A stretch of 64,000 nt of DNA from a virus. Positions 1-64,000 of this stretch are shown here, piece by piece. The notes beneath the pieces were generated by a model. That model did not search any database. It saw nothing but the letters and a program-made list of their open reading frames with translations, and had not been told where the DNA came from. The number at the start of each line of letters is the position of its first letter. The first letter of the stretch is position 1. Both the position numbers and the translations under genes were made by a program. The DNA lies in the IMG/VR virus record IMGVR_UViG_3300046820_002290, positions 1 to 64,000 of that record. The stretch is one strand, 5' to 3'.

Positions 1-111
1 TCTTTTTTCCGAGAAGATTCAAAAATAAAATCACTATGGCCAAAAATTTTTTGGAGCAGAATTTACCACCCTCTCCTGCGGACTATACTCCTCTTGCCTA
101 CACCCTCAACC

Positions 112-270
112 ATGGCCCGCCCCCGCCGCTTCGCCCCCCGCCGCAAGCCCAAGCTGCTATCCTTCGGTAAAAAACCCAAGCGTTCTTCCTGGCTTTTTGG
201 CTGGTCCGACCAAAAGGGGAACAGGGCCTCCAGTCGCAAATACGACCTTATGCGTTTCCCCCAATACTAA
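112..270 (+). CDS. Small basic protein, unknown function
   Basis: A 52-residue open frame that is too short for most gene callers. Its N-terminal half is very rich in Arg, Lys and Pro (MARPRRFAPRRKPK), followed by a Trp/Ser patch and another basic tail. It ends five bases before the topoisomerase start, which fits a co-transcribed small gene. No Shine-Dalgarno is visible. A TATACT box at 84-89 with TTTACC at 62-67 (16-base spacer) could be a sigma-70-like promoter. The basic composition suggests nucleic-acid binding, but that is only inference. An overlapping frame starting at base 36 is the competing reading. Confidence 0.45.
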   Translation: MARPRRFAPRRKPKLLSFGKKPKRSSWLFGWSDQKGNRASSRKYDLMRFPQY

Positions 271-275
271 TAAAT

Positions 276-2222
276 ATGGAAACTTCTGTCGACCTAATCA
301 AACAACTGCAGTCTGACTACCTTTCGTACTCAGTGGCTGTGCTCGTTGGACGAGCTATCCCTTCTTTGACAGACGGTCTAAAGCCAGCCCAACGCCGTGT
401 TCTCACGGCCATGAAGTGGCTTAGCCTTAAGCCCGACGGCAAATATATGAAGAGTGCCAGGGTCGAAGGTGAGACCATGGGCAAATTGCATCCCCATGGA
501 GGAGCCTATGGTGTTATGGTAACCTTGGCCGCACCCTGGAACAACAACCTGCCGCTTATCGACGGTCAAGGCAACTGGGGTTCCTCCGTTGACGGTGCCG
601 CAGCCAGTCGTTACACAGAAGCAAAGCTAACAGCATTCAGCTGGGATGCGTTGCTAGACGACTCCGACACTTGGCAACTTGCAGACAATTATGACGGCTC
701 CTTGAAAGAGCCAATCGAACTCAATGCTAAAGTGCCCACCGTGCTGCTAAATGGGCAAGACGGCATCGGGGTTGGCTTCGCAACTAAAATCCCTCCGCAC
801 TCTCTCCGAGACATTTGCGATGCTGTAACCAAGGGATCCCAACTAACACCATCATTCCCCACAGGTTGTGACATTGTTGCCGATGAGGGTCTAACCTCGT
901 ACCAACAAACGGGAGCAGGCACCTTGAGGTTGCGAGCAAGATGCGAGGTTACCAACGAAGAAACAGGTAAGAGGGCGAAGCAAACACTAACATTCACCAA
1001 CCTACCAACAGGCACTAACCCTGAGAAAATCGGTCAACAAATTAAGGATGCACTTGACAAAGGCAATGTCACCGCAATCACAGCAGTCAGCGATCAGTCT
1101 GATCTCACGGGCGACCGTATTGCAATTACTGCAAAGTCCGGTGCAGACCTCACTCTGCTTCAACGACAACTCTATCACTATACCGACCTGGACACTAAAT
1201 ATTCGGCACGGTTGCTGGTTATTGACGGGTTGCGACCAGTTGAAATGTCGCCAGGTCAACTTGTTGCGCGTTGGCAGACATGGCGACTGGCTAGGTTGGG
1301 CGACAAGTTTGCCTATGAGCTAGATGCCTCCGAGGCACGATTAGAGATTGTACGAGGATACCTTAAGGCAATCGACAAGATTGATGCCGTCATCAAGATT
1401 ATCCGAGCTGCTTCGACTCCCAAAGAGGCACTTATCGAACTTGTTTCGAACAGATCGCTAAAGTTTACGAGGGACCAGGCAAAAGCAATCCTTGAGATGC
1501 GACTTCGTGCGCTAACTAACCTTGACACTACCGAGTTACTGACTGAAGAAACCGATCTTATCTCCAAGATTGCCGAACTTGAAGAACTTATCAAAAACGA
1601 CAAGGCTCGGAAGGCATACATGGTCAAGGAAATCAAGGCAATCGGTGTAAGGTACGGAGAGAAACGCCGCAGCGAACTGATTGATCCGCCGGAAGGCTTA
1701 ACCCTTGAAAAGGGATCCTCTCGGCAAGCGGCACCCGCTACGGCGAAGCCAAAGTTCCTCAAGATTGACCTGAAACGAGGAACTGTTGAACAAGCAAAGG
1801 GTCCCCGTGGCTGCCTTATTGTCGACCGCGCTGAAAAGGTTATCACATTGACTGCTGACGGCACTCTAAGAAAAATCCCTGCAAACTACAAGGGTCCCCT
1901 TGGAGAAGGCTTCTGCGAAGTGCTGCTGGCGAAGAAAGAAAATGACTTGTCTGGCAAAAAATTTCTAATGGTTTTCACAATGGAAGACCAACTCAAAGCG
2001 ATGGCTATTGCCGGAGAAGATCTTACCAAAGTGACTTCAAAGGGGAAACAAGCTTTACCTGAAGGGGCAACCATAGTCTACTTTGGCGAAGGAACCTATG
2101 TGGTCCCCTGGGTTTCAACCCGTAAGAAAAAAGTAGAAGTGTCTCCCACCTCGACCAAACAAGGCAAGCCCGGTGCAAAGGGTACCAAGATCGCTACAAT
2201 CTCTGAAATTTCGATTAACTGA
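276..2222 (+). CDS. Type II DNA topoisomerase, subunit A (GyrA/ParC/T4 gp52-like)
   Basis: This is the breakage-reunion subunit of a type II topoisomerase, which cuts both strands and passes a second duplex to relieve replication stress. The N-terminal GyrA signature is clear (SYAVLVGRAIP-like start, LTDGLKPAQRRVL at about 31-43, GETMGKLHPHG at about 65-75). The active-site Arg-Tyr pair is R112-Y113 in AAASRYTE. At 648 aa it is longer than T4 gp52 (about 440 aa) but shorter than bacterial GyrA. After a Lys/Ala/Pro linker near residue 490 it keeps only a shortened C-terminal beta-pinwheel-like segment (KIDLKRGT, TLTADGTLRKIP). The ATPase subunit is not in the window. The start is the first ATG after the preceding stop. 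Confidence 0.93.
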   Translation: METSVDLIKQLQSDYLSYSVAVLVGRAIPSLTDGLKPAQRRVLTAMKWLSLKPDGKYMKSARVEGETMGKLHPHGGAYGVMVTLAAPWNNNLPLIDGQGNWGSSVDGAAASRYTEAKLTAFSWDALLDDSDTWQLADNYDGSLKEPIELNAKVPTVLLNGQDGIGVGFATKIPPHSLRDICDAVTKGSQLTPSFPTGCDIVADEGLTSYQQTGAGTLRLRARCEVTNEETGKRAKQTLTFTNLPTGTNPEKIGQQIKDALDKGNVTAITAVSDQSDLTGDRIAITAKSGADLTLLQRQLYHYTDLDTKYSARLLVIDGLRPVEMSPGQLVARWQTWRLARLGDKFAYELDASEARLEIVRGYLKAIDKIDAVIKIIRAASTPKEALIELVSNRSLKFTRDQAKAILEMRLRALTNLDTTELLTEETDLISKIAELEELIKNDKARKAYMVKEIKAIGVRYGEKRRSELIDPPEGLTLEKGSSRQAAPATAKPKFLKIDLKRGTVEQAKGPRGCLIVDRAEKVITLTADGTLRKIPANYKGPLGEGFCEVLLAKKENDLSGKKFLMVFTMEDQLKAMAIAGEDLTKVTSKGKQALPEGATIVYFGEGTYVVPWVSTRKKKVEVSPTSTKQGKPGAKGTKIATISEISIN

Positions 2223-2223
2223 A

Positions 2224-2421
2224 ATGGCTGAATTCCACGTTTTCGTTCCTGATGACTTTATCTGGGAACCCCAACCAGATATCACAACCTACGAGCTTGC
2301 ACTCTGTATTCCTCTCTTTACCGCCACCGGCCGTTTGCATCAATTCTACGACCAACTCACCCCTGAAGCACAGCGCCACTGGAGAAGGGTAAAAAGGGAT
2401 AAGCCTTTACGGGCCCTCTGA
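2224..2421 (+). CDS. Hypothetical small protein
   Basis: A 65-residue protein starting one base after the topoisomerase stop. The open frame extends upstream inside the topoisomerase gene, but the ATG at 2224 is the natural start for tight coupling. It has an acidic, aromatic N-terminal half and a basic C-terminus (RHWRRVKRDKPLRAL). I recognise no domain. A GGGTAAAAAG string at 2387-2396 inside it resembles the intergenic element and lies 66 bases before the next start. Confidence 0.55.
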   Translation: MAEFHVFVPDDFIWEPQPDITTYELALCIPLFTATGRLHQFYDQLTPEAQRHWRRVKRDKPLRAL

Positions 2422-2452
2422 GCTACTACAATAAGTTCGCCGTAAAAGCATC

Positions 2453-3001
2453 ATGGAAATTTTCTATCCGGTTGAACGCTTGTTCGCCAATCCCCGCATT
2501 TTCTTTGCGATTGCCAATTACCTGGGAGGTCCAGACGGCGAGACCCTTAAGCAATCTTTCTACGAACTGGTAGAATACAATTTTGGAGAATACGAGGATC
2601 CTTCAGAGATCGAGTTCACAGCTGAGGAAACTTGCTTCTCTATAGACGAAGAGACAGGAATCTTACAAATCACGTTGGACACTGGTGTAGCCTCGATCCT
2701 GCAGCCACTTGAAGGGGAAATTCGGGCACAAATTACGAACGATCATGAAATGGCAGCAACAAGTGCCATTTATGCTCGACTCGTCACCGCACTGGAAGAA
2801 GCCAACCCCGATTTTGCAGGCAATATTGCTTTATGCTCTCCACCAACCCCTGGGAATCAATACCTTCGTTCCCCGGACGGAGAGAGATTCGAAGGGTCAT
2901 TTCACCTGCTTTCCGACCCCGAACGTCAATTTGAATTCAACGTGGACATTGTTGACGTTAACCAAGACATCTTACGAGCAACCTACAAACCAATTATCTA
3001 A
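2453..3001 (+). CDS. Hypothetical protein
   Basis: An acidic 182-residue protein with no recognisable family, signal peptide or membrane segment. The N-terminal half mixes hydrophobic and acidic residues and the C-terminal half looks beta-rich. CCGTAAAAG just upstream (about 2441) is a degenerate match to the intergenic element. The stop codon overlaps the next start by one base (TAATG), so it is translationally coupled to the following gene. Confidence 0.6.
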   Translation: MEIFYPVERLFANPRIFFAIANYLGGPDGETLKQSFYELVEYNFGEYEDPSEIEFTAEETCFSIDEETGILQITLDTGVASILQPLEGEIRAQITNDHEMAATSAIYARLVTALEEANPDFAGNIALCSPPTPGNQYLRSPDGERFEGSFHLLSDPERQFEFNVDIVDVNQDILRATYKPII

Positions 3002-3810
3002 TGGCAGCTGACAACATACTTTTTGCAACCAACAGCATGCGGTCTTCAGTTTCATCGCTGAAGAAAAAATTATCCAACCTGAAAATCCAGGTTGAGATGT
3101 TCGACGCCGAGTTAGAAAAAATTGAAAATAAATTCGACAACATTCTCACCCAAGCCGAAATCTACAAGGCTAAGGTCGAGCGGGAAGTTGGCAGAGAAGT
3201 GAGGCGCTTAGAAAAAGAACTTTCCGAAGCTTCCTCTAAACGCACCGAAGCAGTAACTAAAACTGTAGACCCCAGCGATCTAAAAGTTGCTTCCACTCTA
3301 TCCATCTTTGAAGCATTGCTGCGCAACATGTGCGCAAATGCCGAAGACTTTAGAATCGCTTCCGAAGCCTTTCTGTTCCCCGCAGTCTATGAACGGGTAA
3401 TGGGTGGAGATGACGAAACTTATTTTCTCGAAGAAGTTCCACCCTCCGCGAGTTTAATCATAAAACGAGGAGTTGAATACATTTCGTGGCTTCGCTCGGA
3501 ATACGACACTCACTTAACAGAACCGGCAACATGGGCAGATGCCATCGACTACATTGCCGAGTGGTGGAGAAATGACGCACTTCCCTTGCTTTACGGGTGC
3601 CGTGACGAGCAATGGGACATTGACTGGCCTCTAAGCCTCTCAGAGATTTTGATCTGGAGAAACTCGCCGGGTGAAAGACCACTCCAATTCCCCAAAATTT
3701 TCGATGCCTACGAAATTTACAAATCCCACAAAGATGAAATCTACGAAAGTTCAGGACTCCGGGCTTTTGAATTGCGACTCTTCACCTTCGAGAATGGCTC
3801 TAATGCATAA
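3001..3810 (+). CDS. Hypothetical protein with N-terminal coiled coil
   Basis: A 269-residue protein. Residues about 15-85 are a charged heptad-like helix (VSSLKKKLSNLKIQVEMF, then Glu/Lys-rich), predicted to form a coiled coil. The rest is acidic and Trp-rich (EYISWLRSEYD, IAEWWRNDALP) and has no family I recognise. It starts on the last base of the previous stop codon. Its own end overlaps the start of the following small gene. An assembly or scaffolding role is possible but not shown. Confidence 0.65.
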   Translation: MAADNILFATNSMRSSVSSLKKKLSNLKIQVEMFDAELEKIENKFDNILTQAEIYKAKVEREVGREVRRLEKELSEASSKRTEAVTKTVDPSDLKVASTLSIFEALLRNMCANAEDFRIASEAFLFPAVYERVMGGDDETYFLEEVPPSASLIIKRGVEYISWLRSEYDTHLTEPATWADAIDYIAEWWRNDALPLLYGCRDEQWDIDWPLSLSEILIWRNSPGERPLQFPKIFDAYEIYKSHKDEIYESSGLRAFELRLFTFENGSNA

Positions 3811-4066
3811 GAAACCCCTAAGTAAAACCGACCACCTGATTGCTAAGGTGGGTATAGGCATTGTAGACACAGTGGAGCGTCACTATCAGAAATACCAAGC
3901 GAAACCTAATGAAGCCAACGCTAAATCTTATTGCCTTTGGCGCTTACGACTCCATCGGCGCCTCAAAAACGACAAATTTCTTTTAGATGCAATCAACGAG
4001 GCAAGAAACTTAGGGCTCTACGACGAAGATCCAGGAAAAACTTGCTGGAATCTTTACTTCTCATAG
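3794..4066 (+). CDS. Hypothetical protein
   Basis: A 90-residue basic protein (MALMHKKPLSKTDHLIAK). The frame is open further upstream, but that part only shadows the previous gene. ATG 3794 or ATG 3803 is the likely start, giving a short overlap with the upstream gene. Its TAG stop runs directly into the GGGTAAAAC element at 4066. It looks helical and has no known family. Confidence 0.55.
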   Translation: MALMHKKPLSKTDHLIAKVGIGIVDTVERHYQKYQAKPNEANAKSYCLWRLRLHRRLKNDKFLLDAINEARNLGLYDEDPGKTCWNLYFS

Positions 4067-4074
4067 GGTAAAAC
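4066..4074 (+). promoter_or_regulatory. Conserved intergenic element GGGTAAAAC
   Basis: Exact copy. It is followed by CACCTATCATC, and the next ATG is 22 bases beyond the element. It overlaps the last base of the upstream stop codon. Confidence 0.6.
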
Positions 4075-4096
4075 CACCTATCATCAGAGTGGCGCA

Positions 4097-4837
4097 ATGA
4101 TTCCACGCACAGTCCTAATGGCGCAGGAAGTAGCTGCGCAGTTTACAGCTAGCCAACTGGAAGACTACGGCAATATTATCCTCAATGGCTACCTGGAAGT
4201 AGTTCCAAACACAATCAACAAAAAACGTTGGCAGTATAAAGAGACCGCAGGTGCTCCGACAAATCTCCCCAGCCTAACCCAAGTGCAACCCGCACTCAAA
4301 GGATGGACCACCAACTACCAGGAGTACTACACTCAACTCCAACCTAACGGTTATGGCGTCAATCCTGGCGACCCGACAATGTTCGAGTACGACGTTCACT
4401 CGTTCACTCCTGCAACCGGAACAATCACAACCGTTGGAGGTCTTCAAGGGGGGAGCGGTTACTTCACCGGTACACATACTGGAGTACCCGCAGTTGGTGG
4501 TCGTGGTACAGGGGCCACTCTCGATATTACTGTTGGCGTTGGCGGCGTAGTTCTAACCGCCGTTATCAACAACCCTGGCACAGGTTATGCTGAAGGTGAT
4601 GGTCTCACAGTAACTTCCATCGGCCCGGGAGCTGGCTTTGCAGTTTTCGTGACTGCTATCACCGTGGTATCACCTGCCAACCAACCCCAATGGGCGCAAC
4701 CCCCTCACCGTTACAACCAGCAGCAAGTGTCTGCCATCACTCCTCCCCAAAACATTAACAACCCTGCGGTCATCCAGTATTCATTCATGCATCCTGTGGG
4801 CGACAATCCTGTCCCCCCTCCGATCGACACCCTCTGA
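4097..4837 (+). CDS. Putative virion protein with Gly-rich module shared with the tail sheath
   Basis: A 246-residue protein. Residues 1-105 (VAAQFTASQLEDYGNIIL...) have no family I can name. Residues about 109-192 form a Gly/Val/Thr-rich beta module (TGVPAVGGRGTGATLDITV, NNPGTGYAEGD). This closely matches a segment inserted in the tail sheath near residues 840-930, so a virion location is likely. The C-terminus is Pro/Gln-rich with PPPIDTL at the end. It is flanked on both sides by the conserved intergenic element, so it is probably a single-gene transcription unit. An internal ATG at 4118 is a possible alternative start. Confidence 0.65.
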   Translation: MIPRTVLMAQEVAAQFTASQLEDYGNIILNGYLEVVPNTINKKRWQYKETAGAPTNLPSLTQVQPALKGWTTNYQEYYTQLQPNGYGVNPGDPTMFEYDVHSFTPATGTITTVGGLQGGSGYFTGTHTGVPAVGGRGTGATLDITVGVGGVVLTAVINNPGTGYAEGDGLTVTSIGPGAGFAVFVTAITVVSPANQPQWAQPPHRYNQQQVSAITPPQNINNPAVIQYSFMHPVGDNPVPPPIDTL

Positions 4838-4844
4838 TTTACCC

Positions 4845-4853
4845 GGGGAAAAC
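4845..4853 (+). promoter_or_regulatory. Intergenic element, variant GGGGAAAAC
   Basis: One mismatch from the consensus. CACCCTATAATG follows, and the polymerase ATG is 17 bases after the element. Confidence 0.5.
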
Positions 4854-4870
4854 CACCCTATAATGTAAAC

Positions 4871-7657
4871 ATGCAAAACCTAACGTCTATGGCAGAACGC
4901 TTAACAGATCTCGGTTATCCGGTGCTTGGGGAAGAACTCCATCGCCGGATTTTCGGTAAGGAGACTCCTAAGGAAATGTCTCGACTTGCCAAGCAAAGAG
5001 CACAGAAACTCTTGAAAGAATTCGATATTCCAACTCCCGTCGATTACCCAGACCACCTATACGATGGGCCATTACCCCTGCCCGAGCTAAAGGCAGAAAC
5101 ACTTGGTGCACACTTTGAAGAAATTGCCAATGAACAGATTGGCGAATATAAAAAATATGCCGATGAATTTGCTGCCTGCGAGCTGGCAGAAATTCCCCCT
5201 ACCAAAGAGCTTAAGTTCAACCCGGGGTGGACACGTTACACGAAGGTCCAAAACAAATGGAAAACAGAATCTGTGCCATATCCTTTGGAAAAAGCATTCA
5301 CGTACGATACTGAAACTTTTGTGCATGGCGGCGCATTTCCGATTATTGGCACTGCGTTATCTGCCAAGGCGGCTTACATTTGGTTGGCTTCTGAGCTTAT
5401 TGATCCTTCTTTGCCTGAGGATAAGTGGGACCAACACTCCCTGATTCCGATTGGCGAGAACCGTTTCGTAGTTGGCCACAATATCTCGTATGACCGCGTA
5501 CGTGCTCGCGAAGGTTACACCTTAGACCGAACCAAACCTGAAAACTTTTACTTTGACACACTATCTGCACACATTGGCGTATCTGGCCTTGCCAGTGGCC
5601 AGCGCTGGTTATATGTTCTGGCTGGTAAGGACCCTGAGGATCTCACTGATGAAGAAAAACGAAAACTAAGATATGCCCCTAAATGGCTAGACGAAGGTTC
5701 TACTAATTCTCTTGTAGCCACCTACAACTTCCACGTCTACGAGGTTAGGAAATTCTTCGGTGATAACGCTCAACCTTTAGGTCAAGGTGACAAAGCAGTC
5801 CGAGACATCTTCGTAAAAGCCACGCATCTAAGCCAAATCCATCAAATGCTCACAGAGGCAGTTGACTATGCAATCAAAGACGCCTTGTACACAGCGGAGC
5901 TGTTCCAAGCCCTTTGGCCAAAATACTTAGACGCCACCCCCTCACCCGTTGCTCTTTGCGGACACTATCATCTTAACGGATCCATCATTCCTCTTGTCCC
6001 CGACTGGGAAGAATGGATTCAAGGAGTGGAGCGCACATTCGAGGAGCATAATAATGAGATGACTCAAATTTGCAAAGACTTGGTCTGGAAGTGTTATGAG
6101 GAATGGCGGGAAATTTACCAGGATGACCCGGAAAAAGCTGAGCGCTGGGTGTCTCGTGACCCTTGGATCTCCCAACTTAACTGGGAAGTAAAAACCGTCA
6201 AAGGCAAGTATGCCCACATTCCTCACTGGGTGCGACCTTTTATTAAAGACCCTAATGAACATATTGGAGTCAAATCAAACCTTTCTCATCTCCTTCTGAA
6301 ACTCACTTGGGAGGGATCTCCCATGATCTTCACAAAAGACCAAGGTTGGTGCTACCATAACGAAGAGGGCGAACTGACAAAAATCCCACACCCGAAAGGA
6401 GCCGGGGACAATGTGGGCGGTGTCCTAAGCAAAGACTTCGTGGACGACATGAAAGTAGGTCGCTTGAACTCGGATCTCCCCGAAGCCAAACGAGCTCTGG
6501 AAATTGCTAACGCCGTTAGCTACTGGACTTCGGTCCGTAAGCGGGTAATGGACCGCATCTTCCTGCCGGCCCACAACCCCCACGGTCAAGACGCCTTAGT
6601 AACTCTCCCCGAAATTCTTTGCCATGGTACCGTAACCCGACGTACCGTAGAATCGCTCATGGTGACAATGTGCTCCACGAAAAACTGGCGCATTGGCACC
6701 GAATTAAAAACACGAGTGAAAGCCCCGGATGGCTGGAAAATCGTTGGAGCTGACTTTGATGGTCAAGAAATGCAGATCGCTTCGATCTATTCCGATAAGT
6801 GGGAAGGCGGTCATGTTGGCTGTTCCCCGTTTGGTTACAATGTGCTTTCCGGCTCAAAAGAGGCGGGGACTGATCCCCATAGTGCTCTTGCTAAGTTGGC
6901 TGGCGTGGACCGAGACACGGCCAAAATCGCCGGTTTCGCCGTTCTCTATGGCGCGGGAGTCCGAGCCGTGCAAACCTACATCCGACGGAAGTACCCCGAG
7001 AAATCCCCAACCGAAGTGAAAAACTTTGCCTACCGAATTCTGGAAGGCAAGAAAGGAAAGCTGCGAAATGGTTTGTACGAGGGGGGATCTGACAGCGGAT
7101 GCTTCAACTTCATGGAAGAGATTGCGATGCGGTCTCGAGTCCCTCAACTTCCTTGCTTAGGAACCAAAATCTCTACCGCAATGCGCCCCGCTGCTGTCGG
7201 TGATGACTTTAAGACCGGTCGAGTAAACTGGACCATCCAGTCTTCTGGCGCCGAAATTCTTAGTATCATGCTTACATCAGTTCACTGGCTCGCGGCCGAA
7301 TATAAGATTCCTGCCAGGTTTGTGCTAAGTATCCATGACGAAATTTGGTTTATGACGCCTGAGCGCTATGCCGAACAATTTGCGGTGCTGTTTCAGATCG
7401 CACATATGTACACATGGTCTTTGTTCCACTCGGCAGTAGGGATCCCAGATCTCCCTCTGTCCCGAGCTTACTTCTCCTCCGTAGCAATTGACGAGCGTTT
7501 ACGTAAGTCCCCTAAAGAAAAAACCGTGACCCTTTCTAACCCAAAGGGTGAATCAGAGGGCTTTGGTGTCGAGTACTCTATGTATGAGCTCGCTGAGATC
7601 GGAGCTATCAACAAACTAACTAACCGCTATTCCGCCATTCAAAAAGGAATCATCTGA
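4871..7657 (+). CDS. Family A DNA polymerase resembling mitochondrial DNA polymerase gamma
   Basis: Replicative DNA polymerase, 928 aa, with an N-terminal 3'-5' exonuclease and a C-terminal family A polymerase. Exo I is DTET at D146/E148. Exo II-like VVGHNISYDR and FDTLSAHIGVSGLASGQR follow. Motif A is GADFDGQE (D628, E633), motif B is RDTAKIAGFAVLYGAG, and motif C is SIHDEIWF (H822-D823-E824). As I remember human POLG, these blocks and also VNWTIQSSGAEIL, FFSAVDID-like FSSVAIDERLRK and the final NPKGE stretch line up with POLG rather than with Pol I or T7 gp5. The gene ends in TGATGA, overlapping the next start by one base. An alternative label would be generic phage PolA, but the gamma-specific stretches argue against it. 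Confidence 0.95.
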   Translation: MQNLTSMAERLTDLGYPVLGEELHRRIFGKETPKEMSRLAKQRAQKLLKEFDIPTPVDYPDHLYDGPLPLPELKAETLGAHFEEIANEQIGEYKKYADEFAACELAEIPPTKELKFNPGWTRYTKVQNKWKTESVPYPLEKAFTYDTETFVHGGAFPIIGTALSAKAAYIWLASELIDPSLPEDKWDQHSLIPIGENRFVVGHNISYDRVRAREGYTLDRTKPENFYFDTLSAHIGVSGLASGQRWLYVLAGKDPEDLTDEEKRKLRYAPKWLDEGSTNSLVATYNFHVYEVRKFFGDNAQPLGQGDKAVRDIFVKATHLSQIHQMLTEAVDYAIKDALYTAELFQALWPKYLDATPSPVALCGHYHLNGSIIPLVPDWEEWIQGVERTFEEHNNEMTQICKDLVWKCYEEWREIYQDDPEKAERWVSRDPWISQLNWEVKTVKGKYAHIPHWVRPFIKDPNEHIGVKSNLSHLLLKLTWEGSPMIFTKDQGWCYHNEEGELTKIPHPKGAGDNVGGVLSKDFVDDMKVGRLNSDLPEAKRALEIANAVSYWTSVRKRVMDRIFLPAHNPHGQDALVTLPEILCHGTVTRRTVESLMVTMCSTKNWRIGTELKTRVKAPDGWKIVGADFDGQEMQIASIYSDKWEGGHVGCSPFGYNVLSGSKEAGTDPHSALAKLAGVDRDTAKIAGFAVLYGAGVRAVQTYIRRKYPEKSPTEVKNFAYRILEGKKGKLRNGLYEGGSDSGCFNFMEEIAMRSRVPQLPCLGTKISTAMRPAAVGDDFKTGRVNWTIQSSGAEILSIMLTSVHWLAAEYKIPARFVLSIHDEIWFMTPERYAEQFAVLFQIAHMYTWSLFHSAVGIPDLPLSRAYFSSVAIDERLRKSPKEKTVTLSNPKGESEGFGVEYSMYELAEIGAINKLTNRYSAIQKGII

Positions 7658-7842
7658 TGAAAAAGAAAAAGTCCCGCGTAGAAAATGTAGGTGTGGTGCT
7701 GTTCCAGGGTATGCACGACACTTACTACCTGACTGTTCCTTACGATAAAAAGAACAGGATTATTCCATCCTCCGTAGAATGTGCGTACAACTCACGTTAC
7801 TTCTCCCCTCAGCAAACCATTAATATGCTTCGGGCGCTCTAA
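7657..7842 (+). CDS. Hypothetical small protein
   Basis: A 61-residue protein with a basic start (MKKKKSRVENVGVV) and a Tyr-rich body (MHDTYYLTVPYDKK). It overlaps the polymerase stop by one base and the following gene by one base, so it belongs to the polymerase operon. No known domain. Confidence 0.6.
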   Translation: MKKKKSRVENVGVVLFQGMHDTYYLTVPYDKKNRIIPSSVECAYNSRYFSPQQTINMLRAL

Positions 7843-8084
7843 TGGCCTTCCCCCTTCCTGAGTGCCCTGCATACCGGAAGTTGATGGTTACCTTTTGGTT
7901 GGACGATATTGACGACCGCTTAAAAGATAACCACCTGCAAGACGCAGAGAAAAGCTGGAAAATAGCTAATGAGATCTACTTGTCACTGCCCCCGGGTAAC
8001 GGGGACATGGAAATCGAAAATTGGCTTTTCCAACAGAGGGTAAAACTTGACAACTTCTCTCACACAACCAATGAGAACAATTAG
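7842..8084 (+). CDS. Hypothetical small protein
   Basis: An 80-residue acidic protein (MVTFWLDDIDDRLKDNHLQD), mostly helical in composition. No family recognised. It is coupled by TAATG to the gene before. A conserved GGGTAAAAC element and the start of the tail assembly chaperone lie inside its last 50 bases. Confidence 0.55.
   Translation: MAFPLPECPAYRKLMVTFWLDDIDDRLKDNHLQDAEKSWKIANEIYLSLPPGNGDMEIENWLFQQRVKLDNFSHTTNENN
8038..8046 (+). promoter_or_regulatory. Conserved intergenic element GGGTAAAAC (inside the end of the upstream gene)
   Basis: Exact copy lying within the coding sequence of 7842-8084. The next in-frame ATG of the chaperone gene (8071) is 24 bases after it, the usual spacing, which helps choose that start. 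Confidence 0.55.
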
Positions 8085-8400
8085 CAACGACGACACGGTC
8101 AAAGCAACACCGGCAACCAAAAAATCCGCTATGTCTAAACTCGAAACTTTTTCCACAACCCTGACCGACGGCCGTGAAATTACGATCCGTGAAATGACTG
8201 GGCGTGATTTAATCTACATGGAAAAAGACCTAACCAAGGCCGGCGATGTAGAAAAAGGCATGCGCATCATCGAGCGGCTAATTGTGGGTGATGATAAAAT
8301 CACTTACGACGAAATTCTAGATCTCGGTGTGAAAGATTTCCGAAAGCTTAGCGAACTTGTTGCCAAAGCAAACGGCACTGATGACGAAGACCCAAACTAA
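8071..8400 (+). CDS. Tail assembly chaperone (lambda gpG / Mu gp41-type)
   Basis: A 109-residue cytoplasmic chaperone that would bind the tape measure protein during tail assembly. The core TLTDGREITIREMTGRDLIY, followed by KAGDVEKGMRIIERLI, is typical of this family, and the C-terminus is acidic. The frame is open to a TTG at 8047 and there is a later ATG at 8131. ATG 8071 is chosen because it sits at the usual distance from the GGGTAAAAC element. The gene ends in CCA AAC TAA, with the slippery heptamer CCCAAAC immediately before the stop. Some ribosomes should therefore continue into the next frame. Confidence 0.75.
   Translation: MRTISNDDTVKATPATKKSAMSKLETFSTTLTDGREITIREMTGRDLIYMEKDLTKAGDVEKGMRIIERLIVGDDKITYDEILDLGVKDFRKLSELVAKANGTDDEDPN
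8391..8397 (+). other. Probable -1 ribosomal frameshift site (CCCAAAC)
   Basis: A perfect X XXY YYZ heptamer, read in the zero frame as C CCA AAC directly before TAA (8398-8400). The -1 frame is open from 8385 and runs through to 8819. A short stem TTCAC/GTGAA (8421-8425 with 8433-8437) lies downstream as a weak candidate stimulator. Confidence 0.75.
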
Positions 8401-8432
8401 TTGTTGAGGATCGTGAGGATTTCACTTATCTT

Positions 8433-8819
8433 GTGAATACCCTGGACGGTCCAACTTTCCATTTTCGGGAAATTACTCCGAAAGATTTCTACCTTGCTCA
8501 AGTTCTTCGACAAGCCGACCGGAACCAACTGGAATTAGTTGAAAAACTACTTCTAAACCCTTCGGTTTTAGACGAGTCAACAGCTTCTCAAGCTCGCCAA
8601 GCAATCCGATGGGTTACCAACAATTTGCTAGACAAGACGGTTCTAACTTTGGAAAATTGGCTTGAAATTTCCTACCATTTATGTAAACAGAGATGGGACA
8701 GTTCTGTTGAATGGTTAGAAACTCAACCAATGAGCAAAATTAACCTGATGATAGACATTGTAAGGAAACATGCCGAAGAGCAGGAAAAGCAAATGAAGAA
8801 GAACTCGAGGAAAAAATGA
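8433..8819 (+). CDS. Tail assembly chaperone, frameshift extension (gpT-like part)
   Basis: An open frame in -1 relative to the chaperone gene. A GTG at 8433 could start it, but the frame is open back to 8385 and contains no good ribosome site. It is best read as the C-terminal part of a frameshift fusion of about 249 aa made from 8071 through the CCCAAAC site. Visible sequence includes FHFREITPKDFYLAQVL and a helical, Lys-rich C-terminus (KHAEEQEKQMKKNSRKK). The arrangement matches gpG/gpGT-type chaperone pairs in many tailed phages. The stop overlaps the next ATG (ATGA). Confidence 0.75.
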   Translation: MNTLDGPTFHFREITPKDFYLAQVLRQADRNQLELVEKLLLNPSVLDESTASQARQAIRWVTNNLLDKTVLTLENWLEISYHLCKQRWDSSVEWLETQPMSKINLMIDIVRKHAEEQEKQMKKNSRKK

Positions 8820-9235
8820 TACGATTCAGAGTTGACAACAGCGGCAAAGGTTTAACACCTTTGAACTTAAACTGGTGGACACCCACTCGAAAAGAGTGGG
8901 TCCCGGTTTTAAGGGAAGATCATCCTCAATTTTGGCGTCAACAGGTAGACCCCACTTATCAGAGACCTTGGGCTCAATTGACCCCTAGGTATGCTATCTG
9001 GAAAGGTAAAAATTACCCGGGGCAACCCATTCTTCGAGCCACAGGCAAAATGCAAGATTCGGCTCAAATTTTCTACCGTCAAGGCCAATTTTTAGTGCGG
9101 TCTACCCCTTACGGGAAGTATCATCAGTTTGGTACCTCTAAAATGGTTGCCCGACCATGGATGGGAGTCCCCGATATTTCCTTGAAACAAATTGTCCCAA
9201 TTTCTTGGCGAAACATCCTATCTCGTAAACGCTAA
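8816..9235 (+). CDS. Tail completion / virion morphogenesis protein (P2 gpS, Mu gpG-like)
   Basis: A 139-residue protein. The middle and C-terminal pattern is that of the phage virion morphogenesis family (Phage_tail_S): WAQLTPRYAIWKGK, PILRATGKMQDSAQIF, then YGKYHQFGTSKMVARPWMG. Such proteins help complete the tail and join it to the head. It overlaps the chaperone extension by four bases (ATGA), consistent with a tail operon. Confidence 0.75.
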   Translation: MIRFRVDNSGKGLTPLNLNWWTPTRKEWVPVLREDHPQFWRQQVDPTYQRPWAQLTPRYAIWKGKNYPGQPILRATGKMQDSAQIFYRQGQFLVRSTPYGKYHQFGTSKMVARPWMGVPDISLKQIVPISWRNILSRKR

Positions 9236-9237
9236 TT

Positions 9238-9615
9238 ATGACACGCAACACTTCTACTCGCACATCTAAGCCCGCGCCTGCGAAGTCTGACCTTCAGGTA
9301 ACTCCAGAAGCAGCTAAAATTGAATCTCCTGCACTAACCCCAGGAGAAAAAAACTCGGAACCCGCCAGTATGGAAGTTTCGTCCGAAGAAGTGAAACCTG
9401 AAACTCCCGCCGAAGCCGCCCCTGCGGTGAAAATTCAGACTGACGTTCGTGAGAAACTTGCGAAAAAATCCACGGAGGACAACGTTTTTGTTCCAACCAA
9501 CCCGGCCGCGTTGGAGAAGGCAGCTTCTGCAGTAGCGGAAGAAAAAGGATTTGAGCTTAACCGTGGCACCTCCATCGGTGCCCGCCTTATGGCTCGCGCC
9601 AATAAGAGCATCTGA
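9238..9615 (+). CDS. Disordered Ala/Pro/Glu-rich protein
   Basis: A 125-residue low-complexity protein (KPAPAKSDLQVTPEAAK, VKPETPAEAAPAVK) with a short more ordered C-terminus (GFELNRGTSIGARLMARANK). No enzymatic motif. Its place between tail completion and a LysM-like gene suggests a minor virion or linker protein, but this is inference. It overlaps the next start by one base (TGATGA). Confidence 0.55.
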   Translation: MTRNTSTRTSKPAPAKSDLQVTPEAAKIESPALTPGEKNSEPASMEVSSEEVKPETPAEAAPAVKIQTDVREKLAKKSTEDNVFVPTNPAALEKAASAVAEEKGFELNRGTSIGARLMARANKSI

Positions 9616-9995
9616 TGACAGTTTCCGTCCCCTTTCAACAACAGTTTACCTGGCGTAAACTTGGGTACCTTTACTTCACTAACTCTCTGGATTATCGGGA
9701 GGTTTTGGAGCAGAACCCACAATGGAAAGTGACGGAACTGCCTCCTGTCGGAGCTCAAATTCGTTTCGACGCCGCTGCTAACACATCTGGAACTCCTGGG
9801 GGACTCTCCCAGGGTTCTTTTGTGTTTGGCTTACCTGCGGGACAACAACAAGACTCCATTTTCCCTTACGACTCACAAGACTCTTATACGCTCGCCCTCA
9901 ATCGCTACACTTTGCAGGGTGTTATCGACAGAGAAGAAATAAACGGCATCACCTTTGACAGCACTCAAGCCATTACGGGACAGCAAAACGGGTAA
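9615..9995 (+). CDS. Small tail protein with LysM / tail-protein-X-like segment
   Basis: A 126-residue protein. Residues about 12-50 (WRKLGYLYFTNSLDYREVL, then NPQW and LPPVGAQIRF) follow the LysM/tail protein X pattern of an aromatic start, a buried Tyr, an NP turn and LPxG near the end. Proteins of this kind sit at the baseplate hub or bind peptidoglycan. The rest is Gln/Gly-rich. The last codons are AAC GGG TAA, so its stop lies inside the conserved GGGTAAAAC element. The domain call is tentative. Confidence 0.5.
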   Translation: MTVSVPFQQQFTWRKLGYLYFTNSLDYREVLEQNPQWKVTELPPVGAQIRFDAAANTSGTPGGLSQGSFVFGLPAGQQQDSIFPYDSQDSYTLALNRYTLQGVIDREEINGITFDSTQAITGQQNG

Positions 9996-9998
9996 AAC
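9990..9998 (+). promoter_or_regulatory. Conserved intergenic element GGGTAAAAC (sheath unit)
   Basis: Exact copy, followed by CGCCTTAGTAAG. It is unusual in lying 90 bases before the ATG it serves; the extra leader is a hairpin region. Confidence 0.6.
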
Positions 9999-10008
9999 CG
10001 CCTTAGTA

Positions 10009-10061
10009 AGCTAGTCCTCTACGGAGACCTAAACGGAGCCCGCCACGCCGGTAGGCTAGCT
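10009..10061 (+). promoter_or_regulatory. Structured 5' leader of the tail sheath gene
   Basis: AGCTAG (10009-10014) pairs with CTAGCT (10056-10061) and CTAC (10019-10022) pairs with GTAG (10051-10054), giving a long stem with a GC-rich interior. No Shine-Dalgarno is visible near the sheath ATG, so the leader may control stability or ribosome entry. Confidence 0.4.
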
Positions 10062-10088
10062 GAAAAAGATGGCCCATCCTATAATAAC

Positions 10089-13000
10089 ATGGCAACTTTC
10101 TCCCTTGGGACTAGCGGGGTAACACCCGGAGCTCCCGGTGTTTACATCAATGAGCAAGCTGGTCGTGCTGCCAACGCCAATTTGGCCGACTTCAGCACTG
10201 TTTACATGCTTGTGGAAGCCGACGAAGACGTTCCCGTAACTCGGTTCCCATTCAATTCCCCTACAGCAGTCACCTCCCTGAATGACTATAAGGAGCTGAT
10301 TCGCGTGGGCACCTCCACAGTTCCCGAGGGACGCATTCCGCTCCTGAGCTATAACTGTGTAAATGAGTTCTTCCAGAACGCCCAAGTTGGCGACCTGCGC
10401 GTTGTTCGCGTAGGTACCCCCAACCAGATCGTTGAGATTGAGTTTTTCCCTTCTGCCACTAAGCTCAACAGCACTAGCCTGCCTTCCGCCCTCATTGCCG
10501 GAAACGTAGTCTACGTGCAAATGATCCTCAATGGCGTACCCCTCGTGGCTGGAGACGGCTCCACAGGCTACACCGCCAACGGCGAGTGGCTGGGTGTGCC
10601 TGTAACCATCCCCGTGAACTACGTGGCTGGTGACGAGGCTAATAACCGCCGCATCTCTGCCGCTATGGCGTCTGCAGTGGCCGCCGCTATTGAGAGCAAC
10701 CCTGCTATCCGCAGCTCGGTTTACGTTCGTAAGTTCGGGCAGGTCAATGATCTGATTCCCTCCAGCAACAGCGAAAACAGCTACGTGACCATTGCCGCCA
10801 CTACCTTTGGTGGAAATGTGTCAGTGGTAACCGAAGTTCTGCCTGTCGGTAGCAACTTCGTGTTAATGCAAAATGCCTACAATGTTGAGAACATTGTTGG
10901 CGGCTCTGTGGATCTGGAGCGTGTGCCCCAAGACTACACTCAGTGCATTGCCACCGCATTCGACGGTCAGCAAGACCAGGGCTACCTGATCACTCCGACC
11001 GCCTACGCTCAGTTTGATGCTGAAGGTCGTGCCGTCGTAGGTGCTGCCGCAGCTGCCCATTGCGAGAACAACAACTACAAGTGGATGGCCCTGGCTGATC
11101 CAGGCCCCTTCCTTGTGACCGATGTCAACGAATACCAGGACTATGTGCCTCACAAGGCCGCTGCTGACCTGGTAACCGGACTCAAGTATCTGGTGGATAA
11201 CGCCATTTACGAGTGGACCGGTAACGACGTCAGCTACAATAAACTGACCAATCAGACCATCGTCTTTGGCGAGTCTGCCGAAACCGCTGTAAACGAGTCT
11301 GCCAATATTGTGGCCGACGGCGTCCAAGTGGGCCTTCTCGATGCTGGTGAGTACACCATCAATGCTGTACCTACCGCTAACATCGGTGTGTTCCAGCTGA
11401 GCACCAACCAGTATTGGCCCGTCACCCTCCCCATTCAGCAAGTGACCCTTACCGGCGCTGGAGTCGGTAATGACTTTGCTTCCCTGAACGGAACCGAGGT
11501 GTTCGTGGTTGCGCCGCCCTATAACTTGGCGTCTGACTCCGAGTACTCCCTCAACTATGTGTTCCTTGCTACTAACGCAGTAGATGCTTCAAACATTTAC
11601 AATGCGGTAGTTCTTCTGGGTGGCACCGTAAACGTGGTAGCAGCCCCCACCGGTGCATTTACGGTGGCTGCCCCAACTGGTGACACAGCTCTGCTTACCT
11701 ACCAAGACCCTTACTGGGATCTTCCTGTTACAATCAATGGTCAAACTTCCGACCTGATTGAGAACATTTCGGGTGCCAACGCGGGTGTAAATACACTGCA
11801 CCTGCCAGCCACTCTGCAAGATGCCACCGAGAGCTATGTCCTTAACTGGGTGAGCCGCTCTATCTACAACCCCAACACCGCTGGTAACATTACAAGTGCC
11901 CTCAGCATCCCCGGTGTTGCAGACGGTAGCGCTGTGTTCCTGTGCAATACGCACGGTCTGCGCGATGGGCAGAAGATCTTCTTCACTCAGCCGGTTTCTG
12001 TAACAAGTGGCGGTAGCACCTCCAATCTTGTGAGCGCCACTACCAAGCTCGTGTCGCGTCCTTACTGGGTCAAGGCAGTTACGGCGAACACCTTCGTTCT
12101 CGCTAACTCCCTGGCCAACTACACGGTTGGATCGTTCATCACACTGCCGTCTGCTCCCACTTTCAGCACAACCCCTACCATCTTCTATTCGCAAGTTCTG
12201 GGTCGCGGTCTTACCACCGTTTCCCCTATTGAGCTTCTGACTCTGCCGATGGTTCGTGCCCGTAAGTACGAGTTCGACACAAGCGCTATCTTCAACCAAG
12301 CCGCTGATTCCTCGGTTGCTCCCGCTGGTTTTGTTGCCAACACCCCTGGCACTGCCATCTACCTGAATAACTCTGCGGTTATTCTGGGTGAAGACCAGAT
12401 TACCCCCTACGGTGAAGATCTGAGTTCCGCGTCTCTGTGCGGTTGGCTGCCTTCGCTGAACCTGGTGAATCCGACCACCGCACCCGCTGCGGCAATCACT
12501 AACGCCTACTGCGTACCGACCGTAGATCAGTTCTTCCAGCCTGAGGCCTACTTCGTGCCTTCGCTGCAACCGATCCTGGTTGGTGACTACGACGGCGCTG
12601 CCTCTGGCACCATCGGTCCCGTGGCAACTGTTAGCTTCGTTGGCGCAGCTTCTGCTGCTACCCTCGGCACTTACAACAATGTTCCGGTTGTTGGTGGAAC
12701 TGGAACAGGCCTGACTCTGACCATCACCGTTGACGGCACTGGCGCTATCACAGCTGCCAGCGTCAACAACCCTGGCCAAGGATACACCTCTACCGACACC
12801 TTCACCTTTGCGGCTCCCTTCACCGGTAACACTGCTGCTGTAGCAACTTTGGTGGGTCCTGTCGGCAGCATTACCGCTGTGAATGCTGGAGCATACGCCA
12901 CACAACTGGGTATCACCGCAGGTGACACTTCCGCTCAAATGGTTAACGACCAAGCGTTGCTGGCTGGCACTTACTTCACCGTAAGCGCCTCTGGTACTGC

Positions 13001-14030
13001 ACCCGACGGTGTGACACCCGTAACAGCCGGTGGCTTCCTGGGCCTGTCCTACGACGGCTCTAGCTATACATGGGTAGCTGTGGCTCCTCTCGCTAACGGT
13101 GGCGATCTGACCTCGATTGGTCAGCCTTGCTACGGCGGTCAAGTGGAGCTGGTGTTCACCCCTGAGCAAGGAGTGCCCCAGAGACTGTGGCGCTTCGATG
13201 CCATCACCTCAACTGAAATCATCGACAATGCTCTCCGTGGCGTAGGATTCAACGGTGTACCCCAGGCCAAGTTTATCGAAGCAGGTGTTGATAACGTCAA
13301 CCGTCTCTTTGACGACTCTCAGCGTTACGGTAACCCCTTCGGCTTCATTGCCTACTATGGCTCCTACATCGAGAACGGTGCTGGTCAGTTCATTCCCCCG
13401 TCACCCTATGTGACTGGTGTGGCTGTTCGTCGCTACCGTTCCGAGGGCTACCAGTTCCCGCCTGCTGGCGTTAAATATCAGCTTGCGGACGCTGTAGGCG
13501 TGCAGATTCCGATCAACTCTGCTCAGCAAAACCTGCTGAACCCCAAGGGTTGCAACGCCGTTCGCACCCTGCCCGGTTACCCCGCTACCGCTGTGTTCAT
13601 CTGGGGTGGACGCACCCGTCTGCTCAACCCGGATGACGCTCAGCAGAAGCTGTACCAGTTCGTCAACACCCGCGTTATTCTCAACGTAGTGTACGGCTCG
13701 CTGCGTACTGCATTCGACAACCAGATCTTCAACGTGATAGATGGTTTCGGCGTGATCTTCAACCAGATCATCTCGGTAGGCAACAGCGTGCTCAACCAGC
13801 TGTACGTACGTGGCGCACTGTTCGGTGCTCGTCCCAGCAATGCTTTCCAAGTTATCTGCGACAGCCGCATCAACCCGCCTGAAGACATCGAGAACGGTAT
13901 TGTGAACGCTAAGGTGTTCGTAACTCCGGTTCCCACTCTCGAGCGGATCCAAATCGACCTCATCCGGGTTGCCATCGGCAAGATGCAACAAGAGCTCGAT
14001 ATTCAGGGTCTGGGGCAATCTAACCAGTGA
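10089..14030 (+). CDS. Contractile tail sheath protein, unusually large
   Basis: Main subunit of the contractile sheath. The N-terminus has the usual sheath opening (TPGAPGVYINEQAG). The C-terminal 250 residues carry the conserved sheath core: INSAQQNLLNPKGCNAVRTL, FIWGGRTRLLNPDDAQQKLY, then FVNTRVIL. At 1313 aa it is about twice T4 gp18 (659 aa). The excess is internal Ala/Thr/Gly/Val-rich beta sequence, probably surface domains. One of these, about residues 840-930 (VPVVGGTGTGLTLTITVDG, NNPGQGYTSTD), matches a module in the 4097-4837 protein. Codon use is strongly biased to C/G-ending codons, as in the capsid gene, fitting high expression. Confidence 0.92.
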   Translation: MATFSLGTSGVTPGAPGVYINEQAGRAANANLADFSTVYMLVEADEDVPVTRFPFNSPTAVTSLNDYKELIRVGTSTVPEGRIPLLSYNCVNEFFQNAQVGDLRVVRVGTPNQIVEIEFFPSATKLNSTSLPSALIAGNVVYVQMILNGVPLVAGDGSTGYTANGEWLGVPVTIPVNYVAGDEANNRRISAAMASAVAAAIESNPAIRSSVYVRKFGQVNDLIPSSNSENSYVTIAATTFGGNVSVVTEVLPVGSNFVLMQNAYNVENIVGGSVDLERVPQDYTQCIATAFDGQQDQGYLITPTAYAQFDAEGRAVVGAAAAAHCENNNYKWMALADPGPFLVTDVNEYQDYVPHKAAADLVTGLKYLVDNAIYEWTGNDVSYNKLTNQTIVFGESAETAVNESANIVADGVQVGLLDAGEYTINAVPTANIGVFQLSTNQYWPVTLPIQQVTLTGAGVGNDFASLNGTEVFVVAPPYNLASDSEYSLNYVFLATNAVDASNIYNAVVLLGGTVNVVAAPTGAFTVAAPTGDTALLTYQDPYWDLPVTINGQTSDLIENISGANAGVNTLHLPATLQDATESYVLNWVSRSIYNPNTAGNITSALSIPGVADGSAVFLCNTHGLRDGQKIFFTQPVSVTSGGSTSNLVSATTKLVSRPYWVKAVTANTFVLANSLANYTVGSFITLPSAPTFSTTPTIFYSQVLGRGLTTVSPIELLTLPMVRARKYEFDTSAIFNQAADSSVAPAGFVANTPGTAIYLNNSAVILGEDQITPYGEDLSSASLCGWLPSLNLVNPTTAPAAAITNAYCVPTVDQFFQPEAYFVPSLQPILVGDYDGAASGTIGPVATVSFVGAASAATLGTYNNVPVVGGTGTGLTLTITVDGTGAITAASVNNPGQGYTSTDTFTFAAPFTGNTAAVATLVGPVGSITAVNAGAYATQLGITAGDTSAQMVNDQALLAGTYFTVSASGTAPDGVTPVTAGGFLGLSYDGSSYTWVAVAPLANGGDLTSIGQPCYGGQVELVFTPEQGVPQRLWRFDAITSTEIIDNALRGVGFNGVPQAKFIEAGVDNVNRLFDDSQRYGNPFGFIAYYGSYIENGAGQFIPPSPYVTGVAVRRYRSEGYQFPPAGVKYQLADAVGVQIPINSAQQNLLNPKGCNAVRTLPGYPATAVFIWGGRTRLLNPDDAQQKLYQFVNTRVILNVVYGSLRTAFDNQIFNVIDGFGVIFNQIISVGNSVLNQLYVRGALFGARPSNAFQVICDSRINPPEDIENGIVNAKVFVTPVPTLERIQIDLIRVAIGKMQQELDIQGLGQSNQ

Positions 14031-14047
14031 TTTTAACAGAGAGTCAA

Positions 14048-14326
14048 ATGTACAGGGACCTAAACCTCCGGCTCCCAGACTCTCTTTTCTTTCACCTGGA
14101 AAGGCAAGCGGAGGAGCAGGGTGTTTCACTCGAAACGTTCTGCTTCTCCCTTCTCTCAGGGGAGAAACAAGAGTCCCTCGCGGATCCAAATTACTACCAA
14201 TCGATGACTTTGGATGCTTTGCGAAAAGAAATCAGAAAAGTCGTCGAAAGTGACCTCCCGAAAGAGGAAGTTAGAAAACGTGTGAATACGATTGAGTTTC
14301 AAATTTCACGGAGATACATCCGATGA
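14048..14326 (+). CDS. Ribbon-helix-helix (HicB/Arc-like) protein
   Basis: A 92-residue protein. A GTG at 14027 overlapping the sheath stop is an alternative, but ATG 14048 has an AGAGAG ribosome site just upstream. Residues about 4-35 (LNLRLPDSLFFHLERQAEEQ, then GVSLETF) follow the HicB C-terminal/Arc ribbon-helix-helix pattern: a beta strand LxLRLP, a helix, a GVSL turn and a second helix. Such proteins usually bind DNA as dimers. The charged helical C-terminus is of unknown role. It sits between sheath and baseplate wedge and overlaps the next gene by four bases. It could be a regulator or a repurposed structural protein. Confidence 0.6.
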   Translation: MYRDLNLRLPDSLFFHLERQAEEQGVSLETFCFSLLSGEKQESLADPNYYQSMTLDALRKEIRKVVESDLPKEEVRKRVNTIEFQISRRYIR

Positions 14327-14700
14327 GTGACCCAACAATCATGTCCCCTGCGGTCAGGGGTTTGACCTATCCGCTCACGGTTATTAACGGAAACCTGTCC
14401 ACCAGCGAAGATTATGCTACGGTCACTCAACAGATCCGTAGTGTGGTGGAAACTCGCTACTATGAACGGGTAATGCGAGCGGAATACGGCATCGGGGACT
14501 ATGTGCTGGAAATTTTGGACCCCGGTCAAATCAACTCAGCGATTCAATATAGCATTTTGCAGAATGTTGCCGGCCTTAGTGACCTATCTGTAACGGGAGA
14601 CTGGCAAACCGGAGGTGACGACGGCCTCTATCGCATCTTCATACAATATTCGATCAACGGTCAGCCCCAACCCACATTGAATTTTACTTTGGCAAACTAA
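14323..14700 (+). CDS. Baseplate wedge protein, T4 gp25-like
   Basis: A 125-residue protein of the gp25/IraD-like family, which starts sheath assembly at the baseplate wedge. Visible family pattern: GLTYPLTVINGNLSTSEDY near residues 13-31, then QIRSVVETRYYERVMRAEYG. The length matches T4 gp25 (132 aa). It overlaps the preceding gene (ATGA) and is followed by the intergenic element that opens the head block. Confidence 0.82.
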   Translation: MSDPTIMSPAVRGLTYPLTVINGNLSTSEDYATVTQQIRSVVETRYYERVMRAEYGIGDYVLEILDPGQINSAIQYSILQNVAGLSDLSVTGDWQTGGDDGLYRIFIQYSINGQPQPTLNFTLAN

Positions 14701-14702
14701 CC

Positions 14703-14711
14703 GGGTAAAAC
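14703..14711 (+). promoter_or_regulatory. Conserved intergenic element GGGTAAAAC (portal unit)
   Basis: Exact copy two bases after the gp25-like stop codon. TAACCAACTAAGG follows, and the portal ATG is 30 bases beyond the element. Confidence 0.6.
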
Positions 14712-14741
14712 TAACCAACTAAGGTAACGCACGAGACTTGG

Positions 14742-16313
14742 ATGGCGCAACGATTTAAGACAGCACCAGTCCCTTCCGGTGAAGTCGCCCGTTACACGAG
14801 TGACCCCTATAATTTATCGTCTATATACATGTTCGGCAGTTCCTCTCCCTTTACAGGGCAGGGGAACACCATTGTGCGCCCCAATGATGACCTGCTCATT
14901 CAGAAGGGCGGCAACCGAGCACTCGTTGTTTATCAGCGTCTTCTTTACGACGAGCAAGTACAGTCTTGCTTTCGTAAGCTGATGCAGGAAGTTACTTCTC
15001 GTCCTTGGTATGTTCAAGAGTATTCCGACAAACCTGGTGACCTCGCAGTTCGAGATTTTGTAGCAGAAGTTCTAGAAGAAATGCCCCTCGATGATATATA
15101 CACCGGGATGGCAGAAGCTTTAATCGCGGGTTTCTCTGTGGGGGAAATCATGTGGAAGAAGACCAAACGCGGAGTAATACCTTTTGACGTTCGTATGCGC
15201 GACCAACGTCGTTTCGTGTTCCAGGAAGAACAAGATGCAGTCAACGGCTTCACGATGCGTTGCCTTACCTTCAACCGGATGTTTGAAGGCGTGGAATTAC
15301 CGCAACGTAAATTTATTGTTTCCCGGTACTGGGTCTCCCATAACGGTGACCCTTACGGTGCTGCTCTTGGCCGGATTCTGTACCCTCTCGTCAAGTTCCG
15401 GCGTCGAGCAATCGAATCTTACGTCCTCTACGGCGACCGCTACGCGACGCCGACAGCTGTTGCAAAAGCACCGCTATCTGCAAGCACCCGAGAATTGGAT
15501 ACGCTCTATGGTCATCTTTCCAATCTCTCCCAAGAAACTGCAATGATTTTGCCTGAGGGATACGAACTTGAGTTTGTTGTTCCCTCAGGTTCTCCCGAAG
15601 TTTTCAAGAATTTAATCGAGTATATTGACAAAGAAATTTCTTTGGTTCTTTGTGGAGAAGATGAAGCAGGACAAGCTGAAGCTGGTTCCCGAGCATCTTC
15701 CCAGGTTGCCAACACGATTCGCGTAGTACGTGCGAGCGAAATTTCTGAGATGCTGTCTCAGACGTTGACGCAGACACTCGTTCGCTGGATTGTTGATCTT
15801 AACTTTGGTGTGGATGTAGCAGCACCTGTTCTTACACGCGAGTTCCGGATTGAGGAATCCCCCCTCTCAATGCCTGACGTCTCTCTTCTGATTCAATCCG
15901 GTTACACTCCCCGTAAAGAGTGGATTGAGCGTCATTTTCGAGTGGAGCTGGAACAAAAATCAGAAAACCAAAACGAGGAGCAAGGGGCCACATTCAATCC
16001 AGAAGAAGACAAAGACCTTTTTGGTAATATATTCGGAGGTTCAGGTGAACAACCTTCTCCCGAGCAGGAACAAGCAGCTCAAGGGGACCTAGAGGAAGCG
16101 GCTAACGTAATGGATGAGGAACCTGGGGCTGTACCAGAAGAAAGTCAAACTGATACTATTCCAACTGATTCCGGTCAACTTACGGAAGAACAACTATACG
16201 AGCTTCTAGGGATCGATCCTTCCTCACTCGAGCCAGAAGGGCAAGAACCTAATAAGCCCTTCGGTAATCAAATAATCACCGAAGACGAAGCGGTAGAGAT
16301 GGATAGAAAGTAG
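14742..16313 (+). CDS. Portal protein (DUF935, Mu gp29-like)
   Basis: A 523-residue portal, the dodecameric ring at the capsid vertex for DNA entry. Family features in order: a helical stretch with QSCFRKLMQEVTSRPWYV, then GFSVGEIMWKKTKRGVIPFD and DQRRFVFQ (about 130-165), PQRKFIVSRYW and GDPYGAALGRILYPLVKFRR (about 190-225), YGDRYATPTAVAK, and a C-terminal helical crown before DLNFG. The last 100 residues are acidic and Gln/Glu-rich and probably disordered. The stop codon abuts the next intergenic element. It heads a Mu-like order of portal, protease, F-like protein and capsid. Confidence 0.85.
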   Translation: MAQRFKTAPVPSGEVARYTSDPYNLSSIYMFGSSSPFTGQGNTIVRPNDDLLIQKGGNRALVVYQRLLYDEQVQSCFRKLMQEVTSRPWYVQEYSDKPGDLAVRDFVAEVLEEMPLDDIYTGMAEALIAGFSVGEIMWKKTKRGVIPFDVRMRDQRRFVFQEEQDAVNGFTMRCLTFNRMFEGVELPQRKFIVSRYWVSHNGDPYGAALGRILYPLVKFRRRAIESYVLYGDRYATPTAVAKAPLSASTRELDTLYGHLSNLSQETAMILPEGYELEFVVPSGSPEVFKNLIEYIDKEISLVLCGEDEAGQAEAGSRASSQVANTIRVVRASEISEMLSQTLTQTLVRWIVDLNFGVDVAAPVLTREFRIEESPLSMPDVSLLIQSGYTPRKEWIERHFRVELEQKSENQNEEQGATFNPEEDKDLFGNIFGGSGEQPSPEQEQAAQGDLEEAANVMDEEPGAVPEESQTDTIPTDSGQLTEEQLYELLGIDPSSLEPEGQEPNKPFGNQIITEDEAVEMDRK

Positions 16314-16321
16314 GGTAAAAC
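16313..16321 (+). promoter_or_regulatory. Conserved intergenic element GGGTAAAAC (protease/scaffold unit)
   Basis: Exact copy overlapping the final G of the portal TAG stop. CACACCAATGGG follows, and the GTG start is 27 bases beyond. Confidence 0.6.
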
Positions 16322-16348
16322 CACACCAATGGGTCACTAATAAACACG

Positions 16349-19039
16349 GTGTTTCAAAAACGCATCCACGTCTTCAAAGCGGGTGATCAAACATCTGCTC
16401 AAGGAGTTCAGAGACACTTCTCTGACAAGGACTTGCAGCAGGTTGTTGACACCTATGATCCTTCGATCCATGAAGCCCCATTAGTCATTGGACACGCAGG
16501 TGACAATGATAGCATGCCGGCCTACGGGTGGATCAAAGGATTCTCCAAACAGGGCGGCAATCTATACGCGGACGTGGCCTTTACGGACACGGCCAAAGAC
16601 TTGGTGAAAGATGGGCATTACCGAAAGGTTTCTATTTCCTTCTATTCACCGGATAGCGCCATCAACCCGCACAAGGGGAAATGGAGCGCTCGTCATCTTG
16701 CTTTGCTGGGGGCCTCACCCCCAGCCGTAAAAGGTTTAGAGCCTTTTTCGTTTGCGGAGATGGAGGGAGTCTACGACTTTGCCGTGGCTCTTGCCCCCTC
16801 TGACATCTTTGATGAGGAGCTCGGCCCCACGCTCATAGTGGAAAAAAGCCCTTTAGAGATGCTCCGAGAGAAGCTCGATGAAGTCCGCCAGGACGTGTCG
16901 AGTGCGGTAAAAGAACTGCAAGGCAACCAACAAACACAACCGACCGAGGGACTGGAAGATGTTGCTACGTCATCCGTGACGGAACAACCTGAAGCTGCTC
17001 AAATGGCTAACCCAGATGCTCCACAATTCAAAGAAACCAGCAAAAACGTGGGTCGCGAAGGAACTGAAATCACTCAGCAGACGGCTGACCTCGAAGATCA
17101 ATTTCCGGAAGAGGAATTTATGGACCAAGGAAAAATCAGCCGGAAGCACGTCAAAGGTGCCCACGGCCAAGTTATGCAGGTCGTAGAAAACGTCTACGAC
17201 GAGGCTCACAAAGAGTCGACCGACGAACGCAAGGCAGCCGCCGACCGTGCCTTCGAGGCCAAGCGCATGAAGAAGGAAGGCAAGCCTGAAGAGGCTAAGG
17301 AAGTTAAGCGTTTCGGAAAAGAAGAGGACAAGCTCATCAAGGAGGCTAAGCATTCGGAAGATGAGGACATTTCCGATAGCGCTATGGCTCGCAAACACGG
17401 TGGCGATGGTGGCCCTGGCTCCGCTGACCACGCTGAAGATCCTACCGGACGCTATGAGACCGCCCGTTCCGCCGACAACGGCTATGTCGATCGCATGAAA
17501 ACCGGCAAAGCCGGTGCTGGATCTCAAACCGGCCGCTTCAAAACTGCTAAGAGCAGCGAGCAAGACACCGACCGGATGCACACTGCTGAAAATGGTGAGC
17601 AAGATGAAGACCGTATGCACACTGCTAAGGAGTCCGAGATGGCTTCCGATGGCGAAGAGCGTTGGGCTGGCCAAGCTGACAACTATGAGCGTGTAAACAA
17701 CATGGACCAGTATGACGCCGATGAAAAGAGCTACGGCGTAAATGCCCCTAAGACCTCCAAGGGAACTGACCCCTATGGTCGTCAAGAGACCGAAACCAAG
17801 ATTCCGGTGGAATCTGAAGAGATGCCCGATGATGAGGTGTTTGCAGTGCAAACAACCAATGTCATGAACGACAAGAACATGCGTGTGATTCGTCAGAAAT
17901 CTTCTGACGCTCGTGCCAAGTCTGTTGGCACCCATAACCTGCTGTATGCAGAGCCCCAAGCTGACGAAATGACCGGTGAAGACGGTGTTACTACCGCTCG
18001 CAAGTCAATGAAAGGCGACAAAATGGTTGAGCACGCTGAGTATGAAACTGGCGACATCTCCGGTGAAGCCAGCCTGGAGTCTCTTCGTGAAGAGATTGGC
18101 GACGGTAAGAAAGCTAAAGCCAAGCAACTTCAGCCAGGTGCCATGGACACCACTGACGAGCCTGGTGAAATTGTTGGGCCCTCTGGCGCCTACGCCGAAT
18201 CCTACAAGGGTGAGCCCAAGGCTAAGTCCAAGCAGCTGACTCCCGGTGCCCAGGACAGCGTTGATGATCCTGATCAAATCACCGGTCCTTCCGGTGTGTA
18301 TGGCGAAGCCTCCCTCGAGTCTCTCCGTGAGAATATTGGGGATGGCAAGAAGTCCAAGGCTCGCCAGCTGACCCCCGGCGCGATGGATGATTTGGACTCC
18401 CCTGCTGAAGTCAGCAAGAAGTCCGGTGGCGTTTACGCTGAAGAGCACGGAGAGAAGAAAGATCCTTACACCAAAACTGGTTTCGGCTCCACCTACGAAG
18501 AAGGTGAAGGTGATGACGGTGTGGATGAGGGTGAAGAGTCCTACAACGAGAACTACTCCGTCGACCATTGCGGTATGGAGTATGGCGGCATGGGGTCCAT
18601 GGGTCAAGCCCGTCCCATGGGTACTCAGCAAATGTACGAGGAGCTGATGTCCCTCAAGCAGAAGTACGCTGAGCTTGAGAACCGCAATCGCATGGAGAAG
18701 ATGAACTTCCGTCGGATGCAAATGGCGGAGGCAATCGGTCACATGTACACGGAAGGTCGCCTGACCGACGGCATCATGCCTGAGCAAGAGCTTCTCTCTT
18801 ACGTAGAAGGTCTTGAGTTCGGTACTCTCGAGTTCTCTGAGGGTGAAACTGCCGCTACCAAGCTGCTGACTCTGCTGAGCAAGCTGCCCCCGATGGTTTC
18901 CTTCGGTGAAGTTGCCGGTGGCACCTTCCAGTATGCCGAAGAGGACCTGGATCCTCACGCCAAGGCTCTCCGCATGGTGGAAGAGTCGGAAGGTAAGATG
19001 GACTACGTGGAAGCCCTTAAGAAAACCATGTTCTCCTGA
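16349..19039 (+). CDS. Capsid maturation protease fused to a long scaffold (Mu gpI-like)
   Basis: An 896-residue protein starting with GTG; no ATG is available near the front. Residues about 1-145 resemble the Mu I-type prohead protease: HVFKAGDQTSAQGVQRHFS, APLVIGHAGDNDSMPAYGW, YRKVSISFYSP, LALLGASPPAVKGLEP. Residues about 150-740 are extremely charged, disordered-looking and repetitive. They include GxDRMHTA repeats near 17560-17640 and three longer repeats near 18064-18445. The last 150 residues are helical (MSLKQKYAELENRNRMEKM) as expected for a scaffold core. It lies between portal and Mu F-like genes. The fused protease-scaffold layout is known in other phages, but this scaffold is long. 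Confidence 0.75.
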   Translation: MFQKRIHVFKAGDQTSAQGVQRHFSDKDLQQVVDTYDPSIHEAPLVIGHAGDNDSMPAYGWIKGFSKQGGNLYADVAFTDTAKDLVKDGHYRKVSISFYSPDSAINPHKGKWSARHLALLGASPPAVKGLEPFSFAEMEGVYDFAVALAPSDIFDEELGPTLIVEKSPLEMLREKLDEVRQDVSSAVKELQGNQQTQPTEGLEDVATSSVTEQPEAAQMANPDAPQFKETSKNVGREGTEITQQTADLEDQFPEEEFMDQGKISRKHVKGAHGQVMQVVENVYDEAHKESTDERKAAADRAFEAKRMKKEGKPEEAKEVKRFGKEEDKLIKEAKHSEDEDISDSAMARKHGGDGGPGSADHAEDPTGRYETARSADNGYVDRMKTGKAGAGSQTGRFKTAKSSEQDTDRMHTAENGEQDEDRMHTAKESEMASDGEERWAGQADNYERVNNMDQYDADEKSYGVNAPKTSKGTDPYGRQETETKIPVESEEMPDDEVFAVQTTNVMNDKNMRVIRQKSSDARAKSVGTHNLLYAEPQADEMTGEDGVTTARKSMKGDKMVEHAEYETGDISGEASLESLREEIGDGKKAKAKQLQPGAMDTTDEPGEIVGPSGAYAESYKGEPKAKSKQLTPGAQDSVDDPDQITGPSGVYGEASLESLRENIGDGKKSKARQLTPGAMDDLDSPAEVSKKSGGVYAEEHGEKKDPYTKTGFGSTYEEGEGDDGVDEGEESYNENYSVDHCGMEYGGMGSMGQARPMGTQQMYEELMSLKQKYAELENRNRMEKMNFRRMQMAEAIGHMYTEGRLTDGIMPEQELLSYVEGLEFGTLEFSEGETAATKLLTLLSKLPPMVSFGEVAGGTFQYAEEDLDPHAKALRMVEESEGKMDYVEALKKTMFS
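18064..18445 (+). repeat. Three imperfect coding repeats in the scaffold
   Basis: Units share ASLESLREEIGDGKKAKAKQ-, QLTPGAMD- and GPSGVYGE-like segments; the middle unit lacks the ASLESLR part. DNA identity between the first and third units is high but not perfect, which points to an older in-frame duplication. Confidence 0.7.
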
Positions 19040-19046
19040 GGTAGTT

Positions 19047-19811
19047 ATGGATCTCCTCTCTTTCGTTAGTATGGCGACAAAGCGGAGATCCGATTACTTC
19101 GCCCAGGCCAAAACTCTAGCTCGAAAATACAAAGAGCAGCCGATTCTGGAAGAACGGATGAAAGCAGAGTCCCTTGGCCTTGTGAAAGGTCTCCGAGACA
19201 AGCTGATGAAGTGGAATGAGTACGAGCGGACAATGCTCGACAAAACTCTGACCGCTGCTTTGGCAGCGTGCATTCTCGGAATCAAAGATGACAATCTCGA
19301 TCGGAAGCTGGAAAAGTGTTGGCCCATTATTGTGGGTGATATGCTCCCGCCTCTTACAAAGTTTTTAGCAGAGACTAAAGAATATATTGACTCTGGTGTT
19401 TTGCGGCTAGGGGATCAAACAGTCGATTTTGCAGACTACAATCTCCTTGGTGCAATGCCTGGTGCAATAGACCTTGGCGTTGACGAAATCGAAGGTATCA
19501 ATCCCGAAGAGGAAGGTATCGAAGAAGCTTCTCAACGTCGAGCTCAAGGGAGGAGTTGGCCGGCATTGGCCGACCGGGTCTCCCGGTATTTAGCGACGCC
19601 TACTTTTTCTTTTTACAATTTGGGCCAATACATGGTGGCTCAAGATCAAGGTTTTAAGGAAATGCGAAGAGTTGCTAAAGGCGATAAAAAAATGTGTATC
19701 GATTGCAAAAACTATGACGAACAAGGCTGGATGCCGATTGGCGAGTTGCCAATGCCCGGCAAAGGCTGCCGTTGTTATGATCGTTGCCGTTGCTACTTGG
19801 AATATCGCTAA
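19047..19811 (+). CDS. Minor head protein, Mu gpF-like C-terminus
   Basis: A 254-residue protein starting seven bases after the scaffold stop, with GAGG well placed before ATG 19047; the longer open frame upstream is a shadow. The N-terminal half is helical. The C-terminus has the Cys pattern of Mu F / SPP1 gp7-type minor head proteins: MCIDCKNYDEQGWMPIGELP, followed by PGKGCRCYDRCRCYLEY. These proteins attach near the portal inside the head. The long ADP-ribosyltransferase-like extensions of some relatives are absent. Confidence 0.68.
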   Translation: MDLLSFVSMATKRRSDYFAQAKTLARKYKEQPILEERMKAESLGLVKGLRDKLMKWNEYERTMLDKTLTAALAACILGIKDDNLDRKLEKCWPIIVGDMLPPLTKFLAETKEYIDSGVLRLGDQTVDFADYNLLGAMPGAIDLGVDEIEGINPEEEGIEEASQRRAQGRSWPALADRVSRYLATPTFSFYNLGQYMVAQDQGFKEMRRVAKGDKKMCIDCKNYDEQGWMPIGELPMPGKGCRCYDRCRCYLEYR

Positions 19812-19820
19812 GGGTAAAAC
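19812..19820 (+). promoter_or_regulatory. Conserved intergenic element GGGTAAAAC (decoration/capsid unit)
   Basis: Exact copy immediately after the TAA stop. Its ATG is 79 bases beyond the element, one of the long leaders. Confidence 0.6.
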
Positions 19821-19832
19821 CCAATACATTCT

Positions 19833-19858
19833 ACTGAGTTCTACAAACCATTCTCAGT
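19833..19858 (+). promoter_or_regulatory. Leader hairpin before the decoration protein gene
   Basis: ACTGAG (19833-19838) pairs with CTCAGT (19853-19858) around a 14-base loop. It is followed by an A/T-rich stretch and a TTGGAGACAG ribosome site ahead of ATG 19900. Confidence 0.45.
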
Positions 19859-19899
19859 GAAAACCAATTGAAGTCCATCAAATTTTTTGGAGACAGATT

Positions 19900-20361
19900 A
19901 TGGCAACCAATGCCGCCCCCATTTACGGAAAGCAGTACATCCGTTACGCTGAGACCTGGGAAGCCCCCGTTAACGACCAAGCCGGTACTAAGGGTATCGT
20001 AGAAGTTGGCGAACTTCGTGCTGTGAGCTATGCCACCTGGGCTGGCCCCAACTACGCTGCCCCTGGCATCTACTTCACCGTTCAGCCCACCAACATTTGT
20101 GGTGTGAACCAGGCCTACATGCCCACCGCCCTGGCTCAGCCTTACACCGCTCGTCAATTGACTGTTGCTACCAGCGGCCTGCTGCTGATTGAAGTGGCCC
20201 CCGCTTCTGCCGCAATCGGTCTGAACACCCCCCTTCAGGTGAACAACCTGGGCCAAGCCACTGCCGCTGGCACCCCTGTAACCCTGGACGCCACCACTCC
20301 TTTGATCCGTGAGAACGTGACCATTGGCGGTCGTCGTCTCGTACTTGTCAGCTTCGCCTGA
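19900..20361 (+). CDS. Putative capsid decoration protein
   Basis: A 153-residue Ala/Thr/Val-rich beta protein directly upstream of the major capsid gene, where Mu-like and many other phages place a DUF2190-type head decoration or stabilising protein. Strands such as GIYFTVQPTNICGV and RENVTIGGRRLVLVSFA fit a small beta fold. Codon use is highly biased, as in the capsid gene, which implies an abundant product. It has a good ribosome site (GGAGA). The functional call rests mainly on position and composition. Confidence 0.6.
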   Translation: MATNAAPIYGKQYIRYAETWEAPVNDQAGTKGIVEVGELRAVSYATWAGPNYAAPGIYFTVQPTNICGVNQAYMPTALAQPYTARQLTVATSGLLLIEVAPASAAIGLNTPLQVNNLGQATAAGTPVTLDATTPLIRENVTIGGRRLVLVSFA

Positions 20362-20377
20362 TAACTAACTAACGGCA

Positions 20378-20409
20378 GGCTGGGCAGTTTTCGAACGTAA
20401 GCCCCAGCC
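20378..20409 (+). promoter_or_regulatory. Hairpin between decoration and capsid genes
   Basis: GGCTGGG (20378-20384) pairs with CCCAGCC (20403-20409), with possible extension by CAG/CTG outside. No T-run follows, so it is more likely a leader or mRNA-processing hairpin than a terminator. Confidence 0.5.
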
Positions 20410-20454
20410 CTGTGTGCACACATTTGAAGACAAAGATTACGGAGACTTCCTCCC

Positions 20455-21507
20455 ATGATGAACCTGCAACAAACCTACGCAGGTGTAGATCCGATTCTGA
20501 CTACACTTGCCCAAGGTTTCATGCTTCCGGCGACTAATATCGCCAACTTTATTGCCCCCGTAGTAGATACCCCGACCCGTGCTGGCCGGATTCTGCGCTT
20601 CGGCAAGGAGCAGTTCGCCATCAACGACTTCCGTCGTGCATATGGCACCAACATTCCTTACGTTCAAAGCCGTTACGACTCGGAGCCCTATGCTCTCGAG
20701 CAAGAAGTGGTGGCTTGGGAACTGCCGGAAGAAGTAATTGAGAACGCCGGTGAAGGCCCTGCTCAGGTTGACCTGCGTGCGATTGAAACTCGCAACGCAA
20801 TGTCCCGCCTGATGAACGCCTATGAGTACACCGTATCTCAGGCTGTTACTGTAACCGCTACTTACAACCCTTACGAGCCCAACACTGGCGCTGGTACTCA
20901 GGATGGCCTGGGCTTCACCAGCTGGAGCACCTTCTCGGCTGCCTATACAACTGCCGCTGGTCCTTCGGCTTGGTCCTCCCTGACCTCCAACCCGATCGAA
21001 GACGTTCTGACCCTGAAGCGCTCTGTAGCTAACCAGGTCGGTATTCGCCCCAACTCCATGGTTGTTGGCACCGCTGTGTTCGACCAGCTGCTGACCAACC
21101 AGGCGATCCTTGAGCGTATCAAGTACACCACCGCCGACAGCATCGACACCGACATGCTGGCTCGCTACTTCGGTCTCGAGCGCGGTCTGCGTGTGGCTGA
21201 GGGTCGTTATCTGGCCACCGACGGTAGCCTGCAGCCTGTGTTCCCTGAGAACGGAATCCTGCTGTTCTACAGCCCCAATGGTCCTTCCGACTCCGTGATG
21301 CCTGCTGGTGGCGCTAACGCCGCTACGCCTGCCTTCGCTTACACCTACCAGCTGACCGGCACTCCTGCCGTTCGTCCTGAGTACTACATTCGTGAGCGTC
21401 GTGTGGTTCGTGCTGAGATTACCGTTGAGCGTATTGTTAACCTCGTTGGTCTTGGTGCTACTGGTTTTATCGGTTCTGGCGCGATGATCACCGACATCCT
21501 GTCCTGA
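20455..21507 (+). CDS. Major capsid protein (HK97-fold, Mu-like head block)
   Basis: A 350-residue major head protein. Features typical of this group: an N-terminal segment ending IAPVVDTPTRAGRILRFGKE, a long acidic helix (DLRAIETRNAMSRLMNAYEY), ANQVGIRPNSMVVGTAVFDQ for the axial domain, and a C-terminal beta stretch PEYYIRERRVVRAEITVERI. Expression should be very high: GGAG ribosome site, strongly biased codons, and a leader hairpin upstream. It follows protease/scaffold, F-like and decoration genes, the normal order. No large delta domain is evident beyond the scaffold, which is encoded separately. Confidence 0.85.
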   Translation: MMNLQQTYAGVDPILTTLAQGFMLPATNIANFIAPVVDTPTRAGRILRFGKEQFAINDFRRAYGTNIPYVQSRYDSEPYALEQEVVAWELPEEVIENAGEGPAQVDLRAIETRNAMSRLMNAYEYTVSQAVTVTATYNPYEPNTGAGTQDGLGFTSWSTFSAAYTTAAGPSAWSSLTSNPIEDVLTLKRSVANQVGIRPNSMVVGTAVFDQLLTNQAILERIKYTTADSIDTDMLARYFGLERGLRVAEGRYLATDGSLQPVFPENGILLFYSPNGPSDSVMPAGGANAATPAFAYTYQLTGTPAVRPEYYIRERRVVRAEITVERIVNLVGLGATGFIGSGAMITDILS

Positions 21508-21521
21508 TTAGGAAAGGAAAT

Positions 21522-21530
21522 AAGGAGGTG
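21522..21530 (+). promoter_or_regulatory. Very strong ribosome binding site (AAGGAGGTG)
   Basis: The perfect anti-16S match is five bases before ATG 21536, the strongest such site noticed in the window. It serves the tail tube gene. Confidence 0.85.
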
Positions 21531-21535
21531 TTATC

Positions 21536-21979
21536 ATGGCTATTCTTCGCCCATTAACCAAAGCGCAGTACGAAGTAAGCTTCACTGCAATCGGTGGACC
21601 GACTTTTACAGCGGTGTTCACCCAGTTTAGTGGAATCAATGATTCCTCAGATAGCAGCACCTACGCTAATGGCACAGGCAACCGTCTGTATCACGTTGTT
21701 GGCCCTCGGACAGCAGACAATGTAACATTGACTGCTCCGTACGATCCGACAATCTTCAAGACTCTCGAACAGTTCTGGCTTGATTACAACTGTAATCCCA
21801 TCACCGTTACCGTTACCCCCCGTGACTGTTCTGGTGAAGGCTCTGCTCCCGCAGGTGGTCAGTATATCTGTTACGAGTGTCAGTTTGTTTCCATCACGAC
21901 GGCTGATGTCGATCGCGAAAGCGGCGACGTGCAGACCATTGAAGTGGAAATGACCATAAATTACTGGGAGCGTACGTGA
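21536..21979 (+). CDS. Tail tube protein
   Basis: A 147-residue beta-rich protein of the size of T4 gp19 (163 aa). The pattern YEVSFTAIGGPTFTAVFTQF, followed by SGIND, resembles the tube family opening in which the strand is followed by a SGL-like loop; later strands are VTLTAPYDPTIF and QTIEVEMTINYWE. The strong ribosome site fits the high copy number of tube protein. It is co-transcribed with the capsid gene and ends shortly before an intrinsic terminator. Confidence 0.7.
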   Translation: MAILRPLTKAQYEVSFTAIGGPTFTAVFTQFSGINDSSDSSTYANGTGNRLYHVVGPRTADNVTLTAPYDPTIFKTLEQFWLDYNCNPITVTVTPRDCSGEGSAPAGGQYICYECQFVSITTADVDRESGDVQTIEVEMTINYWERT

Positions 21980-21998
21980 TACGGTGAACTACTTGGAG

Positions 21999-22026
21999 TT
22001 TACTTAAATCCCGCATCTGCTATAAT
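21999..22026 (+). promoter_or_regulatory. Sigma-70-like promoter for the GIY-YIG nuclease gene
   Basis: TTTACT (21999-22004), a 16-base spacer, and TATAAT (22021-22026) with TGC just before it (extended -10). Transcription would start near 22033, about 18 bases before the GTG start. Confidence 0.55.
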
Positions 22027-22050
22027 GCCCTCAGAAATGAGGGCTTTTTT
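22027..22050 (+). terminator. Intrinsic terminator after the capsid/tube unit
   Basis: GCCCTC (22027-22032), loop AGAAAT, GAGGGC (22039-22044), then six T. It directly abuts the -10 box before it and the GTG start after it. Confidence 0.85.
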
Positions 22051-22569
22051 GTGATTACTTACACCGCCACCAACGTTAAAACTGGACGGTTTTACATAGG
22101 ATCCGCAAAGGATTACTGTAACCACTTGAACCGGATGGGGAACCACCACGTTGGCAAACCTTATAACGATTTCCGCAAAGAACTTCAGGCAGATCCCCAC
22201 GCATTCAAGTGGGAATACTCAGAAGATGGTTTAGACACCCGTGACTTTGAGGAAAGTCTACTCCATCTGTACGTGGGTAGTAAATGGTGTTATAACAAAT
22301 CAAAAACGAGCAAGGGTTGTGTGGGCGATCCGGAAACGACTTACCGGGGCGGTAAAATTGGGATGACGCAGAGTGAAGAAACCCGCCGCAAAATCGGCAA
22401 GGGCAATAGCAATCCCTCCGCTGAAAAGCGTAAGCGACAGAGTGAGGGTGTTAGCAAAACCAACGCCAAAAAATCCCCGTGCCCCCAATGCGGCATACTC
22501 ATGAACGTCGGCAACCTCACAAAACATCTCAAAGGTACTCGCTGTAAGGGCAAACCGCAAGTAGGGTAA
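22051..22569 (+). CDS. GIY-YIG homing endonuclease with NUMOD3 and zinc finger
   Basis: A 172-residue selfish DNA endonuclease, starting with GTG. N-terminal GIY-YIG variant: ITYTATNVKTGRFYIGSAKD, with YIG at 15-17 and the likely catalytic Glu at E67/E68 in DFEESLLHLY. The middle carries a NUMOD3 DNA-binding motif (MTQSEETRRKIGKGNSNPS). The C-terminus is a zinc-finger-like CPQCGILMNVGNLTKHLKGT followed by RC. It sits between tail tube and a virion gene with its own promoter. Its stop codon (GGG TAA) lies inside the conserved element that serves the next gene, so the insertion leaves that gene's control region intact. Confidence 0.85.
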   Translation: MITYTATNVKTGRFYIGSAKDYCNHLNRMGNHHVGKPYNDFRKELQADPHAFKWEYSEDGLDTRDFEESLLHLYVGSKWCYNKSKTSKGCVGDPETTYRGGKIGMTQSEETRRKIGKGNSNPSAEKRKRQSEGVSKTNAKKSPCPQCGILMNVGNLTKHLKGTRCKGKPQVG

Positions 22570-22572
22570 AAC
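22564..22572 (+). promoter_or_regulatory. Conserved intergenic element GGGTAAAAC (overlaps nuclease stop)
   Basis: Exact copy whose TAA is the stop of the GIY-YIG gene. CATCGTAACG follows, and the next ATG is 29 bases beyond. Confidence 0.6.
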
Positions 22573-22601
22573 CATCGTAACGTGGGATAGTTATCAGTCG
22601 T

Positions 22602-23162
22602 ATGGCAAAAACGACATTTTCAAGTGGGGTTATTGTCACAAGCCAATGGCTCAATGGCTCCCAGCAAATCTATTTCGACGGTCAAGATCTTGACTGGCAC
22701 TATCCTCCTCTCGGCCTGAACTCACTCGTTCGTACTGGTCCGAACGGATTGGATTCGGCTTACGTGACGCTAACTACGGATCAACCCGAGCTGGATAGCA
22801 ACGGATTGTTGATTTCGGGCGCTCCAATTAGCGGTAACAAGGTTGTAAACGGAATGTGGAATTTCGGTTATGACCCCCTTCAGGCAGGTAATCCGGCCAA
22901 CATCCGCGATAACGCACCAAAGAGCTACACGACCAACGATAAATATAACTATGCCGGCGGTGCTCCTACACCCACCATCCCTCAGAAATTTGGTGCCCTT
23001 GACAACGCTGACCTGGTTACTAAGGAAGTGCTTGAGGCCTGGGTAACCTACCTGTTTGAAACCCTGGAGATTGATAACGGAGTTTACTACTCTGCCTCCA
23101 ACCCAACCTGTCAGAACTACAGCCTAGGTGGCAGTAACTCCGACATTATTTGTCCGCTTTGA
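22602..23162 (+). CDS. Putative virion protein
   Basis: A 186-residue protein rich in Asn, Gly, Tyr and Thr with beta character (VTSQWLNGSQQIYFDGQDLD). No family recognised. It heads a unit that continues directly into the baseplate J-like gene (12-base gap with GAGGGAG ribosome site), so a baseplate or tail role is likely. Confidence 0.6.
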   Translation: MAKTTFSSGVIVTSQWLNGSQQIYFDGQDLDWHYPPLGLNSLVRTGPNGLDSAYVTLTTDQPELDSNGLLISGAPISGNKVVNGMWNFGYDPLQAGNPANIRDNAPKSYTTNDKYNYAGGAPTPTIPQKFGALDNADLVTKEVLEAWVTYLFETLEIDNGVYYSASNPTCQNYSLGGSNSDIICPL

Positions 23163-23173
23163 GGGAGTAAGAA

Positions 23174-26032
23174 ATGGCAAGATATGCCCCGCTCCCCTCA
23201 GTAAATATCGACCCTCGCAACGAAGCCGAGCTCGTCCAAGCTGCTTCACAGCGAGTTTATCAAGCCTCCGGTCAAACCCTCAACGACTTTTCATCTGGTA
23301 ACCCTCTGGCAGCACTGCTGGAAGGGCAGGCTTTTGCTCAAGGGGAATTTTTATTCTGGGCTAATCAGCTCCCTCAGTCTATCTTGATTGAGTGGCTGGG
23401 GCCTTTTCTTGGTGCCATGCGGCGCCTGGGGACCCCTGCTGTTGCCAGGCTGACTCTTACTGTTCCCCCCTCGAACACGGTCACTACCATCCCCGCTGGC
23501 ACGGCTTTCACCACAGATGCCAATTTAACTGGGGGAGAAAGTTTCACCTTCATTACAGATAGCGAAGTTGCTATCGCTCCAGGCGAAGACGTGGCATATG
23601 TCACGGTAGCCTCTCAGTATGTTGGTGCTGTATACAATTCTCCTGCTAACTCGATTACAGGTGTATCGGCCGTCGACATCAATGGGCTAACTGCTACTAA
23701 CACGCAACCCGCCACTGGTGGCAGCGACGTTGAAACCTACCAAGAGGTCCAAGAGCGTTTCTTCACCCTTATTCGCCGCCGCAATCCGGTAAGCTCGGGA
23801 GATTGGCAAGATTTCTTCATTGATTTTTACGGCGTCGGAACTCAAACCTCGGTTCAACCCAACCGTCCCAACCAAGGCACCTATAACTACGTAACCGACT
23901 ACCTGAAACCCAACGGCCAGGTGTCGTTTTTCGTGCTTGGCCCCGATGGCGTGGAGTTGAATAAAAGCCAGCTTCAGCGTGGACAAAAGGTTATAAATTA
24001 CTCTGTTCCTGTGGAAAACCAGGGGCACCTTTATCCTATTACCTTAAGCCAGGTTCAATATGACCTGACTGTGGAAATTGACGCAAATGGTGCTTTCGGA
24101 GAGAACCTTAAAGATAGCTCTTTGAATTTCCGTGACCGGTTATTTGAGATTCTACGCCCCGGGAATGTTTTTCCTTCCACGGTAGATCCGACCGTCAGTG
24201 ATGTGGATGCTGCTTTCTACTCTACATTCCCAACCCCTAGCCAGTTTATTGATCCGCACATCAAGGTAAGCGCTGCTTACAACACCCCGCCTCTTCTGGA
24301 GCCTGCTGCTGCCACCTATACAAACGTCTACACTTTCGAGCCCGCGGGAGAGCTCCTAACAAAGAATGACCTGGTAGAAACAATCCTACCTGTTTCCGTT
24401 TTCTACCCTGTTCTCACAAATTTCACTCCCTATTCTACCGCTAAAAAAGATCAAACCATCTACGGGAACTTGGCCCTTCAGCAGATTTTGTTTCTCGTTC
24501 CTGGCAACTACCTGAAAGGTCAGGTTTGCTACTGGGATCCTTCTGTGGGTGGCGATGGACAGTTACATGTCATTAACGAAAATCTCACGGTGGGGTCCCA
24601 AATTGACGTGGGAACCCTGATTACTCAAGGAAAAATTTCCGGTGCCAAGGTTTACTCCCCTTGGACAGTTGGCAACTCCTATGTAGAGACCGTAGGGAGC
24701 ACATATAATCCTGAAATCGTTCAATATGACTATGCCCCAGATGAATTCATTCCTAGCCCCACCTCGCTAATTCCCCTTAATCAGCGCCCCGGCGCCTTTA
24801 TTTGGGTTGTTAGCAACAATTTTACTCTTCAGCCAGCCACTAATAACATTACGGGTGCGTCCGCACAGTCTTTACTCGGACCTTCTATCACCCCGAAAAT
24901 TCTGCAGCCTGGCACTTCTTACGCTGTGGGGGACTGGGTTTATACACCCCAAATCGGGTCTGGCCCCAACCCTGTTGCCGACCCTTACTATAACTATGTA
25001 GATGTTAGACTTGGCGTGGTGAATAAATATGCCTATGTCGAGCAAGCGTTTACATACGAACCTAACGGCCGCACCGTTAGCGTTTACTTTGACGACCTTG
25101 TTGAGCAGGGTATCGTAAAGGAGATTGTAGTAAGCCAAGCAAAAACGGAGTATGACCCCGTGCTGGCAACCGTAACAGAGTTTATCCCTATCAGTAAATA
25201 TAACCCTCGTTTCCCCACTGGCACCTACCTGGAATACCGGGAAAGTGCGGGTGCAGTGTCAGAATATTACATTGCTGCCAAGTATTTCACCCCAACCAGC
25301 ACAAACGCTCAGGACCTGGTGAACCAAGGTTTGGTCTTCCCTCTCTATATTGACAGCGTTCAGTATTCTTCACTTGTTTTGGATCTTGAGGACCCTAACG
25401 GGGTAGTGAAGAAACCCAACCGTATGTTCCGGTTTTTCAAAGGGGACCGGACATTCTTCCGTCAAGGGTCTCAGGTTATTTCTTATACCGCAACAACTAA
25501 CGTTCACCCTTTATTTGAATTCTACATTTATCTGCAAAACGGGATTTTTGTAGAAACCGCTCGTTATCTTCCCGAGCAATTTAACACCGTCGATTACGTG
25601 CCATACTTTGACCCGGCTTACGTTACCTACTCGGAGGACACCGTCCTTTCTGAAGATGGTAGAAACATATATCGGGTTATGCTTGCCTTCACTCCCGAAG
25701 ATACCGTAGTGAATTGGACCAACACTACTGTTGCCAACACTGCTCGGAATGAGGAATATGCTGGTAATCTTCTGCGCTACGTAGATCAGTACGTCTGTGA
25801 AGAGTCAATCCTGTCACAACTGGGTAGAGACATCTCTGCAATCAAATTAGGAATCGCTCAGATTACCCTCATCCCTAAAAACAAAGGAAGGTTTGCCAAC
25901 TCACAGGAGCAGGTGAAGTTTGTGTGGGAGAATGCGTCAACTTTGGCTGAGGTGCCTCAGCTATCCTGGTATTCTGGTACTCCTTACCCGTATTCGCCAC
26001 CTAACTACGGGACTGGGACACTTAAGCTATGA
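23174..26032 (+). CDS. Baseplate wedge protein, J-like (gp6/gpJ family)
   Basis: A 952-residue baseplate protein. The first 350 residues match the Baseplate_J pattern: a helical start, then TIPAGTAFTTDANLTGGESF (about 113-132), ITDSEVAIAPGEDVAYVTV, VGAVYNSPANSI and the GGSDVETYQEVQERFFTLIR block (about 183-202). The remaining 600 residues are Tyr/Pro/Thr-rich beta sequence not typical of short J proteins and may form a peripheral domain. It is translationally coupled to the next gene (ATGA). Confidence 0.82.
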   Translation: MARYAPLPSVNIDPRNEAELVQAASQRVYQASGQTLNDFSSGNPLAALLEGQAFAQGEFLFWANQLPQSILIEWLGPFLGAMRRLGTPAVARLTLTVPPSNTVTTIPAGTAFTTDANLTGGESFTFITDSEVAIAPGEDVAYVTVASQYVGAVYNSPANSITGVSAVDINGLTATNTQPATGGSDVETYQEVQERFFTLIRRRNPVSSGDWQDFFIDFYGVGTQTSVQPNRPNQGTYNYVTDYLKPNGQVSFFVLGPDGVELNKSQLQRGQKVINYSVPVENQGHLYPITLSQVQYDLTVEIDANGAFGENLKDSSLNFRDRLFEILRPGNVFPSTVDPTVSDVDAAFYSTFPTPSQFIDPHIKVSAAYNTPPLLEPAAATYTNVYTFEPAGELLTKNDLVETILPVSVFYPVLTNFTPYSTAKKDQTIYGNLALQQILFLVPGNYLKGQVCYWDPSVGGDGQLHVINENLTVGSQIDVGTLITQGKISGAKVYSPWTVGNSYVETVGSTYNPEIVQYDYAPDEFIPSPTSLIPLNQRPGAFIWVVSNNFTLQPATNNITGASAQSLLGPSITPKILQPGTSYAVGDWVYTPQIGSGPNPVADPYYNYVDVRLGVVNKYAYVEQAFTYEPNGRTVSVYFDDLVEQGIVKEIVVSQAKTEYDPVLATVTEFIPISKYNPRFPTGTYLEYRESAGAVSEYYIAAKYFTPTSTNAQDLVNQGLVFPLYIDSVQYSSLVLDLEDPNGVVKKPNRMFRFFKGDRTFFRQGSQVISYTATTNVHPLFEFYIYLQNGIFVETARYLPEQFNTVDYVPYFDPAYVTYSEDTVLSEDGRNIYRVMLAFTPEDTVVNWTNTTVANTARNEEYAGNLLRYVDQYVCEESILSQLGRDISAIKLGIAQITLIPKNKGRFANSQEQVKFVWENASTLAEVPQLSWYSGTPYPYSPPNYGTGTLKL

Positions 26033-27324
26033 GTCAGCAACTCACTCCCGTCAATGGCGGTGTAATTCCTAAACTTCAGACATCAACGACTCAGGCACGG
26101 TTAAATGTGCTGTCGCCACAGTACGTTGAGGTCAAGGGACTTCAAAGTCGCCCAACCGAGTGGGTTCCACGCGGGCGACCGATCTATCGTCGCTTACCGG
26201 CAACTGCGGAAACTTACCAGGTTGACTTTTTCAACCTCGTCAATGAGTCTAACATCACTGGTAACACCTTTGTAGGCGATGCTGTTGAGGAGGTTGGGTA
26301 CGTTTACGTGCCTTACGGCCTAAGCATCAATGGCCCCTTTTCCGCTGAGGTTGTAACTTCCGAATCAAAGAGAGACCTACTGATTAAGTCTGGAGTGATT
26401 GTTTGGAAATATGGCAAGGTGGAGGTTTTGCCCACTATCGCAAACATGGAGGTACTTGATATACTTAGCGGCAGGTACGATGTTGCCTATCAGCTTATTT
26501 ACGATGACTCTCCTACCCCCCATCTTTACGAGGTTTCGGATTTTGCTTTGACGGGTATCCCACTTAACGTCACGGCAAGCACTGACTCTGTTATTGGCTG
26601 GCGCTACCCCGCCGTTAATTCTTTTCTGAACACTTCCGACAATTTTTGGTCTAATGAAGATTCTTATTACCCCTCATATACACAACCATCTACCGCTTAT
26701 TTACAGTGGGAAGCAGAGCTTACGCAAGCCTACAAGAAGTTAGTCTTAAGGTGCCCGGCGGGGACAGCTTACTCCGGAACTGCAACACTATCTTACGTAA
26801 ACGGCTCTGTGTTGACACTTGTTGGGACTGTAAATATCTCGTCGGACAGCCAAGGACAATACTTTCAGTTTGACGTTAAAACTCCCAATCTACAGACGGG
26901 TTGGAATGTCACCTTTTCCTCCACAGCGATGGCTATTCAGTCTATAACTGTTACGGGCGCAATTACTCTGCTGGAGCCTCAGTCTGGTTTGTCCCCTCGA
27001 GCAGCATTGGTTATGTACCCGGTTGGAACATTGCCAAAAACCGTCACTAACAGCCAGGGTGAGGAGATTCCTGCGATTTACTGCAAATTGGCTGAGGTAG
27101 ACGTAACCTCCGACCATACTGTAACTCGCGTCCAGGACACGCGCAGCATCATTCACCGGGACTATACACCTGTAGCTGACTGGTTGACAGTACCGTTTGA
27201 CGAAGACCTTACCAACCTGTATGAGCAGGTTTCGGAGTATGCGCCTTTGTGGATGGCTCCCACAACGTGCATGGACCAGGAATATTCAAACCTTTCTTCG
27301 GATCAAATCATAGTCGAGGCTTGA
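26029..27324 (+). CDS. Putative baseplate protein
   Basis: A 431-residue beta-rich protein (VPRGRPIYRRLPATAETYQV) with no family I can name with confidence. A central segment (LRCPAGTAYSGTATLSYVNG) looks like a jelly-roll/carbohydrate-binding style fold. It overlaps the J-like gene by four bases, and the next gene starts one base after its stop. A wedge or fibre-connector role is inferred from context only. Confidence 0.6.
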   Translation: MSQQLTPVNGGVIPKLQTSTTQARLNVLSPQYVEVKGLQSRPTEWVPRGRPIYRRLPATAETYQVDFFNLVNESNITGNTFVGDAVEEVGYVYVPYGLSINGPFSAEVVTSESKRDLLIKSGVIVWKYGKVEVLPTIANMEVLDILSGRYDVAYQLIYDDSPTPHLYEVSDFALTGIPLNVTASTDSVIGWRYPAVNSFLNTSDNFWSNEDSYYPSYTQPSTAYLQWEAELTQAYKKLVLRCPAGTAYSGTATLSYVNGSVLTLVGTVNISSDSQGQYFQFDVKTPNLQTGWNVTFSSTAMAIQSITVTGAITLLEPQSGLSPRAALVMYPVGTLPKTVTNSQGEEIPAIYCKLAEVDVTSDHTVTRVQDTRSIIHRDYTPVADWLTVPFDEDLTNLYEQVSEYAPLWMAPTTCMDQEYSNLSSDQIIVEA

Positions 27325-27325
27325 A

Positions 27326-30223
27326 ATGACACAGCAAACACCCACCTTCAACGTCTCTGAGTTTGAGCTCCGGGGGTTCACTAACCCCTACTTAACACCC
27401 GAGCAAGCGATCGAGGTTTCGAATACGGAAACTCGTGTAAATGAGCAGCTCAACTTTCTAGCTCAAATGTTGGGTTGGAATGGTCCCAATTATTGGGATA
27501 ATCTCCCCTCTACTGTGGACCAAAAGCGACAGCTTTTAGGTGGGACGTTTGGCGTCTACAACAGTTATGTCATTCCACGCATCTACGAAATCCGCAACTG
27601 GGATAATAAAATTGTTGTAGACAGATTGCAATTTTTGGAGCCGGGTAGGCAAACGCAAGTTGCTCGCATTTTGCTGGGTGATAATATCTATCAGCTTCGC
27701 TCAGTTGAAGTTGAAGGAGACAAATATGTTATATCAATCGGAGAGCTAACGCAAGAGTTTTTTGACTTGATTGCGGCAAACGAGCCCCTACGTGCGGACA
27801 TCCCGACTTATCGCCCGGCCCCGTTCCGTCGCTCTGACATCGGGATTTCGGGGGATGCTTCTTTCGTATGTGGCAATGTGGGTAGTAACCTTGTGTTGTA
27901 TCCCGCATATGACACTGAGAAAAAATTTCCCCTAAAATTCCCCATCTTGTTTGCGGGGTCGGTTTATTACTTTGATCAACCGATTTATTTGTCTCTGTCT
28001 ACCTCTCTGACCCCGGACATTCAGCCGGCTTATGACAGCGACTTGGGGCTTTGGTATTTTCAAACTCCCTCGGACCTTGTCAACACAACGGGTTTGACGG
28101 CTTACCTTGCGTGGGCCAACAGTAATGCTACCCAAGCAAATAACTACCAACTTGAAGTTATCCTTCAACCGTGGGTAGACCCTTCGGATTGGAATTCTAT
28201 CCGCACCCTAGACAATTTCCGAGGGGTTTGGGGGAACAAGGGAGGAGATTTACCCTTTAACTTCGTGTTTGACGCTTTGAGCATCCACGGTTTCAGCGAG
28301 CGTGATTCCGTTTATCTGCCCGACGTAACAACCTCTCTGGATTTCAACGACATCGTTAATTATATTTACTATCAAAAAACCACGATATCTGAGTTGGCCC
28401 CTGGTGCTGCTAAAGTGGGTGACCTGTGGTGGAATGACGTAACGGGTGCTTTATCTGTTTGGCTCCCAAACGAGAGCGGTTGCGAAGGCTGGGTAGAAAT
28501 TGACTATCGGCAACAGCCTCGCCAGACCCCGGCTCCCCAGGTTGTCTATCCCGATGTTCCCACTTTTCAAGCTAACTCCGGCTCCCTTTCCGTGGGTACT
28601 GTGGTTCGGATTAATGATATCACCGGTCTAACTGTTTCTGATAATGTGATTGGGGTTCAGGGGACATTAACTGCCCCCGGCAGTTTGGTGCTTCATAGGG
28701 ATTCTGCCGCTCCCTACTGGACGCCAGACGAGTTCGGCTATGCCAGTGTAACTAACTTTGAGCAAGATGCGGAGTTGCTTCCTTACAAGGTTCCCGTAAC
28801 TATTTACGACGCAACGGGACTGGCTCCGTCCGGGTATTCATACACCGTGAACAACCTGAGCATAACTATCGGAGGTGATTACGAGGTGCTTCTAATGAAG
28901 TACTACACTAACACCACTTGGGAAATCTACCCGGACTCCCTCCTGAAGTACATTGCTTACTCTGCCCTGTTTGGTTCCCCCCTGCAAGGAGAAATGTGGT
29001 GGGATTTCGCCAACTCAGACCCAAATACCCGTGCGGCGGCAATTTATTACGGGAATGCATGGATTGCTGTAAATACTCATCCCCTGAGTGGTCCTCCGTC
29101 GCCGGTTCTCAATCTAGGTACCGTCCTTTTCTACTGTGACGGAGTTCTTGTCTCCGTGACCGGGGGAACCGGAGTCTACATGACAGACGACTATATTTTC
29201 ACATTAGTTTTTGATGCGGGGGCAGGAAAGTATGACATCACTTACCAGCCACGCACCTTTGTTGGACGAGTGCAGCTACCTGCCATTACTATTTCCGACT
29301 CCCTTACAACTACTTACCGCGCAGACATTACCAACTTGGTATTTAGTGGTCTGACCTACTACATGAGCCCCAATGTTTATAACGCAGAGACCCCCCTACG
29401 GTTATGGAAAGCCCAAGCCCTTCAGGTTGCTGAAACAGTGGCTCATCTAGAGGAAAACAACTACATTAACCCTTTGCTCGCGGATCTAAATAATGGCCCT
29501 GGTCCCGAAAACTGGGAGAAATACTTTGTGCGCCTACCTCTGGAATACGGCCGTGATGAAGCGGTGTGGCAGAAAGTTGCTCTAACATGTCAGAATTTTG
29601 GCTACTGGGGGTCTAGCGTTGAACCTGAGCAAATGCGGTGTCCTCCTGAGGATGACCTTCCGGCCATTTACGAAGAGCTCTTCCTCTACGATCAACCGGT
29701 GCCAGACTACACTTACGTTTACTCTGAACCCTACCTTTACTCTAACATTGCTTACTTCAATTCCGTAGAAAGCGGTGAGCTTCAAAACTCCGGCGTCTAC
29801 CCCTCGACGGACGTTGAGTTCGATGAATTTTCAGAAGCTGAAATCATTGAGTATGAGCCCCTACACAATAGGCAGGCAGATGTCACATCGCCAGTTAATC
29901 GGGGTTACGGCGAATGGTTGGGGGAATACGTAAACGTGAACCCCTGCATTCCTTTGACAGGGTTCTTCGATACCGATTTACTCAGTGGTGGCGTTACGCC
30001 CATCGCGGCCCCCGTTTGGGATGCTTCTATCTATAAATTTGCTCCCACTTGTGCGAACGCCAAAGAGAGCTACGCTGTGGATGCAAACCATTATAAAATT
30101 TCTTACAGCTACTTTGTTGCTGACGCTTCTGCTGCGGAAGATCCTTTCTTTGATATTGCCCAAGAAGCCGCTTGGCGCTATCCGGTCACTCAATCAAAAA
30201 CCCTGTATCTCACTCCGCGCTAA
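27326..30223 (+). CDS. Large putative baseplate/tail protein
   Basis: A 965-residue protein starting one base after the previous stop. It contains two short segments of the type found in phage fibres and baseplate proteins: GDLWWNDVTGALSVWLPNES and GEMWWDFANSDPN, each followed by a GxW step. Similar GSLWYDSNN segments occur in the 34235-34705 protein. The rest is acidic, aromatic and beta-rich. No enzymatic motif is visible. It closes the J-like unit and is followed by the conserved element. Confidence 0.6.
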   Translation: MTQQTPTFNVSEFELRGFTNPYLTPEQAIEVSNTETRVNEQLNFLAQMLGWNGPNYWDNLPSTVDQKRQLLGGTFGVYNSYVIPRIYEIRNWDNKIVVDRLQFLEPGRQTQVARILLGDNIYQLRSVEVEGDKYVISIGELTQEFFDLIAANEPLRADIPTYRPAPFRRSDIGISGDASFVCGNVGSNLVLYPAYDTEKKFPLKFPILFAGSVYYFDQPIYLSLSTSLTPDIQPAYDSDLGLWYFQTPSDLVNTTGLTAYLAWANSNATQANNYQLEVILQPWVDPSDWNSIRTLDNFRGVWGNKGGDLPFNFVFDALSIHGFSERDSVYLPDVTTSLDFNDIVNYIYYQKTTISELAPGAAKVGDLWWNDVTGALSVWLPNESGCEGWVEIDYRQQPRQTPAPQVVYPDVPTFQANSGSLSVGTVVRINDITGLTVSDNVIGVQGTLTAPGSLVLHRDSAAPYWTPDEFGYASVTNFEQDAELLPYKVPVTIYDATGLAPSGYSYTVNNLSITIGGDYEVLLMKYYTNTTWEIYPDSLLKYIAYSALFGSPLQGEMWWDFANSDPNTRAAAIYYGNAWIAVNTHPLSGPPSPVLNLGTVLFYCDGVLVSVTGGTGVYMTDDYIFTLVFDAGAGKYDITYQPRTFVGRVQLPAITISDSLTTTYRADITNLVFSGLTYYMSPNVYNAETPLRLWKAQALQVAETVAHLEENNYINPLLADLNNGPGPENWEKYFVRLPLEYGRDEAVWQKVALTCQNFGYWGSSVEPEQMRCPPEDDLPAIYEELFLYDQPVPDYTYVYSEPYLYSNIAYFNSVESGELQNSGVYPSTDVEFDEFSEAEIIEYEPLHNRQADVTSPVNRGYGEWLGEYVNVNPCIPLTGFFDTDLLSGGVTPIAAPVWDASIYKFAPTCANAKESYAVDANHYKISYSYFVADASAAEDPFFDIAQEAAWRYPVTQSKTLYLTPR

Positions 30224-30224
30224 C

Positions 30225-30233
30225 GGGTAAAAC
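30225..30233 (+). promoter_or_regulatory. Conserved intergenic element GGGTAAAAC (hub unit)
   Basis: Exact copy one base after the TAA stop. CCATTAAACG follows, and ATG 30255 is 21 bases beyond. Confidence 0.6.
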
Positions 30234-30254
30234 CCATTAAACGAAACTATCACG

Positions 30255-30557
30255 ATGGCTACTAGGCGGCGCCCTTCCGGATTCACGGAGCAAGAAAAAG
30301 AAGAAGCGGCAAGTATCTCCGAATTTCTTGACGACAGTGTGAACGAAATTCTCGAAACTCTTTCGCGCGAAGAAGATGTGGACGCCGCCCCCTTTGCCCC
30401 CTCGGAGATAATTCCGACTGAAGACGTGGGCCCTCGATTTTTGCAGGAAGTTGTCACTCCCGCAGCTCAAGAGTCAACTGACACGGTAAGCCCCCTCCTT
30501 CAACCGCCGCCAAAACGCCACCCACGCAACATCCCGAAGTTTTCTCGTTATAAGTAA
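30255..30557 (+). CDS. Hypothetical acidic protein
   Basis: A 100-residue protein with a basic start, an acidic helical middle (EQEKEEAASISEFLDDSVNE) and a Pro/Arg-rich end (QPPPKRHPRNIPKFSRYK). No domain recognised. It is first in the unit that includes the V-like hub protein. Confidence 0.55.
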   Translation: MATRRRPSGFTEQEKEEAASISEFLDDSVNEILETLSREEDVDAAPFAPSEIIPTEDVGPRFLQEVVTPAAQESTDTVSPLLQPPPKRHPRNIPKFSRYK

Positions 30558-30559
30558 CT

Positions 30560-31357
30560 ATGCGCCCCCCTAAACTTCGCTCAACCCCCCTTGTCCAAAG
30601 CCTGGCTCTCTTGCAGCAACAAGCGGAAGCGAATATGAAGTTTGCCGGCTTACCTCGGGGCACATTGCGTGGAACCATTTGCGATGTAGATGATCCGGAG
30701 AATAGAGGCCGGGTTTGTGTTATTTTTGATGACATGAACCCAAATATCCCTCAAGTATCCGGAGCGGGTGAATGGTCTAAGGAACGGGTAGGCGAAGAAC
30801 CTGACCGGTCACACTGGTTGGATGTGACTCCCGCTTTCAAGGGTAGGCAGCCAAAAGGTTTGGTAGGAAAACGAGTAAATATATCCCCGTCCAACGGCCA
30901 ATACACTATGGCGTTGGCGGGAGACGTTGTTTACGATCCTCAGATGCTTGCTAATGGGGAAAAGTTAAAAATGCCAAACAACTCGTCGATGACGAGATTG
31001 CCTATTTACACTTCGGGTGATTTACCTCCTGCGTCTGAAGAGAATCACGGGTGCATGGTTGTAGAAATGAGCGGGCCTATGGATTCAGATTGGCTGTGCG
31101 TTTGCCTGAAACGTCAGGGGTCGTATTATTGGGTTCGCCACATTGACATGGCCCACGGCCACGCAGGTGAAAATGACGGTAAGCAAGAGGGAGTTGACAC
31201 TGGCGGAGACGCCGAACAACCCGTCAATCAACAAGCTGTCTGGGACTTTGTTTTCCCTACCACGGGAGGGGAAATGCAGAAGTATTCCAAATACGGTACA
31301 AACCCTCGACCCAATCCTTTTGGAGGCGAGGCAAAATGGTACGATCCCCCTAAATAA
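30560..31357 (+). CDS. Baseplate hub/spike protein with gpV/gp5-type OB fold
   Basis: A 265-residue protein. Residues about 29-60 (LPRGTLRGTICDVDDPENRG, then RVCVIFDDM) match the N-terminal OB fold of baseplate assembly protein V and T4 gp5. In these proteins the pattern GxVxDxxDPxxxGRVxV sits at the top of the central spike. The lysozyme domain of T4 gp5 is missing and there is no obvious triple-stranded beta-helix repeat, so the spike tip may be a separate protein. The start at 30560 follows the previous stop by two bases. Confidence 0.65.
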   Translation: MRPPKLRSTPLVQSLALLQQQAEANMKFAGLPRGTLRGTICDVDDPENRGRVCVIFDDMNPNIPQVSGAGEWSKERVGEEPDRSHWLDVTPAFKGRQPKGLVGKRVNISPSNGQYTMALAGDVVYDPQMLANGEKLKMPNNSSMTRLPIYTSGDLPPASEENHGCMVVEMSGPMDSDWLCVCLKRQGSYYWVRHIDMAHGHAGENDGKQEGVDTGGDAEQPVNQQAVWDFVFPTTGGEMQKYSKYGTNPRPNPFGGEAKWYDPPK

Positions 31358-31359
31358 CT

Positions 31360-31605
31360 ATGAGTACACCTACTTCCTACAGTCTAACCTACCCGGACCC
31401 TTGCACACAAGAGATTGGTTGTGGGCAAGGACCTTGTCTAGGTAAAATTTTGTTTAATCCGCGCCCGCAAAACTTCTGCGAAGACGTTACCATCCAGAAA
31501 GATTTATATGTCGTTCCGGATTACTTATTTGTAGGAGGAGCCCGCTATAAACCAACCACAGTGGTAGCAAATAATGGCACCTTTGTAGTACTGGCGCAAG
31601 GCTAA
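31360..31605 (+). CDS. Small Cys-containing putative baseplate protein
   Basis: An 81-residue protein with four Cys (PCTQEIGCGQGPC and NFCED) in its first half. Its C-terminal half (LYVVPDYLFVGGARYKPTTV) resembles fibre N-terminal segments. The Cys could bind a metal, as in small spike-tip proteins, but it lacks an obvious PAAR pattern. It sits between the V-like gene and an unknown virion gene and overlaps the latter by one base. Confidence 0.55.
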   Translation: MSTPTSYSLTYPDPCTQEIGCGQGPCLGKILFNPRPQNFCEDVTIQKDLYVVPDYLFVGGARYKPTTVVANNGTFVVLAQG

Positions 31606-32426
31606 TGGCAATCCGTCGTCCCTCAATCTCATCGCCTGATTGGCTCTTTCAGGATTTCCTCTACCAAGAGGCTTCGGGTCTTGGGGGGTCCGAATTGCGC
31701 TATGTGCAAATCAAGTGGGACGGTGAGCCCTATACCCGTATATCTCAGTCCTTTGACTACAGCGACCCGCCGTATGTAGGCTCCGAGCAACGCGGTGGTA
31801 GCATTGTGGGTCAGATTGATTACGAAGTCAATGCCTCTACGCGCCTTGTCACCATTTACTCCTGGGCGGTCAACTGGCGAGATGAGTGGCCATTGCGTCT
31901 CGGCGTTAACTATTTGGGGCAGTGTCTATATCCGGCCTCTAAGGGTTTTCAGGTCCGAGTTGCTGGTAATGAGGTTTATACGTCTGCTGGCGAAGCTCTA
32001 GAAAAACCAAATCAGTTTCCCTACGCATTCTGGGTATCGGAGCAATACGACCCCCTAACTAACCGACCCGATGATTATTTATTGCGGTTTGGTAGAGCTC
32101 TAACAACTCAAGAAAACCCGGTCCCTATCGTCTATGGTTTTGACTCCTTTGTCCAGGTAACGGTCCCAGACACCTACATTCTGGTAACCGTAACTTCTGC
32201 GGGGGTCAACCTTCAAACTCCTCTCTACTGGAAGGTAACCGGGGATATTACTCCCGCACTTTTAGTGAGTGGCTTCACCGAAGGTGTCCTCCTGGTGAAT
32301 AGTAGCCAGGAGTTTTTGAAGCTTTCGCTCGTTCGGCCGGTCCCCACTGGTCCGACCGGAGCCATTGAGTTTTATGCTGATGCACAGTATACGACCCTTC
32401 TCGGAACGACGACAGTAACCCTGTAA
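31605..32426 (+). CDS. Putative baseplate/tail protein
   Basis: A 273-residue, Tyr/Trp-rich beta protein (SPDWLFQDFLYQEASG). Its C-terminal 80 residues look like an Ig-like or Calx-beta-type domain (YWKVTGDITPALLVSGFTEG, then GVLLV). The name of the family is unknown to me. It is coupled to the upstream gene by TAATG and is followed by a variant of the conserved element. Confidence 0.55.
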   Translation: MAIRRPSISSPDWLFQDFLYQEASGLGGSELRYVQIKWDGEPYTRISQSFDYSDPPYVGSEQRGGSIVGQIDYEVNASTRLVTIYSWAVNWRDEWPLRLGVNYLGQCLYPASKGFQVRVAGNEVYTSAGEALEKPNQFPYAFWVSEQYDPLTNRPDDYLLRFGRALTTQENPVPIVYGFDSFVQVTVPDTYILVTVTSAGVNLQTPLYWKVTGDITPALLVSGFTEGVLLVNSSQEFLKLSLVRPVPTGPTGAIEFYADAQYTTLLGTTTVTL

Positions 32427-32428
32427 CC

Positions 32429-32438
32429 GGGTAAAAAC
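32429..32438 (+). promoter_or_regulatory. Intergenic element, variant GGGTAAAAAC
   Basis: One inserted A relative to the consensus. TGTTATCGTAAG follows, and the GTG start is 23 bases beyond. Confidence 0.5.
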
Positions 32439-32461
32439 TGTTATCGTAAGAGCGTAGCGCG

Positions 32462-33544
32462 GTGGCGATCCCCCAAATTAAAGAGATTACGGTACCCAGC
32501 ACCTCCACAGTGATGCTGTGGTTTGACGGCCCCCTAGACAGCAAAGTTCCGGTGCCGGTAGGGTGCTTTACGGTTAACTACGGCAACTACGGAGTTACTA
32601 CCGTAAACTACGCCTCTGACACAATGATTACCCTGGAGCTGGACTCGTTCCTGTCCCCGTGGGACGAAGTTTTTGTCTCCTACGAACCGCCCTTAGACCT
32701 CAAGCAATGTCTGCGAGGACCGGTTCCCCCCACCGCCAACGATGTTGTCGTCAAGAGGAATGCGGTCCGAGCTTTTTATCGTGTTCCCGCACGAAACCAA
32801 CTTGCGCCTGACGAGAAGACGGACGGAAGTCAGGTTCAGGCTAACTTGGGTCAGACTATTGGCGGATTTGGTTTCCCATACCAAAACCGCTCCGGCGTAA
32901 TGACCGAGCACAAGTCGGACCCCAAGTCCGCTAGCCCGGATGACTTTATTGTAGCTTATGGCCTGAAGGAGGCGATTCAACTTACGAACATTGATGACGC
33001 AGCTGCTACCACGGTAAATGTGGCCAAGCTCCGGATGGCAATCCAGGACGCTAACTCGCTGATTGATAGCTACATTGAGCAAAGTGGCAAAGCGGGAATG
33101 GTTCTCATTACCAGCAACCGTCGCCGCACCGCACTCATTATTGCTCGTTACTATCTTGACACGGTTCGTCGCCGTGAGGATGTAAAGCAAGATTACGAAA
33201 CTGCGTTGAAGCAACTTGCCGCCGAAATGCAGATGACTGCTATTCGGGCAGGTAATGGCGATAGTGCGATTGATACTCCTGCGGGCATTATGCGCTCGTG
33301 GCGTATCCCACAGCGTTACAATATGGTGTCCGGCAAAGGTTTGTCCGGCTTCGTTACCGATACTGCGGGGGACCAAGCACCTGACTACAGGATAGGATAT
33401 GGTGCCATCGGGCAAAATGACGACCAGCCCAACTGGCTGAACGGTTCCAACTACGAAGAGCTCACCGGAGGTACTCCCCTAATCGCCGAACCAACTGATG
33501 CAGGCGGCTTACAGATCGATGGCAACCAGGGCTGGGGTCCGTGA
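32462..33544 (+). CDS. Head-tail connector candidate with C-terminal DUF1320 (Mu gp36-like) domain
   Basis: A 360-residue protein starting with GTG. Residues 1-100 look like an Ig-like beta domain (VPSTSTVMLWFDGPLDSKVP). Residues about 160-260 (DFIVAYGLKEAIQLTNID, then a helix with ANSLIDSYIEQSG, ALIIARYYLD and DVKQDYETALKQLAAE) follow the helical pattern of DUF1320/gp36 connector proteins. The N-terminal extension is not usual for that family. A nuclease gene follows nine bases later. Confidence 0.6.
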   Translation: MAIPQIKEITVPSTSTVMLWFDGPLDSKVPVPVGCFTVNYGNYGVTTVNYASDTMITLELDSFLSPWDEVFVSYEPPLDLKQCLRGPVPPTANDVVVKRNAVRAFYRVPARNQLAPDEKTDGSQVQANLGQTIGGFGFPYQNRSGVMTEHKSDPKSASPDDFIVAYGLKEAIQLTNIDDAAATTVNVAKLRMAIQDANSLIDSYIEQSGKAGMVLITSNRRRTALIIARYYLDTVRRREDVKQDYETALKQLAAEMQMTAIRAGNGDSAIDTPAGIMRSWRIPQRYNMVSGKGLSGFVTDTAGDQAPDYRIGYGAIGQNDDQPNWLNGSNYEELTGGTPLIAEPTDAGGLQIDGNQGWGP

Positions 33545-33580
33545 TTTACCTGAGTGTTTGATTGCTATATTAAAAACAAA

Positions 33581-34207
33581 ATGTTTCACACAGTATATTT
33601 ATCTTTTGAGGACGGTAAAGTAGGGCGCGATTACATCGGTAAGCACAGCAGTGAGGACCCGTACGATGATTACCTGGGGTCTTATAGAGACAAGTCCTTT
33701 GATCCGTCAGGGAAGATTATACTAGAATACGCCAAGACGGAGGAGGGTGCAGTAGAAGCGGAGGTCCGTTGGCAACAAGTTTTTAGAGTGGCGGAAGACC
33801 CTCAGTTTGCGAATCAATCTTATCAAACTAATAAGAAGTTCGTGTTAGACACTCGGGGAGAAAAACATCCACTATTCGGTGCAAAGAGACCTGACACACG
33901 GGAGCGGAACCTTCGGGATAACCCTTCAAAAAAGCCCGAGGCAGCAGCAAAAATCGCCGAAGCTGCCCGCAGGAGGAAGGGCAAGGATTCAGAGGAAACT
34001 CGACGAAAGAAAGGGAAAAGTATAGCTAACCGGGTGAGCGAAAATCCAAACTACCAGTCAGAGTGCGGGTCTATAGCGGCTTCTTTGAGATTTTACGATC
34101 CTGATCACCCTGAGTTAGGTGCTCAGAATGCGGGTAACTTGGTGCAGATGCAGAAACGCAGGGGATATCCACACGGCCCAGAAAACAGGAAGGCGGTAAC
34201 CGGGTAA
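33581..34207 (+). CDS. GIY-YIG-type homing endonuclease with NUMOD3 repeats
   Basis: About 208 residues from ATG 33581; a GTG at 33554 gives nine more. The N-terminus (FHTVYLSFEDGKVGRDYIGK, then HSSEDPYDDYLGS) is the phage GIY-YIG subtype with YIGKH and DDYLGS. A Glu in VEAEVRWQQVF is the likely catalytic one. The basic middle holds two NUMOD3-like stretches (HPLFGAKRPDTRERNLRD and KGKDSEETRRKKGKS). A TATATT with TGC before it lies at 33566-33571, very close to the ATG. As with the nuclease at 22051, the stop (GGG TAA) lies inside the conserved element serving the next gene. Confidence 0.78.
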   Translation: MFHTVYLSFEDGKVGRDYIGKHSSEDPYDDYLGSYRDKSFDPSGKIILEYAKTEEGAVEAEVRWQQVFRVAEDPQFANQSYQTNKKFVLDTRGEKHPLFGAKRPDTRERNLRDNPSKKPEAAAKIAEAARRRKGKDSEETRRKKGKSIANRVSENPNYQSECGSIAASLRFYDPDHPELGAQNAGNLVQMQKRRGYPHGPENRKAVTG

Positions 34208-34210
34208 AAC
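34202..34210 (+). promoter_or_regulatory. Conserved intergenic element GGGTAAAAC (overlaps nuclease stop)
   Basis: Exact copy whose TAA ends the second GIY-YIG gene. TAGGGTGATC follows, and ATG 34235 is 24 bases beyond. Confidence 0.6.
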
Positions 34211-34234
34211 TAGGGTGATCAACGCCTTAATGTA

Positions 34235-34705
34235 ATGGCTGCGTCTTTCCCCCCGAATCCATCGGTGGGACAACTATATACCAGCAATGGTAGGACTTGG
34301 AAGTGGACAGGAACCCAATGGACTGCGCAAGCAGTCACCACACCAACCTCTGCACCGGTGTATGTAAGTGTCTCCCCACCACCCAACCCTATCCAAGGCT
34401 CGCTTTGGTACGACAGCAATAACTCTTATCTCAACATCTGGTATACCGACCTCAACGGCGGCGCTTGGATCTCAGTGACCCCATTCCCTGAGGACACCAT
34501 CGATCAGAACGGTGGCGTCTTCCAGGGACCCATCTACGCGCAATACGAAATCCCCAACAACCCTTCCGCCTTCATCACAGTAGGCTATTTCCAAAACCAG
34601 CTTGTGGCCTACCTTACCCAGGAAGGCTATATGAGGGCTGGCAACGGCATTCAACTTGACACCAACGGTCAAATCCTCTCCATCGACTCCGGACTTCTCG
34701 TTTAA
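34235..34705 (+). CDS. Short tail-fibre-associated protein
   Basis: A 156-residue protein with two fibre-type segments (FPPNPSVGQLYTSNGRTWKW and GSLWYDSNNSYLNIWY). Its C-terminus (GNGIQLDTNGQILSIDSGLL) resembles the end of the 1644-aa protein at 50197-55131 (GIIINDQNQIISIDPGLIQ), suggesting a shared assembly tag. It lies four bases before the long fibre gene and is probably an adaptor or fibre chaperone-like piece. Confidence 0.65.
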   Translation: MAASFPPNPSVGQLYTSNGRTWKWTGTQWTAQAVTTPTSAPVYVSVSPPPNPIQGSLWYDSNNSYLNIWYTDLNGGAWISVTPFPEDTIDQNGGVFQGPIYAQYEIPNNPSAFITVGYFQNQLVAYLTQEGYMRAGNGIQLDTNGQILSIDSGLLV

Positions 34706-34709
34706 TACC

Positions 34710-37700
34710 ATGGCACTTACCGTTCAAAACCTCCGCGCAGTTGGCACTGGTGTCGAGCCTGCGTCTCTCCTCCCCGGTCAGATTGCTTTCAACATTACCG
34801 ACAAGGTCCTGTATGTTGGCGATGGTTCCAGCTTCAAGACCTCTTTCGACGGCACTCAGGTGGCCGGCGTTCCCGGCGAAGGCTGGTATGCAATGCCGAT
34901 GGACTTTGCCTCCCTCGGTGACTATTATGTTGCTAACCCTGGCTACTGGGGCGACGTTCCTACCGACCAGCAAGTTTTAACCTGGAGCACCGCTCTCAAT
35001 CACCCCATCTGGATCACTGGAACAGGTGGTGGCGGAAGCCAAGTTTATGTGGTGAGCAATGCGAATGTTGCGGCTGCGTCCGGCGCAACAACTAGCGACA
35101 AGATTTCAGCAGCTATTGGCGTTGCTTCTCCCGATGAGGGCAATGTCACCATCGTCACCGGTCTGCCCGACGATGTTTACGAAGGACTTTACTTCTTTAC
35201 CACTGAGTGGGTGAAGGGAGCTGCATACGCTTATCCGAGTGCCTCCGAAGTCATCTACGACAACACCGCACACCCGACTCTGACTGCGACCGTACAGGGC
35301 GCCATCGACGACCTGGATGACGGACTGATTGCAACAACCGCAATCGCGAATACTGCAAACAGCACTGCAACTTCGGCTCTGGCTATCGCCTCCGCCGCAC
35401 TGCCGAAAGCAGGCGGTACGATGACCGGAACCATCGTCGCCCAGAACATTAACGTTCAAACGAGTTACGGGGTTCAGTTTAACTCAGGAGTTAACGGAAC
35501 CATTACCGGAATCAACGACTCGATCAATGCAACTTCTTCCACAATCGCTGCTTCTGGAACCGCAGTAAAAACCGCTTACGACATTGGCGCCGCCGCTCTT
35601 GCTCGCTCTGGCGGGACGATGACCGGTGCCATCACGTTTGTCGCTGGTCAGACTTTCCCGATTTCCGGCATCCAGATTGCTTCCACCTCCCAGCTCGGCG
35701 TGGTGCAAATCGGCACTAACATCAATGTAACCGGTGGCGGCACCATTAGCGTTAACTCCGCCAGCACCTCCACTCCTGGTATCGTTCAGCTTAACGATAC
35801 TCTCTCAAGCTCTTCCGTAACAGAAGCCCTCACCGCTCGCGCTGGCGCTGACCTTCAAACCCAAATCACTTCTCTTTCCGTTGCCTCGAACATTGACCTC
35901 GGTGGTTCTCTGGATTGCACGGTTAGCCCTGGCGGCACGATCGACTCCGTTACCGCCGCCGGCACTGCGGCTGGCCTGTTCGTAGGAAACCCACTTCCTG
36001 CACCAGGGCCAGGAAACGTTGATGTCTATGTGATTGTTACCACGGGTTCTCTCTCCTTCAGTCCCACCGGGGGCGGTGGCCCTTACGCTCCCGAAAACGG
36101 CGACTGGTTCCTTTCCAATGGTACGCAATGGCAATACCTTGGCGTTGGAGCTCGCCCCTCTTATGCCTCGACTTCTACCGCTGGCATCATTCAGCTCGGT
36201 TTCCCTGCGGACACACAGGCGGGCGTAAATAACACTCTTGCTGTTACACCTTTTACTCTACAGAGTAAAGTATCCGACAGCACGAGTACCACAAGCTCAA
36301 CCACGATTGCTTCCAGCACCGCTGTCAAGGCTGCTTACGATTTGGCAAACGCCGCTCTGCCGAAGGCAGGTGGAACGATGACCGGGGATATCACCCTGTC
36401 TGGAGCTGGGGTTGGCATCGTATTCAATGACGCCTCCACAGTTGAAGCCATTAGCGACAGCGTTGCGACCACATCCAGCGTAACTGCCGCTTCTAGCACA
36501 GCTGTCAAGGCTGCCTACGATTTAGCCACCACCGCAAACACAACAGCAAACGCCGCTCTACCTAAAGCAGGTGGTACCATGACAGGTGCCATCACATTTG
36601 TTGCAGGGCAAACCTTCCCGGTCTCTGGCATCCAGGATGCAACGACCGTTCAAAAAGGCGTTGTGCAAATTGGAACCAACATTGATGTTTCCTCTGGAAC
36701 CATTAGCGTCAAGAGTGCCTCCACAACGCAGGCTGGCATCGTTCAACTCAACAATACAAACTCATCTACGTCAACTACACAGGCGCTTACTGCCAACCAA
36801 GGTAAGTTGCTTCAGGATCAAATCAACGCTCTTTCTACTTCCAACAACCTGACCTTTGCTGGCACAATCGACGGTTCCACTGGCTTGATGCTCACGGTGA
36901 CAACCGAGGGTGCCTCCGTTGGATTCACCGTTGGGGCGGTTCTTCCCTCGCCTTCGGCAACAATCAACGAGTACTTTGTGATCGCCAGCGTGGCAGGCAC
37001 AATGACTCCTCCTGGTGGTGTTTCCACTCAGGTTTATGTCGGTGACTGGTGGTTGGCCTCCTCGACCACTTGGACTTATATCGCCGCTGGTTTCCAGCCG
37101 CCCTACGCATCCACTACTACTCCGGGTCTGGTTCGCCTTTCCACAAACGCTGAGACGCAAACTGGAACTGACGCTACCGAGGCCGTCACCCCTGCTTCAC
37201 TCCAGAGCAAGGTTTCCGACTCCACCTCAACAACCTCCAGCACGACCATCGCGTCCAGCACCGCTGTTAAGAGTGCTTATGACTTGGCAAATGCTGCGGT
37301 GCCCAAGTCCATCTACTCGGCCCTCGGCGTCATCGCTTCCGGGACAGGCGCCGGAACTGTTGGTGGTCTAGCCCTGGGCACCACCGGTCAGTTCCTTGCT
37401 GCCAACACAGCTTGCGGTGGCGGTATTGAGTGGTGCACACTGTCACTCGCCTGCATTCCTTGCTCTGCTTTCACAGCTGCTGGTCAACTCCTGGCTGGCA
37501 CCGGGTCCAGCGCCTTTACTGCTCTCAACGTTGGCTCAAACGGTCAGTTCTTGACTGTGGATAGCACTTGCACAGGGGGAATCAAGTGGGTAACTGCCAA
37601 TGGCGCTAACATCTGCGGGTTCACCTGCGCACTCACGCCTTTCAACACTGTCATCGGTGCAACCGCTGGTGCATTGCTTACCGGCTTGTCCGTGGCGAAC

Positions 37701-39194
37701 ACCGCCATCGGCTATGCTGCTCTCGATGCCGAAACAGTAGGGGACTTTAATACGGCCATCGGTCACAATGCCCTGACCGCTCAGAACGGCCCCACCGGTA
37801 ACACTGCCGTAGGCGGCAATGCAGGTGCTCAGATTGTGGGCGGTGCTTGCAACACCTTGATGGGTTACAACACCGGGGATGCCCTCACAACTGGAAACAA
37901 CAACACCGCTCTGGGCATGAATGCCCTCGGCGCCACTATTTCCGGAGGCAATAACGTTGCCGTGGGCATGAACGCCCTCGCTACTTCCACGGTTGGGTGT
38001 CAAACTGCGGTTGGCTACTGCGCCTTGGCTTCTGCCACAACCGGTATTCAGAACACCGGACTGGGTTACTTCACTCTCAACAACTTAATCGCCGGTAACC
38101 AGAACACCGCTGTTGGCTTCGCTGCTGGTCAGTTCACGAGCGGAAACTCCAACACCTACCTCGGTTACAACTCCGGTAACGCGGTAACAACAAGCTCGTT
38201 CAACACGATGGTTGGCTGGGAAGCTGGCGTAACCACGACCAATAACGGCAACAACACTTACGTTGGCGCCTGTTCAGGTAGGCTTCAGACAAGCACCAAT
38301 AACACCGCCGTCGGTACCTGCGCTCTGGCTAACACTGGCGTCAATAACAACACTGGTGTTGGTTTTGCTGCCGGGGCCGCTCTGACTACGGGTAGCAGCA
38401 ATACCTTCGTGGGTGCCACTGCTGGTGACAACGCCACCACGGCTGACAACGCGGTTGCCGTTGGATACAATGCTCTGGGTGCTGCACACACACCTAATGG
38501 CACGGTTGCCATCGGTGCTAATGCTCTGGCTGCCAACACAAGCGGCGCTTGCAACACCGCTGTTGGTTTCAACGCCGGTACCGCCGTCACGACCGGTAGC
38601 AACAACACCATGCTCGGTTATGCCGCTGGCGATACCGTCACCACGGGTACTCAGAACACCTTCCTCGGCTCTGGCTCCGGTGGCTTGGCTGCTACTACTT
38701 CCGAAGGTAACACGGGTGTTGGTTTCAGTGCCTTGGGCCAAGGTGTCTTGTCGGGTGCTTACAACGTCGCTCTCGGCAACAACGCTGGTCTGTCGGTAAC
38801 TTCCGGTGCCATCAACACCCTCGTTGGTTTCTCCGCTGGCTCCGCTATCACGACCGGTGGTAGCAACACACTGGTGGGCCGCTACGCCGGTACCGCCGCT
38901 CTGGCTAACAACGTCGTTCTCTCTGACGGCGCTGGCACCATTCGCTTCCAGTCCAACTCCTCAGGCGCTATCAGCCTGGGTGCTGGCGGGTCTTACGGCA
39001 CTGCGGGTCAAATTCTTGTCTCCGGTGGCTCTGGTGCAGCTCCAACTTGGTCTTCCTCCCTCCCACAAGTTACAGCTCCCACTGCATCTACGGATGCTGG
39101 TACACAGGGTCAAATCGCTTCTGACGCAACCTACTTCTATATGTACACTGGTGGCCGCTGGCAACGTGTTGCCTGGGATGCCACTGCCTGGTAA
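34710..39194 (+). CDS. Long tail fibre protein with YadA-head-like repeats
   Basis: A 1494-residue fibre from ATG 34710; the open frame further upstream is a shadow. The N-terminus (VEPASLLPGQIAFNITDKVL, then YVGDG) is one of two attachment types used in this phage. The shaft has repeats of TSSTTIASSTAVKAAYDLAN followed by LPKAGGTMTG, and two copies of a module of about 125 residues also seen in three later fibres. Residues about 980-1415 are a long run of NTAxGxxAL / TTGSxNT repeats like the left-handed beta-roll of YadA heads. The short tip has no S74 chaperone. It probably contacts the cell surface. Confidence 0.85.
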   Translation: MALTVQNLRAVGTGVEPASLLPGQIAFNITDKVLYVGDGSSFKTSFDGTQVAGVPGEGWYAMPMDFASLGDYYVANPGYWGDVPTDQQVLTWSTALNHPIWITGTGGGGSQVYVVSNANVAAASGATTSDKISAAIGVASPDEGNVTIVTGLPDDVYEGLYFFTTEWVKGAAYAYPSASEVIYDNTAHPTLTATVQGAIDDLDDGLIATTAIANTANSTATSALAIASAALPKAGGTMTGTIVAQNINVQTSYGVQFNSGVNGTITGINDSINATSSTIAASGTAVKTAYDIGAAALARSGGTMTGAITFVAGQTFPISGIQIASTSQLGVVQIGTNINVTGGGTISVNSASTSTPGIVQLNDTLSSSSVTEALTARAGADLQTQITSLSVASNIDLGGSLDCTVSPGGTIDSVTAAGTAAGLFVGNPLPAPGPGNVDVYVIVTTGSLSFSPTGGGGPYAPENGDWFLSNGTQWQYLGVGARPSYASTSTAGIIQLGFPADTQAGVNNTLAVTPFTLQSKVSDSTSTTSSTTIASSTAVKAAYDLANAALPKAGGTMTGDITLSGAGVGIVFNDASTVEAISDSVATTSSVTAASSTAVKAAYDLATTANTTANAALPKAGGTMTGAITFVAGQTFPVSGIQDATTVQKGVVQIGTNIDVSSGTISVKSASTTQAGIVQLNNTNSSTSTTQALTANQGKLLQDQINALSTSNNLTFAGTIDGSTGLMLTVTTEGASVGFTVGAVLPSPSATINEYFVIASVAGTMTPPGGVSTQVYVGDWWLASSTTWTYIAAGFQPPYASTTTPGLVRLSTNAETQTGTDATEAVTPASLQSKVSDSTSTTSSTTIASSTAVKSAYDLANAAVPKSIYSALGVIASGTGAGTVGGLALGTTGQFLAANTACGGGIEWCTLSLACIPCSAFTAAGQLLAGTGSSAFTALNVGSNGQFLTVDSTCTGGIKWVTANGANICGFTCALTPFNTVIGATAGALLTGLSVANTAIGYAALDAETVGDFNTAIGHNALTAQNGPTGNTAVGGNAGAQIVGGACNTLMGYNTGDALTTGNNNTALGMNALGATISGGNNVAVGMNALATSTVGCQTAVGYCALASATTGIQNTGLGYFTLNNLIAGNQNTAVGFAAGQFTSGNSNTYLGYNSGNAVTTSSFNTMVGWEAGVTTTNNGNNTYVGACSGRLQTSTNNTAVGTCALANTGVNNNTGVGFAAGAALTTGSSNTFVGATAGDNATTADNAVAVGYNALGAAHTPNGTVAIGANALAANTSGACNTAVGFNAGTAVTTGSNNTMLGYAAGDTVTTGTQNTFLGSGSGGLAATTSEGNTGVGFSALGQGVLSGAYNVALGNNAGLSVTSGAINTLVGFSAGSAITTGGSNTLVGRYAGTAALANNVVLSDGAGTIRFQSNSSGAISLGAGGSYGTAGQILVSGGSGAAPTWSSSLPQVTAPTASTDAGTQGQIASDATYFYMYTGGRWQRVAWDATAW
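36275..37310 (+). repeat. Direct coding repeats in the fibre shaft
   Basis: Near-identical DNA segments encoding TSSTTIASSTAVKAAYDLAN occur near 36283, 36474 and 37222, with accompanying AALPKAGGTMTG segments. They offer sites for homologous recombination within the gene. Confidence 0.7.
37660..38960 (+). repeat. YadA-head-like tandem repeats (coding)
   Basis: More than fifteen degenerate units of the type NTAVGFxAGxxVTTGSxNT in the long fibre. The same repeat type recurs at about 63000-63440 in the last complete fibre gene. Confidence 0.75.
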
Positions 39195-39203
39195 TTAAGG
39201 AAA

Positions 39204-39425
39204 ATGGCCTCAGTCTCTCAAATCAGGTTACAGAAGGAAATCAACGTAAAATATACCGGGGGAGAGCCCATCCTCCCCCAGGAGCCAACTCCCTTGCCAG
39301 AGCCGATGCTCGTGATCGGGGGTCAACCCGTGCCCGACGGTACGGATTTTGGCGTTGTAAAAGTGGAAGAAGGGGAATTGATTATCGACCCCGACGACTT
39401 CAACGTTGACTTCAAGACTTTTTAA
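39204..39425 (+). CDS. Hypothetical small acidic protein
   Basis: A 73-residue protein with a Pro/Glu-rich middle and an acidic end (VKVEEGELIIDPDDFNVDFK). It lies nine bases after the long fibre stop and before the next fibre. Its place suggests a fibre accessory protein; no family recognised. Confidence 0.55.
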   Translation: MASVSQIRLQKEINVKYTGGEPILPQEPTPLPEPMLVIGGQPVPDGTDFGVVKVEEGELIIDPDDFNVDFKTF

Positions 39426-39427
39426 TG

Positions 39428-39436
39428 AGGTAAAAG
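39428..39436 (+). promoter_or_regulatory. Intergenic element, variant AGGTAAAAG
   Basis: Two mismatches from the consensus. TAACGTAACCC follows, and ATG 39475 is 38 bases beyond. Confidence 0.4.
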
Positions 39437-39474
39437 TAACGTAACCCACGACACACACATAGCTTTTTGAAAAA

Positions 39475-40449
39475 ATGGTTAACAATCTTCAGTTTCTTCG
39501 CAGTCTGAACGCCGGCACCTCGCCCGCCTCTCTGGCTGCTGGCCAAATTGCTTTCAACCTGCCCGATCAGAAACTCTTCGTTGGTGACGGCACTGACACC
39601 ATCAAGCGCCTTGATGGTACCACCGAGTCCGTGCTCCTGGGCGAGGGTTACTTCGAGAGCGACCTGAGCCTGGTGTCTTCCAGCGCCTATACCGATCAAA
39701 AGATCGCTGATCTGGTTGATTCGGCCCCTGAGCTGCTTAACACCCTTAACGAACTGGCTGCGGCTATCGGCGACGACGCAAACTTCGTCACCACCATCAC
39801 CACCGCTGTCAGCGGTGTTCAGAGCAACCTGAATACCGAGGTTTCTCGCGCTCAGTCTGCTGAGGCTTCCCTTAGTGCTGCCCTGAGTGCCGAGATCTCT
39901 CGCGCCCAGTCTGCCGAAGGCGTTCTGACCGCCGACCTGGCTGCTGAAGTTGCCCGCGCAACCGCCGCTGAAGGTGTCCTGACCAGCGACCTCGCTGCCG
40001 AAGCCGCTCGCGCTCTGGCCGCCGAGGGAGCTCTGTCCGCTGACCTGGCCACCGAAGTCTCACGTGCCCAGGCTGCCGAAGGTGTCCTGACCAGCGACCT
40101 CGCCACCGAAGTGGCCCGTGCAACTGCTGCTGAAGGCGTTCTGACCGCTGACCTGGCTACCGAAGCCGCTCGCGCTCTGGCTGCTGAAGGCGTCCTGGCT
40201 GCCGGCCTGGCCACTGAAACCTCACGTGCCCAAGCCGCTGAAGGCGTCCTGACTGCCGACCTGGCTTCAGAGGTTGCTCGTGCAACCGCCGCTGAGGCTT
40301 CCGTGCAAGCGGCAGCTGACGCTGCTGTCAACTCCGAAACTGCTCGCGCTCTGGCTGCTGAGGCTGCCCTGAGCGCTCGTATTGCTGACATCGAAAACGG
40401 TATCGACCTTGGTACCTTCGGTGGTGGTGGTCAGGCCCAACAGTTCTGA
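39475..40449 (+). CDS. Tail fibre protein with 18-residue coiled-coil repeats
   Basis: A 324-residue fibre. The N-terminus (SPASLAAGQIAFNLPDQKLF, then VGDG) is the same attachment type as the long fibre at 34710. After a helical linker (APELLNTLNELAAAIGDDAN) it consists of seven 18-residue units of the form AAEGVLTADLATEVARAT. The unit ends ARAT, ARAL and SRAQ alternate in a fixed order of three. A short Gly-rich tail (FGGGGQAQQF) ends the protein. An intrinsic terminator follows. It is likely a short rod or whisker-like fibre. Confidence 0.78.
   Translation: MVNNLQFLRSLNAGTSPASLAAGQIAFNLPDQKLFVGDGTDTIKRLDGTTESVLLGEGYFESDLSLVSSSAYTDQKIADLVDSAPELLNTLNELAAAIGDDANFVTTITTAVSGVQSNLNTEVSRAQSAEASLSAALSAEISRAQSAEGVLTADLAAEVARATAAEGVLTSDLAAEAARALAAEGALSADLATEVSRAQAAEGVLTSDLATEVARATAAEGVLTADLATEAARALAAEGVLAAGLATETSRAQAAEGVLTADLASEVARATAAEASVQAAADAAVNSETARALAAEAALSARIADIENGIDLGTFGGGGQAQQF
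39910..40287 (+). repeat. Seven 54-bp coding repeats with a 162-bp super-repeat
   Basis: Units of 18 codons; unit types ending RAT, RAL and RAQ occur in order, so every third unit is most alike. No unit is interrupted. Confidence 0.85.
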
Positions 40450-40467
40450 TTTCCACTTCGGTTTTTC

Positions 40468-40494
40468 GACCCTCGCTTCGGCGGGGGTCTTTTT
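40468..40494 (+). terminator. Intrinsic terminator after the coiled-coil fibre gene
   Basis: GACCCTCGC (40468-40476), TTCG tetraloop, GCGGGGGTC (40481-40489), then five T. The C/G mismatch inside the stem is minor. Confidence 0.85.
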
Positions 40495-40510
40495 GTAGGC
40501 GGGTGTGCCG

Positions 40511-40519
40511 GGGTAAAAG
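40511..40519 (+). promoter_or_regulatory. Intergenic element, variant GGGTAAAAG
   Basis: One mismatch at the last base. It lies after the terminator and 44 bases before the HNH gene start. TATAAT at 40540-40545 is further downstream and could be a separate -10 box. Confidence 0.5.
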
Positions 40520-40563
40520 TTACCAGAGCAATAAACCACTATAATAGCTGAAACTCTGTTAGT

Positions 40564-41238
40564 ATGGCCCACAAGGATTCCCCATCGCTAGACCACATTG
40601 ACCCGCTCTGGGAAGAAGGGCGGGATTATCAGTTAGTGTGCGGATGGGACTGTAAGAGAAACTGGCGGGAGTTGACTTATTCAGAAAACTCCGTCAAAGG
40701 TAACCGGTTCCTTCCGTGGAGGTATAGCAAAGATGGGATCGGGACGAAACCTGTGGAAACTGGTGATTGGTGTCAGTTCTACAATCCCTTGACCCAGGAC
40801 TGGGAACTGATGGAGTTCGAGGGAGAGCGGTGGTGGGAGTTATCCAGGGCCTACGATGCTCGCCACCGCAACATGACGAAAATAAGCTCTACCATTCTTG
40901 CTATGCGAACGGAAGAGGGGAAGAAAAAGGGTGGGTACGCGGCTGGGGCGTTGGCTGTCGAGCGGGGCGCATTTGACCTCGACTCCCCCAACTGCATAAA
41001 AACATGTGAGACTTTGAGTGCAGCCGGCAAAATTGGCGGAAGAATCGCCGGAGCAAAGTGCCGAGACGAAGGCATTGGTTGGTGCGGGGCAGATGAAGAA
41101 ACTCTGAGGGATTGGAAACGGGCAGGTGGGCGAGCATCAAAAGGAATGCTTTACTGGAATGATGGGACAAAAAATAAACGAGCCCGTGAATGTCCAGGCG
41201 AAGGATGGGTTCGCGGGAGGATTAAAAAATGGAGTTGA
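40564..41238 (+). CDS. HNH homing endonuclease
   Basis: A 224-residue selfish nuclease. The N-terminus has an HNH pattern: D10-H11 in SLDHIDPLWEEG, then NWRELTYSENSVKGNRF with the conserved Asn and the KGNR end typical of HNH proteins in this position. The C-terminus (GMLYWNDGTKNKRARECPGE, then GW) is the DNA-binding tail seen in several phage homing nucleases. The middle has an AAGKIGGRIAGAK stretch. It overlaps the next gene by ten bases and carries that gene's ribosome site (GGGAGG, 41215-41220) inside its own coding sequence. Confidence 0.75.
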   Translation: MAHKDSPSLDHIDPLWEEGRDYQLVCGWDCKRNWRELTYSENSVKGNRFLPWRYSKDGIGTKPVETGDWCQFYNPLTQDWELMEFEGERWWELSRAYDARHRNMTKISSTILAMRTEEGKKKGGYAAGALAVERGAFDLDSPNCIKTCETLSAAGKIGGRIAGAKCRDEGIGWCGADEETLRDWKRAGGRASKGMLYWNDGTKNKRARECPGEGWVRGRIKKWS

Positions 41239-42449
41239 ATAGCCTAACTCGCATCGAGCAGTTTATGGTGGATGCTCTGATTGCTTCCCCCCTTATCCCA
41301 ATTGGTGTAAACGTATTGCGTCTCGCAGATGTCATAGATCGCGAAGGGGTGGTCTCGCAAACTAACAACATTGTTGTCCGATATACAGGGGCTACAAACA
41401 CGGTAAAAAACAGGATACCGATGGTATTTGAAAGGACACTTCGGTTCGAGTGCAATTACTCGTGTCAGAATTATCTGACCTCTTCCGGCCACGATTTTGC
41501 CACACAGCTTATTACGGGGGCATTCATAACCCTAAATGGCTCGGTTCCAGGTGGAGCATACGTGCAAGCCATTGAACCTTTTGTCTGTGTGAGCGAAGAC
41601 TTTACGGGTTTATCCGATCAGTCTCAGTACACTTACACCCAGGTTTGGCAGATTATCATTGAGGAGGCGTTGCCAGTAATTGCTTTAGATCCCTGCGTCC
41701 AACGTGGCGATTGCCGTCAGATCTTCCCAGCCCTTGGTGTCGAGTCTAAGCTACCTCTTGGTGGCATTCTCGATGACACCACTGGGGATATTTACGTTCC
41801 CGCATACGACTGTGATGGTCAACCACCGGAGGATTACGATGCGTGTTATGGGATAAAATGGAGTAACGAACTGACACAAAGCGGTAACTGGGTCTTTATT
41901 TGTGACCCCGATTGCGTCTTCCTAGAGGATCCTCTCGGTCAACCGATTTATCTTCTCTCTAACAATAGTTACACTGAAGACGGTCGCCTCGTTGTGACAA
42001 TCTTCGACGCGGATACAAAGGAGCCTATTCGGGAAGTATTCTACTGCAACACAGGTAAGAAACTGGCTCGATATGCAGTGGAGCTCTGGAACGATACGGT
42101 AAACAAGATTGGCCCAATCTCATCCAAAGCAGTGAAAGATGCAAGCTGGTATCAGAGTATGAACTACGGTGAGTTCGCTGTGGTTCTTGGCGGATATCAG
42201 TTCATCTACGTGGATCCCCTCAATCCCGATTCCCCTCAGCTTTACGTTGACGGTGGGGTTCTCATCGGCGTCCAGATGCAAACATTTATTCAGACTCCTA
42301 AGGGTAGATTTTATTATGTGGGACAGTCTCCGCAAGGAAAAGGATGGCTTTTAGAAGGGACATTTGAATTAGCTTCTGTAAACTCCCTGTGGCGCTTGGG
42401 CTGTCTCCCGTGCACGGACGGTATAAATTCTCCGCAGCAACCTTGCTAG
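41229..42449 (+). CDS. Putative tail terminator (gp37/DUF1834-like) with long C-terminal extension
   Basis: A 406-residue protein. The first 150 residues (LTRIEQFMVDALIASPLIPI, then a stretch with VVRYTGA and YTYTQVWQIIIEEA) recall the Mu gp37-type tail-terminator fold. The remaining 250 residues are Cys-containing and aromatic, and resemble nothing I know. The ribosome site GGGAGG is eight bases before ATG 41229. It lies just upstream of the terminase genes. The terminator call is moderate to weak. Confidence 0.5.
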   Translation: MELNSLTRIEQFMVDALIASPLIPIGVNVLRLADVIDREGVVSQTNNIVVRYTGATNTVKNRIPMVFERTLRFECNYSCQNYLTSSGHDFATQLITGAFITLNGSVPGGAYVQAIEPFVCVSEDFTGLSDQSQYTYTQVWQIIIEEALPVIALDPCVQRGDCRQIFPALGVESKLPLGGILDDTTGDIYVPAYDCDGQPPEDYDACYGIKWSNELTQSGNWVFICDPDCVFLEDPLGQPIYLLSNNSYTEDGRLVVTIFDADTKEPIREVFYCNTGKKLARYAVELWNDTVNKIGPISSKAVKDASWYQSMNYGEFAVVLGGYQFIYVDPLNPDSPQLYVDGGVLIGVQMQTFIQTPKGRFYYVGQSPQGKGWLLEGTFELASVNSLWRLGCLPCTDGINSPQQPC

Positions 42450-42456
42450 AGGCAAA

Positions 42457-42615
42457 ATGCAATCGGCTCAGCAACTCTGGAACAGTTACCATGCCGCAGT
42501 CAAAGCGGGTAACATTGATTTAGCGAATAGGATCTTACGATCCCTACAAAACTACAAAGGGAATCCGCCTCCCGCAAAAGGCGGATGTGTTAAATGCCGT
42601 AGGAGGCTTTATTAA
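42457..42615 (+). CDS. Small protein with C-terminal CxxC, upstream of terminase
   Basis: A 52-residue protein that is easy to miss (MQSAQQLWNSYHAAVKAGNI). It has a helical N-terminus and ends in GGCVKCRRRLY, a CxxC plus basic tail that could be half a zinc site. Its last codons contain the ribosome site AGGAGG (42601-42606) for the next gene, and its TAA overlaps that gene's ATG by one base. A DNA-binding or terminase-accessory role is only a guess. Confidence 0.6.
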   Translation: MQSAQQLWNSYHAAVKAGNIDLANRILRSLQNYKGNPPPAKGGCVKCRRRLY

Positions 42616-42899
42616 TGGCTGACTCTAAAGAAAAAGAAGCAATTGTGCGCCAAAAGGAGTTTCTGGCGGAAGAGGCTCTCAAGGTAGCCAACGAGGCTAT
42701 CGGTCTTCTTCAAGATCAAATGTCCGAATGCTCTACGCGAGACCTTGTGCAAATTTTCTCTGCTTCCGTGAAAGCACATCGGGAAATCACTGAGGATATC
42801 GTGATTCTTACGAAGCCCGAGCCCGCTTCTGAACAGTCCTTAGCTCGTGAGTATGACGGCAAGGTTGAGGAGCTTTTGAAGCGCATCTCGAACTTCTAG
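42615..42899 (+). CDS. Putative terminase small subunit
   Basis: A 94-residue helical protein (EEALKVANEAIGLLQDQMSE) directly before the large terminase, with a one-base gap. Size, position and coiled-coil character fit a small terminase that recognises DNA for packaging. I see no clear helix-turn-helix, so the call rests on context. Confidence 0.5.
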   Translation: MADSKEKEAIVRQKEFLAEEALKVANEAIGLLQDQMSECSTRDLVQIFSASVKAHREITEDIVILTKPEPASEQSLAREYDGKVEELLKRISNF

Positions 42900-42900
42900 T

Positions 42901-44652
42901 ATGCGCCCTATAATCACTAAAGCCAGTTTGCTTGATGAGCATAGCACTTGGCGAAAATACATTCGAGGCATCCAGGAATTGATTGTGATGGAGGCTCCGG
43001 CATCCATCATCGAGGAATATAAGTATAAGGCTGCTCAAAATTGCTTCCTGGCATTTGCCGATATCATGAAGAAAGGCGACCTTAAAGTGGTCGCGTTCCA
43101 CGAAGTGATTGCGTCCGCGTTCGAGGATCTTGCCAATAAACGGTATCGCCGTTTGATCGTATCGTGTCCTCCACGATCCGGAAAGTCAATGCTGGCGTCG
43201 ATGTTTGTGGCGTGGTTGCTAGGTCGTGACCAAATGACCCAGCATATTATTGCGTCCTACGGCCAACAACTATCCGGTAAGTTTCATAAAGACACAATCG
43301 GGTACCTGAAACACCCGGAGTTTAAGAAGATATTCCCGGACTGGAAGGGGTTCTCCCCCGACTCCAAATACGACATGCTTGGTGGCGGTTACATCCTGCC
43401 TACCTCCGTGGGCGGTGTGCTTACTGGTTTCACTGCGGGAACGACTAACATTACGAGTCCGGGGGTGGGGGCTATGATTGTGGACGACCCTCTCAAGGAC
43501 TCGACTTCCACTGCCGCACTTGAAGCGTTGGAATCATGGTGGGGCGAACAAGCGAGTACTCGACGCACCAACAACTGGTGTCAAATGGTAATCGCGACTC
43601 GATTCCACCAACATGACTTGCACGGTGTGCTACTAGAGGCAGACGGTGAATATGATGAAGTTGAGAATCCGAATGGTTGGCGCTGGGTTAACATTGCTGG
43701 ACTGATTGAAACGGCAGAGCAACGAGCGAACGACCCTCTTGAACGTGACCTCGGTGAATCTCATTGGCCTTCAAACACTGCCTTCACGGTCGACATGCTC
43801 ATGGCTCAGAAGAAGACCATGGGTTCATTTGCTTTCGCGGCTCTCTACCAAGGCAACCCCGTTGCGGCAGAAGGTCAGATTATCCGGGATAGTTGGATCT
43901 CCCGCATTGAGAAACCCGATTGCCCAGAGTTTGACTTAACTTGGTTGGCAGTTGACTGTGCATTCTCTGAAAAAGAAATGGCAGACGAGACTGCTATTTG
44001 CGTAGCGTCTATTTCCCACCGTTTTCCCGGCAAAGTCTATATTCGCGAAATAATCACAGGCAGGCTAGGTTTTCCAGACCTTATTGCCAAAGTAAAGCAT
44101 TTATACTCGTTCTACGACGCTCGAGTTCTCTGCATTGAAAAAGCAGCTTCGGGTCAGTCCTTAATTCAGATGCTCAAGAAGGAGGCGAAGATTCCGATCG
44201 AGGAAATGAAACCGCTGAAGTCTAAGACCGTGAGGCTACAGGCAGTTGCCCCACTTATGGAATTTGATCGGGTCAAGTTTGTCGAGGGGGACTGGATTGA
44301 CCCCTTTATTAAAGAGTTGACTACTTTCCCTTTCACTAAACACGATGACCGAACTGACGCTTTCACATGGGCGCTTACGTATTATTCCATGAAGTTAGAT
44401 ACGGTAGATCGGGGCCTCCAGGATGCAATCATTCAAAATAAACGCTTCTTTGGCGAGCTGACCCGGCCCGGTTTTGGCAATCAGAATGTTTTCCCCAACC
44501 TCAGTCGGGGTCGTTTACGTATGTTCCCTGCGGATCATAATTATAACGATCCTGATTACGATTCCGTGAGCGGGGAAGCGGATCCCCGATCTTCTTTTGC
44601 CAGAGGAGTGAGAAGTGGGCAGCGTAACATTGGGTGGGATACAGAGTTGTGA
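42901..44652 (+). CDS. terL: Terminase large subunit
   Basis: A 583-residue packaging motor ATPase and nuclease. Walker A is CPPRSGKS at 89-96 (K95). The Walker B region is AMIVDDPLKD with D195-D196, and MVIATRFHQHDLHG is the coupling segment (about 225-238). The RNase H-like nuclease domain starts at LAVDCAFSEKEMADETA with D352, and the last acidic cluster is KHDDRTDAF (D482, D483, D486). The N-terminal adaptor region is short. The length fits the family. It is the ATPase partner for the portal at 14742. Confidence 0.93.
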   Translation: MRPIITKASLLDEHSTWRKYIRGIQELIVMEAPASIIEEYKYKAAQNCFLAFADIMKKGDLKVVAFHEVIASAFEDLANKRYRRLIVSCPPRSGKSMLASMFVAWLLGRDQMTQHIIASYGQQLSGKFHKDTIGYLKHPEFKKIFPDWKGFSPDSKYDMLGGGYILPTSVGGVLTGFTAGTTNITSPGVGAMIVDDPLKDSTSTAALEALESWWGEQASTRRTNNWCQMVIATRFHQHDLHGVLLEADGEYDEVENPNGWRWVNIAGLIETAEQRANDPLERDLGESHWPSNTAFTVDMLMAQKKTMGSFAFAALYQGNPVAAEGQIIRDSWISRIEKPDCPEFDLTWLAVDCAFSEKEMADETAICVASISHRFPGKVYIREIITGRLGFPDLIAKVKHLYSFYDARVLCIEKAASGQSLIQMLKKEAKIPIEEMKPLKSKTVRLQAVAPLMEFDRVKFVEGDWIDPFIKELTTFPFTKHDDRTDAFTWALTYYSMKLDTVDRGLQDAIIQNKRFFGELTRPGFGNQNVFPNLSRGRLRMFPADHNYNDPDYDSVSGEADPRSSFARGVRSGQRNIGWDTEL

Positions 44653-44682
44653 CCGGGATTCAGCCAACCCCGTAAAAAGTTG

Positions 44683-44698
44683 CTGTTGTTTACAACAG
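44683..44698 (+). repeat. Short inverted repeat before a small gene
   Basis: CTGTTG, TTTA loop, CAACAG. It lies seven bases before ATG 44705, where it could mask the start. There is no T-run, so it is not a normal terminator. A CCGTAAAAAG string at 44670-44679 just upstream resembles the conserved element. Confidence 0.5.
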
Positions 44699-44704
44699 AT
44701 TACC

Positions 44705-44893
44705 ATGGCTATTCAACCGAACCCTGACAACGTCCCCAGCATGATGCAAGAGGACTTCGGAACTAAAGTTTTGATTACGGATCTCGCCGCTGATCGTTAT
44801 CTAGAGCAAGCGGCCAAGCATGGCACCGAGCGCTACCGTAAATGGTGTGGCGGACGAGACGGATTTGATGATTTTGCGGAACGCTTACATTGA
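44705..44893 (+). CDS. Hypothetical small protein
   Basis: A 62-residue acidic protein (DLAADRYLEQAAKHGTERYR) between the terminase and PhoH genes, starting at ATG 44705. No known domain. The open frame further upstream overlaps the terminase end and is rejected. Confidence 0.5.
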   Translation: MAIQPNPDNVPSMMQEDFGTKVLITDLAADRYLEQAAKHGTERYRKWCGGRDGFDDFAERLH

Positions 44894-44938
44894 TTGGCTC
44901 CTGGAAAAAGACGCCTGGTGGACGATGTAGTGGCAACC

Positions 44939-44947
44939 GGGTAAAAC
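44939..44947 (+). promoter_or_regulatory. Conserved intergenic element GGGTAAAAC (PhoH unit)
   Basis: Exact copy. TAAGGGTCGG follows, and ATG 44971 is 23 bases beyond. It lies inside the open frame extended upstream of PhoH, which supports the later start. Confidence 0.6.
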
Positions 44948-44970
44948 TAAGGGTCGGTCGCAGTCCTCCA

Positions 44971-45789
44971 ATGCCCGATTCCATATTTCAAGGGGGTGAG
45001 TGCAATGTAGAACTCATTGGCAACAAAGTGTATGACCTACCCACCGATTGCTTCCAGTTACTTAACATGCTCACTTCCCGTGAAAAGCGCAAGAACCGTC
45101 GCGCTGAATCCGCTCAAATGCTAGAAAATTCTTACTCCAAGGGGATGGATGTTCAACCCCCCAAATTCTTGACATGGCGTCAGGAGGAGTTGTGGAATTG
45201 CTTCAAGAAGAATACCGTTACAATAGGCTTCGGGTCAGCCGGTACAGGCAAAACCCTTATAGCCCTACATTACGGTCTTTTCGGAATTGCTCAAGGGCAG
45301 TTTGATAAAGTTTACTACGTTCGTAGTGATGTTGGTGTGGAGTTCCAACGCGGGAGAGGTGCTTTACCTGGCGACCTGTCGGAGAAAATTGCTCCGCTGA
45401 TTGCCCCTGTCTTAGATAATCTACCCTGCATTATGCGTTCCCAAGGAGCAGCAGAATACCTCCTCAATAAAAAAATTATTGAGCCAGTTTTGCTTGAGGA
45501 CATTCGGGGAAGATCTCTTAATAATGCGTTCATCATTGTCGATGAAGCACAAAACTTCCTTCCCTCTCACGTGAAAACTTGCCTCTCCAGGGTGGGTAAA
45601 GATTCAAAAATTTGCCTCATCGGTGACACAAAACAGACCGACCTCGAAGTTTTCCGTCGGGAGAACGGTCTTGTTGATGCCATTCACCGCCTCCGCCAAC
45701 TTGCCGAAGTTGACGTTGTGGAGTTTCAAAAAGAAGACATTGTGCGCAACTCTGTAATTGCGCATATTCTAGATCGGTATGATGATTAA
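44971..45789 (+). CDS. phoH: PhoH-like ATPase
   Basis: A 272-residue P-loop protein. Walker A GSAGTGKT is at 88-95 and Walker B FIIVDEAQN has D191-E192. YYVRSDVGVEFQRGRGALPG and LIGDTKQTD complete the PhoH pattern. The upstream open frame is longer, but ATG 44971 is chosen because it follows the conserved element at the usual distance. phoH is frequent in cyanophages and other phages; its role (RNA/phosphate-stress ATPase) is not settled. It heads a unit of small charged proteins. Confidence 0.92.
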   Translation: MPDSIFQGGECNVELIGNKVYDLPTDCFQLLNMLTSREKRKNRRAESAQMLENSYSKGMDVQPPKFLTWRQEELWNCFKKNTVTIGFGSAGTGKTLIALHYGLFGIAQGQFDKVYYVRSDVGVEFQRGRGALPGDLSEKIAPLIAPVLDNLPCIMRSQGAAEYLLNKKIIEPVLLEDIRGRSLNNAFIIVDEAQNFLPSHVKTCLSRVGKDSKICLIGDTKQTDLEVFRRENGLVDAIHRLRQLAEVDVVEFQKEDIVRNSVIAHILDRYDD

Positions 45790-45804
45790 TCCCCGGAGGG
45801 AAGC

Positions 45805-46137
45805 ATGAGAAAGGACACACGCTTTAGGCGCCCTGAACGACAAGAAATTGAATCTCGGCTTCCCCAAGGGATTTTATCCGACCCGCAAGCGCTAGGTGTG
45901 TGGAATATGATGCTGAGGGGAGATGACCCCTCCGACATCGCCCACACCTATCGTTCTTTCCGAGACAGCTCCTATTGCACAGTTCCTCGTGAGCATCTCC
46001 GCTCGATGCGGGATACCATGATTACGGCAATGAGGGAAGCTAATCGCCAAGATCCGAAACCGCGCAAAGAAAAGAAAAAAGGAATCCATTACAGTGCAAT
46101 GCCAGACGGCTGGATGCCGCGTCGTACGTCAGCTTAA
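45805..46137 (+). CDS. Hypothetical basic protein
   Basis: A 110-residue protein with a clear GGAGG ribosome site. It is basic at both ends (MRKDTRFRRPERQEIESRLP and RQDPKPRKEKKKGIHYSAMP) with a helical middle. No family recognised. The basic character would fit nucleic-acid binding, which is inference. Confidence 0.6.
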   Translation: MRKDTRFRRPERQEIESRLPQGILSDPQALGVWNMMLRGDDPSDIAHTYRSFRDSSYCTVPREHLRSMRDTMITAMREANRQDPKPRKEKKKGIHYSAMPDGWMPRRTSA

Positions 46138-46139
46138 TC

Positions 46140-46493
46140 ATGAACGCTAAGAAAGAAATCGAACGTCATCGTCTCCCGTGCGGGCCAATGGCGGTTTCAA
46201 TTGAAGGCGTCTGCCGTCGCCGTCTCCGTGACAGTATGGATGCGTTACTGGACAGGTTGACACAAGAGACTCACCCTGAAGGTGTAGATATAGATATTCT
46301 TGAAATGGACGAAGAGGTAGAAATTCCAGAACCGGAAGAACCGGAGGAAACCGATGAGGAAAAGAAACAACGCTTGATCCGGGAAGGAAAACTTAAAGTT
46401 GACGTTAAAAAAGAAGTGCAAAAGTACGAAGAGAAACTGTTCGGCAATTCGAAAATGCTGCAGAATGGATCGGGTAAGATTAACAAACGGTAA
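46140..46493 (+). CDS. Hypothetical protein with acidic segment
   Basis: A 117-residue protein. A Cys/Arg-containing N-terminus (HRLPCGPMAVSIEGVCRRRL) precedes a run of Glu/Asp (MDEEVEIPEPEEPEETDEEK) and a basic end. Two bases separate it from the previous stop. No known domain. Confidence 0.55.
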   Translation: MNAKKEIERHRLPCGPMAVSIEGVCRRRLRDSMDALLDRLTQETHPEGVDIDILEMDEEVEIPEPEEPEETDEEKKQRLIREGKLKVDVKKEVQKYEEKLFGNSKMLQNGSGKINKR

Positions 46494-46502
46494 CTAACCA
46501 AC

Positions 46503-46838
46503 ATGACTAACAGGATCGGTGGCGATTTTGACGCGGAAATCATTGAAGCATTTCGCGCAGCTTACGCCCAACAACTTGCGTCTCCTGATCAAGATGAGAT
46601 TGCTAACAACTCCGGCCTCCCCACCAACGTTGTAACAAACACTTCTCCCTGGATCGAGCATACCGGCTTGTGGAAATATCCCAGTGGCAAAGGGCCGGAG
46701 GAAGACCTCAAAACACCGTTCAATCCCAATGATTATCTCTCTGACGAGGTGCTGGACGGAGATGGCGAGATTGAAGAAATGAGTGACGAGGAAGTAATAA
46801 ACTTGGTGAACGAAATTACCGGGGACGAAGAGGAATAA
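46503..46838 (+). CDS. Hypothetical acidic protein
   Basis: A 111-residue very acidic protein (ending MSDEEVINLVNEITGDEEE). The middle has NTSPWIEHTGLWKYPSGKGP. No family recognised. It closes the PhoH unit; the conserved element begins three bases after its stop. Confidence 0.55.
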   Translation: MTNRIGGDFDAEIIEAFRAAYAQQLASPDQDEIANNSGLPTNVVTNTSPWIEHTGLWKYPSGKGPEEDLKTPFNPNDYLSDEVLDGDGEIEEMSDEEVINLVNEITGDEEE

Positions 46839-46841
46839 TAA

Positions 46842-46850
46842 GGGTAAAAC
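46842..46850 (+). promoter_or_regulatory. Conserved intergenic element GGGTAAAAC
   Basis: Exact copy directly after TAATAA. CGATTAACC follows, and ATG 46873 is 22 bases beyond. Confidence 0.6.
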
Positions 46851-46872
46851 CGATTAACCAAGCCGGTAAGCC

Positions 46873-47490
46873 ATGGCATCTCTACGGTCGCAGGAGACCT
46901 TACAAAAAGAATACGACCTACAGGCCGAGTACACCACTCGCATTAACCTGGAACTCCAGCGAGGCTCTATTCCTAACTACAAGGAAACCCTGGAAGATTA
47001 CGCTGTTTTTGCGAATGTTTTGCGCAAAGTGGCGCCCGAGAAAACCCTCGTTTTACTCCACCCTCGCCCAGAAATCATTCTGCAAGCCGAGAGCGAAGGG
47101 TACGAGGTGTCTTTGTTCATAAGTGGCCGGATTTGGCTCTTTAAGGTGAACAAATCGGTTCACTATATTCTGCCTCCGGAACTGGCTGCCGGGGCTGGTT
47201 TATTGCTTAAGCGTATGTGGGATGCCACTATCCCTTGTCTGCCAGAAGGTTTTATTATTCGTGGCAAGATTGATCGACGGGATCCGAAAGAAGAAACCGA
47301 AGCACGAACAAAAATCCAGCAAAATCTTGGGTTCTCTCTCCCTCAGATCGATGATTTTGTATATGGGGTAGTTCGTGATAAAAAACTCCACCCCATTACG
47401 CTGGAAGAAGTGATTACGTTGACGGGGGAAGTCCCCGATCACCTGGACCAAAAGTTTAATGTCCGTAAGATTGATTGGCCGGGAGCCTGA
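46873..47490 (+). CDS. Hypothetical protein
   Basis: A 205-residue mixed alpha/beta protein (LQKEYDLQAEYTTRINLELQ at the start, then LVLLHPRPEIILQAESEGYE). No family I recognise, and no membrane segment. It heads a tightly packed run of small genes between the PhoH unit and the last fibre block. Confidence 0.6.
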   Translation: MASLRSQETLQKEYDLQAEYTTRINLELQRGSIPNYKETLEDYAVFANVLRKVAPEKTLVLLHPRPEIILQAESEGYEVSLFISGRIWLFKVNKSVHYILPPELAAGAGLLLKRMWDATIPCLPEGFIIRGKIDRRDPKEETEARTKIQQNLGFSLPQIDDFVYGVVRDKKLHPITLEEVITLTGEVPDHLDQKFNVRKIDWPGA

Positions 47491-47492
47491 GC

Positions 47493-48206
47493 ATGTTTGG
47501 TTCTTCTTTTGATTTTAGTGGCGTAACCCTTCCGGGAGTCGGGGGAGGGATCAACGCGAGCAACGCTATCAGTGGCGAACAGCTCAAGAAAATGAACGAC
47601 TCCGGTAAAAAATGGCGTCCAGGCCCCGACGGTATGGGTATGTCTCATCACAATGAAAGCATTTTGAAGATGAATGCAGAGCATCGCGAAAAGCGTGCCA
47701 GTCTGGTAAACCGCGATTACAACGAGAACGCGGACAGCAAAGATGCGATGAAAGAAATTTTTGATCGCAAAAAGTCCAGAATGTCCTCTTTCAAAGAGAT
47801 GAAACGGGGCGAGTATGGATTCTCCGAGGGCGACTCCCAAGATAGCGAGCTTCTGAGCATGCCCCTCCCCTCCTTCAAAGATCACACCTGTAAGGGAGCT
47901 GGCTGCCCAATTTGCGCCAACAACAAGCAAAAGGATGCAGAGTACCGTGAGTGGTCAACAGAAAAGCGCAAGGCCCTTAAGGAAGGAAAAGTGAAGGGCT
48001 CTTTTGCAGGGCCAGACATGAGCTTCCCCATAGCTAGCCCGGTGGATGTGGCCGCCGCTTGGGCATCTGTGGGTCGTGCCTCTAACCCCCGCGCAATCAT
48101 GCGCAATATCATCCGAATCGCAAAACAAAATGATTGGGAGTCGGGTCTCCCGGAATCCGTCAAGAAACGTCTGGCAGCCGGAGAATCAGGTTTACCAACG
48201 GAGTGA
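47493..48206 (+). CDS. Hypothetical protein with Cys cluster
   Basis: About 237 residues from ATG 47493, with GGGAG upstream. It has a Gly-rich start (MFGSSFDFSGVTLPGVGGG), a charged helical middle, and a CKGAGCPICANNK cluster near residues 132-144 that could bind zinc. The Met- and Lys-rich composition resembles minor head proteins of some phages, but no family is certain. Confidence 0.6.
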   Translation: MFGSSFDFSGVTLPGVGGGINASNAISGEQLKKMNDSGKKWRPGPDGMGMSHHNESILKMNAEHREKRASLVNRDYNENADSKDAMKEIFDRKKSRMSSFKEMKRGEYGFSEGDSQDSELLSMPLPSFKDHTCKGAGCPICANNKQKDAEYREWSTEKRKALKEGKVKGSFAGPDMSFPIASPVDVAAAWASVGRASNPRAIMRNIIRIAKQNDWESGLPESVKKRLAAGESGLPTE

Positions 48207-48209
48207 GCC

Positions 48210-48542
48210 ATGGGGATGGAGCTATTGGGGATTGTTGCATCATTTGCGACAATCGTTTCTGGTTTTGGCTGGCTCATGGAGCGGAGCGCCAAACGATCTG
48301 AACGAATGTTCATGGAAACCCACTCTGCTATCACCAAAGTCGAAACTAACGTTGAAAACATGGAGAAAGCTTTCACCGATTTAAGGGTGCTTCTACCAAC
48401 CAACTTCGTAACAAAGCAGGAGCTTCTGCAACATATCCAGGGTGAAGAAGCTTGGCATAACACAACATCTGAGCGCCTTCGCCAAATCCAAGAGGAAATC
48501 CTCGCCTTACGCTATCATTCGAACAACAATGGACATCACTGA
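48210..48542 (+). CDS. Membrane-anchored coiled-coil protein
   Basis: A 110-residue protein. Residues about 3-24 (MELLGIVASFATIVSGFGWL) form one hydrophobic membrane-spanning helix. The rest is a soluble coiled coil (HSAITKVETNVENMEKAFTD). One N-terminal membrane helix plus a coiled coil is seen in some small phage membrane proteins, including XhlA-type and holin-accessory proteins. A lysis role is possible but not shown, and no endolysin gene is adjacent. Confidence 0.6.
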   Translation: MGMELLGIVASFATIVSGFGWLMERSAKRSERMFMETHSAITKVETNVENMEKAFTDLRVLLPTNFVTKQELLQHIQGEEAWHNTTSERLRQIQEEILALRYHSNNNGHH

Positions 48543-49098
48543 ATACGACTGGGAACGTTTGGCAGGCTTAGGTTTTGCCGAAAAAGCTAAAGAAGGGCTG
48601 AAGTCCGCCTGCTGGAAAGGCTATGAAGCCATCGGGATGAAGACCAAAAACGGTCGTAAAGTTCCAAATTGCGTCAAAGTGAAATCAGACTCAGAGCACG
48701 GCGAGGGAGATATTGCCACTGCGGAAATGACTCCGAATTACTTGCCTAAGGAACCAGGAAAAGGCGACGAGAAAAACCCGCAGATGGGTGAGCAAAAGAT
48801 TCGTATGCCCCGTATGGAGGAGATTACTAAGTCTTCTAATCGCAATGGGCATCTGGCAATGGCTGCTGCTCCCAATTATGTAGAGGCCGAGGACTTCTTT
48901 GAAGGTATCAACTCCATGGAGCCGAATGCTGCTATGGCAATCAATCAGCTCCGGGTGATGCGGGAAAAGATTGATATTATGCTTGGCATCCTTTACCCGG
49001 ATGATAACATGGAGCCTTGGATGTCCACCAAACTGGCAATGAGTGCTCAAAACCTGGCCTCCGTAGCCGACTACATGCGTTTTGGAGCAGAAGCATGA
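48529..49098 (+). CDS. Conserved phage protein with CWKGY...VPNCV motif
   Basis: A 189-residue protein overlapping the previous gene by 14 bases. Residues about 28-48 (CWKGYEAIGMKTKNGRKVPN, then CV) match a small motif with two fixed Cys that I recall from several virion-associated phage proteins. The C-terminal 70 residues are helical and Met-rich. The function is unknown. The stop overlaps the next start (ATGA). Confidence 0.6.
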   Translation: MDITEYDWERLAGLGFAEKAKEGLKSACWKGYEAIGMKTKNGRKVPNCVKVKSDSEHGEGDIATAEMTPNYLPKEPGKGDEKNPQMGEQKIRMPRMEEITKSSNRNGHLAMAAAPNYVEAEDFFEGINSMEPNAAMAINQLRVMREKIDIMLGILYPDDNMEPWMSTKLAMSAQNLASVADYMRFGAEA

Positions 49099-49229
49099 AC
49101 CCACAACTTCACCATAAGTGGAATTCTGAGCGTAATCCTAGCCGAGGGTCAGATCGCGAAGGAGCTCAAATCCTTGAAGAAGACGTTGCCAAAAACAAAG
49201 TAATCTTAAAACAAGACAAGCCGAGATAA
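49095..49229 (+). CDS. Very small protein
   Basis: A 44-residue basic/acidic peptide (MNPQLHHKWNSERNPSRGSD) starting in ATGA overlap with the previous gene, with GGAG upstream. It ends two bases before the next ATG. Its reality rests on tight coupling only. Confidence 0.45.
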   Translation: MNPQLHHKWNSERNPSRGSDREGAQILEEDVAKNKVILKQDKPR

Positions 49230-49231
49230 CT

Positions 49232-49585
49232 ATGTTTGGAAATTTCCCAGAAGATCTTCTAGATCAGTTCAAGCGTGATTACGCCGAAAGGCAAGCAATG
49301 GCTATAGGCTACCCTCAGCAGTCTTTTGCAGACAAAAGCTCAATGCCCTGTAACAAGCCGCGTGCTGAGACTCACAACGGCAAATCTCACGTAGTGAAGG
49401 CATGTGAAGGCGGGAAAGAGCGGCTGATTCGCTTCGGTCAAGCCGGAGTCAAAGGGTCTCCTAAGAAAGAAGGGGAATCAGAATCTTACCGTAAGCGCCG
49501 TGAGTCCTTCAAAGCGAGACATTCCAAGAATATTGCTAAAGGAAAGATGAGCGCTGCTTACTGGGCTAATCGAGTCAAGTGGTAA
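49232..49585 (+). CDS. Conserved basic phage protein
   Basis: A 117-residue strongly basic protein. The core CNKPRAETHNGKSHVVKACE, then GGKERLIRFGQAGVKGSP and KARHSKNIAKGKMSAAYWAN-RVKW, is a pattern I recall from many phage genomes, often near head genes. The high Lys/Arg content suggests binding DNA or the capsid interior. Function unproven. Confidence 0.6.
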   Translation: MFGNFPEDLLDQFKRDYAERQAMAIGYPQQSFADKSSMPCNKPRAETHNGKSHVVKACEGGKERLIRFGQAGVKGSPKKEGESESYRKRRESFKARHSKNIAKGKMSAAYWANRVKW

Positions 49586-49588
49586 CAA

Positions 49589-49597
49589 GGGTAAAAC
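49589..49597 (+). promoter_or_regulatory. Conserved intergenic element GGGTAAAAC
   Basis: Exact copy. CCACTATAACG follows, and ATG 49622 is 24 bases beyond. Confidence 0.6.
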
Positions 49598-49621
49598 CCA
49601 CTATAACGTCTCCGTCCGGCA

Positions 49622-50143
49622 ATGCGAAAGGACTCGATCAATAATGAGGCTATTGAAAAAGCCTATCTCATCTACAAAGAGCACGGTCATCAAATTGTTG
49701 ACTACGATTTCTCGCATCCGCCAACTGACTACAAGCGGAACACAGTCGAGGAGCCCGAAGTAAACAGCAAGCTGCGCGACGCTTTCAACGAGCTTCTTCC
49801 CGCAAACGTCATGCAGGGAGACAAGTACGAAGACCTGGAGAAGCAAGCTCATGCCCTCAATCTTCGTATCGACAAACAGCAAGACAAACTGCGTGTGTGC
49901 CGTATGCGCGGAAACTTCCAAGAGTTTCACCGCTGCATGCAGGAAATGCAGGAAATGATTAAAGAAAAAGAGCGTCTTGACGCCAAGATGGCAGTAGCAG
50001 CCCCTGGCGGCAATGCAGGACAAAAACAAATGGAAGATTACAATCGCACCCACGAGCAAGAAAGTTCCTATTCCGAGATGGAAGATCTCGGCGCTCAAAT
50101 TGCTGCTCTCGAGGAAATGCTGCAGGAATATCTCGAGCAATAG
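49622..50143 (+). CDS. Coiled-coil protein, unknown function
   Basis: A 173-residue helical protein with two heptad-rich parts (DLEKQAHALNLRIDKQQDKL and LGAQIAALEEMLQEYLEQ) joined by a short Gly/Gln linker. No family recognised. It lies alone in its transcription unit directly before the 1644-aa virion protein and could be its assembly partner. Confidence 0.6.
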   Translation: MRKDSINNEAIEKAYLIYKEHGHQIVDYDFSHPPTDYKRNTVEEPEVNSKLRDAFNELLPANVMQGDKYEDLEKQAHALNLRIDKQQDKLRVCRMRGNFQEFHRCMQEMQEMIKEKERLDAKMAVAAPGGNAGQKQMEDYNRTHEQESSYSEMEDLGAQIAALEEMLQEYLEQ

Positions 50144-50152
50144 GGGTAAGAG
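50144..50152 (+). promoter_or_regulatory. Intergenic element, variant GGGTAAGAG
   Basis: Two mismatches from the consensus, directly after the TAG stop. A strong hairpin starts at its last base. Confidence 0.4.
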
Positions 50153-50180
50153 TGTAGCAACGTGTCTTCACACGCTACAC
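50152..50180 (+). promoter_or_regulatory. Strong leader hairpin before the 1644-aa virion gene
   Basis: GTGTAGC (50152-50158) pairs with GCTACAC (50174-50180), and the inner GTGT/ACAC pair closes a CTTC tetraloop, with a three-base bulge. There is no T-run, so a leader or processing hairpin is more likely than a terminator. Confidence 0.6.
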
Positions 50181-50196
50181 TACTTGCTCTTTAGCC

Positions 50197-53100
50197 ATGT
50201 CTGCCACAAAAATTATATTCAAGCGTTCCAGTTTACTTGGTAAGCGTCCAACTGACGCCAACCTGGAGCCAGGAGAAATTGGCCTTAATACAAACAGTAA
50301 TGATCCCGGCCTCTTCTTCGAAACGAATAATGGCAGCGTAGTCAAGGCAGGGCCTACCGCTTATTTGGCGGAGGCACCCACACAAACGCCAGCGCGAGGC
50401 GAGCTGTGGGTAGACCGGGATACCAAAGCTATGAGCATCGGTGATGATGCTGGAAAATGGCAAAAAGTTGCGGCTCCCTACCTTGGTGGAACCGACGGCC
50501 TTACCGTGTTTGTGGCACCAGAGTTCCCTAATGCTACGGATTCTCTGGCCAATGATGGTCAAACGGTCCCGTTTATTACTATCAACCGGGCTATATTAGA
50601 AGTAACAAAGAATATTATCCAAGATGCCCTGAGTGGAGTTGCTACTGGCAATAACCGTTACCTTATTATTCTTGCTCCTGGACAGCACTGTGTGGTCAAT
50701 CGACCAGGTGTAAGCACAACAAACTTCACTGTTAATTTCTCTAACCCTTATCAAGAAGTCACCCAAGACGATCTGGCTCAGTTTAACCCTGAGTCGGTGG
50801 GTGGTCTCATTTTACCTCGCGGTGTCTCCATCATTGGTCTGGATCTCAAGAAGTGTGAGATTCACCCCACATATGTCCCCAAGTACACCCACCCCGCGTT
50901 CCCGCCTGGATACCGTCAGCAAGTTAACGGACCTGAATATTCCAATCAACCCTTGTCCTCCATCTTCCGGTGGTCTGGAAACACCTACGTTTCCAACTTT
51001 ACTGGTCTCGATAAAATTGACTATAGGATTGGAACTCAAGTCTTTAAGCAAGATGGGACAAACTGGGCCATCATTAAGACTGAGCGCCCCCACGGTTTAG
51101 ATTTCAACGATTTTGTACAAATCAATTACACTGATTCCACCGACCAAGCCCCCAATCTTTTCTTGCCAGGAGCTTACTACGTAAATCCGATCAACAGCTA
51201 CGAGTTTTTGGTATCTGGCGGACCTTGGGGAGGGGCAAATCAGAATCCAGTGCTGGCGGCCAACATGCCGTCTTCCTATTTTTCTACCGAAATCGGACCG
51301 ACATCCAAATTCAGAATCTGGAATATCTATCCTTACTACATTCCTGCTGATGGGGAGAGCTATGAGTTTTCTTCTTACTCTCACCATCGCCTTAGCTTCA
51401 TTAAAAACGCTTCCCTTGAACAACTCAATAACTTCTACATTAAGGTCCAGAAGGCTTTCCCCGGTGTCTTCGGGGGACAAGTTAATACCGATCTTGTTTC
51501 TCCTGCCGAGTACGAAATTGTTGCACCCGCAATAAATGATTACCCTAACAACCTTCCTGCCAACAGCACAGACAACAGCTCCCCGTATCAGAACTCAGTC
51601 AACCATAGGTCTGACTACGGTATGGCAAATGGGGATTATGACGGTAACCTCGTAAGCGGATTTAAGTCGGTTATTGTTAACGCTTCCACAGCCGTGATCC
51701 TTCAAAAAGACCCGGCGGCTTACTCGATCTACTCCAGCACACCCCAGGATTGGATTCAGCTAACTGAGTATACTCAGCAGAGTCTTGGGGGTGCAGATTT
51801 GATTACCTCCATCCCAACGCAGAAACAGCTCGAAATTCTTAATAACGCTAACATCCCCAACATTCGCTATTATTACACTACTCTCACGGTAACTGACCCA
51901 GACTCCGGTGCGCAAAAGAGCATCGGGGTGCCCGACCCTGACAATGACTTCCGTCATTTCGGCTTCCGAATTGAAGGGCCTAACTCCTACATGCAGGCCC
52001 AATCTACTTACACCATCGGTGCTGCTATCGCATGCTGGACAAAATATGGGGCAATCATGTCCCTCACCAACGCCACTACCAACTTCGGGTCCGTGGCATT
52101 CCAGGCCGAAGGCTTTGCGGGTTTGGGCACATTGGGTGGCGCCAATACCATCAACAAAGGCTTCCTGCTTTCCGGTATCGTTCGCCCTTTACGGTTGCTT
52201 GAAGATTCGGTAGTAAGCGATGAGCAGAAACGCATTTTGTTCCTCGGAAGCAAAGTAGTGGGCGTTGGAACAGACCCCCTGGATCCCGGCGTTCAGCTCA
52301 TCTACCTGCAACGGCCTTTCGACCCAGCGTCTATTCTACCCTTCTCCCTCAAACCTGGTTCAGCCGTCTACACATCAGACGGCGTTTGTAGTTTCCGCGC
52401 CTTTTTCGTCACGGACGGTACGCCAACTTGTATTCTGAGTGCAAGTGCTGGTCAAAACCCATACTCGGAGTTTGGAGCTATCCTTCGCGTGCGGTCTTCA
52501 GACTCTACCATCCCCGGCGGAGCGGTAAACAATCTGGACATTCCCTACATTCGGCGCTATGTTGACCCTCGCACCCCCGCCGAAAAATCTTACGGGTTTT
52601 ACACTCAGTCTACTAACCCAACGAGCCAAGCGCCGCAGCTAGGGTCTGTGTTGCGTCTTAACCAGACGGGTCAAAACCTCTCCAACTCCATTAAACGCAA
52701 CTTCCAGTTTGACCCTGGCATTTACGGCGGCATTGCGCAAGTTTTCACCGTAGACTATGTGGAGACAGAGCAGTACTCGGTGTCAGCAAACTTTAATTAC
52801 AAAGTAGCCGATGCCTCTCAGGCAGTCAATTACGTGGTCTATGCGTCTCTGACAGATGCTACTACACCGTGGGTTCAATCAGTTCCGTCGGATCCAACAG
52901 ATTTCACCAGCGATTTTGTCCCTGCGTACAACCCTCAGGGCAGTTACATCACCTATCAAAACAAAAACTACTACGCTGCGGAGAACAACCTTTGGACTTC
53001 CCTTTACTACGAAACATCCTTTAATGCTCTAAACGGCCCTACGAAGGTTTCCCCTGATAAGAGCGACTCGCCCTTCGTAATCACTAGCGTCCTCGAAAAC

Positions 53101-55131
53101 GCTGAGCTTGTCGCAGACTCGTGGCAAGGTGTTGTTCCCGACCCTTACTATGATTACTATGTGAATGGGGTGCCCGCACCCTACAATGTCAACCTGTCCT
53201 ACATGCGTGGCGCCGTAGTTCCTTACACAGAATTCGCACCGCAGTTCCAGGTGGATGATGACGACAGCTCTCCCGATCTAGGTATTATTTTCAAGAGGGA
53301 GCCGATAGATGCTTCCCAAACTCCGATGGTGACCGCATCCAAGGTGATGCAAACCGCCATCCCTATGTCTTCCCCCTTCGTAGCTTCCCCCACCCGTGGG
53401 CGTCCCGAGATCATTCAGTTCGAGGTTCTCCAAGTCCAGCAAATCATGCTGCCTAAGGAAGGAGTCAGCATTCTTCAACTTACTAAAACAGGTGAAGACT
53501 GGGTGGAATATGTGCGGGTAGTTTCGGTTAATTCGAATGTCATTCAAGCCATTCGAAACTATTACCCTGAATATTCACAAGGAAACCTCCCGATACAGTG
53601 GCCCGCAGGCACTACCGTGAAAGTTTGCGTTAGCACGGGTTATCCGGAGCCCTCTATCTATGACCCCGATTGGGCTGTAACCAAGGCGACCATGTTCCGC
53701 TTCTTCCAGCTGATGGGTTATGCTCCGAGCAAAGTGGCATCTTACTTGACCCCTCGCTACTACGGGGAGAGAAATCTGCAGATTAACTCTTTACCTTTTT
53801 CCCCTATCGGCGGCTACGCAAACATCACCACTGCGTGGCCAATCGAGTTTAACAACCCGTCTGCCATCATCGCTAACACTCACACCTGGGAGTATGTGGG
53901 TTACTTTGATTATTCTCGAGGTCTTCCGAAGTATCAAGTCAATGAGATTTCCAAGAAACTCTCTTACGACTATTTATGCACAACCTCCTGGGGTGGCCGT
54001 CTTACCGTCATGGGTGCTAATGAGACTGGGCAACTGGTTTTCCTGGGCCCCGTCAGAGAGGCGCTCACAGGACAATTCTATGTCACAGAGAGCCCACTCT
54101 CGTATGCCGCCGACCGTCAAGTTTACCGCACTCCCGACCCCGTGGCATTCCCCAACCCAGTCTTGGTTTACTCAGTCGACGACATTTCGGGAGGGTTCAA
54201 CGGGGTGGACAACACGTTCAACCTTACTCGGGGCGGCTACAACATCCCGACTTCGCAGCTTTCTACTTACGGTGTGTTCGTCTTCCTCGGCGGCGTGGTC
54301 CAAAAACCGGGAGAAGCTTACTCCATTCTTGGCGAGTCCGCTGGCGTCACGATCCCTCGAATCGTCTTTACGGAAGCCCCTCTCGCTGGCACCAGCTGCG
54401 ACATTCGCATCGTTTCGTCGGACGACGCAGAAGAGACTGTGGAAGTTGTGCCGTTTGCTTTGAGCCCCGCGTTTGACGGTGCACAGACAACCTTTGCAGC
54501 TGGCCCCTCAGAACCTACGTTATCCAACCTTAACGCTTTTGTTTTCTTGGGCGGCGTTGAACAAACTCCGGGAGGTGCCCCCCTGCAAAACTCCCCTGCT
54601 TACACCATCCTGAGCAATCCCACCTCGGTGGCCTTCACCGGTTCGCCTTCCGCCGGCACAGTGCTTGACATGCGTGGAATCCTTTCTGGATCCCGTTACC
54701 GGAACGCCGGGGTGTCCACTGTGTTCGTATCCTCTGTTGACGACATTTCCACTCTTTTCAACAGCACTCAAACGAAATTCCCTCTTACAATTGGCGGCGT
54801 AGCACTTGATCCTAATAAAGTGAACGCCCAGAATATGTTTGTAAGTCTTGGTGGCGTCATGCAGATTCCGGTCACTCAAGCCGGAGACCCACTGGCCGGC
54901 CTTGCGTACACCGTTGGCGTGGACTCGGTGACAAATGTTCTTGAGATCACATTTGCAACTCCCCCGGCCATCGGCACTCTTTGCAACATCAGGGTCATCA
55001 CCTCTGACGAATTCCTGACTTGCCCGCTTCCCTCTGAACTGCTGGACAACTCCCTGCAGGATGGCCCAGGAATCATCATCAATGATCAAAACCAGATCAT
55101 TTCGATTGATCCGGGATTAATTCAACCCTGA
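50197..55131 (+). CDS. Very large baseplate/tail-fibre protein
   Basis: A 1644-residue protein, the longest here. The N-terminus (KRSSLLGKRPTDANLEPGEI, then GLNTNSNDPGLFF) is the same attachment type as other fibres of this phage and of many cyanophage fibres. Residues about 100-230 (VPFITINRAILEVTK, YLIILAPGQH, LILPRGVSIIGLDL) resemble a right-handed beta-helix start (DUF1565/pectin-lyase-like). Near residues 1325-1575 three similar blocks (SVDDISGGFNG, VFVFLGGVVQKPGEAYSI, PLAGTSCDIR) repeat. The end GIIINDQNQIISIDPGLIQ resembles the 34235-34705 protein. Confidence 0.75.
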   Translation: MSATKIIFKRSSLLGKRPTDANLEPGEIGLNTNSNDPGLFFETNNGSVVKAGPTAYLAEAPTQTPARGELWVDRDTKAMSIGDDAGKWQKVAAPYLGGTDGLTVFVAPEFPNATDSLANDGQTVPFITINRAILEVTKNIIQDALSGVATGNNRYLIILAPGQHCVVNRPGVSTTNFTVNFSNPYQEVTQDDLAQFNPESVGGLILPRGVSIIGLDLKKCEIHPTYVPKYTHPAFPPGYRQQVNGPEYSNQPLSSIFRWSGNTYVSNFTGLDKIDYRIGTQVFKQDGTNWAIIKTERPHGLDFNDFVQINYTDSTDQAPNLFLPGAYYVNPINSYEFLVSGGPWGGANQNPVLAANMPSSYFSTEIGPTSKFRIWNIYPYYIPADGESYEFSSYSHHRLSFIKNASLEQLNNFYIKVQKAFPGVFGGQVNTDLVSPAEYEIVAPAINDYPNNLPANSTDNSSPYQNSVNHRSDYGMANGDYDGNLVSGFKSVIVNASTAVILQKDPAAYSIYSSTPQDWIQLTEYTQQSLGGADLITSIPTQKQLEILNNANIPNIRYYYTTLTVTDPDSGAQKSIGVPDPDNDFRHFGFRIEGPNSYMQAQSTYTIGAAIACWTKYGAIMSLTNATTNFGSVAFQAEGFAGLGTLGGANTINKGFLLSGIVRPLRLLEDSVVSDEQKRILFLGSKVVGVGTDPLDPGVQLIYLQRPFDPASILPFSLKPGSAVYTSDGVCSFRAFFVTDGTPTCILSASAGQNPYSEFGAILRVRSSDSTIPGGAVNNLDIPYIRRYVDPRTPAEKSYGFYTQSTNPTSQAPQLGSVLRLNQTGQNLSNSIKRNFQFDPGIYGGIAQVFTVDYVETEQYSVSANFNYKVADASQAVNYVVYASLTDATTPWVQSVPSDPTDFTSDFVPAYNPQGSYITYQNKNYYAAENNLWTSLYYETSFNALNGPTKVSPDKSDSPFVITSVLENAELVADSWQGVVPDPYYDYYVNGVPAPYNVNLSYMRGAVVPYTEFAPQFQVDDDDSSPDLGIIFKREPIDASQTPMVTASKVMQTAIPMSSPFVASPTRGRPEIIQFEVLQVQQIMLPKEGVSILQLTKTGEDWVEYVRVVSVNSNVIQAIRNYYPEYSQGNLPIQWPAGTTVKVCVSTGYPEPSIYDPDWAVTKATMFRFFQLMGYAPSKVASYLTPRYYGERNLQINSLPFSPIGGYANITTAWPIEFNNPSAIIANTHTWEYVGYFDYSRGLPKYQVNEISKKLSYDYLCTTSWGGRLTVMGANETGQLVFLGPVREALTGQFYVTESPLSYAADRQVYRTPDPVAFPNPVLVYSVDDISGGFNGVDNTFNLTRGGYNIPTSQLSTYGVFVFLGGVVQKPGEAYSILGESAGVTIPRIVFTEAPLAGTSCDIRIVSSDDAEETVEVVPFALSPAFDGAQTTFAAGPSEPTLSNLNAFVFLGGVEQTPGGAPLQNSPAYTILSNPTSVAFTGSPSAGTVLDMRGILSGSRYRNAGVSTVFVSSVDDISTLFNSTQTKFPLTIGGVALDPNKVNAQNMFVSLGGVMQIPVTQAGDPLAGLAYTVGVDSVTNVLEITFATPPAIGTLCNIRVITSDEFLTCPLPSELLDNSLQDGPGIIINDQNQIISIDPGLIQP

Positions 55132-55134
55132 ACA

Positions 55135-55143
55135 GGGTAAAAG
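55135..55143 (+). promoter_or_regulatory. Intergenic element, variant GGGTAAAAG
   Basis: One mismatch at the last base. TTGCTATCAACC follows, and the ATG is 49 bases beyond, with a small TCAGG/CCTGA stem (55157-55171) in between. Confidence 0.5.
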
Positions 55144-55192
55144 TTGCTATCAACCTTCAGGGTCTACCTGATTGTAGTGACATTTAGTCAAA

Positions 55193-55699
55193 ATGGCAAC
55201 GAACAAAGTTACACCCATTCAAGTCCTTCGGTCTGAAGTCCTTAACAAACGCCCCGATCCAACTAAAATGTTGGCGGGGCAACCTGCGGTAAATATTGCC
55301 GCCGCACAACCGGGTTTATTTTTTGCCGATGACACTGGCAACGCCCTCTTCAAGGTGGGGCCTTGCACTGTAGGCACATTGCCCCCGAATGACCCTTTGA
55401 TCGCCCCTGTTGGGGCCCCCGGTAACACGGTTGGAGAACTTTGGTTGGACCTGAACGGAGACCCCCCGTTGTTCCCAGGCCCTGTGCTTAAGGTCTGGGA
55501 TGGTGTTAACTGGGTCAACTGCTTCCCGTCGCCAACGATTTACGCAACTCCGATTATCTCAGATACGGCACCCGCTCTGGTTTCCCATCCAAATGGGACT
55601 CTGTGGTGGGACTCAAGTAGCGGTCTCATGTATATTCTTTACCAAGATACCGCTGGAACACGCCAGTGGACACAAGTTTCTGGCAACCCCGTGCCTTGA
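55193..55699 (+). CDS. Short tail-fibre protein
   Basis: A 168-residue protein with the PTKMLAGQPAVNIAAAQPGL-FF attachment-type N-terminus, then fibre segments GELWLDLNGDPP and GTLWWDSSSGLMYILYQDTA ending in a GTRQWTQV strand. It is probably an adaptor linking the baseplate to the longer fibres that follow. No enzymatic motif. Confidence 0.65.
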   Translation: MATNKVTPIQVLRSEVLNKRPDPTKMLAGQPAVNIAAAQPGLFFADDTGNALFKVGPCTVGTLPPNDPLIAPVGAPGNTVGELWLDLNGDPPLFPGPVLKVWDGVNWVNCFPSPTIYATPIISDTAPALVSHPNGTLWWDSSSGLMYILYQDTAGTRQWTQVSGNPVP

Positions 55700-55702
55700 G
55701 CC

Positions 55703-55711
55703 GGGTAAAAC
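55703..55711 (+). promoter_or_regulatory. Conserved intergenic element GGGTAAAAC
   Basis: Exact copy. CAATTAACAGG follows, and ATG 55742 is 30 bases beyond. Confidence 0.6.
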
Positions 55712-55741
55712 CAATTAACAGGACCCGAGAGCGAAGAACTA

Positions 55742-58700
55742 ATGGCCGGCATCCCCCCGTTTAATTCACAGGATCCAATCCCAAACACTCCCTTTTATAA
55801 CCCTGACGCAAACCGTTATAACCTGTCCTACCCAACAGGACAACTGGTCTTTGGTAGCTATTTGTTTGTAGACTACACGACTGGTAACGTATATATTTCC
55901 CCCAACCCTCCAAATAACGGTACTGTCCGGCAAGTTACTGCTGGTGCAGGTCTTGAGACATCCCCTGCCTCGGGTATCACAACTGCTGGAAGCATCGGTC
56001 TTAAGGCGATTTCAACTTTAACTCCGGGATCCTACACCTATCCGACCGTGGCGGTGAACGGATATGGTCAAATCACCCTGGCCGCTAACGGTAATCCTCC
56101 GCTGGTTACCCTGGTAGGCACCGCCCCCATTTACGTTACCGGTACAAACCCGATCCGCAACGTAGGGATCCTGCAAGCAAGTCTTGCTGCTCCCGGCGCA
56201 GTGCAGCTGACGGATGACGTATTTTCGACAAGTACAATCACGGCTCTTACCGCACTCCAGGGATACAGCCTGGGGTCCCAAATGTCGATCATCGGGTCTT
56301 CTTTGGCAGGGCAGTATTTTGCTGGTGCCATCAACCCTGCGACAGGGAATCTCACTTTCGTTTCCCCTGATGGATTAGCAGCGGGTGGTCTAACAGTTGG
56401 AAGTCCTCTTCCTGCTGCCTCAGCAACTTACAAGAAAGCCTACTTCACCATTACAGCAGACGGCACATACACACCCCCTGGCGGTGTTGCCACAGCGGTG
56501 GTAAAGAACGACCGTGTTTACTGCATCAACAACACTTGGCAGATTATTCTCTGCGGGCAGCGCCTTGTACCCGCATCCACCACGGTATTCGGCACAACAG
56601 TACTTTCTACCGCTGCTGAAGTCCAAGCTCTCACTGAACCCAACAAATCTGTTACTCCGGCTGGTCTCACCATTATGGTAGCTTCGGAGACCCAGGTAGG
56701 TTTTGTCGAGCTTGCTACCGACGCTGAGACTCAGGCATTTACCGACAACACTCGTGCAATCACGTCCTCAAACCTCGGAACTCTCAATGCAACTACCGCC
56801 ACTCGTGGACTTGTTCTTCTAAGTGACTCGGTTTCGGACCCGTCGGTGACAAGCGCACCGACCGCAAACGCTCTGAAGACATATGTTGATTCCTCGCTAG
56901 ATACTGCCACGGTAACAGCCAAAGGCGATCTGATTGTTGGTCTCGGATTTGAGACCCCCGGTATTCTCCCTCTGGGCGACAACGGTTCGGTTCTTACCGT
57001 TGACGATACCAAGCCCACGCAAGGAAGCATGGACTGGACTAGCCGTGATTCCCTTAACTCCTGGCCCGTAGGTTCTATTATTTGGCAACTGGCTACCACC
57101 CCCCTTGGCGGCGTGTGGATGGAGTGCGACGGTCGCCTTCTCGACGCAAGCATCACAGGGCCTTACTACAACCTTTACGAGCTAATCGGTACCACTTACA
57201 ACCAACCTGGCGACGCTGCTGGTTTCTTCCGAGTTCCTGATCTTCGCGGCATGTTCGTTCGTGGCTGGAGCGGTGCGGGCCCCAACCCCGTTCCAACGGC
57301 TCTCGACCCTGCTCGTACATTTGCCAGCACACAGAGCAGTGCGTACAAGCAGCACCTGCACACGGTCACTGATCCTGGTCACATTCACGACTTTGACCTC
57401 ATTCAGCACCAGCACACGAGCAATTCTTCGACTGTTCAACACCTTCACGGTGCAACTAGCAACCATTCCCACAATCTCGACGGATTTCCGAATGCGGAAG
57501 TTGTAGGAGATCAAGCGGGATATTACGATGGAAACGCACAGTGGGGGGCCCCTTCGGGACCAAATTCAAACAGCCCGACAACAGGTATTATTGTTAATAA
57601 CTCTCTTACCGGTATAACTCTTCAGAGTAAAGTTACAGGTATTACGGTTAACACCGTAACCACCGGCCTCACCGTTGACAACTCTCCCCCGACGGCTCCA
57701 GTACCTGACGAGACTCGCCCCTACAACATTGCCCTGCTCCCTGTAATCAAGTACGGCAACGTTCCTGCTGGCCCTACGCCGCCTACGCCAACACCCCCCG
57801 TTCCGACTTACGTCGTCAATACAACGCCTACGGCAGCTACCGAAAATACCGTTATCACGACGACCATCACAACAGCCAACGTGTCGAATGGCACTACCCT
57901 GTACTGGCAAATGTCAGGAACGGGGATCGTTGGCGCATTCTTCACCTCTGGCAGCTTAGTCGGAAGCACCACGGTTGCAGCAAATTCCGCCTCGTTCACT
58001 CAAACTCTGGCTGCCTCGCTGCCTGGACCGGGCCCTTACACCCTGTCTATCGACATTTACTCCGATTCCGCACGCTCCGTGCAGGTGGGTACCACCAGCC
58101 TTGTAATCGCGATTACACCTGGCGTAACCCCGAGTACACCTCAACTCGGTTCTTACATCGACCTTTGGCAGTATCGAAACACAGACGCTACCTATCCGTT
58201 CACAGCAAACAGCGGCCTCAACCCTGTTGTTCGTGCAAGTAACATCTCTGCCAATGCTCTGTCCTTGTTGAACAAGTTCTACCTGCTGGCTGAAGTTCAA
58301 ATCAATGGACTTGACAGCAAGCTTTACTTCGGTGCCCCAACAGGGTTCCCTGCCGCTGCGCAAGTTCTCAACGCCGCTGGCACAGACTGGAACACCAACA
58401 CCGGTAGTGCTAACGGCACCTATGTGAGCCCCACAAACCCTGATTACACCTACTCGGCTTGGGCTCTCAAGAACACGAATGCCTACATGGATACCCAGTC
58501 GGTCTCTAAGGCTAACTTTATGTTGTCAATCGGCGGTTACAACCTGTCCAATAACATGGACCTGGCAGGTGCAAGTGTAGCCCAGGCAAATGCCGCCGCT
58601 GCTCAAATCGTTACCCTGATGAACCTTTGCGGTGCCAAAGGTGTCGACATTGACTACGAACCGGTGGGCATCACTTGTAACCCTGCGCGTATGGCAACGC

Positions 58701-59398
58701 TGATGCAAGCCATTTACAACGCTGTCAAGGCTTACAACGCTTCCTACGAGGTTCATCTGACTCTGATTCCGTCCCTGTCGGTTGCTGACCCTGACCTGAA
58801 GATTGCTACCGCAGTCGCCTGCCAAGCTTACGCCGACCAAATCAACGTTATGACTTACGATGATCCTAGTAATCTCAGTCAGCCTCTGTATGAACCCGGT
58901 GGAGTCACTGTTTACAACCATACTGGCGTAGCCCGCTCGGTTCAAAGTATTCAGTGGTTCATCGACGCCGGTGTCTCCCGCTCGAAGCTTGGTATGGGTA
59001 TTGCCCAGTACGGCCGCAATACCTCCAATCCTTCGGCTGCATTCAACGCTGCTAACCCAGTGCCTTACAGCCAGATTGTTGCCTCGGCAAATGCCGCTGG
59101 TCAAATCACAAACTCCTTCCCTCTTGGCCGCTACTTCGGTGCCGTCAAGATTCAAAACCCTGCCCCAACAAATCAAACCGACTACTACAGCCCCACTTAC
59201 ACAGCCCTCTGGGGCTTCGACTCGGTGGACACCATCCAAGACAAGGTCGAGTCCGCTTCGGATATGGGTCTCCGTGCCGTGTTTACCTGGCAGATCTCCA
59301 ACGACTACGCCGATCCCGCATCGCCGAATCCCCCCGGAGACGCACGAGCCAACTTCGCTCTGCTTGCCGCCGCCCGCGACGCCATCACGAATCTGTAA
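55742..59398 (+). CDS. Tail fibre with tail-collar domain and C-terminal GH18 glycosidase-like domain
   Basis: A 1218-residue fibre. The N-terminus is of the second attachment type (DPIPNTPFYNPDANRYNL), followed by the shared shaft module. Residues about 443-513 are a phage tail-collar domain (FRVPDLRGMFVRGWS). A His-rich segment and NAEVVGDQAGYYDGN follow. An Ig-like linker after a Pro/Thr stretch (about 680) leads to residues about 802-1218, a GH18-type TIM barrel. Visible there are LSIGGYN (about 928-934), VDIDYEP with D969, D971 and catalytic E973, VMTYDDP, and FTWQISNDY near the end. The first Asp of the usual DxxDxDxE is Lys here. It probably degrades a beta-linked GlcNAc-type surface polymer. 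Confidence 0.88.
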   Translation: MAGIPPFNSQDPIPNTPFYNPDANRYNLSYPTGQLVFGSYLFVDYTTGNVYISPNPPNNGTVRQVTAGAGLETSPASGITTAGSIGLKAISTLTPGSYTYPTVAVNGYGQITLAANGNPPLVTLVGTAPIYVTGTNPIRNVGILQASLAAPGAVQLTDDVFSTSTITALTALQGYSLGSQMSIIGSSLAGQYFAGAINPATGNLTFVSPDGLAAGGLTVGSPLPAASATYKKAYFTITADGTYTPPGGVATAVVKNDRVYCINNTWQIILCGQRLVPASTTVFGTTVLSTAAEVQALTEPNKSVTPAGLTIMVASETQVGFVELATDAETQAFTDNTRAITSSNLGTLNATTATRGLVLLSDSVSDPSVTSAPTANALKTYVDSSLDTATVTAKGDLIVGLGFETPGILPLGDNGSVLTVDDTKPTQGSMDWTSRDSLNSWPVGSIIWQLATTPLGGVWMECDGRLLDASITGPYYNLYELIGTTYNQPGDAAGFFRVPDLRGMFVRGWSGAGPNPVPTALDPARTFASTQSSAYKQHLHTVTDPGHIHDFDLIQHQHTSNSSTVQHLHGATSNHSHNLDGFPNAEVVGDQAGYYDGNAQWGAPSGPNSNSPTTGIIVNNSLTGITLQSKVTGITVNTVTTGLTVDNSPPTAPVPDETRPYNIALLPVIKYGNVPAGPTPPTPTPPVPTYVVNTTPTAATENTVITTTITTANVSNGTTLYWQMSGTGIVGAFFTSGSLVGSTTVAANSASFTQTLAASLPGPGPYTLSIDIYSDSARSVQVGTTSLVIAITPGVTPSTPQLGSYIDLWQYRNTDATYPFTANSGLNPVVRASNISANALSLLNKFYLLAEVQINGLDSKLYFGAPTGFPAAAQVLNAAGTDWNTNTGSANGTYVSPTNPDYTYSAWALKNTNAYMDTQSVSKANFMLSIGGYNLSNNMDLAGASVAQANAAAAQIVTLMNLCGAKGVDIDYEPVGITCNPARMATLMQAIYNAVKAYNASYEVHLTLIPSLSVADPDLKIATAVACQAYADQINVMTYDDPSNLSQPLYEPGGVTVYNHTGVARSVQSIQWFIDAGVSRSKLGMGIAQYGRNTSNPSAAFNAANPVPYSQIVASANAAGQITNSFPLGRYFGAVKIQNPAPTNQTDYYSPTYTALWGFDSVDTIQDKVESASDMGLRAVFTWQISNDYADPASPNPPGDARANFALLAAARDAITNL

Positions 59399-59401
59399 AC
59401 C

Positions 59402-59410
59402 GGGTAAAAC
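59402..59410 (+). promoter_or_regulatory. Conserved intergenic element GGGTAAAAC
   Basis: Exact copy a few bases after the fibre stop. CCCTTAACTTG follows, and ATG 59444 is 33 bases beyond. Confidence 0.6.
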
Positions 59411-59443
59411 CCCTTAACTTGCCTCCTCAACGATATAACGAAC

Positions 59444-61462
59444 ATGGCCATCGTTCCGTTTAACCCTAATAACGAAGTCATCCCGATTCCCAATAACCCG
59501 TTTTATTGGCCCCAAGAATCGGCGTTCCAGACCCCGCAAGGTCCCCTTATCTTTGGGGCAGGCTTCTCCGTTGATTACAATACCGGTGTCGTAAGTGTTG
59601 ATCCGGCACCTCCGGCGTCCACGGGTACGGTAACTTCTGTTACCGCTGGCGCTGGCTTGATCACAAGTCCTTTCGCCGGTATTACAACAGTCGGTCAAGT
59701 TTCGCTCGCAACTGTCCCCGGCGTTGTTCCCGGAACTTACACTTATGCGGCGTTTAGTGTTGACTCTTATGGCCGCATCACATCGGCTGCAAGTGGAGTA
59801 GCTCCCGTTCAAACACTAAGTGGAATCTACCCAATCAACGTTACTGGAGCTGCGCCCTCCCTTACTGTATCAATCGCTGCCGGAACTACCGCAAACGCGG
59901 GTGCCGTTCAGCTGGTTGACAACGTAAGCACCCCGTCCAACACACTCGCCCTGACTGCCAACCAAGGGTACCTTCTTCAAAACCAAATCAACGCAATTGC
60001 TGGAACAGCCAACATCCAATTCCTGGCTGGTACTCTCAACGCTGCCACAGGTAATGTTGTTACTGCGACTGCCGAAGGTAACACCGCAGGCATCTTGGCT
60101 GGTAGTCCCCTGCCTGCCGCAAGCGGCACAAACATCGGTGCTACTCTCCTGATTACAACTGCCGCCACCTACACACCTCCTGGCGGTACTGCGGTTAGCG
60201 TAGTTCCTGGCGACCAACTCCTGAGCGACGGCACAAACTGGGTTTACTTCCAGACCGGTTTCCGTGCTCCTTACGCCACCACCACCACTGCCGGCATCGT
60301 TCGTTACGCCACTGTTGCTGAGACACAGGCACTGGCCGATAATACCATTGCCGTGACACCTTTTGGTCTGTCCGGAATGGTTGCCTCGACCACTCAGCGT
60401 GGTTTCGTTGAGTTGGCTGACGCTGCAGAGACTCAACTGCTTGCCGACACCACTCGTGCTGTCACCCCTGCAGGACTCGGTACTCTTCAGGCTACCACAA
60501 CTTCTCGCGGTATCGTTCAACTGAATGATACACTGACAAGCACTTCGACCACGCTGGCCCCAACTGCTCGTGCGCTCAAACAAGCTTTCGATGAGTCGAT
60601 TCACAATAACATTATTCAAGCTAACGGCGATCTAATCGTTGGCCAAGCTGCTGCAGACCCTCAAATCCTTCCAAAGGGTTCGAACGGTCAGGTTCTCACG
60701 GTAGACAATACCGCTTCCTTGGGTGTATCTTGGCAGACGCCAATCGCCCCTGAGTCCACTCCGGTTGGCTCGGTGTGCTGGTTCACAACTGATGATCCTG
60801 CCAAGCTCCCCGTGGGCTGGTTGGTTGCAGATGGCTCTTCTTACGGTGTTGACTCTTCCAACCCCTACTATCCGCTGTACCAAGTAATCGGTACAACTTT
60901 CACCCCTCCCGCCGATCCTCCGGGAACTTTCCGTGTCCCCGATCTTCGCGGTCAGTTCATTCGTGGTTGGAACGACGCCGGCACTCAAGGTCCTGGAAAC
61001 CTGGATCCCGGTCGTGCTTTTGGCTCCTGTCAAGCAGACGCCTATCAACAGCACTCACACTCGGTAACTGATCCTGGCCACATCCACGCGATTACTGATC
61101 CGGGCCACAACCACCTTATTACTGATCCTGGGCATACGCACACTGTTACCGATCCCGGTCATAGCCACCAGTTCAATGTCCCCAACTCCGAAGTTGTGGG
61201 CGATCAAGCTGGCTTCTACGACGGTAACAACAAGCGAGGGAACAGAGGTGCGGGCACTACAAACAGCAGTGCAAATGTTTCTATCAACAACGCAACAACA
61301 GGCGTGACAATCAACACCGCTCTCACCGGTATCACCCAAACAATCATCTGCACCACTGGACTCACAGTTAATAACTCTCCCGCCAGCGCTCCGGTTCCCA
61401 ACGAGACTCGTCCTACAAACTTCTCACTACTCCCTATCATCAAGTACCGGGATCCTGTCTGA
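59444..61462 (+). CDS. Tail fibre with collar domain and TDPGHxH metal-binding repeats
   Basis: A 672-residue fibre. The N-terminus (VIPIPNNPFYWPQESAFQTP) is the same type as the preceding gene. It carries the shared shaft module (NAGAVQLVDNVSTPSN, then TYTPPGGTAVSVVPGDQ). The collar domain is at about 439-515 (FRVPDLRGQFIRGWNDAG). Four units of TDPGHxH at nine-residue steps follow, then NSEVVGDQAGFYDGN and a C-terminal Thr/Asn-rich needle. HxH pairs in T4 gp37 and gp12 bind metal ions in the trimer needle, and these probably do the same. It is the likely receptor-binding partner of the GH18 fibre. Confidence 0.85.
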   Translation: MAIVPFNPNNEVIPIPNNPFYWPQESAFQTPQGPLIFGAGFSVDYNTGVVSVDPAPPASTGTVTSVTAGAGLITSPFAGITTVGQVSLATVPGVVPGTYTYAAFSVDSYGRITSAASGVAPVQTLSGIYPINVTGAAPSLTVSIAAGTTANAGAVQLVDNVSTPSNTLALTANQGYLLQNQINAIAGTANIQFLAGTLNAATGNVVTATAEGNTAGILAGSPLPAASGTNIGATLLITTAATYTPPGGTAVSVVPGDQLLSDGTNWVYFQTGFRAPYATTTTAGIVRYATVAETQALADNTIAVTPFGLSGMVASTTQRGFVELADAAETQLLADTTRAVTPAGLGTLQATTTSRGIVQLNDTLTSTSTTLAPTARALKQAFDESIHNNIIQANGDLIVGQAAADPQILPKGSNGQVLTVDNTASLGVSWQTPIAPESTPVGSVCWFTTDDPAKLPVGWLVADGSSYGVDSSNPYYPLYQVIGTTFTPPADPPGTFRVPDLRGQFIRGWNDAGTQGPGNLDPGRAFGSCQADAYQQHSHSVTDPGHIHAITDPGHNHLITDPGHTHTVTDPGHSHQFNVPNSEVVGDQAGFYDGNNKRGNRGAGTTNSSANVSINNATTGVTINTALTGITQTIICTTGLTVNNSPASAPVPNETRPTNFSLLPIIKYRDPV

Positions 61463-61483
61463 TTAGCCCGAACCCCAAACCAC

Positions 61484-61492
61484 GGGTAAAAC
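61484..61492 (+). promoter_or_regulatory. Conserved intergenic element GGGTAAAAC
   Basis: Exact copy. CAGTCAAGCTG follows, and ATG 61521 is 28 bases beyond. Confidence 0.6.
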
Positions 61493-61520
61493 CAGTCAAG
61501 CTGAAGATTTGGTCGTCACT

Positions 61521-63839
61521 ATGCCCGCCTTACCCGTTGATTTCGATCCGTACAATCCGATTCCAAACGGACCGTTTTACTCCCCCCTAACCTATTACCT
61601 GCAAGGTCCGGTTGGCCCTTTGGTAGTTGGTTCGGGTCTGTCCGTCAGTCTGCAAGGTGTAATCAGTGCCACCGGTGGTGGCGGTGGTGGTGGCACAGTG
61701 ACTTCCATCACTGCCGGCCTAGGTCTGACCGGCGGAACCATCACTGGCTCGGGAACTATCAGCCTTGCTCCTAGCGGCGTGGTCGCTGGCGCTTACACCT
61801 ACCCTGCGCTTTCGGTAGACTCTTTCGGGCGTATTACGTCCATCATGAGTGGCAGCCCCGTTACCAGCATCTCTGCTAGCGTTCCCCTGCTTCTGACTGG
61901 CTCCCCCACTTCCCCAACTATTTCGATCCAGCCTGCGTCTACTTCGCAAACAGGATCCGTACAACTCAATAATACGACCACCAGCACCCTTACCAACCAA
62001 GCCCTGACCGCTGCTGCTGGTAAGAGCCTGCAAGATCAAATCAATGCCGTTGCACAAAATGCCAACGGCCTGGTTCTGGCTGGCACTCTAAACGCTGCTA
62101 CTGGCAATGTTGCCAACGCAACTACCGCTGGCGTTTCCGCTGGTTTTACCGCTGGTTCCCCTGTTCCCGCTGCTTCGCCGGCAATCAATGATTACTATGT
62201 AATCGTCACCACTGCTGCCGCTTCTTATACTCCGACTGGCGGAGCTACCATCACTGGCGTAAACGTTGGTGACTACATCCTGTGCTCCAGCGGCGCTTGG
62301 ACCATCCTGCGTGTCGGACCCATCACAGGTGCTTACGCCACAACAACCACCGCTGGTGTGGTTGAACTGGCGACCTCCGCTGAGGCCATCACCGGTACCG
62401 ATCCAAACGCAGTTCTGACTCCGTTCACTGGTACTGCTACTTACGTTGCCCGTAAGTGCTTCACCGGTCCTGGTCAGATTCTGGCAAGTAACGGTAACGC
62501 AACTTATGCCGCTCTTGGATCGGGCATTGACGGTCAAGTTTTGACCGCTGACTCTTCCGCTCCCCTCGGCGTCAAGTGGGCACCTGGTGGTGGTGGTGGT
62601 GGTGCCAGCATTAACATGAGCTTCCTGGCTCCGATCACTGGTACTACCAACCCCTACAGTGGTGGCGTCGTGGCAGTAGGTATCAATACTGCCTCCACAA
62701 CTGCTCTGGGTGCTGTCCAGCTAGCTGACACTGCCGCCACTCAAGCTGGTGTATCTCCTTCCCTTGTGGTAACTTCGCTGGGCGCAGCAAGCACTTACAT
62801 CCCTTTCTGCGACTTTACGGCAAAAGGTCAACTGATTGTCGCCTCAGGTCCCAATGCTTACGCCATGGAGCCTCCTGGTGCTGACGGTCTGGCTCTGGTG
62901 GCTTGCGCCGCTTGCGCCAATGGCGTTACTTATGCCAACCCTCTGGCTGTTGCGACTCCCTCTACTCTTGGTGCGTTCAAAGGATTCGCTGCCGGTACCG
63001 GTGGCAACCTGTCCCTTGGTGGCTCCGCTCTAGCCGGCATCGGCGCTGGTGTCGCTAACACTGCCCTCGGTGTTCAATCTGCCACCACCCTTACCACCGG
63101 TAACGGTAACACCGTAGTTGGTAATGGCGCTCTTGCTCTTGATACCACCGGTAGCTGCAACGTGGCGATGGGTGTTTGCGCCCTTTACTCCACTGTTGGC
63201 GGCGAAGGTAACACCGCTCTTGGTACCGGCGCTGGCGCCACGATGACCAGCGGTGACTTCAACGTTCTGATTGGTTTCTGCGCAGGTGACGTAGTAACTA
63301 CGGGTTGTTACAACATCGCCATCGGTGCCAACGCAATGGGCACCACGGCCACAACCGGTTGCAATAACGTTCTGGTTGGCTGCGGCGCCGGTAACAACGT
63401 CACCACCCAGAGCAATCAGATTGTCATCGGTGCGGGCAACTCCTGCACAACAGGAACCGCAAACGGCGGCGCAACATTCGCGTTCGGCGGTGGTTGCTCC
63501 ATCTATGCCGCAGCTCAAGCTGCTGGCACAGCCGTCTGGACTTCTGTGTCCGACCAAAGCCTAAAGGAAGACGTTGCTGACTTGGCGCTGGGCCTCGACT
63601 TTGTGGGTCAGCTTCAGCCACGCACCTACACCTGGAAGGCAGACGGTGGCAAGTCCGCTGGTTTCATCGCTCAGGAAGCTGCTGCTGTTGTAGATGCTCA
63701 CGGCGCCGATTATCTCGGTTTCGTTGACAAGTCTAACGAACTCTGGGGTGTTGGTCCTGCCGCTCTCATTCCAGTCCTGGTGAATGCCATCAAGGAACTG
63801 AAGGCCGAAGTAGATGAACTGAAAGCCAAACTTGGCTGA
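61521..63839 (+). CDS. Tail fibre with C-terminal S74 intramolecular chaperone
   Basis: A 772-residue fibre from ATG 61521; a TTG at 61509 is an alternative. The N-terminus (DPYNPIPNGPFYSPLTYYLQ) is the same attachment type. It then has a Gly-rich hinge, the shared shaft module, and YadA-head-like repeats (VANTALGVQSATTLTTGNGN). The last 96 residues are a peptidase S74 chaperone that helps trimerisation and then cuts itself off: SDQSLKEDV with S677 and K682 as the dyad, GFIAQEAAAVV, and a final coiled coil (LVNAIKELKAEVDELKAKLG). An intrinsic terminator follows. The mature fibre should lack the last 96 residues. Confidence 0.88.
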   Translation: MPALPVDFDPYNPIPNGPFYSPLTYYLQGPVGPLVVGSGLSVSLQGVISATGGGGGGGTVTSITAGLGLTGGTITGSGTISLAPSGVVAGAYTYPALSVDSFGRITSIMSGSPVTSISASVPLLLTGSPTSPTISIQPASTSQTGSVQLNNTTTSTLTNQALTAAAGKSLQDQINAVAQNANGLVLAGTLNAATGNVANATTAGVSAGFTAGSPVPAASPAINDYYVIVTTAAASYTPTGGATITGVNVGDYILCSSGAWTILRVGPITGAYATTTTAGVVELATSAEAITGTDPNAVLTPFTGTATYVARKCFTGPGQILASNGNATYAALGSGIDGQVLTADSSAPLGVKWAPGGGGGGASINMSFLAPITGTTNPYSGGVVAVGINTASTTALGAVQLADTAATQAGVSPSLVVTSLGAASTYIPFCDFTAKGQLIVASGPNAYAMEPPGADGLALVACAACANGVTYANPLAVATPSTLGAFKGFAAGTGGNLSLGGSALAGIGAGVANTALGVQSATTLTTGNGNTVVGNGALALDTTGSCNVAMGVCALYSTVGGEGNTALGTGAGATMTSGDFNVLIGFCAGDVVTTGCYNIAIGANAMGTTATTGCNNVLVGCGAGNNVTTQSNQIVIGAGNSCTTGTANGGATFAFGGGCSIYAAAQAAGTAVWTSVSDQSLKEDVADLALGLDFVGQLQPRTYTWKADGGKSAGFIAQEAAAVVDAHGADYLGFVDKSNELWGVGPAALIPVLVNAIKELKAEVDELKAKLG

Positions 63840-63861
63840 GTGCAAATAAAATAAGAAAGAC

Positions 63862-63885
63862 GGGGAGGGAAACCTCCCCATTTTT
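63862..63885 (+). terminator. Intrinsic terminator after the S74 fibre gene
   Basis: GGGGAGG (63862-63868), GAAA tetraloop, CCTCCCC (63873-63879), A, then five T. Confidence 0.9.
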
Positions 63886-63897
63886 GTAGATAGCAAC

Positions 63898-63906
63898 GGG
63901 TAAAAC
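63898..63906 (+). promoter_or_regulatory. Conserved intergenic element GGGTAAAAC
   Basis: Exact copy between a strong terminator and the next gene, so it must supply the signal that restarts transcription if this gene is expressed separately. CAGTTATACG follows. Confidence 0.65.
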
Positions 63907-63930
63907 CAGTTATACGAACTTGTGGTGACT

Positions 63931-64000
63931 ATGGCGCTTCCGATTCGCCCGAACAACCCAAACATCCCCATTCCAAACAGCACGTTTTCTTCTCCGTTAA
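63931..64000 (+). CDS. Tail fibre, 5' end only (runs off the window)
   Basis: The first 23 codons only. The start MALPIRPNNPNIPIPNSTFS matches the IPNxPFYxP attachment N-terminus of the three preceding fibre genes, so this is a fourth member of that tandem family. The rest is outside the window. Confidence 0.7.
   Translation, partial: MALPIRPNNPNIPIPNSTFSSPL

Follow-up and report, generated by a model that had tools for sequence, protein, structure and literature searches.

A POLG-family DNA polymerase gene of the cyanophage S-CBWM1 type in an IMG/VR viral record

DNA polymerases of the POLG family have been described from several cyanophages. According to the paper on Microcystis phage Mic1 (2020; PMC7156551), they had been found earlier in A-HIS1/2 (2011), S-TIM5 (2012) and S-CBWM1 (2018), and a common ancestry of phage POLG with mitochondria was proposed there. 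A passage in PMC3914683 credits the idea of a cyanophage origin to Chan 2011. The division of phage POLG into enzymes with F and enzymes with Y at the position of human Y951 has also been noted before (PMC7156551). Of the mitochondrial enzymes, metazoan POLG is characterized by the accessory-interacting determinant (AID), which yeast and nematodes lack (PMC4419789), and a C-terminal extension of 279 residues is given for yeast Mip1 in a passage of PMC3303844.

The window analyzed here is a stretch of 64,000 nt (positions 1 to 64,000 of IMG/VR record IMGVR_UViG_3300046820_002290), and its own record is a fragment of 91,972 bases. It contains an intact gene for a POLG-type family A DNA polymerase of 928 aa on the plus strand (4871–7657), which begins with ATG and runs for 928 codons without interruption; the assignment is based on the open reading frame, Pfam and PHROG profiles, PDB searches, the predicted fold and phylogenetic trees. 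No match was obtained in an Rfam search of the window. A phmmer search against PDB chains placed yeast POLG at the top (E 1.5e-117), with human and mouse POLG at about 5e-107 (human 5.5e-107), and the first non-POLG polymerase was a PolI at E 0.023. For a profile of nine phage sequences, the corresponding values were 2.8e-199 for yeast POLG, about 1e-181 for mammalian POLG and 1e-13 for PolI. The protein matched the 'DNA mitochondrial polymerase exonuclease domain' (PF18136; E 8.9e-61, 205.9 bits, cut-off 26.7) and phrog_22619 'DNA polymerase' (E 2.5e-228). The general family A model PF00476 matched weakly (E 1.2e-10), and NCBIfam gave solely PolI-type matches, far below threshold. Together with the fold and the tree described below, the PDB E values and the PF18136 match confirm the claim of an earlier note on this DNA that the likeness to POLG goes beyond the catalytic motifs. 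The similarity to POLG is far greater than chance would give, and the gene product is firmly placed as a genuine member of the POLG family of DNA polymerases.

The stretches listed in that note align with human POLG, namely VVGHNISYDR with VVGHNVSFDR, FDTLSAHIGVSGLASGQR with LDTMSMHMAISGLSSFQR, VNWTIQSS with VNWVVQSS and SIHDE with SIHDE (window and human, respectively), whereas the match of the final NPKGE segment is weak. The resemblance was further said to run from end to end. This holds for yeast Mip1, to which the protein aligns in one continuous profile alignment (residues 5–900 against chain 13–950); for human POLG it holds with gaps at the extra blocks of the human enzyme.

A search of phage records gave twelve matches, eleven of them to cyanophages and the twelfth to a roseophage polymerase over a short length, and several of the matching records carry the annotation DNA polymerase gamma. 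Identity to the window protein was 58% for S-CBWM1, 37% for the S-TIM5 group, 32% for Mic1 and 29–32% for A-HIS1/2. POLG in cyanophages is thus already known: the gene of the S-TIM5 lineage, which the earlier note had mentioned, is published (PMC7156551), and that of A-HIS1/2 dates back to 2011. Within this family, the window gene belongs to the S-CBWM1 (Aokuangvirus-like) type, and its degree of similarity is average for phage POLG. The gene order is also the same as in S-CBWM1. In the window, a gene for DNA gyrase/topoisomerase IV subunit A (276–2222, plus strand; PF00521, E 1.1e-100; phrog_551) is followed by a few small genes, POLG and further small genes, and in S-CBWM1 by three genes and POLG.

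The mitochondrial-polymerase-type 3'-5' exonuclease domain PF18136 covers positions 5075–5926 (profile match 1.3e-62; residues 69–352 in hmmscan). The motif alignment placed Exo I at 5297–5326 (FTYDTETFVH, with D146 and E148 invariant among the aligned relatives), Exo II at 5465–5506 (FVVGHNISYDRVRA, D208) and Exo III at 5864–5896 (DYAIKDALYTA, Y333 and D337). Pol A was placed at 6740–6796 (IVGADFDGQEMQIASIYSD, catalytic D628), Pol B at 6905–6964 (VDRDTAKIAGFAVLYGAGVR, with R681, K685, F689 at the position of human Y951 and Y693 at that of Y955) and Pol C at 7316–7360 (RFVLSIHDEIWFMTP, catalytic D823), all on the plus strand. Every catalytic residue of Exo I–III and Pol A–C is kept in the alignment, and both polymerase and proofreading activity may be expected from the sequence. 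The residue at the Y951 position is F in the window protein, S-CBWM1 and A-HIS, and Y in S-TIM5 and Mic1. This position, F762 in PolI and Y526 in T7, governs the discrimination against dideoxynucleotides in family A polymerases. Because the window protein carries F here, stronger discrimination is predicted by analogy.

The comparison of structure models proposed in the earlier note returned a predicted POLG fold, spacer included. The AlphaFold2 model (pLDDT 85.5, pTM 0.85) resembles human POLG in its overall fold with a TM score of 0.82 over about 1000 columns. The top 36 fold matches in the PDB were all POLG (TM 0.70–0.83 by query length), as compared to at most 0.39 for the best other family A polymerase. 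The spacer is short (residues 448–502; 6212–6376, plus strand) and contains neither the metazoan AID block nor the second human insertion of ~120 residues. The extra blocks of human POLG amount to about 66 and about 120 residues in the spacer and about 45–50 in the polymerase domain, and human chain residues 468–533 and about 592–711 have no counterpart in the window protein in the alignment. We take the first of these segments to be about 502–567 in human numbering, which corresponds to the AID. As aligned, the window polymerase lacks the POLG2-docking block (AID). The POLG2-type domain PF03129 (HGTP_anticodon) was found neither in the window's own, incomplete record nor in four isolates and nine further viral contigs, and the control genomes were positive in 14 of 14 cases, which agrees with the earlier remark that no POLG2-like subunit is seen nearby.

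With neither an AID block in the enzyme nor a POLG2 in its relatives, the window polymerase is probably a single-subunit, Mip1-like replicase, the processivity of which would be achieved without a partner. One polypeptide would thus carry out both the copying of the phage genome and the 3'-5' proofreading, in the manner of Mip1 and without an accessory subunit. The window's own record is a fragment, and therefore a partner could sit in the missing part; the longer relatives speak against POLG2 as that partner, though an unrelated processivity factor would be compatible with them. The lack of a two-subunit design in the phage enzymes fits the view of POLG2 as a late animal addition.

The features of a T7-type replisome were not observed in the POLG phages. 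The polymerase falls outside the T7 clade, no T7-type RNA polymerase (PF00940) was found in the POLG phage records, in a search that was validated on T7 and in which no control genome was positive, and the DnaB_C helicase domain (PF03796) was not detected in these records. A protein of some 620–690 residues with PF19263 (DUF5906, phrog_25243) is present in 10 of the 13 POLG phage records, such as S-CBWM1 gp136 (L300 30671–32659), A-HIS1 p016 (L083 2828–4645) and the proteins of L303–L309. It is annotated as DNA primase in S-CBWM1 and A-HIS1 and carries Walker-type motifs, e.g. GEPGVGKT. A search of the window's own 91,972-base fragment gave no such protein. Its motifs suggest an SF3-like helicase, which makes this ATPase a candidate for the replicative helicase/primase partner of POLG. 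The window polymerase would then work alongside the DUF5906 ATPase/helicase that is present in most relatives.

Single scans of IMG/VR gave 75 close relatives of the window polymerase and 183 confirmed stretches for the wider POLG family, and no match was found in plasmids. One of the POLG genes is located on an unusually large viral contig (L267; 279,339 bases). The scan of 84,980 prokaryote genomes yielded POLG solely as two fragments (L225, L226) in a single MAG of an uncultured Microbacteriaceae, and a bacterial source of POLG was rejected on these grounds. In the same MAG there are psbA and several PolA genes, so that the two fragments are probably cyanophage DNA that was binned with it, along with other foreign DNA. 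Four of nine related IMG/VR records contain psbA, including L028 and L039 with POLG about 80% identical to that of the window, which supports cyanobacterial hosts for the POLG phage family. The window's own record gave no psbA match, and the host proposed for the window phage therefore rests on its relatives.

In the family A phylogeny with 14 diverse outgroup PolA sequences, phage POLG, including the window protein and the S-TIM5-type phages, and eukaryotic POLG formed one group (100/100) on a long branch apart from T7 and PolI, and the POLG clade was again recovered at 100/100 against other family A enzymes when the analysis was repeated with other rows. In principle, the protein could be a common phage family A polymerase of the T7 or PolI kind whose motifs bear a superficial likeness to POLG, as the general PolA motifs and the weak PF00476 match would allow. 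The PF18136 match (E 9e-61), the full separation of the POLG clade (100/100) from T7, T5-like, PolI, mycobacteriophage, crAss and cyanopodovirus enzymes and the fold (TM 0.82 against 0.39 or less) leave this reading with a negligible probability. The T7- or PolI-like identity is refuted by the tree and the fold, and the protein does not fall inside the ordinary phage or bacterial PolA clades, the placement that the earlier note had named as contrary to its claim. We consider it very likely that the gene encodes the replicative polymerase of an S-CBWM1-type cyanophage from a known POLG branch, which sequence and model suggest to be a single, Mip1-like polypeptide with proofreading. Repair is a frequent job of family A polymerases, which speaks for a repair or auxiliary enzyme in a phage whose genome is copied by the host replicase. 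That role is improbable, since each of 14 phage records gave POLG as its sole PF00476 match and thereby as its one family A polymerase, since in S-CBWM1 POLG is annotated along with a primase and a 5'-3' exonuclease but without any other full replicase, and since the proofreading domain is intact.

The window polymerase formed a clade with that of S-CBWM1 (100/100), and the phage POLG family comprises four deep lineages. Eukaryotes were represented by three sequences from two groups, rebuilt from PDB alignments and lacking some segments for human and mouse, and the halves of the Mic1 and L297 proteins were joined across the intron. Eukaryotic POLG was sister to Mic1 (100/99) in the tree with 14 outgroup PolA sequences. 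The Mic1 lineage and eukaryotes grouped at 97/94 after the Mic1-like contig L297 had been added and the longest outgroups dropped, and at 100/99 without an outgroup. The AU test rejected a sister relationship between the window clade and eukaryotes (p 4.8e-7). Identity to yeast and human POLG is 38–40% for the Mic1 type and 32–33% for the window, as compared to 41% between yeast and human. The phage lineage nearest mitochondria is the Mic1 type, not the lineage of the window. A nesting of mitochondrial POLG inside phage POLG is favoured, but not proven, because monophyly of all phage POLG was not quite rejected (AU p 0.088; 0.052 in the set with L297). It is possible, at somewhat less than an even chance, that animal and fungal mitochondrial POLG descends from a relative of the Mic1 lineage inside the cyanophage POLG radiation and that its replisome partners came from elsewhere. 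In that case, the mitochondrial replisome would be pieced together from different phage sources, with the window gene as an outlying relative. The same AU values, which at the 5% level allow a single phage clade with the eukaryotes outside it, and the small eukaryotic sample leave room for the opposite transfer, from eukaryotes to phages. We regard that direction as unlikely, given that the best trees put eukaryotic POLG within phage diversity, next to Mic1 or its lineage, that phage POLG is divided into four deep lineages and that prokaryote genomes yielded only the two MAG fragments. As for the link to the origin of mitochondrial replication drawn in the earlier note, the POLG membership stands, but the window gene adds little, because the link is published, the similarity of 32–33% is average and the Mic1 lineage is nearer.

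Interrupted POLG genes were observed in several relatives. In the Mic1 lineage, the gene is interrupted within motif A (GADVDS^QELW) in L081 (6836–7130), L238 (6779–7082), L239 (4285–5170), L297 (6828–7720) and L299, a position that is common to relatives 62% identical. The insert of L238, a close homologue of Mic1, scored as a group I intron in a narrow Rfam search (71 bits, E 3e-18 for RF00028). That of L239 contains a NUMOD4/HNH homing-endonuclease ORF, and a similar ORF was seen by eye in L297. A gathering-threshold Rfam search of whole split-gene loci gave no match, which does not equal absence because L238 was outside that set and the search filters vary with length. A DNA pattern for the motif A of Mic1 and eukaryotes was not matched because the intron breaks the motif in Mic1-type phages. 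Splits at two variable sites occur in other POLG genes and correspond to window residues about 500 in the spacer and 675–681 directly before motif B (L064 7238–7960; L058 8030–8950; L074; L075/L076). The inserts of L064 and L058 contain an HNH ORF (PF01844) and, by eye, an HNH-like ORF, respectively, with no group I intron match, and POLG is spread over three ORFs in L075/L076. The split genes may represent trans-acting split proteins, introns or misassembly. An in-frame insert of variable length, roughly 30–50 residues, is located between the GTDPH segment and motif B in L077 (S-CBWM1 gp77), L066, L082 and L083, in the same place as splits in other relatives.

The window gene adds one further member to a family already described, and the wider value lies in its setting: POLG occurs widely among cyanophage contigs, and the phages nearest mitochondria are of the Mic1 type. 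Compared with the known systems, the window polymerase shares the fold (TM 0.82) and all catalytic motifs with human and mouse POLG, and differs from the human enzyme, in which the AID block and a larger spacer bind POLG2, by having neither. Yeast Mip1 (PDB 9c51/9c52) aligns continuously over the exonuclease domain, the short spacer and the polymerase domain and likewise has no AID (PMC4419789), but differs by its C-terminal extension and its mitochondrial site of work. The DNA polymerase gamma of Mic1 (ORF85/86) is a POLG-family enzyme 32% identical to that of the window; it differs in being sister to eukaryotic POLG, with which, in the human enzyme, it has GADVDSQELW in common, and in that its gene is broken within motif A by an intron. 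The S-TIM5 polymerase aligns from end to end at 37% identity, but belongs to a separate, fully supported clade and has Y at the Y951 position. S-CBWM1 DNA polymerase gamma (gp77, ATW62761) is 58% identical over 99%, has gyrA upstream in the same gene order, shares the Pol B motif with F at the Y951 position and belongs to the same clade; ahead of its motif B, about 33 residues are inserted in frame, an insertion absent from the window protein.
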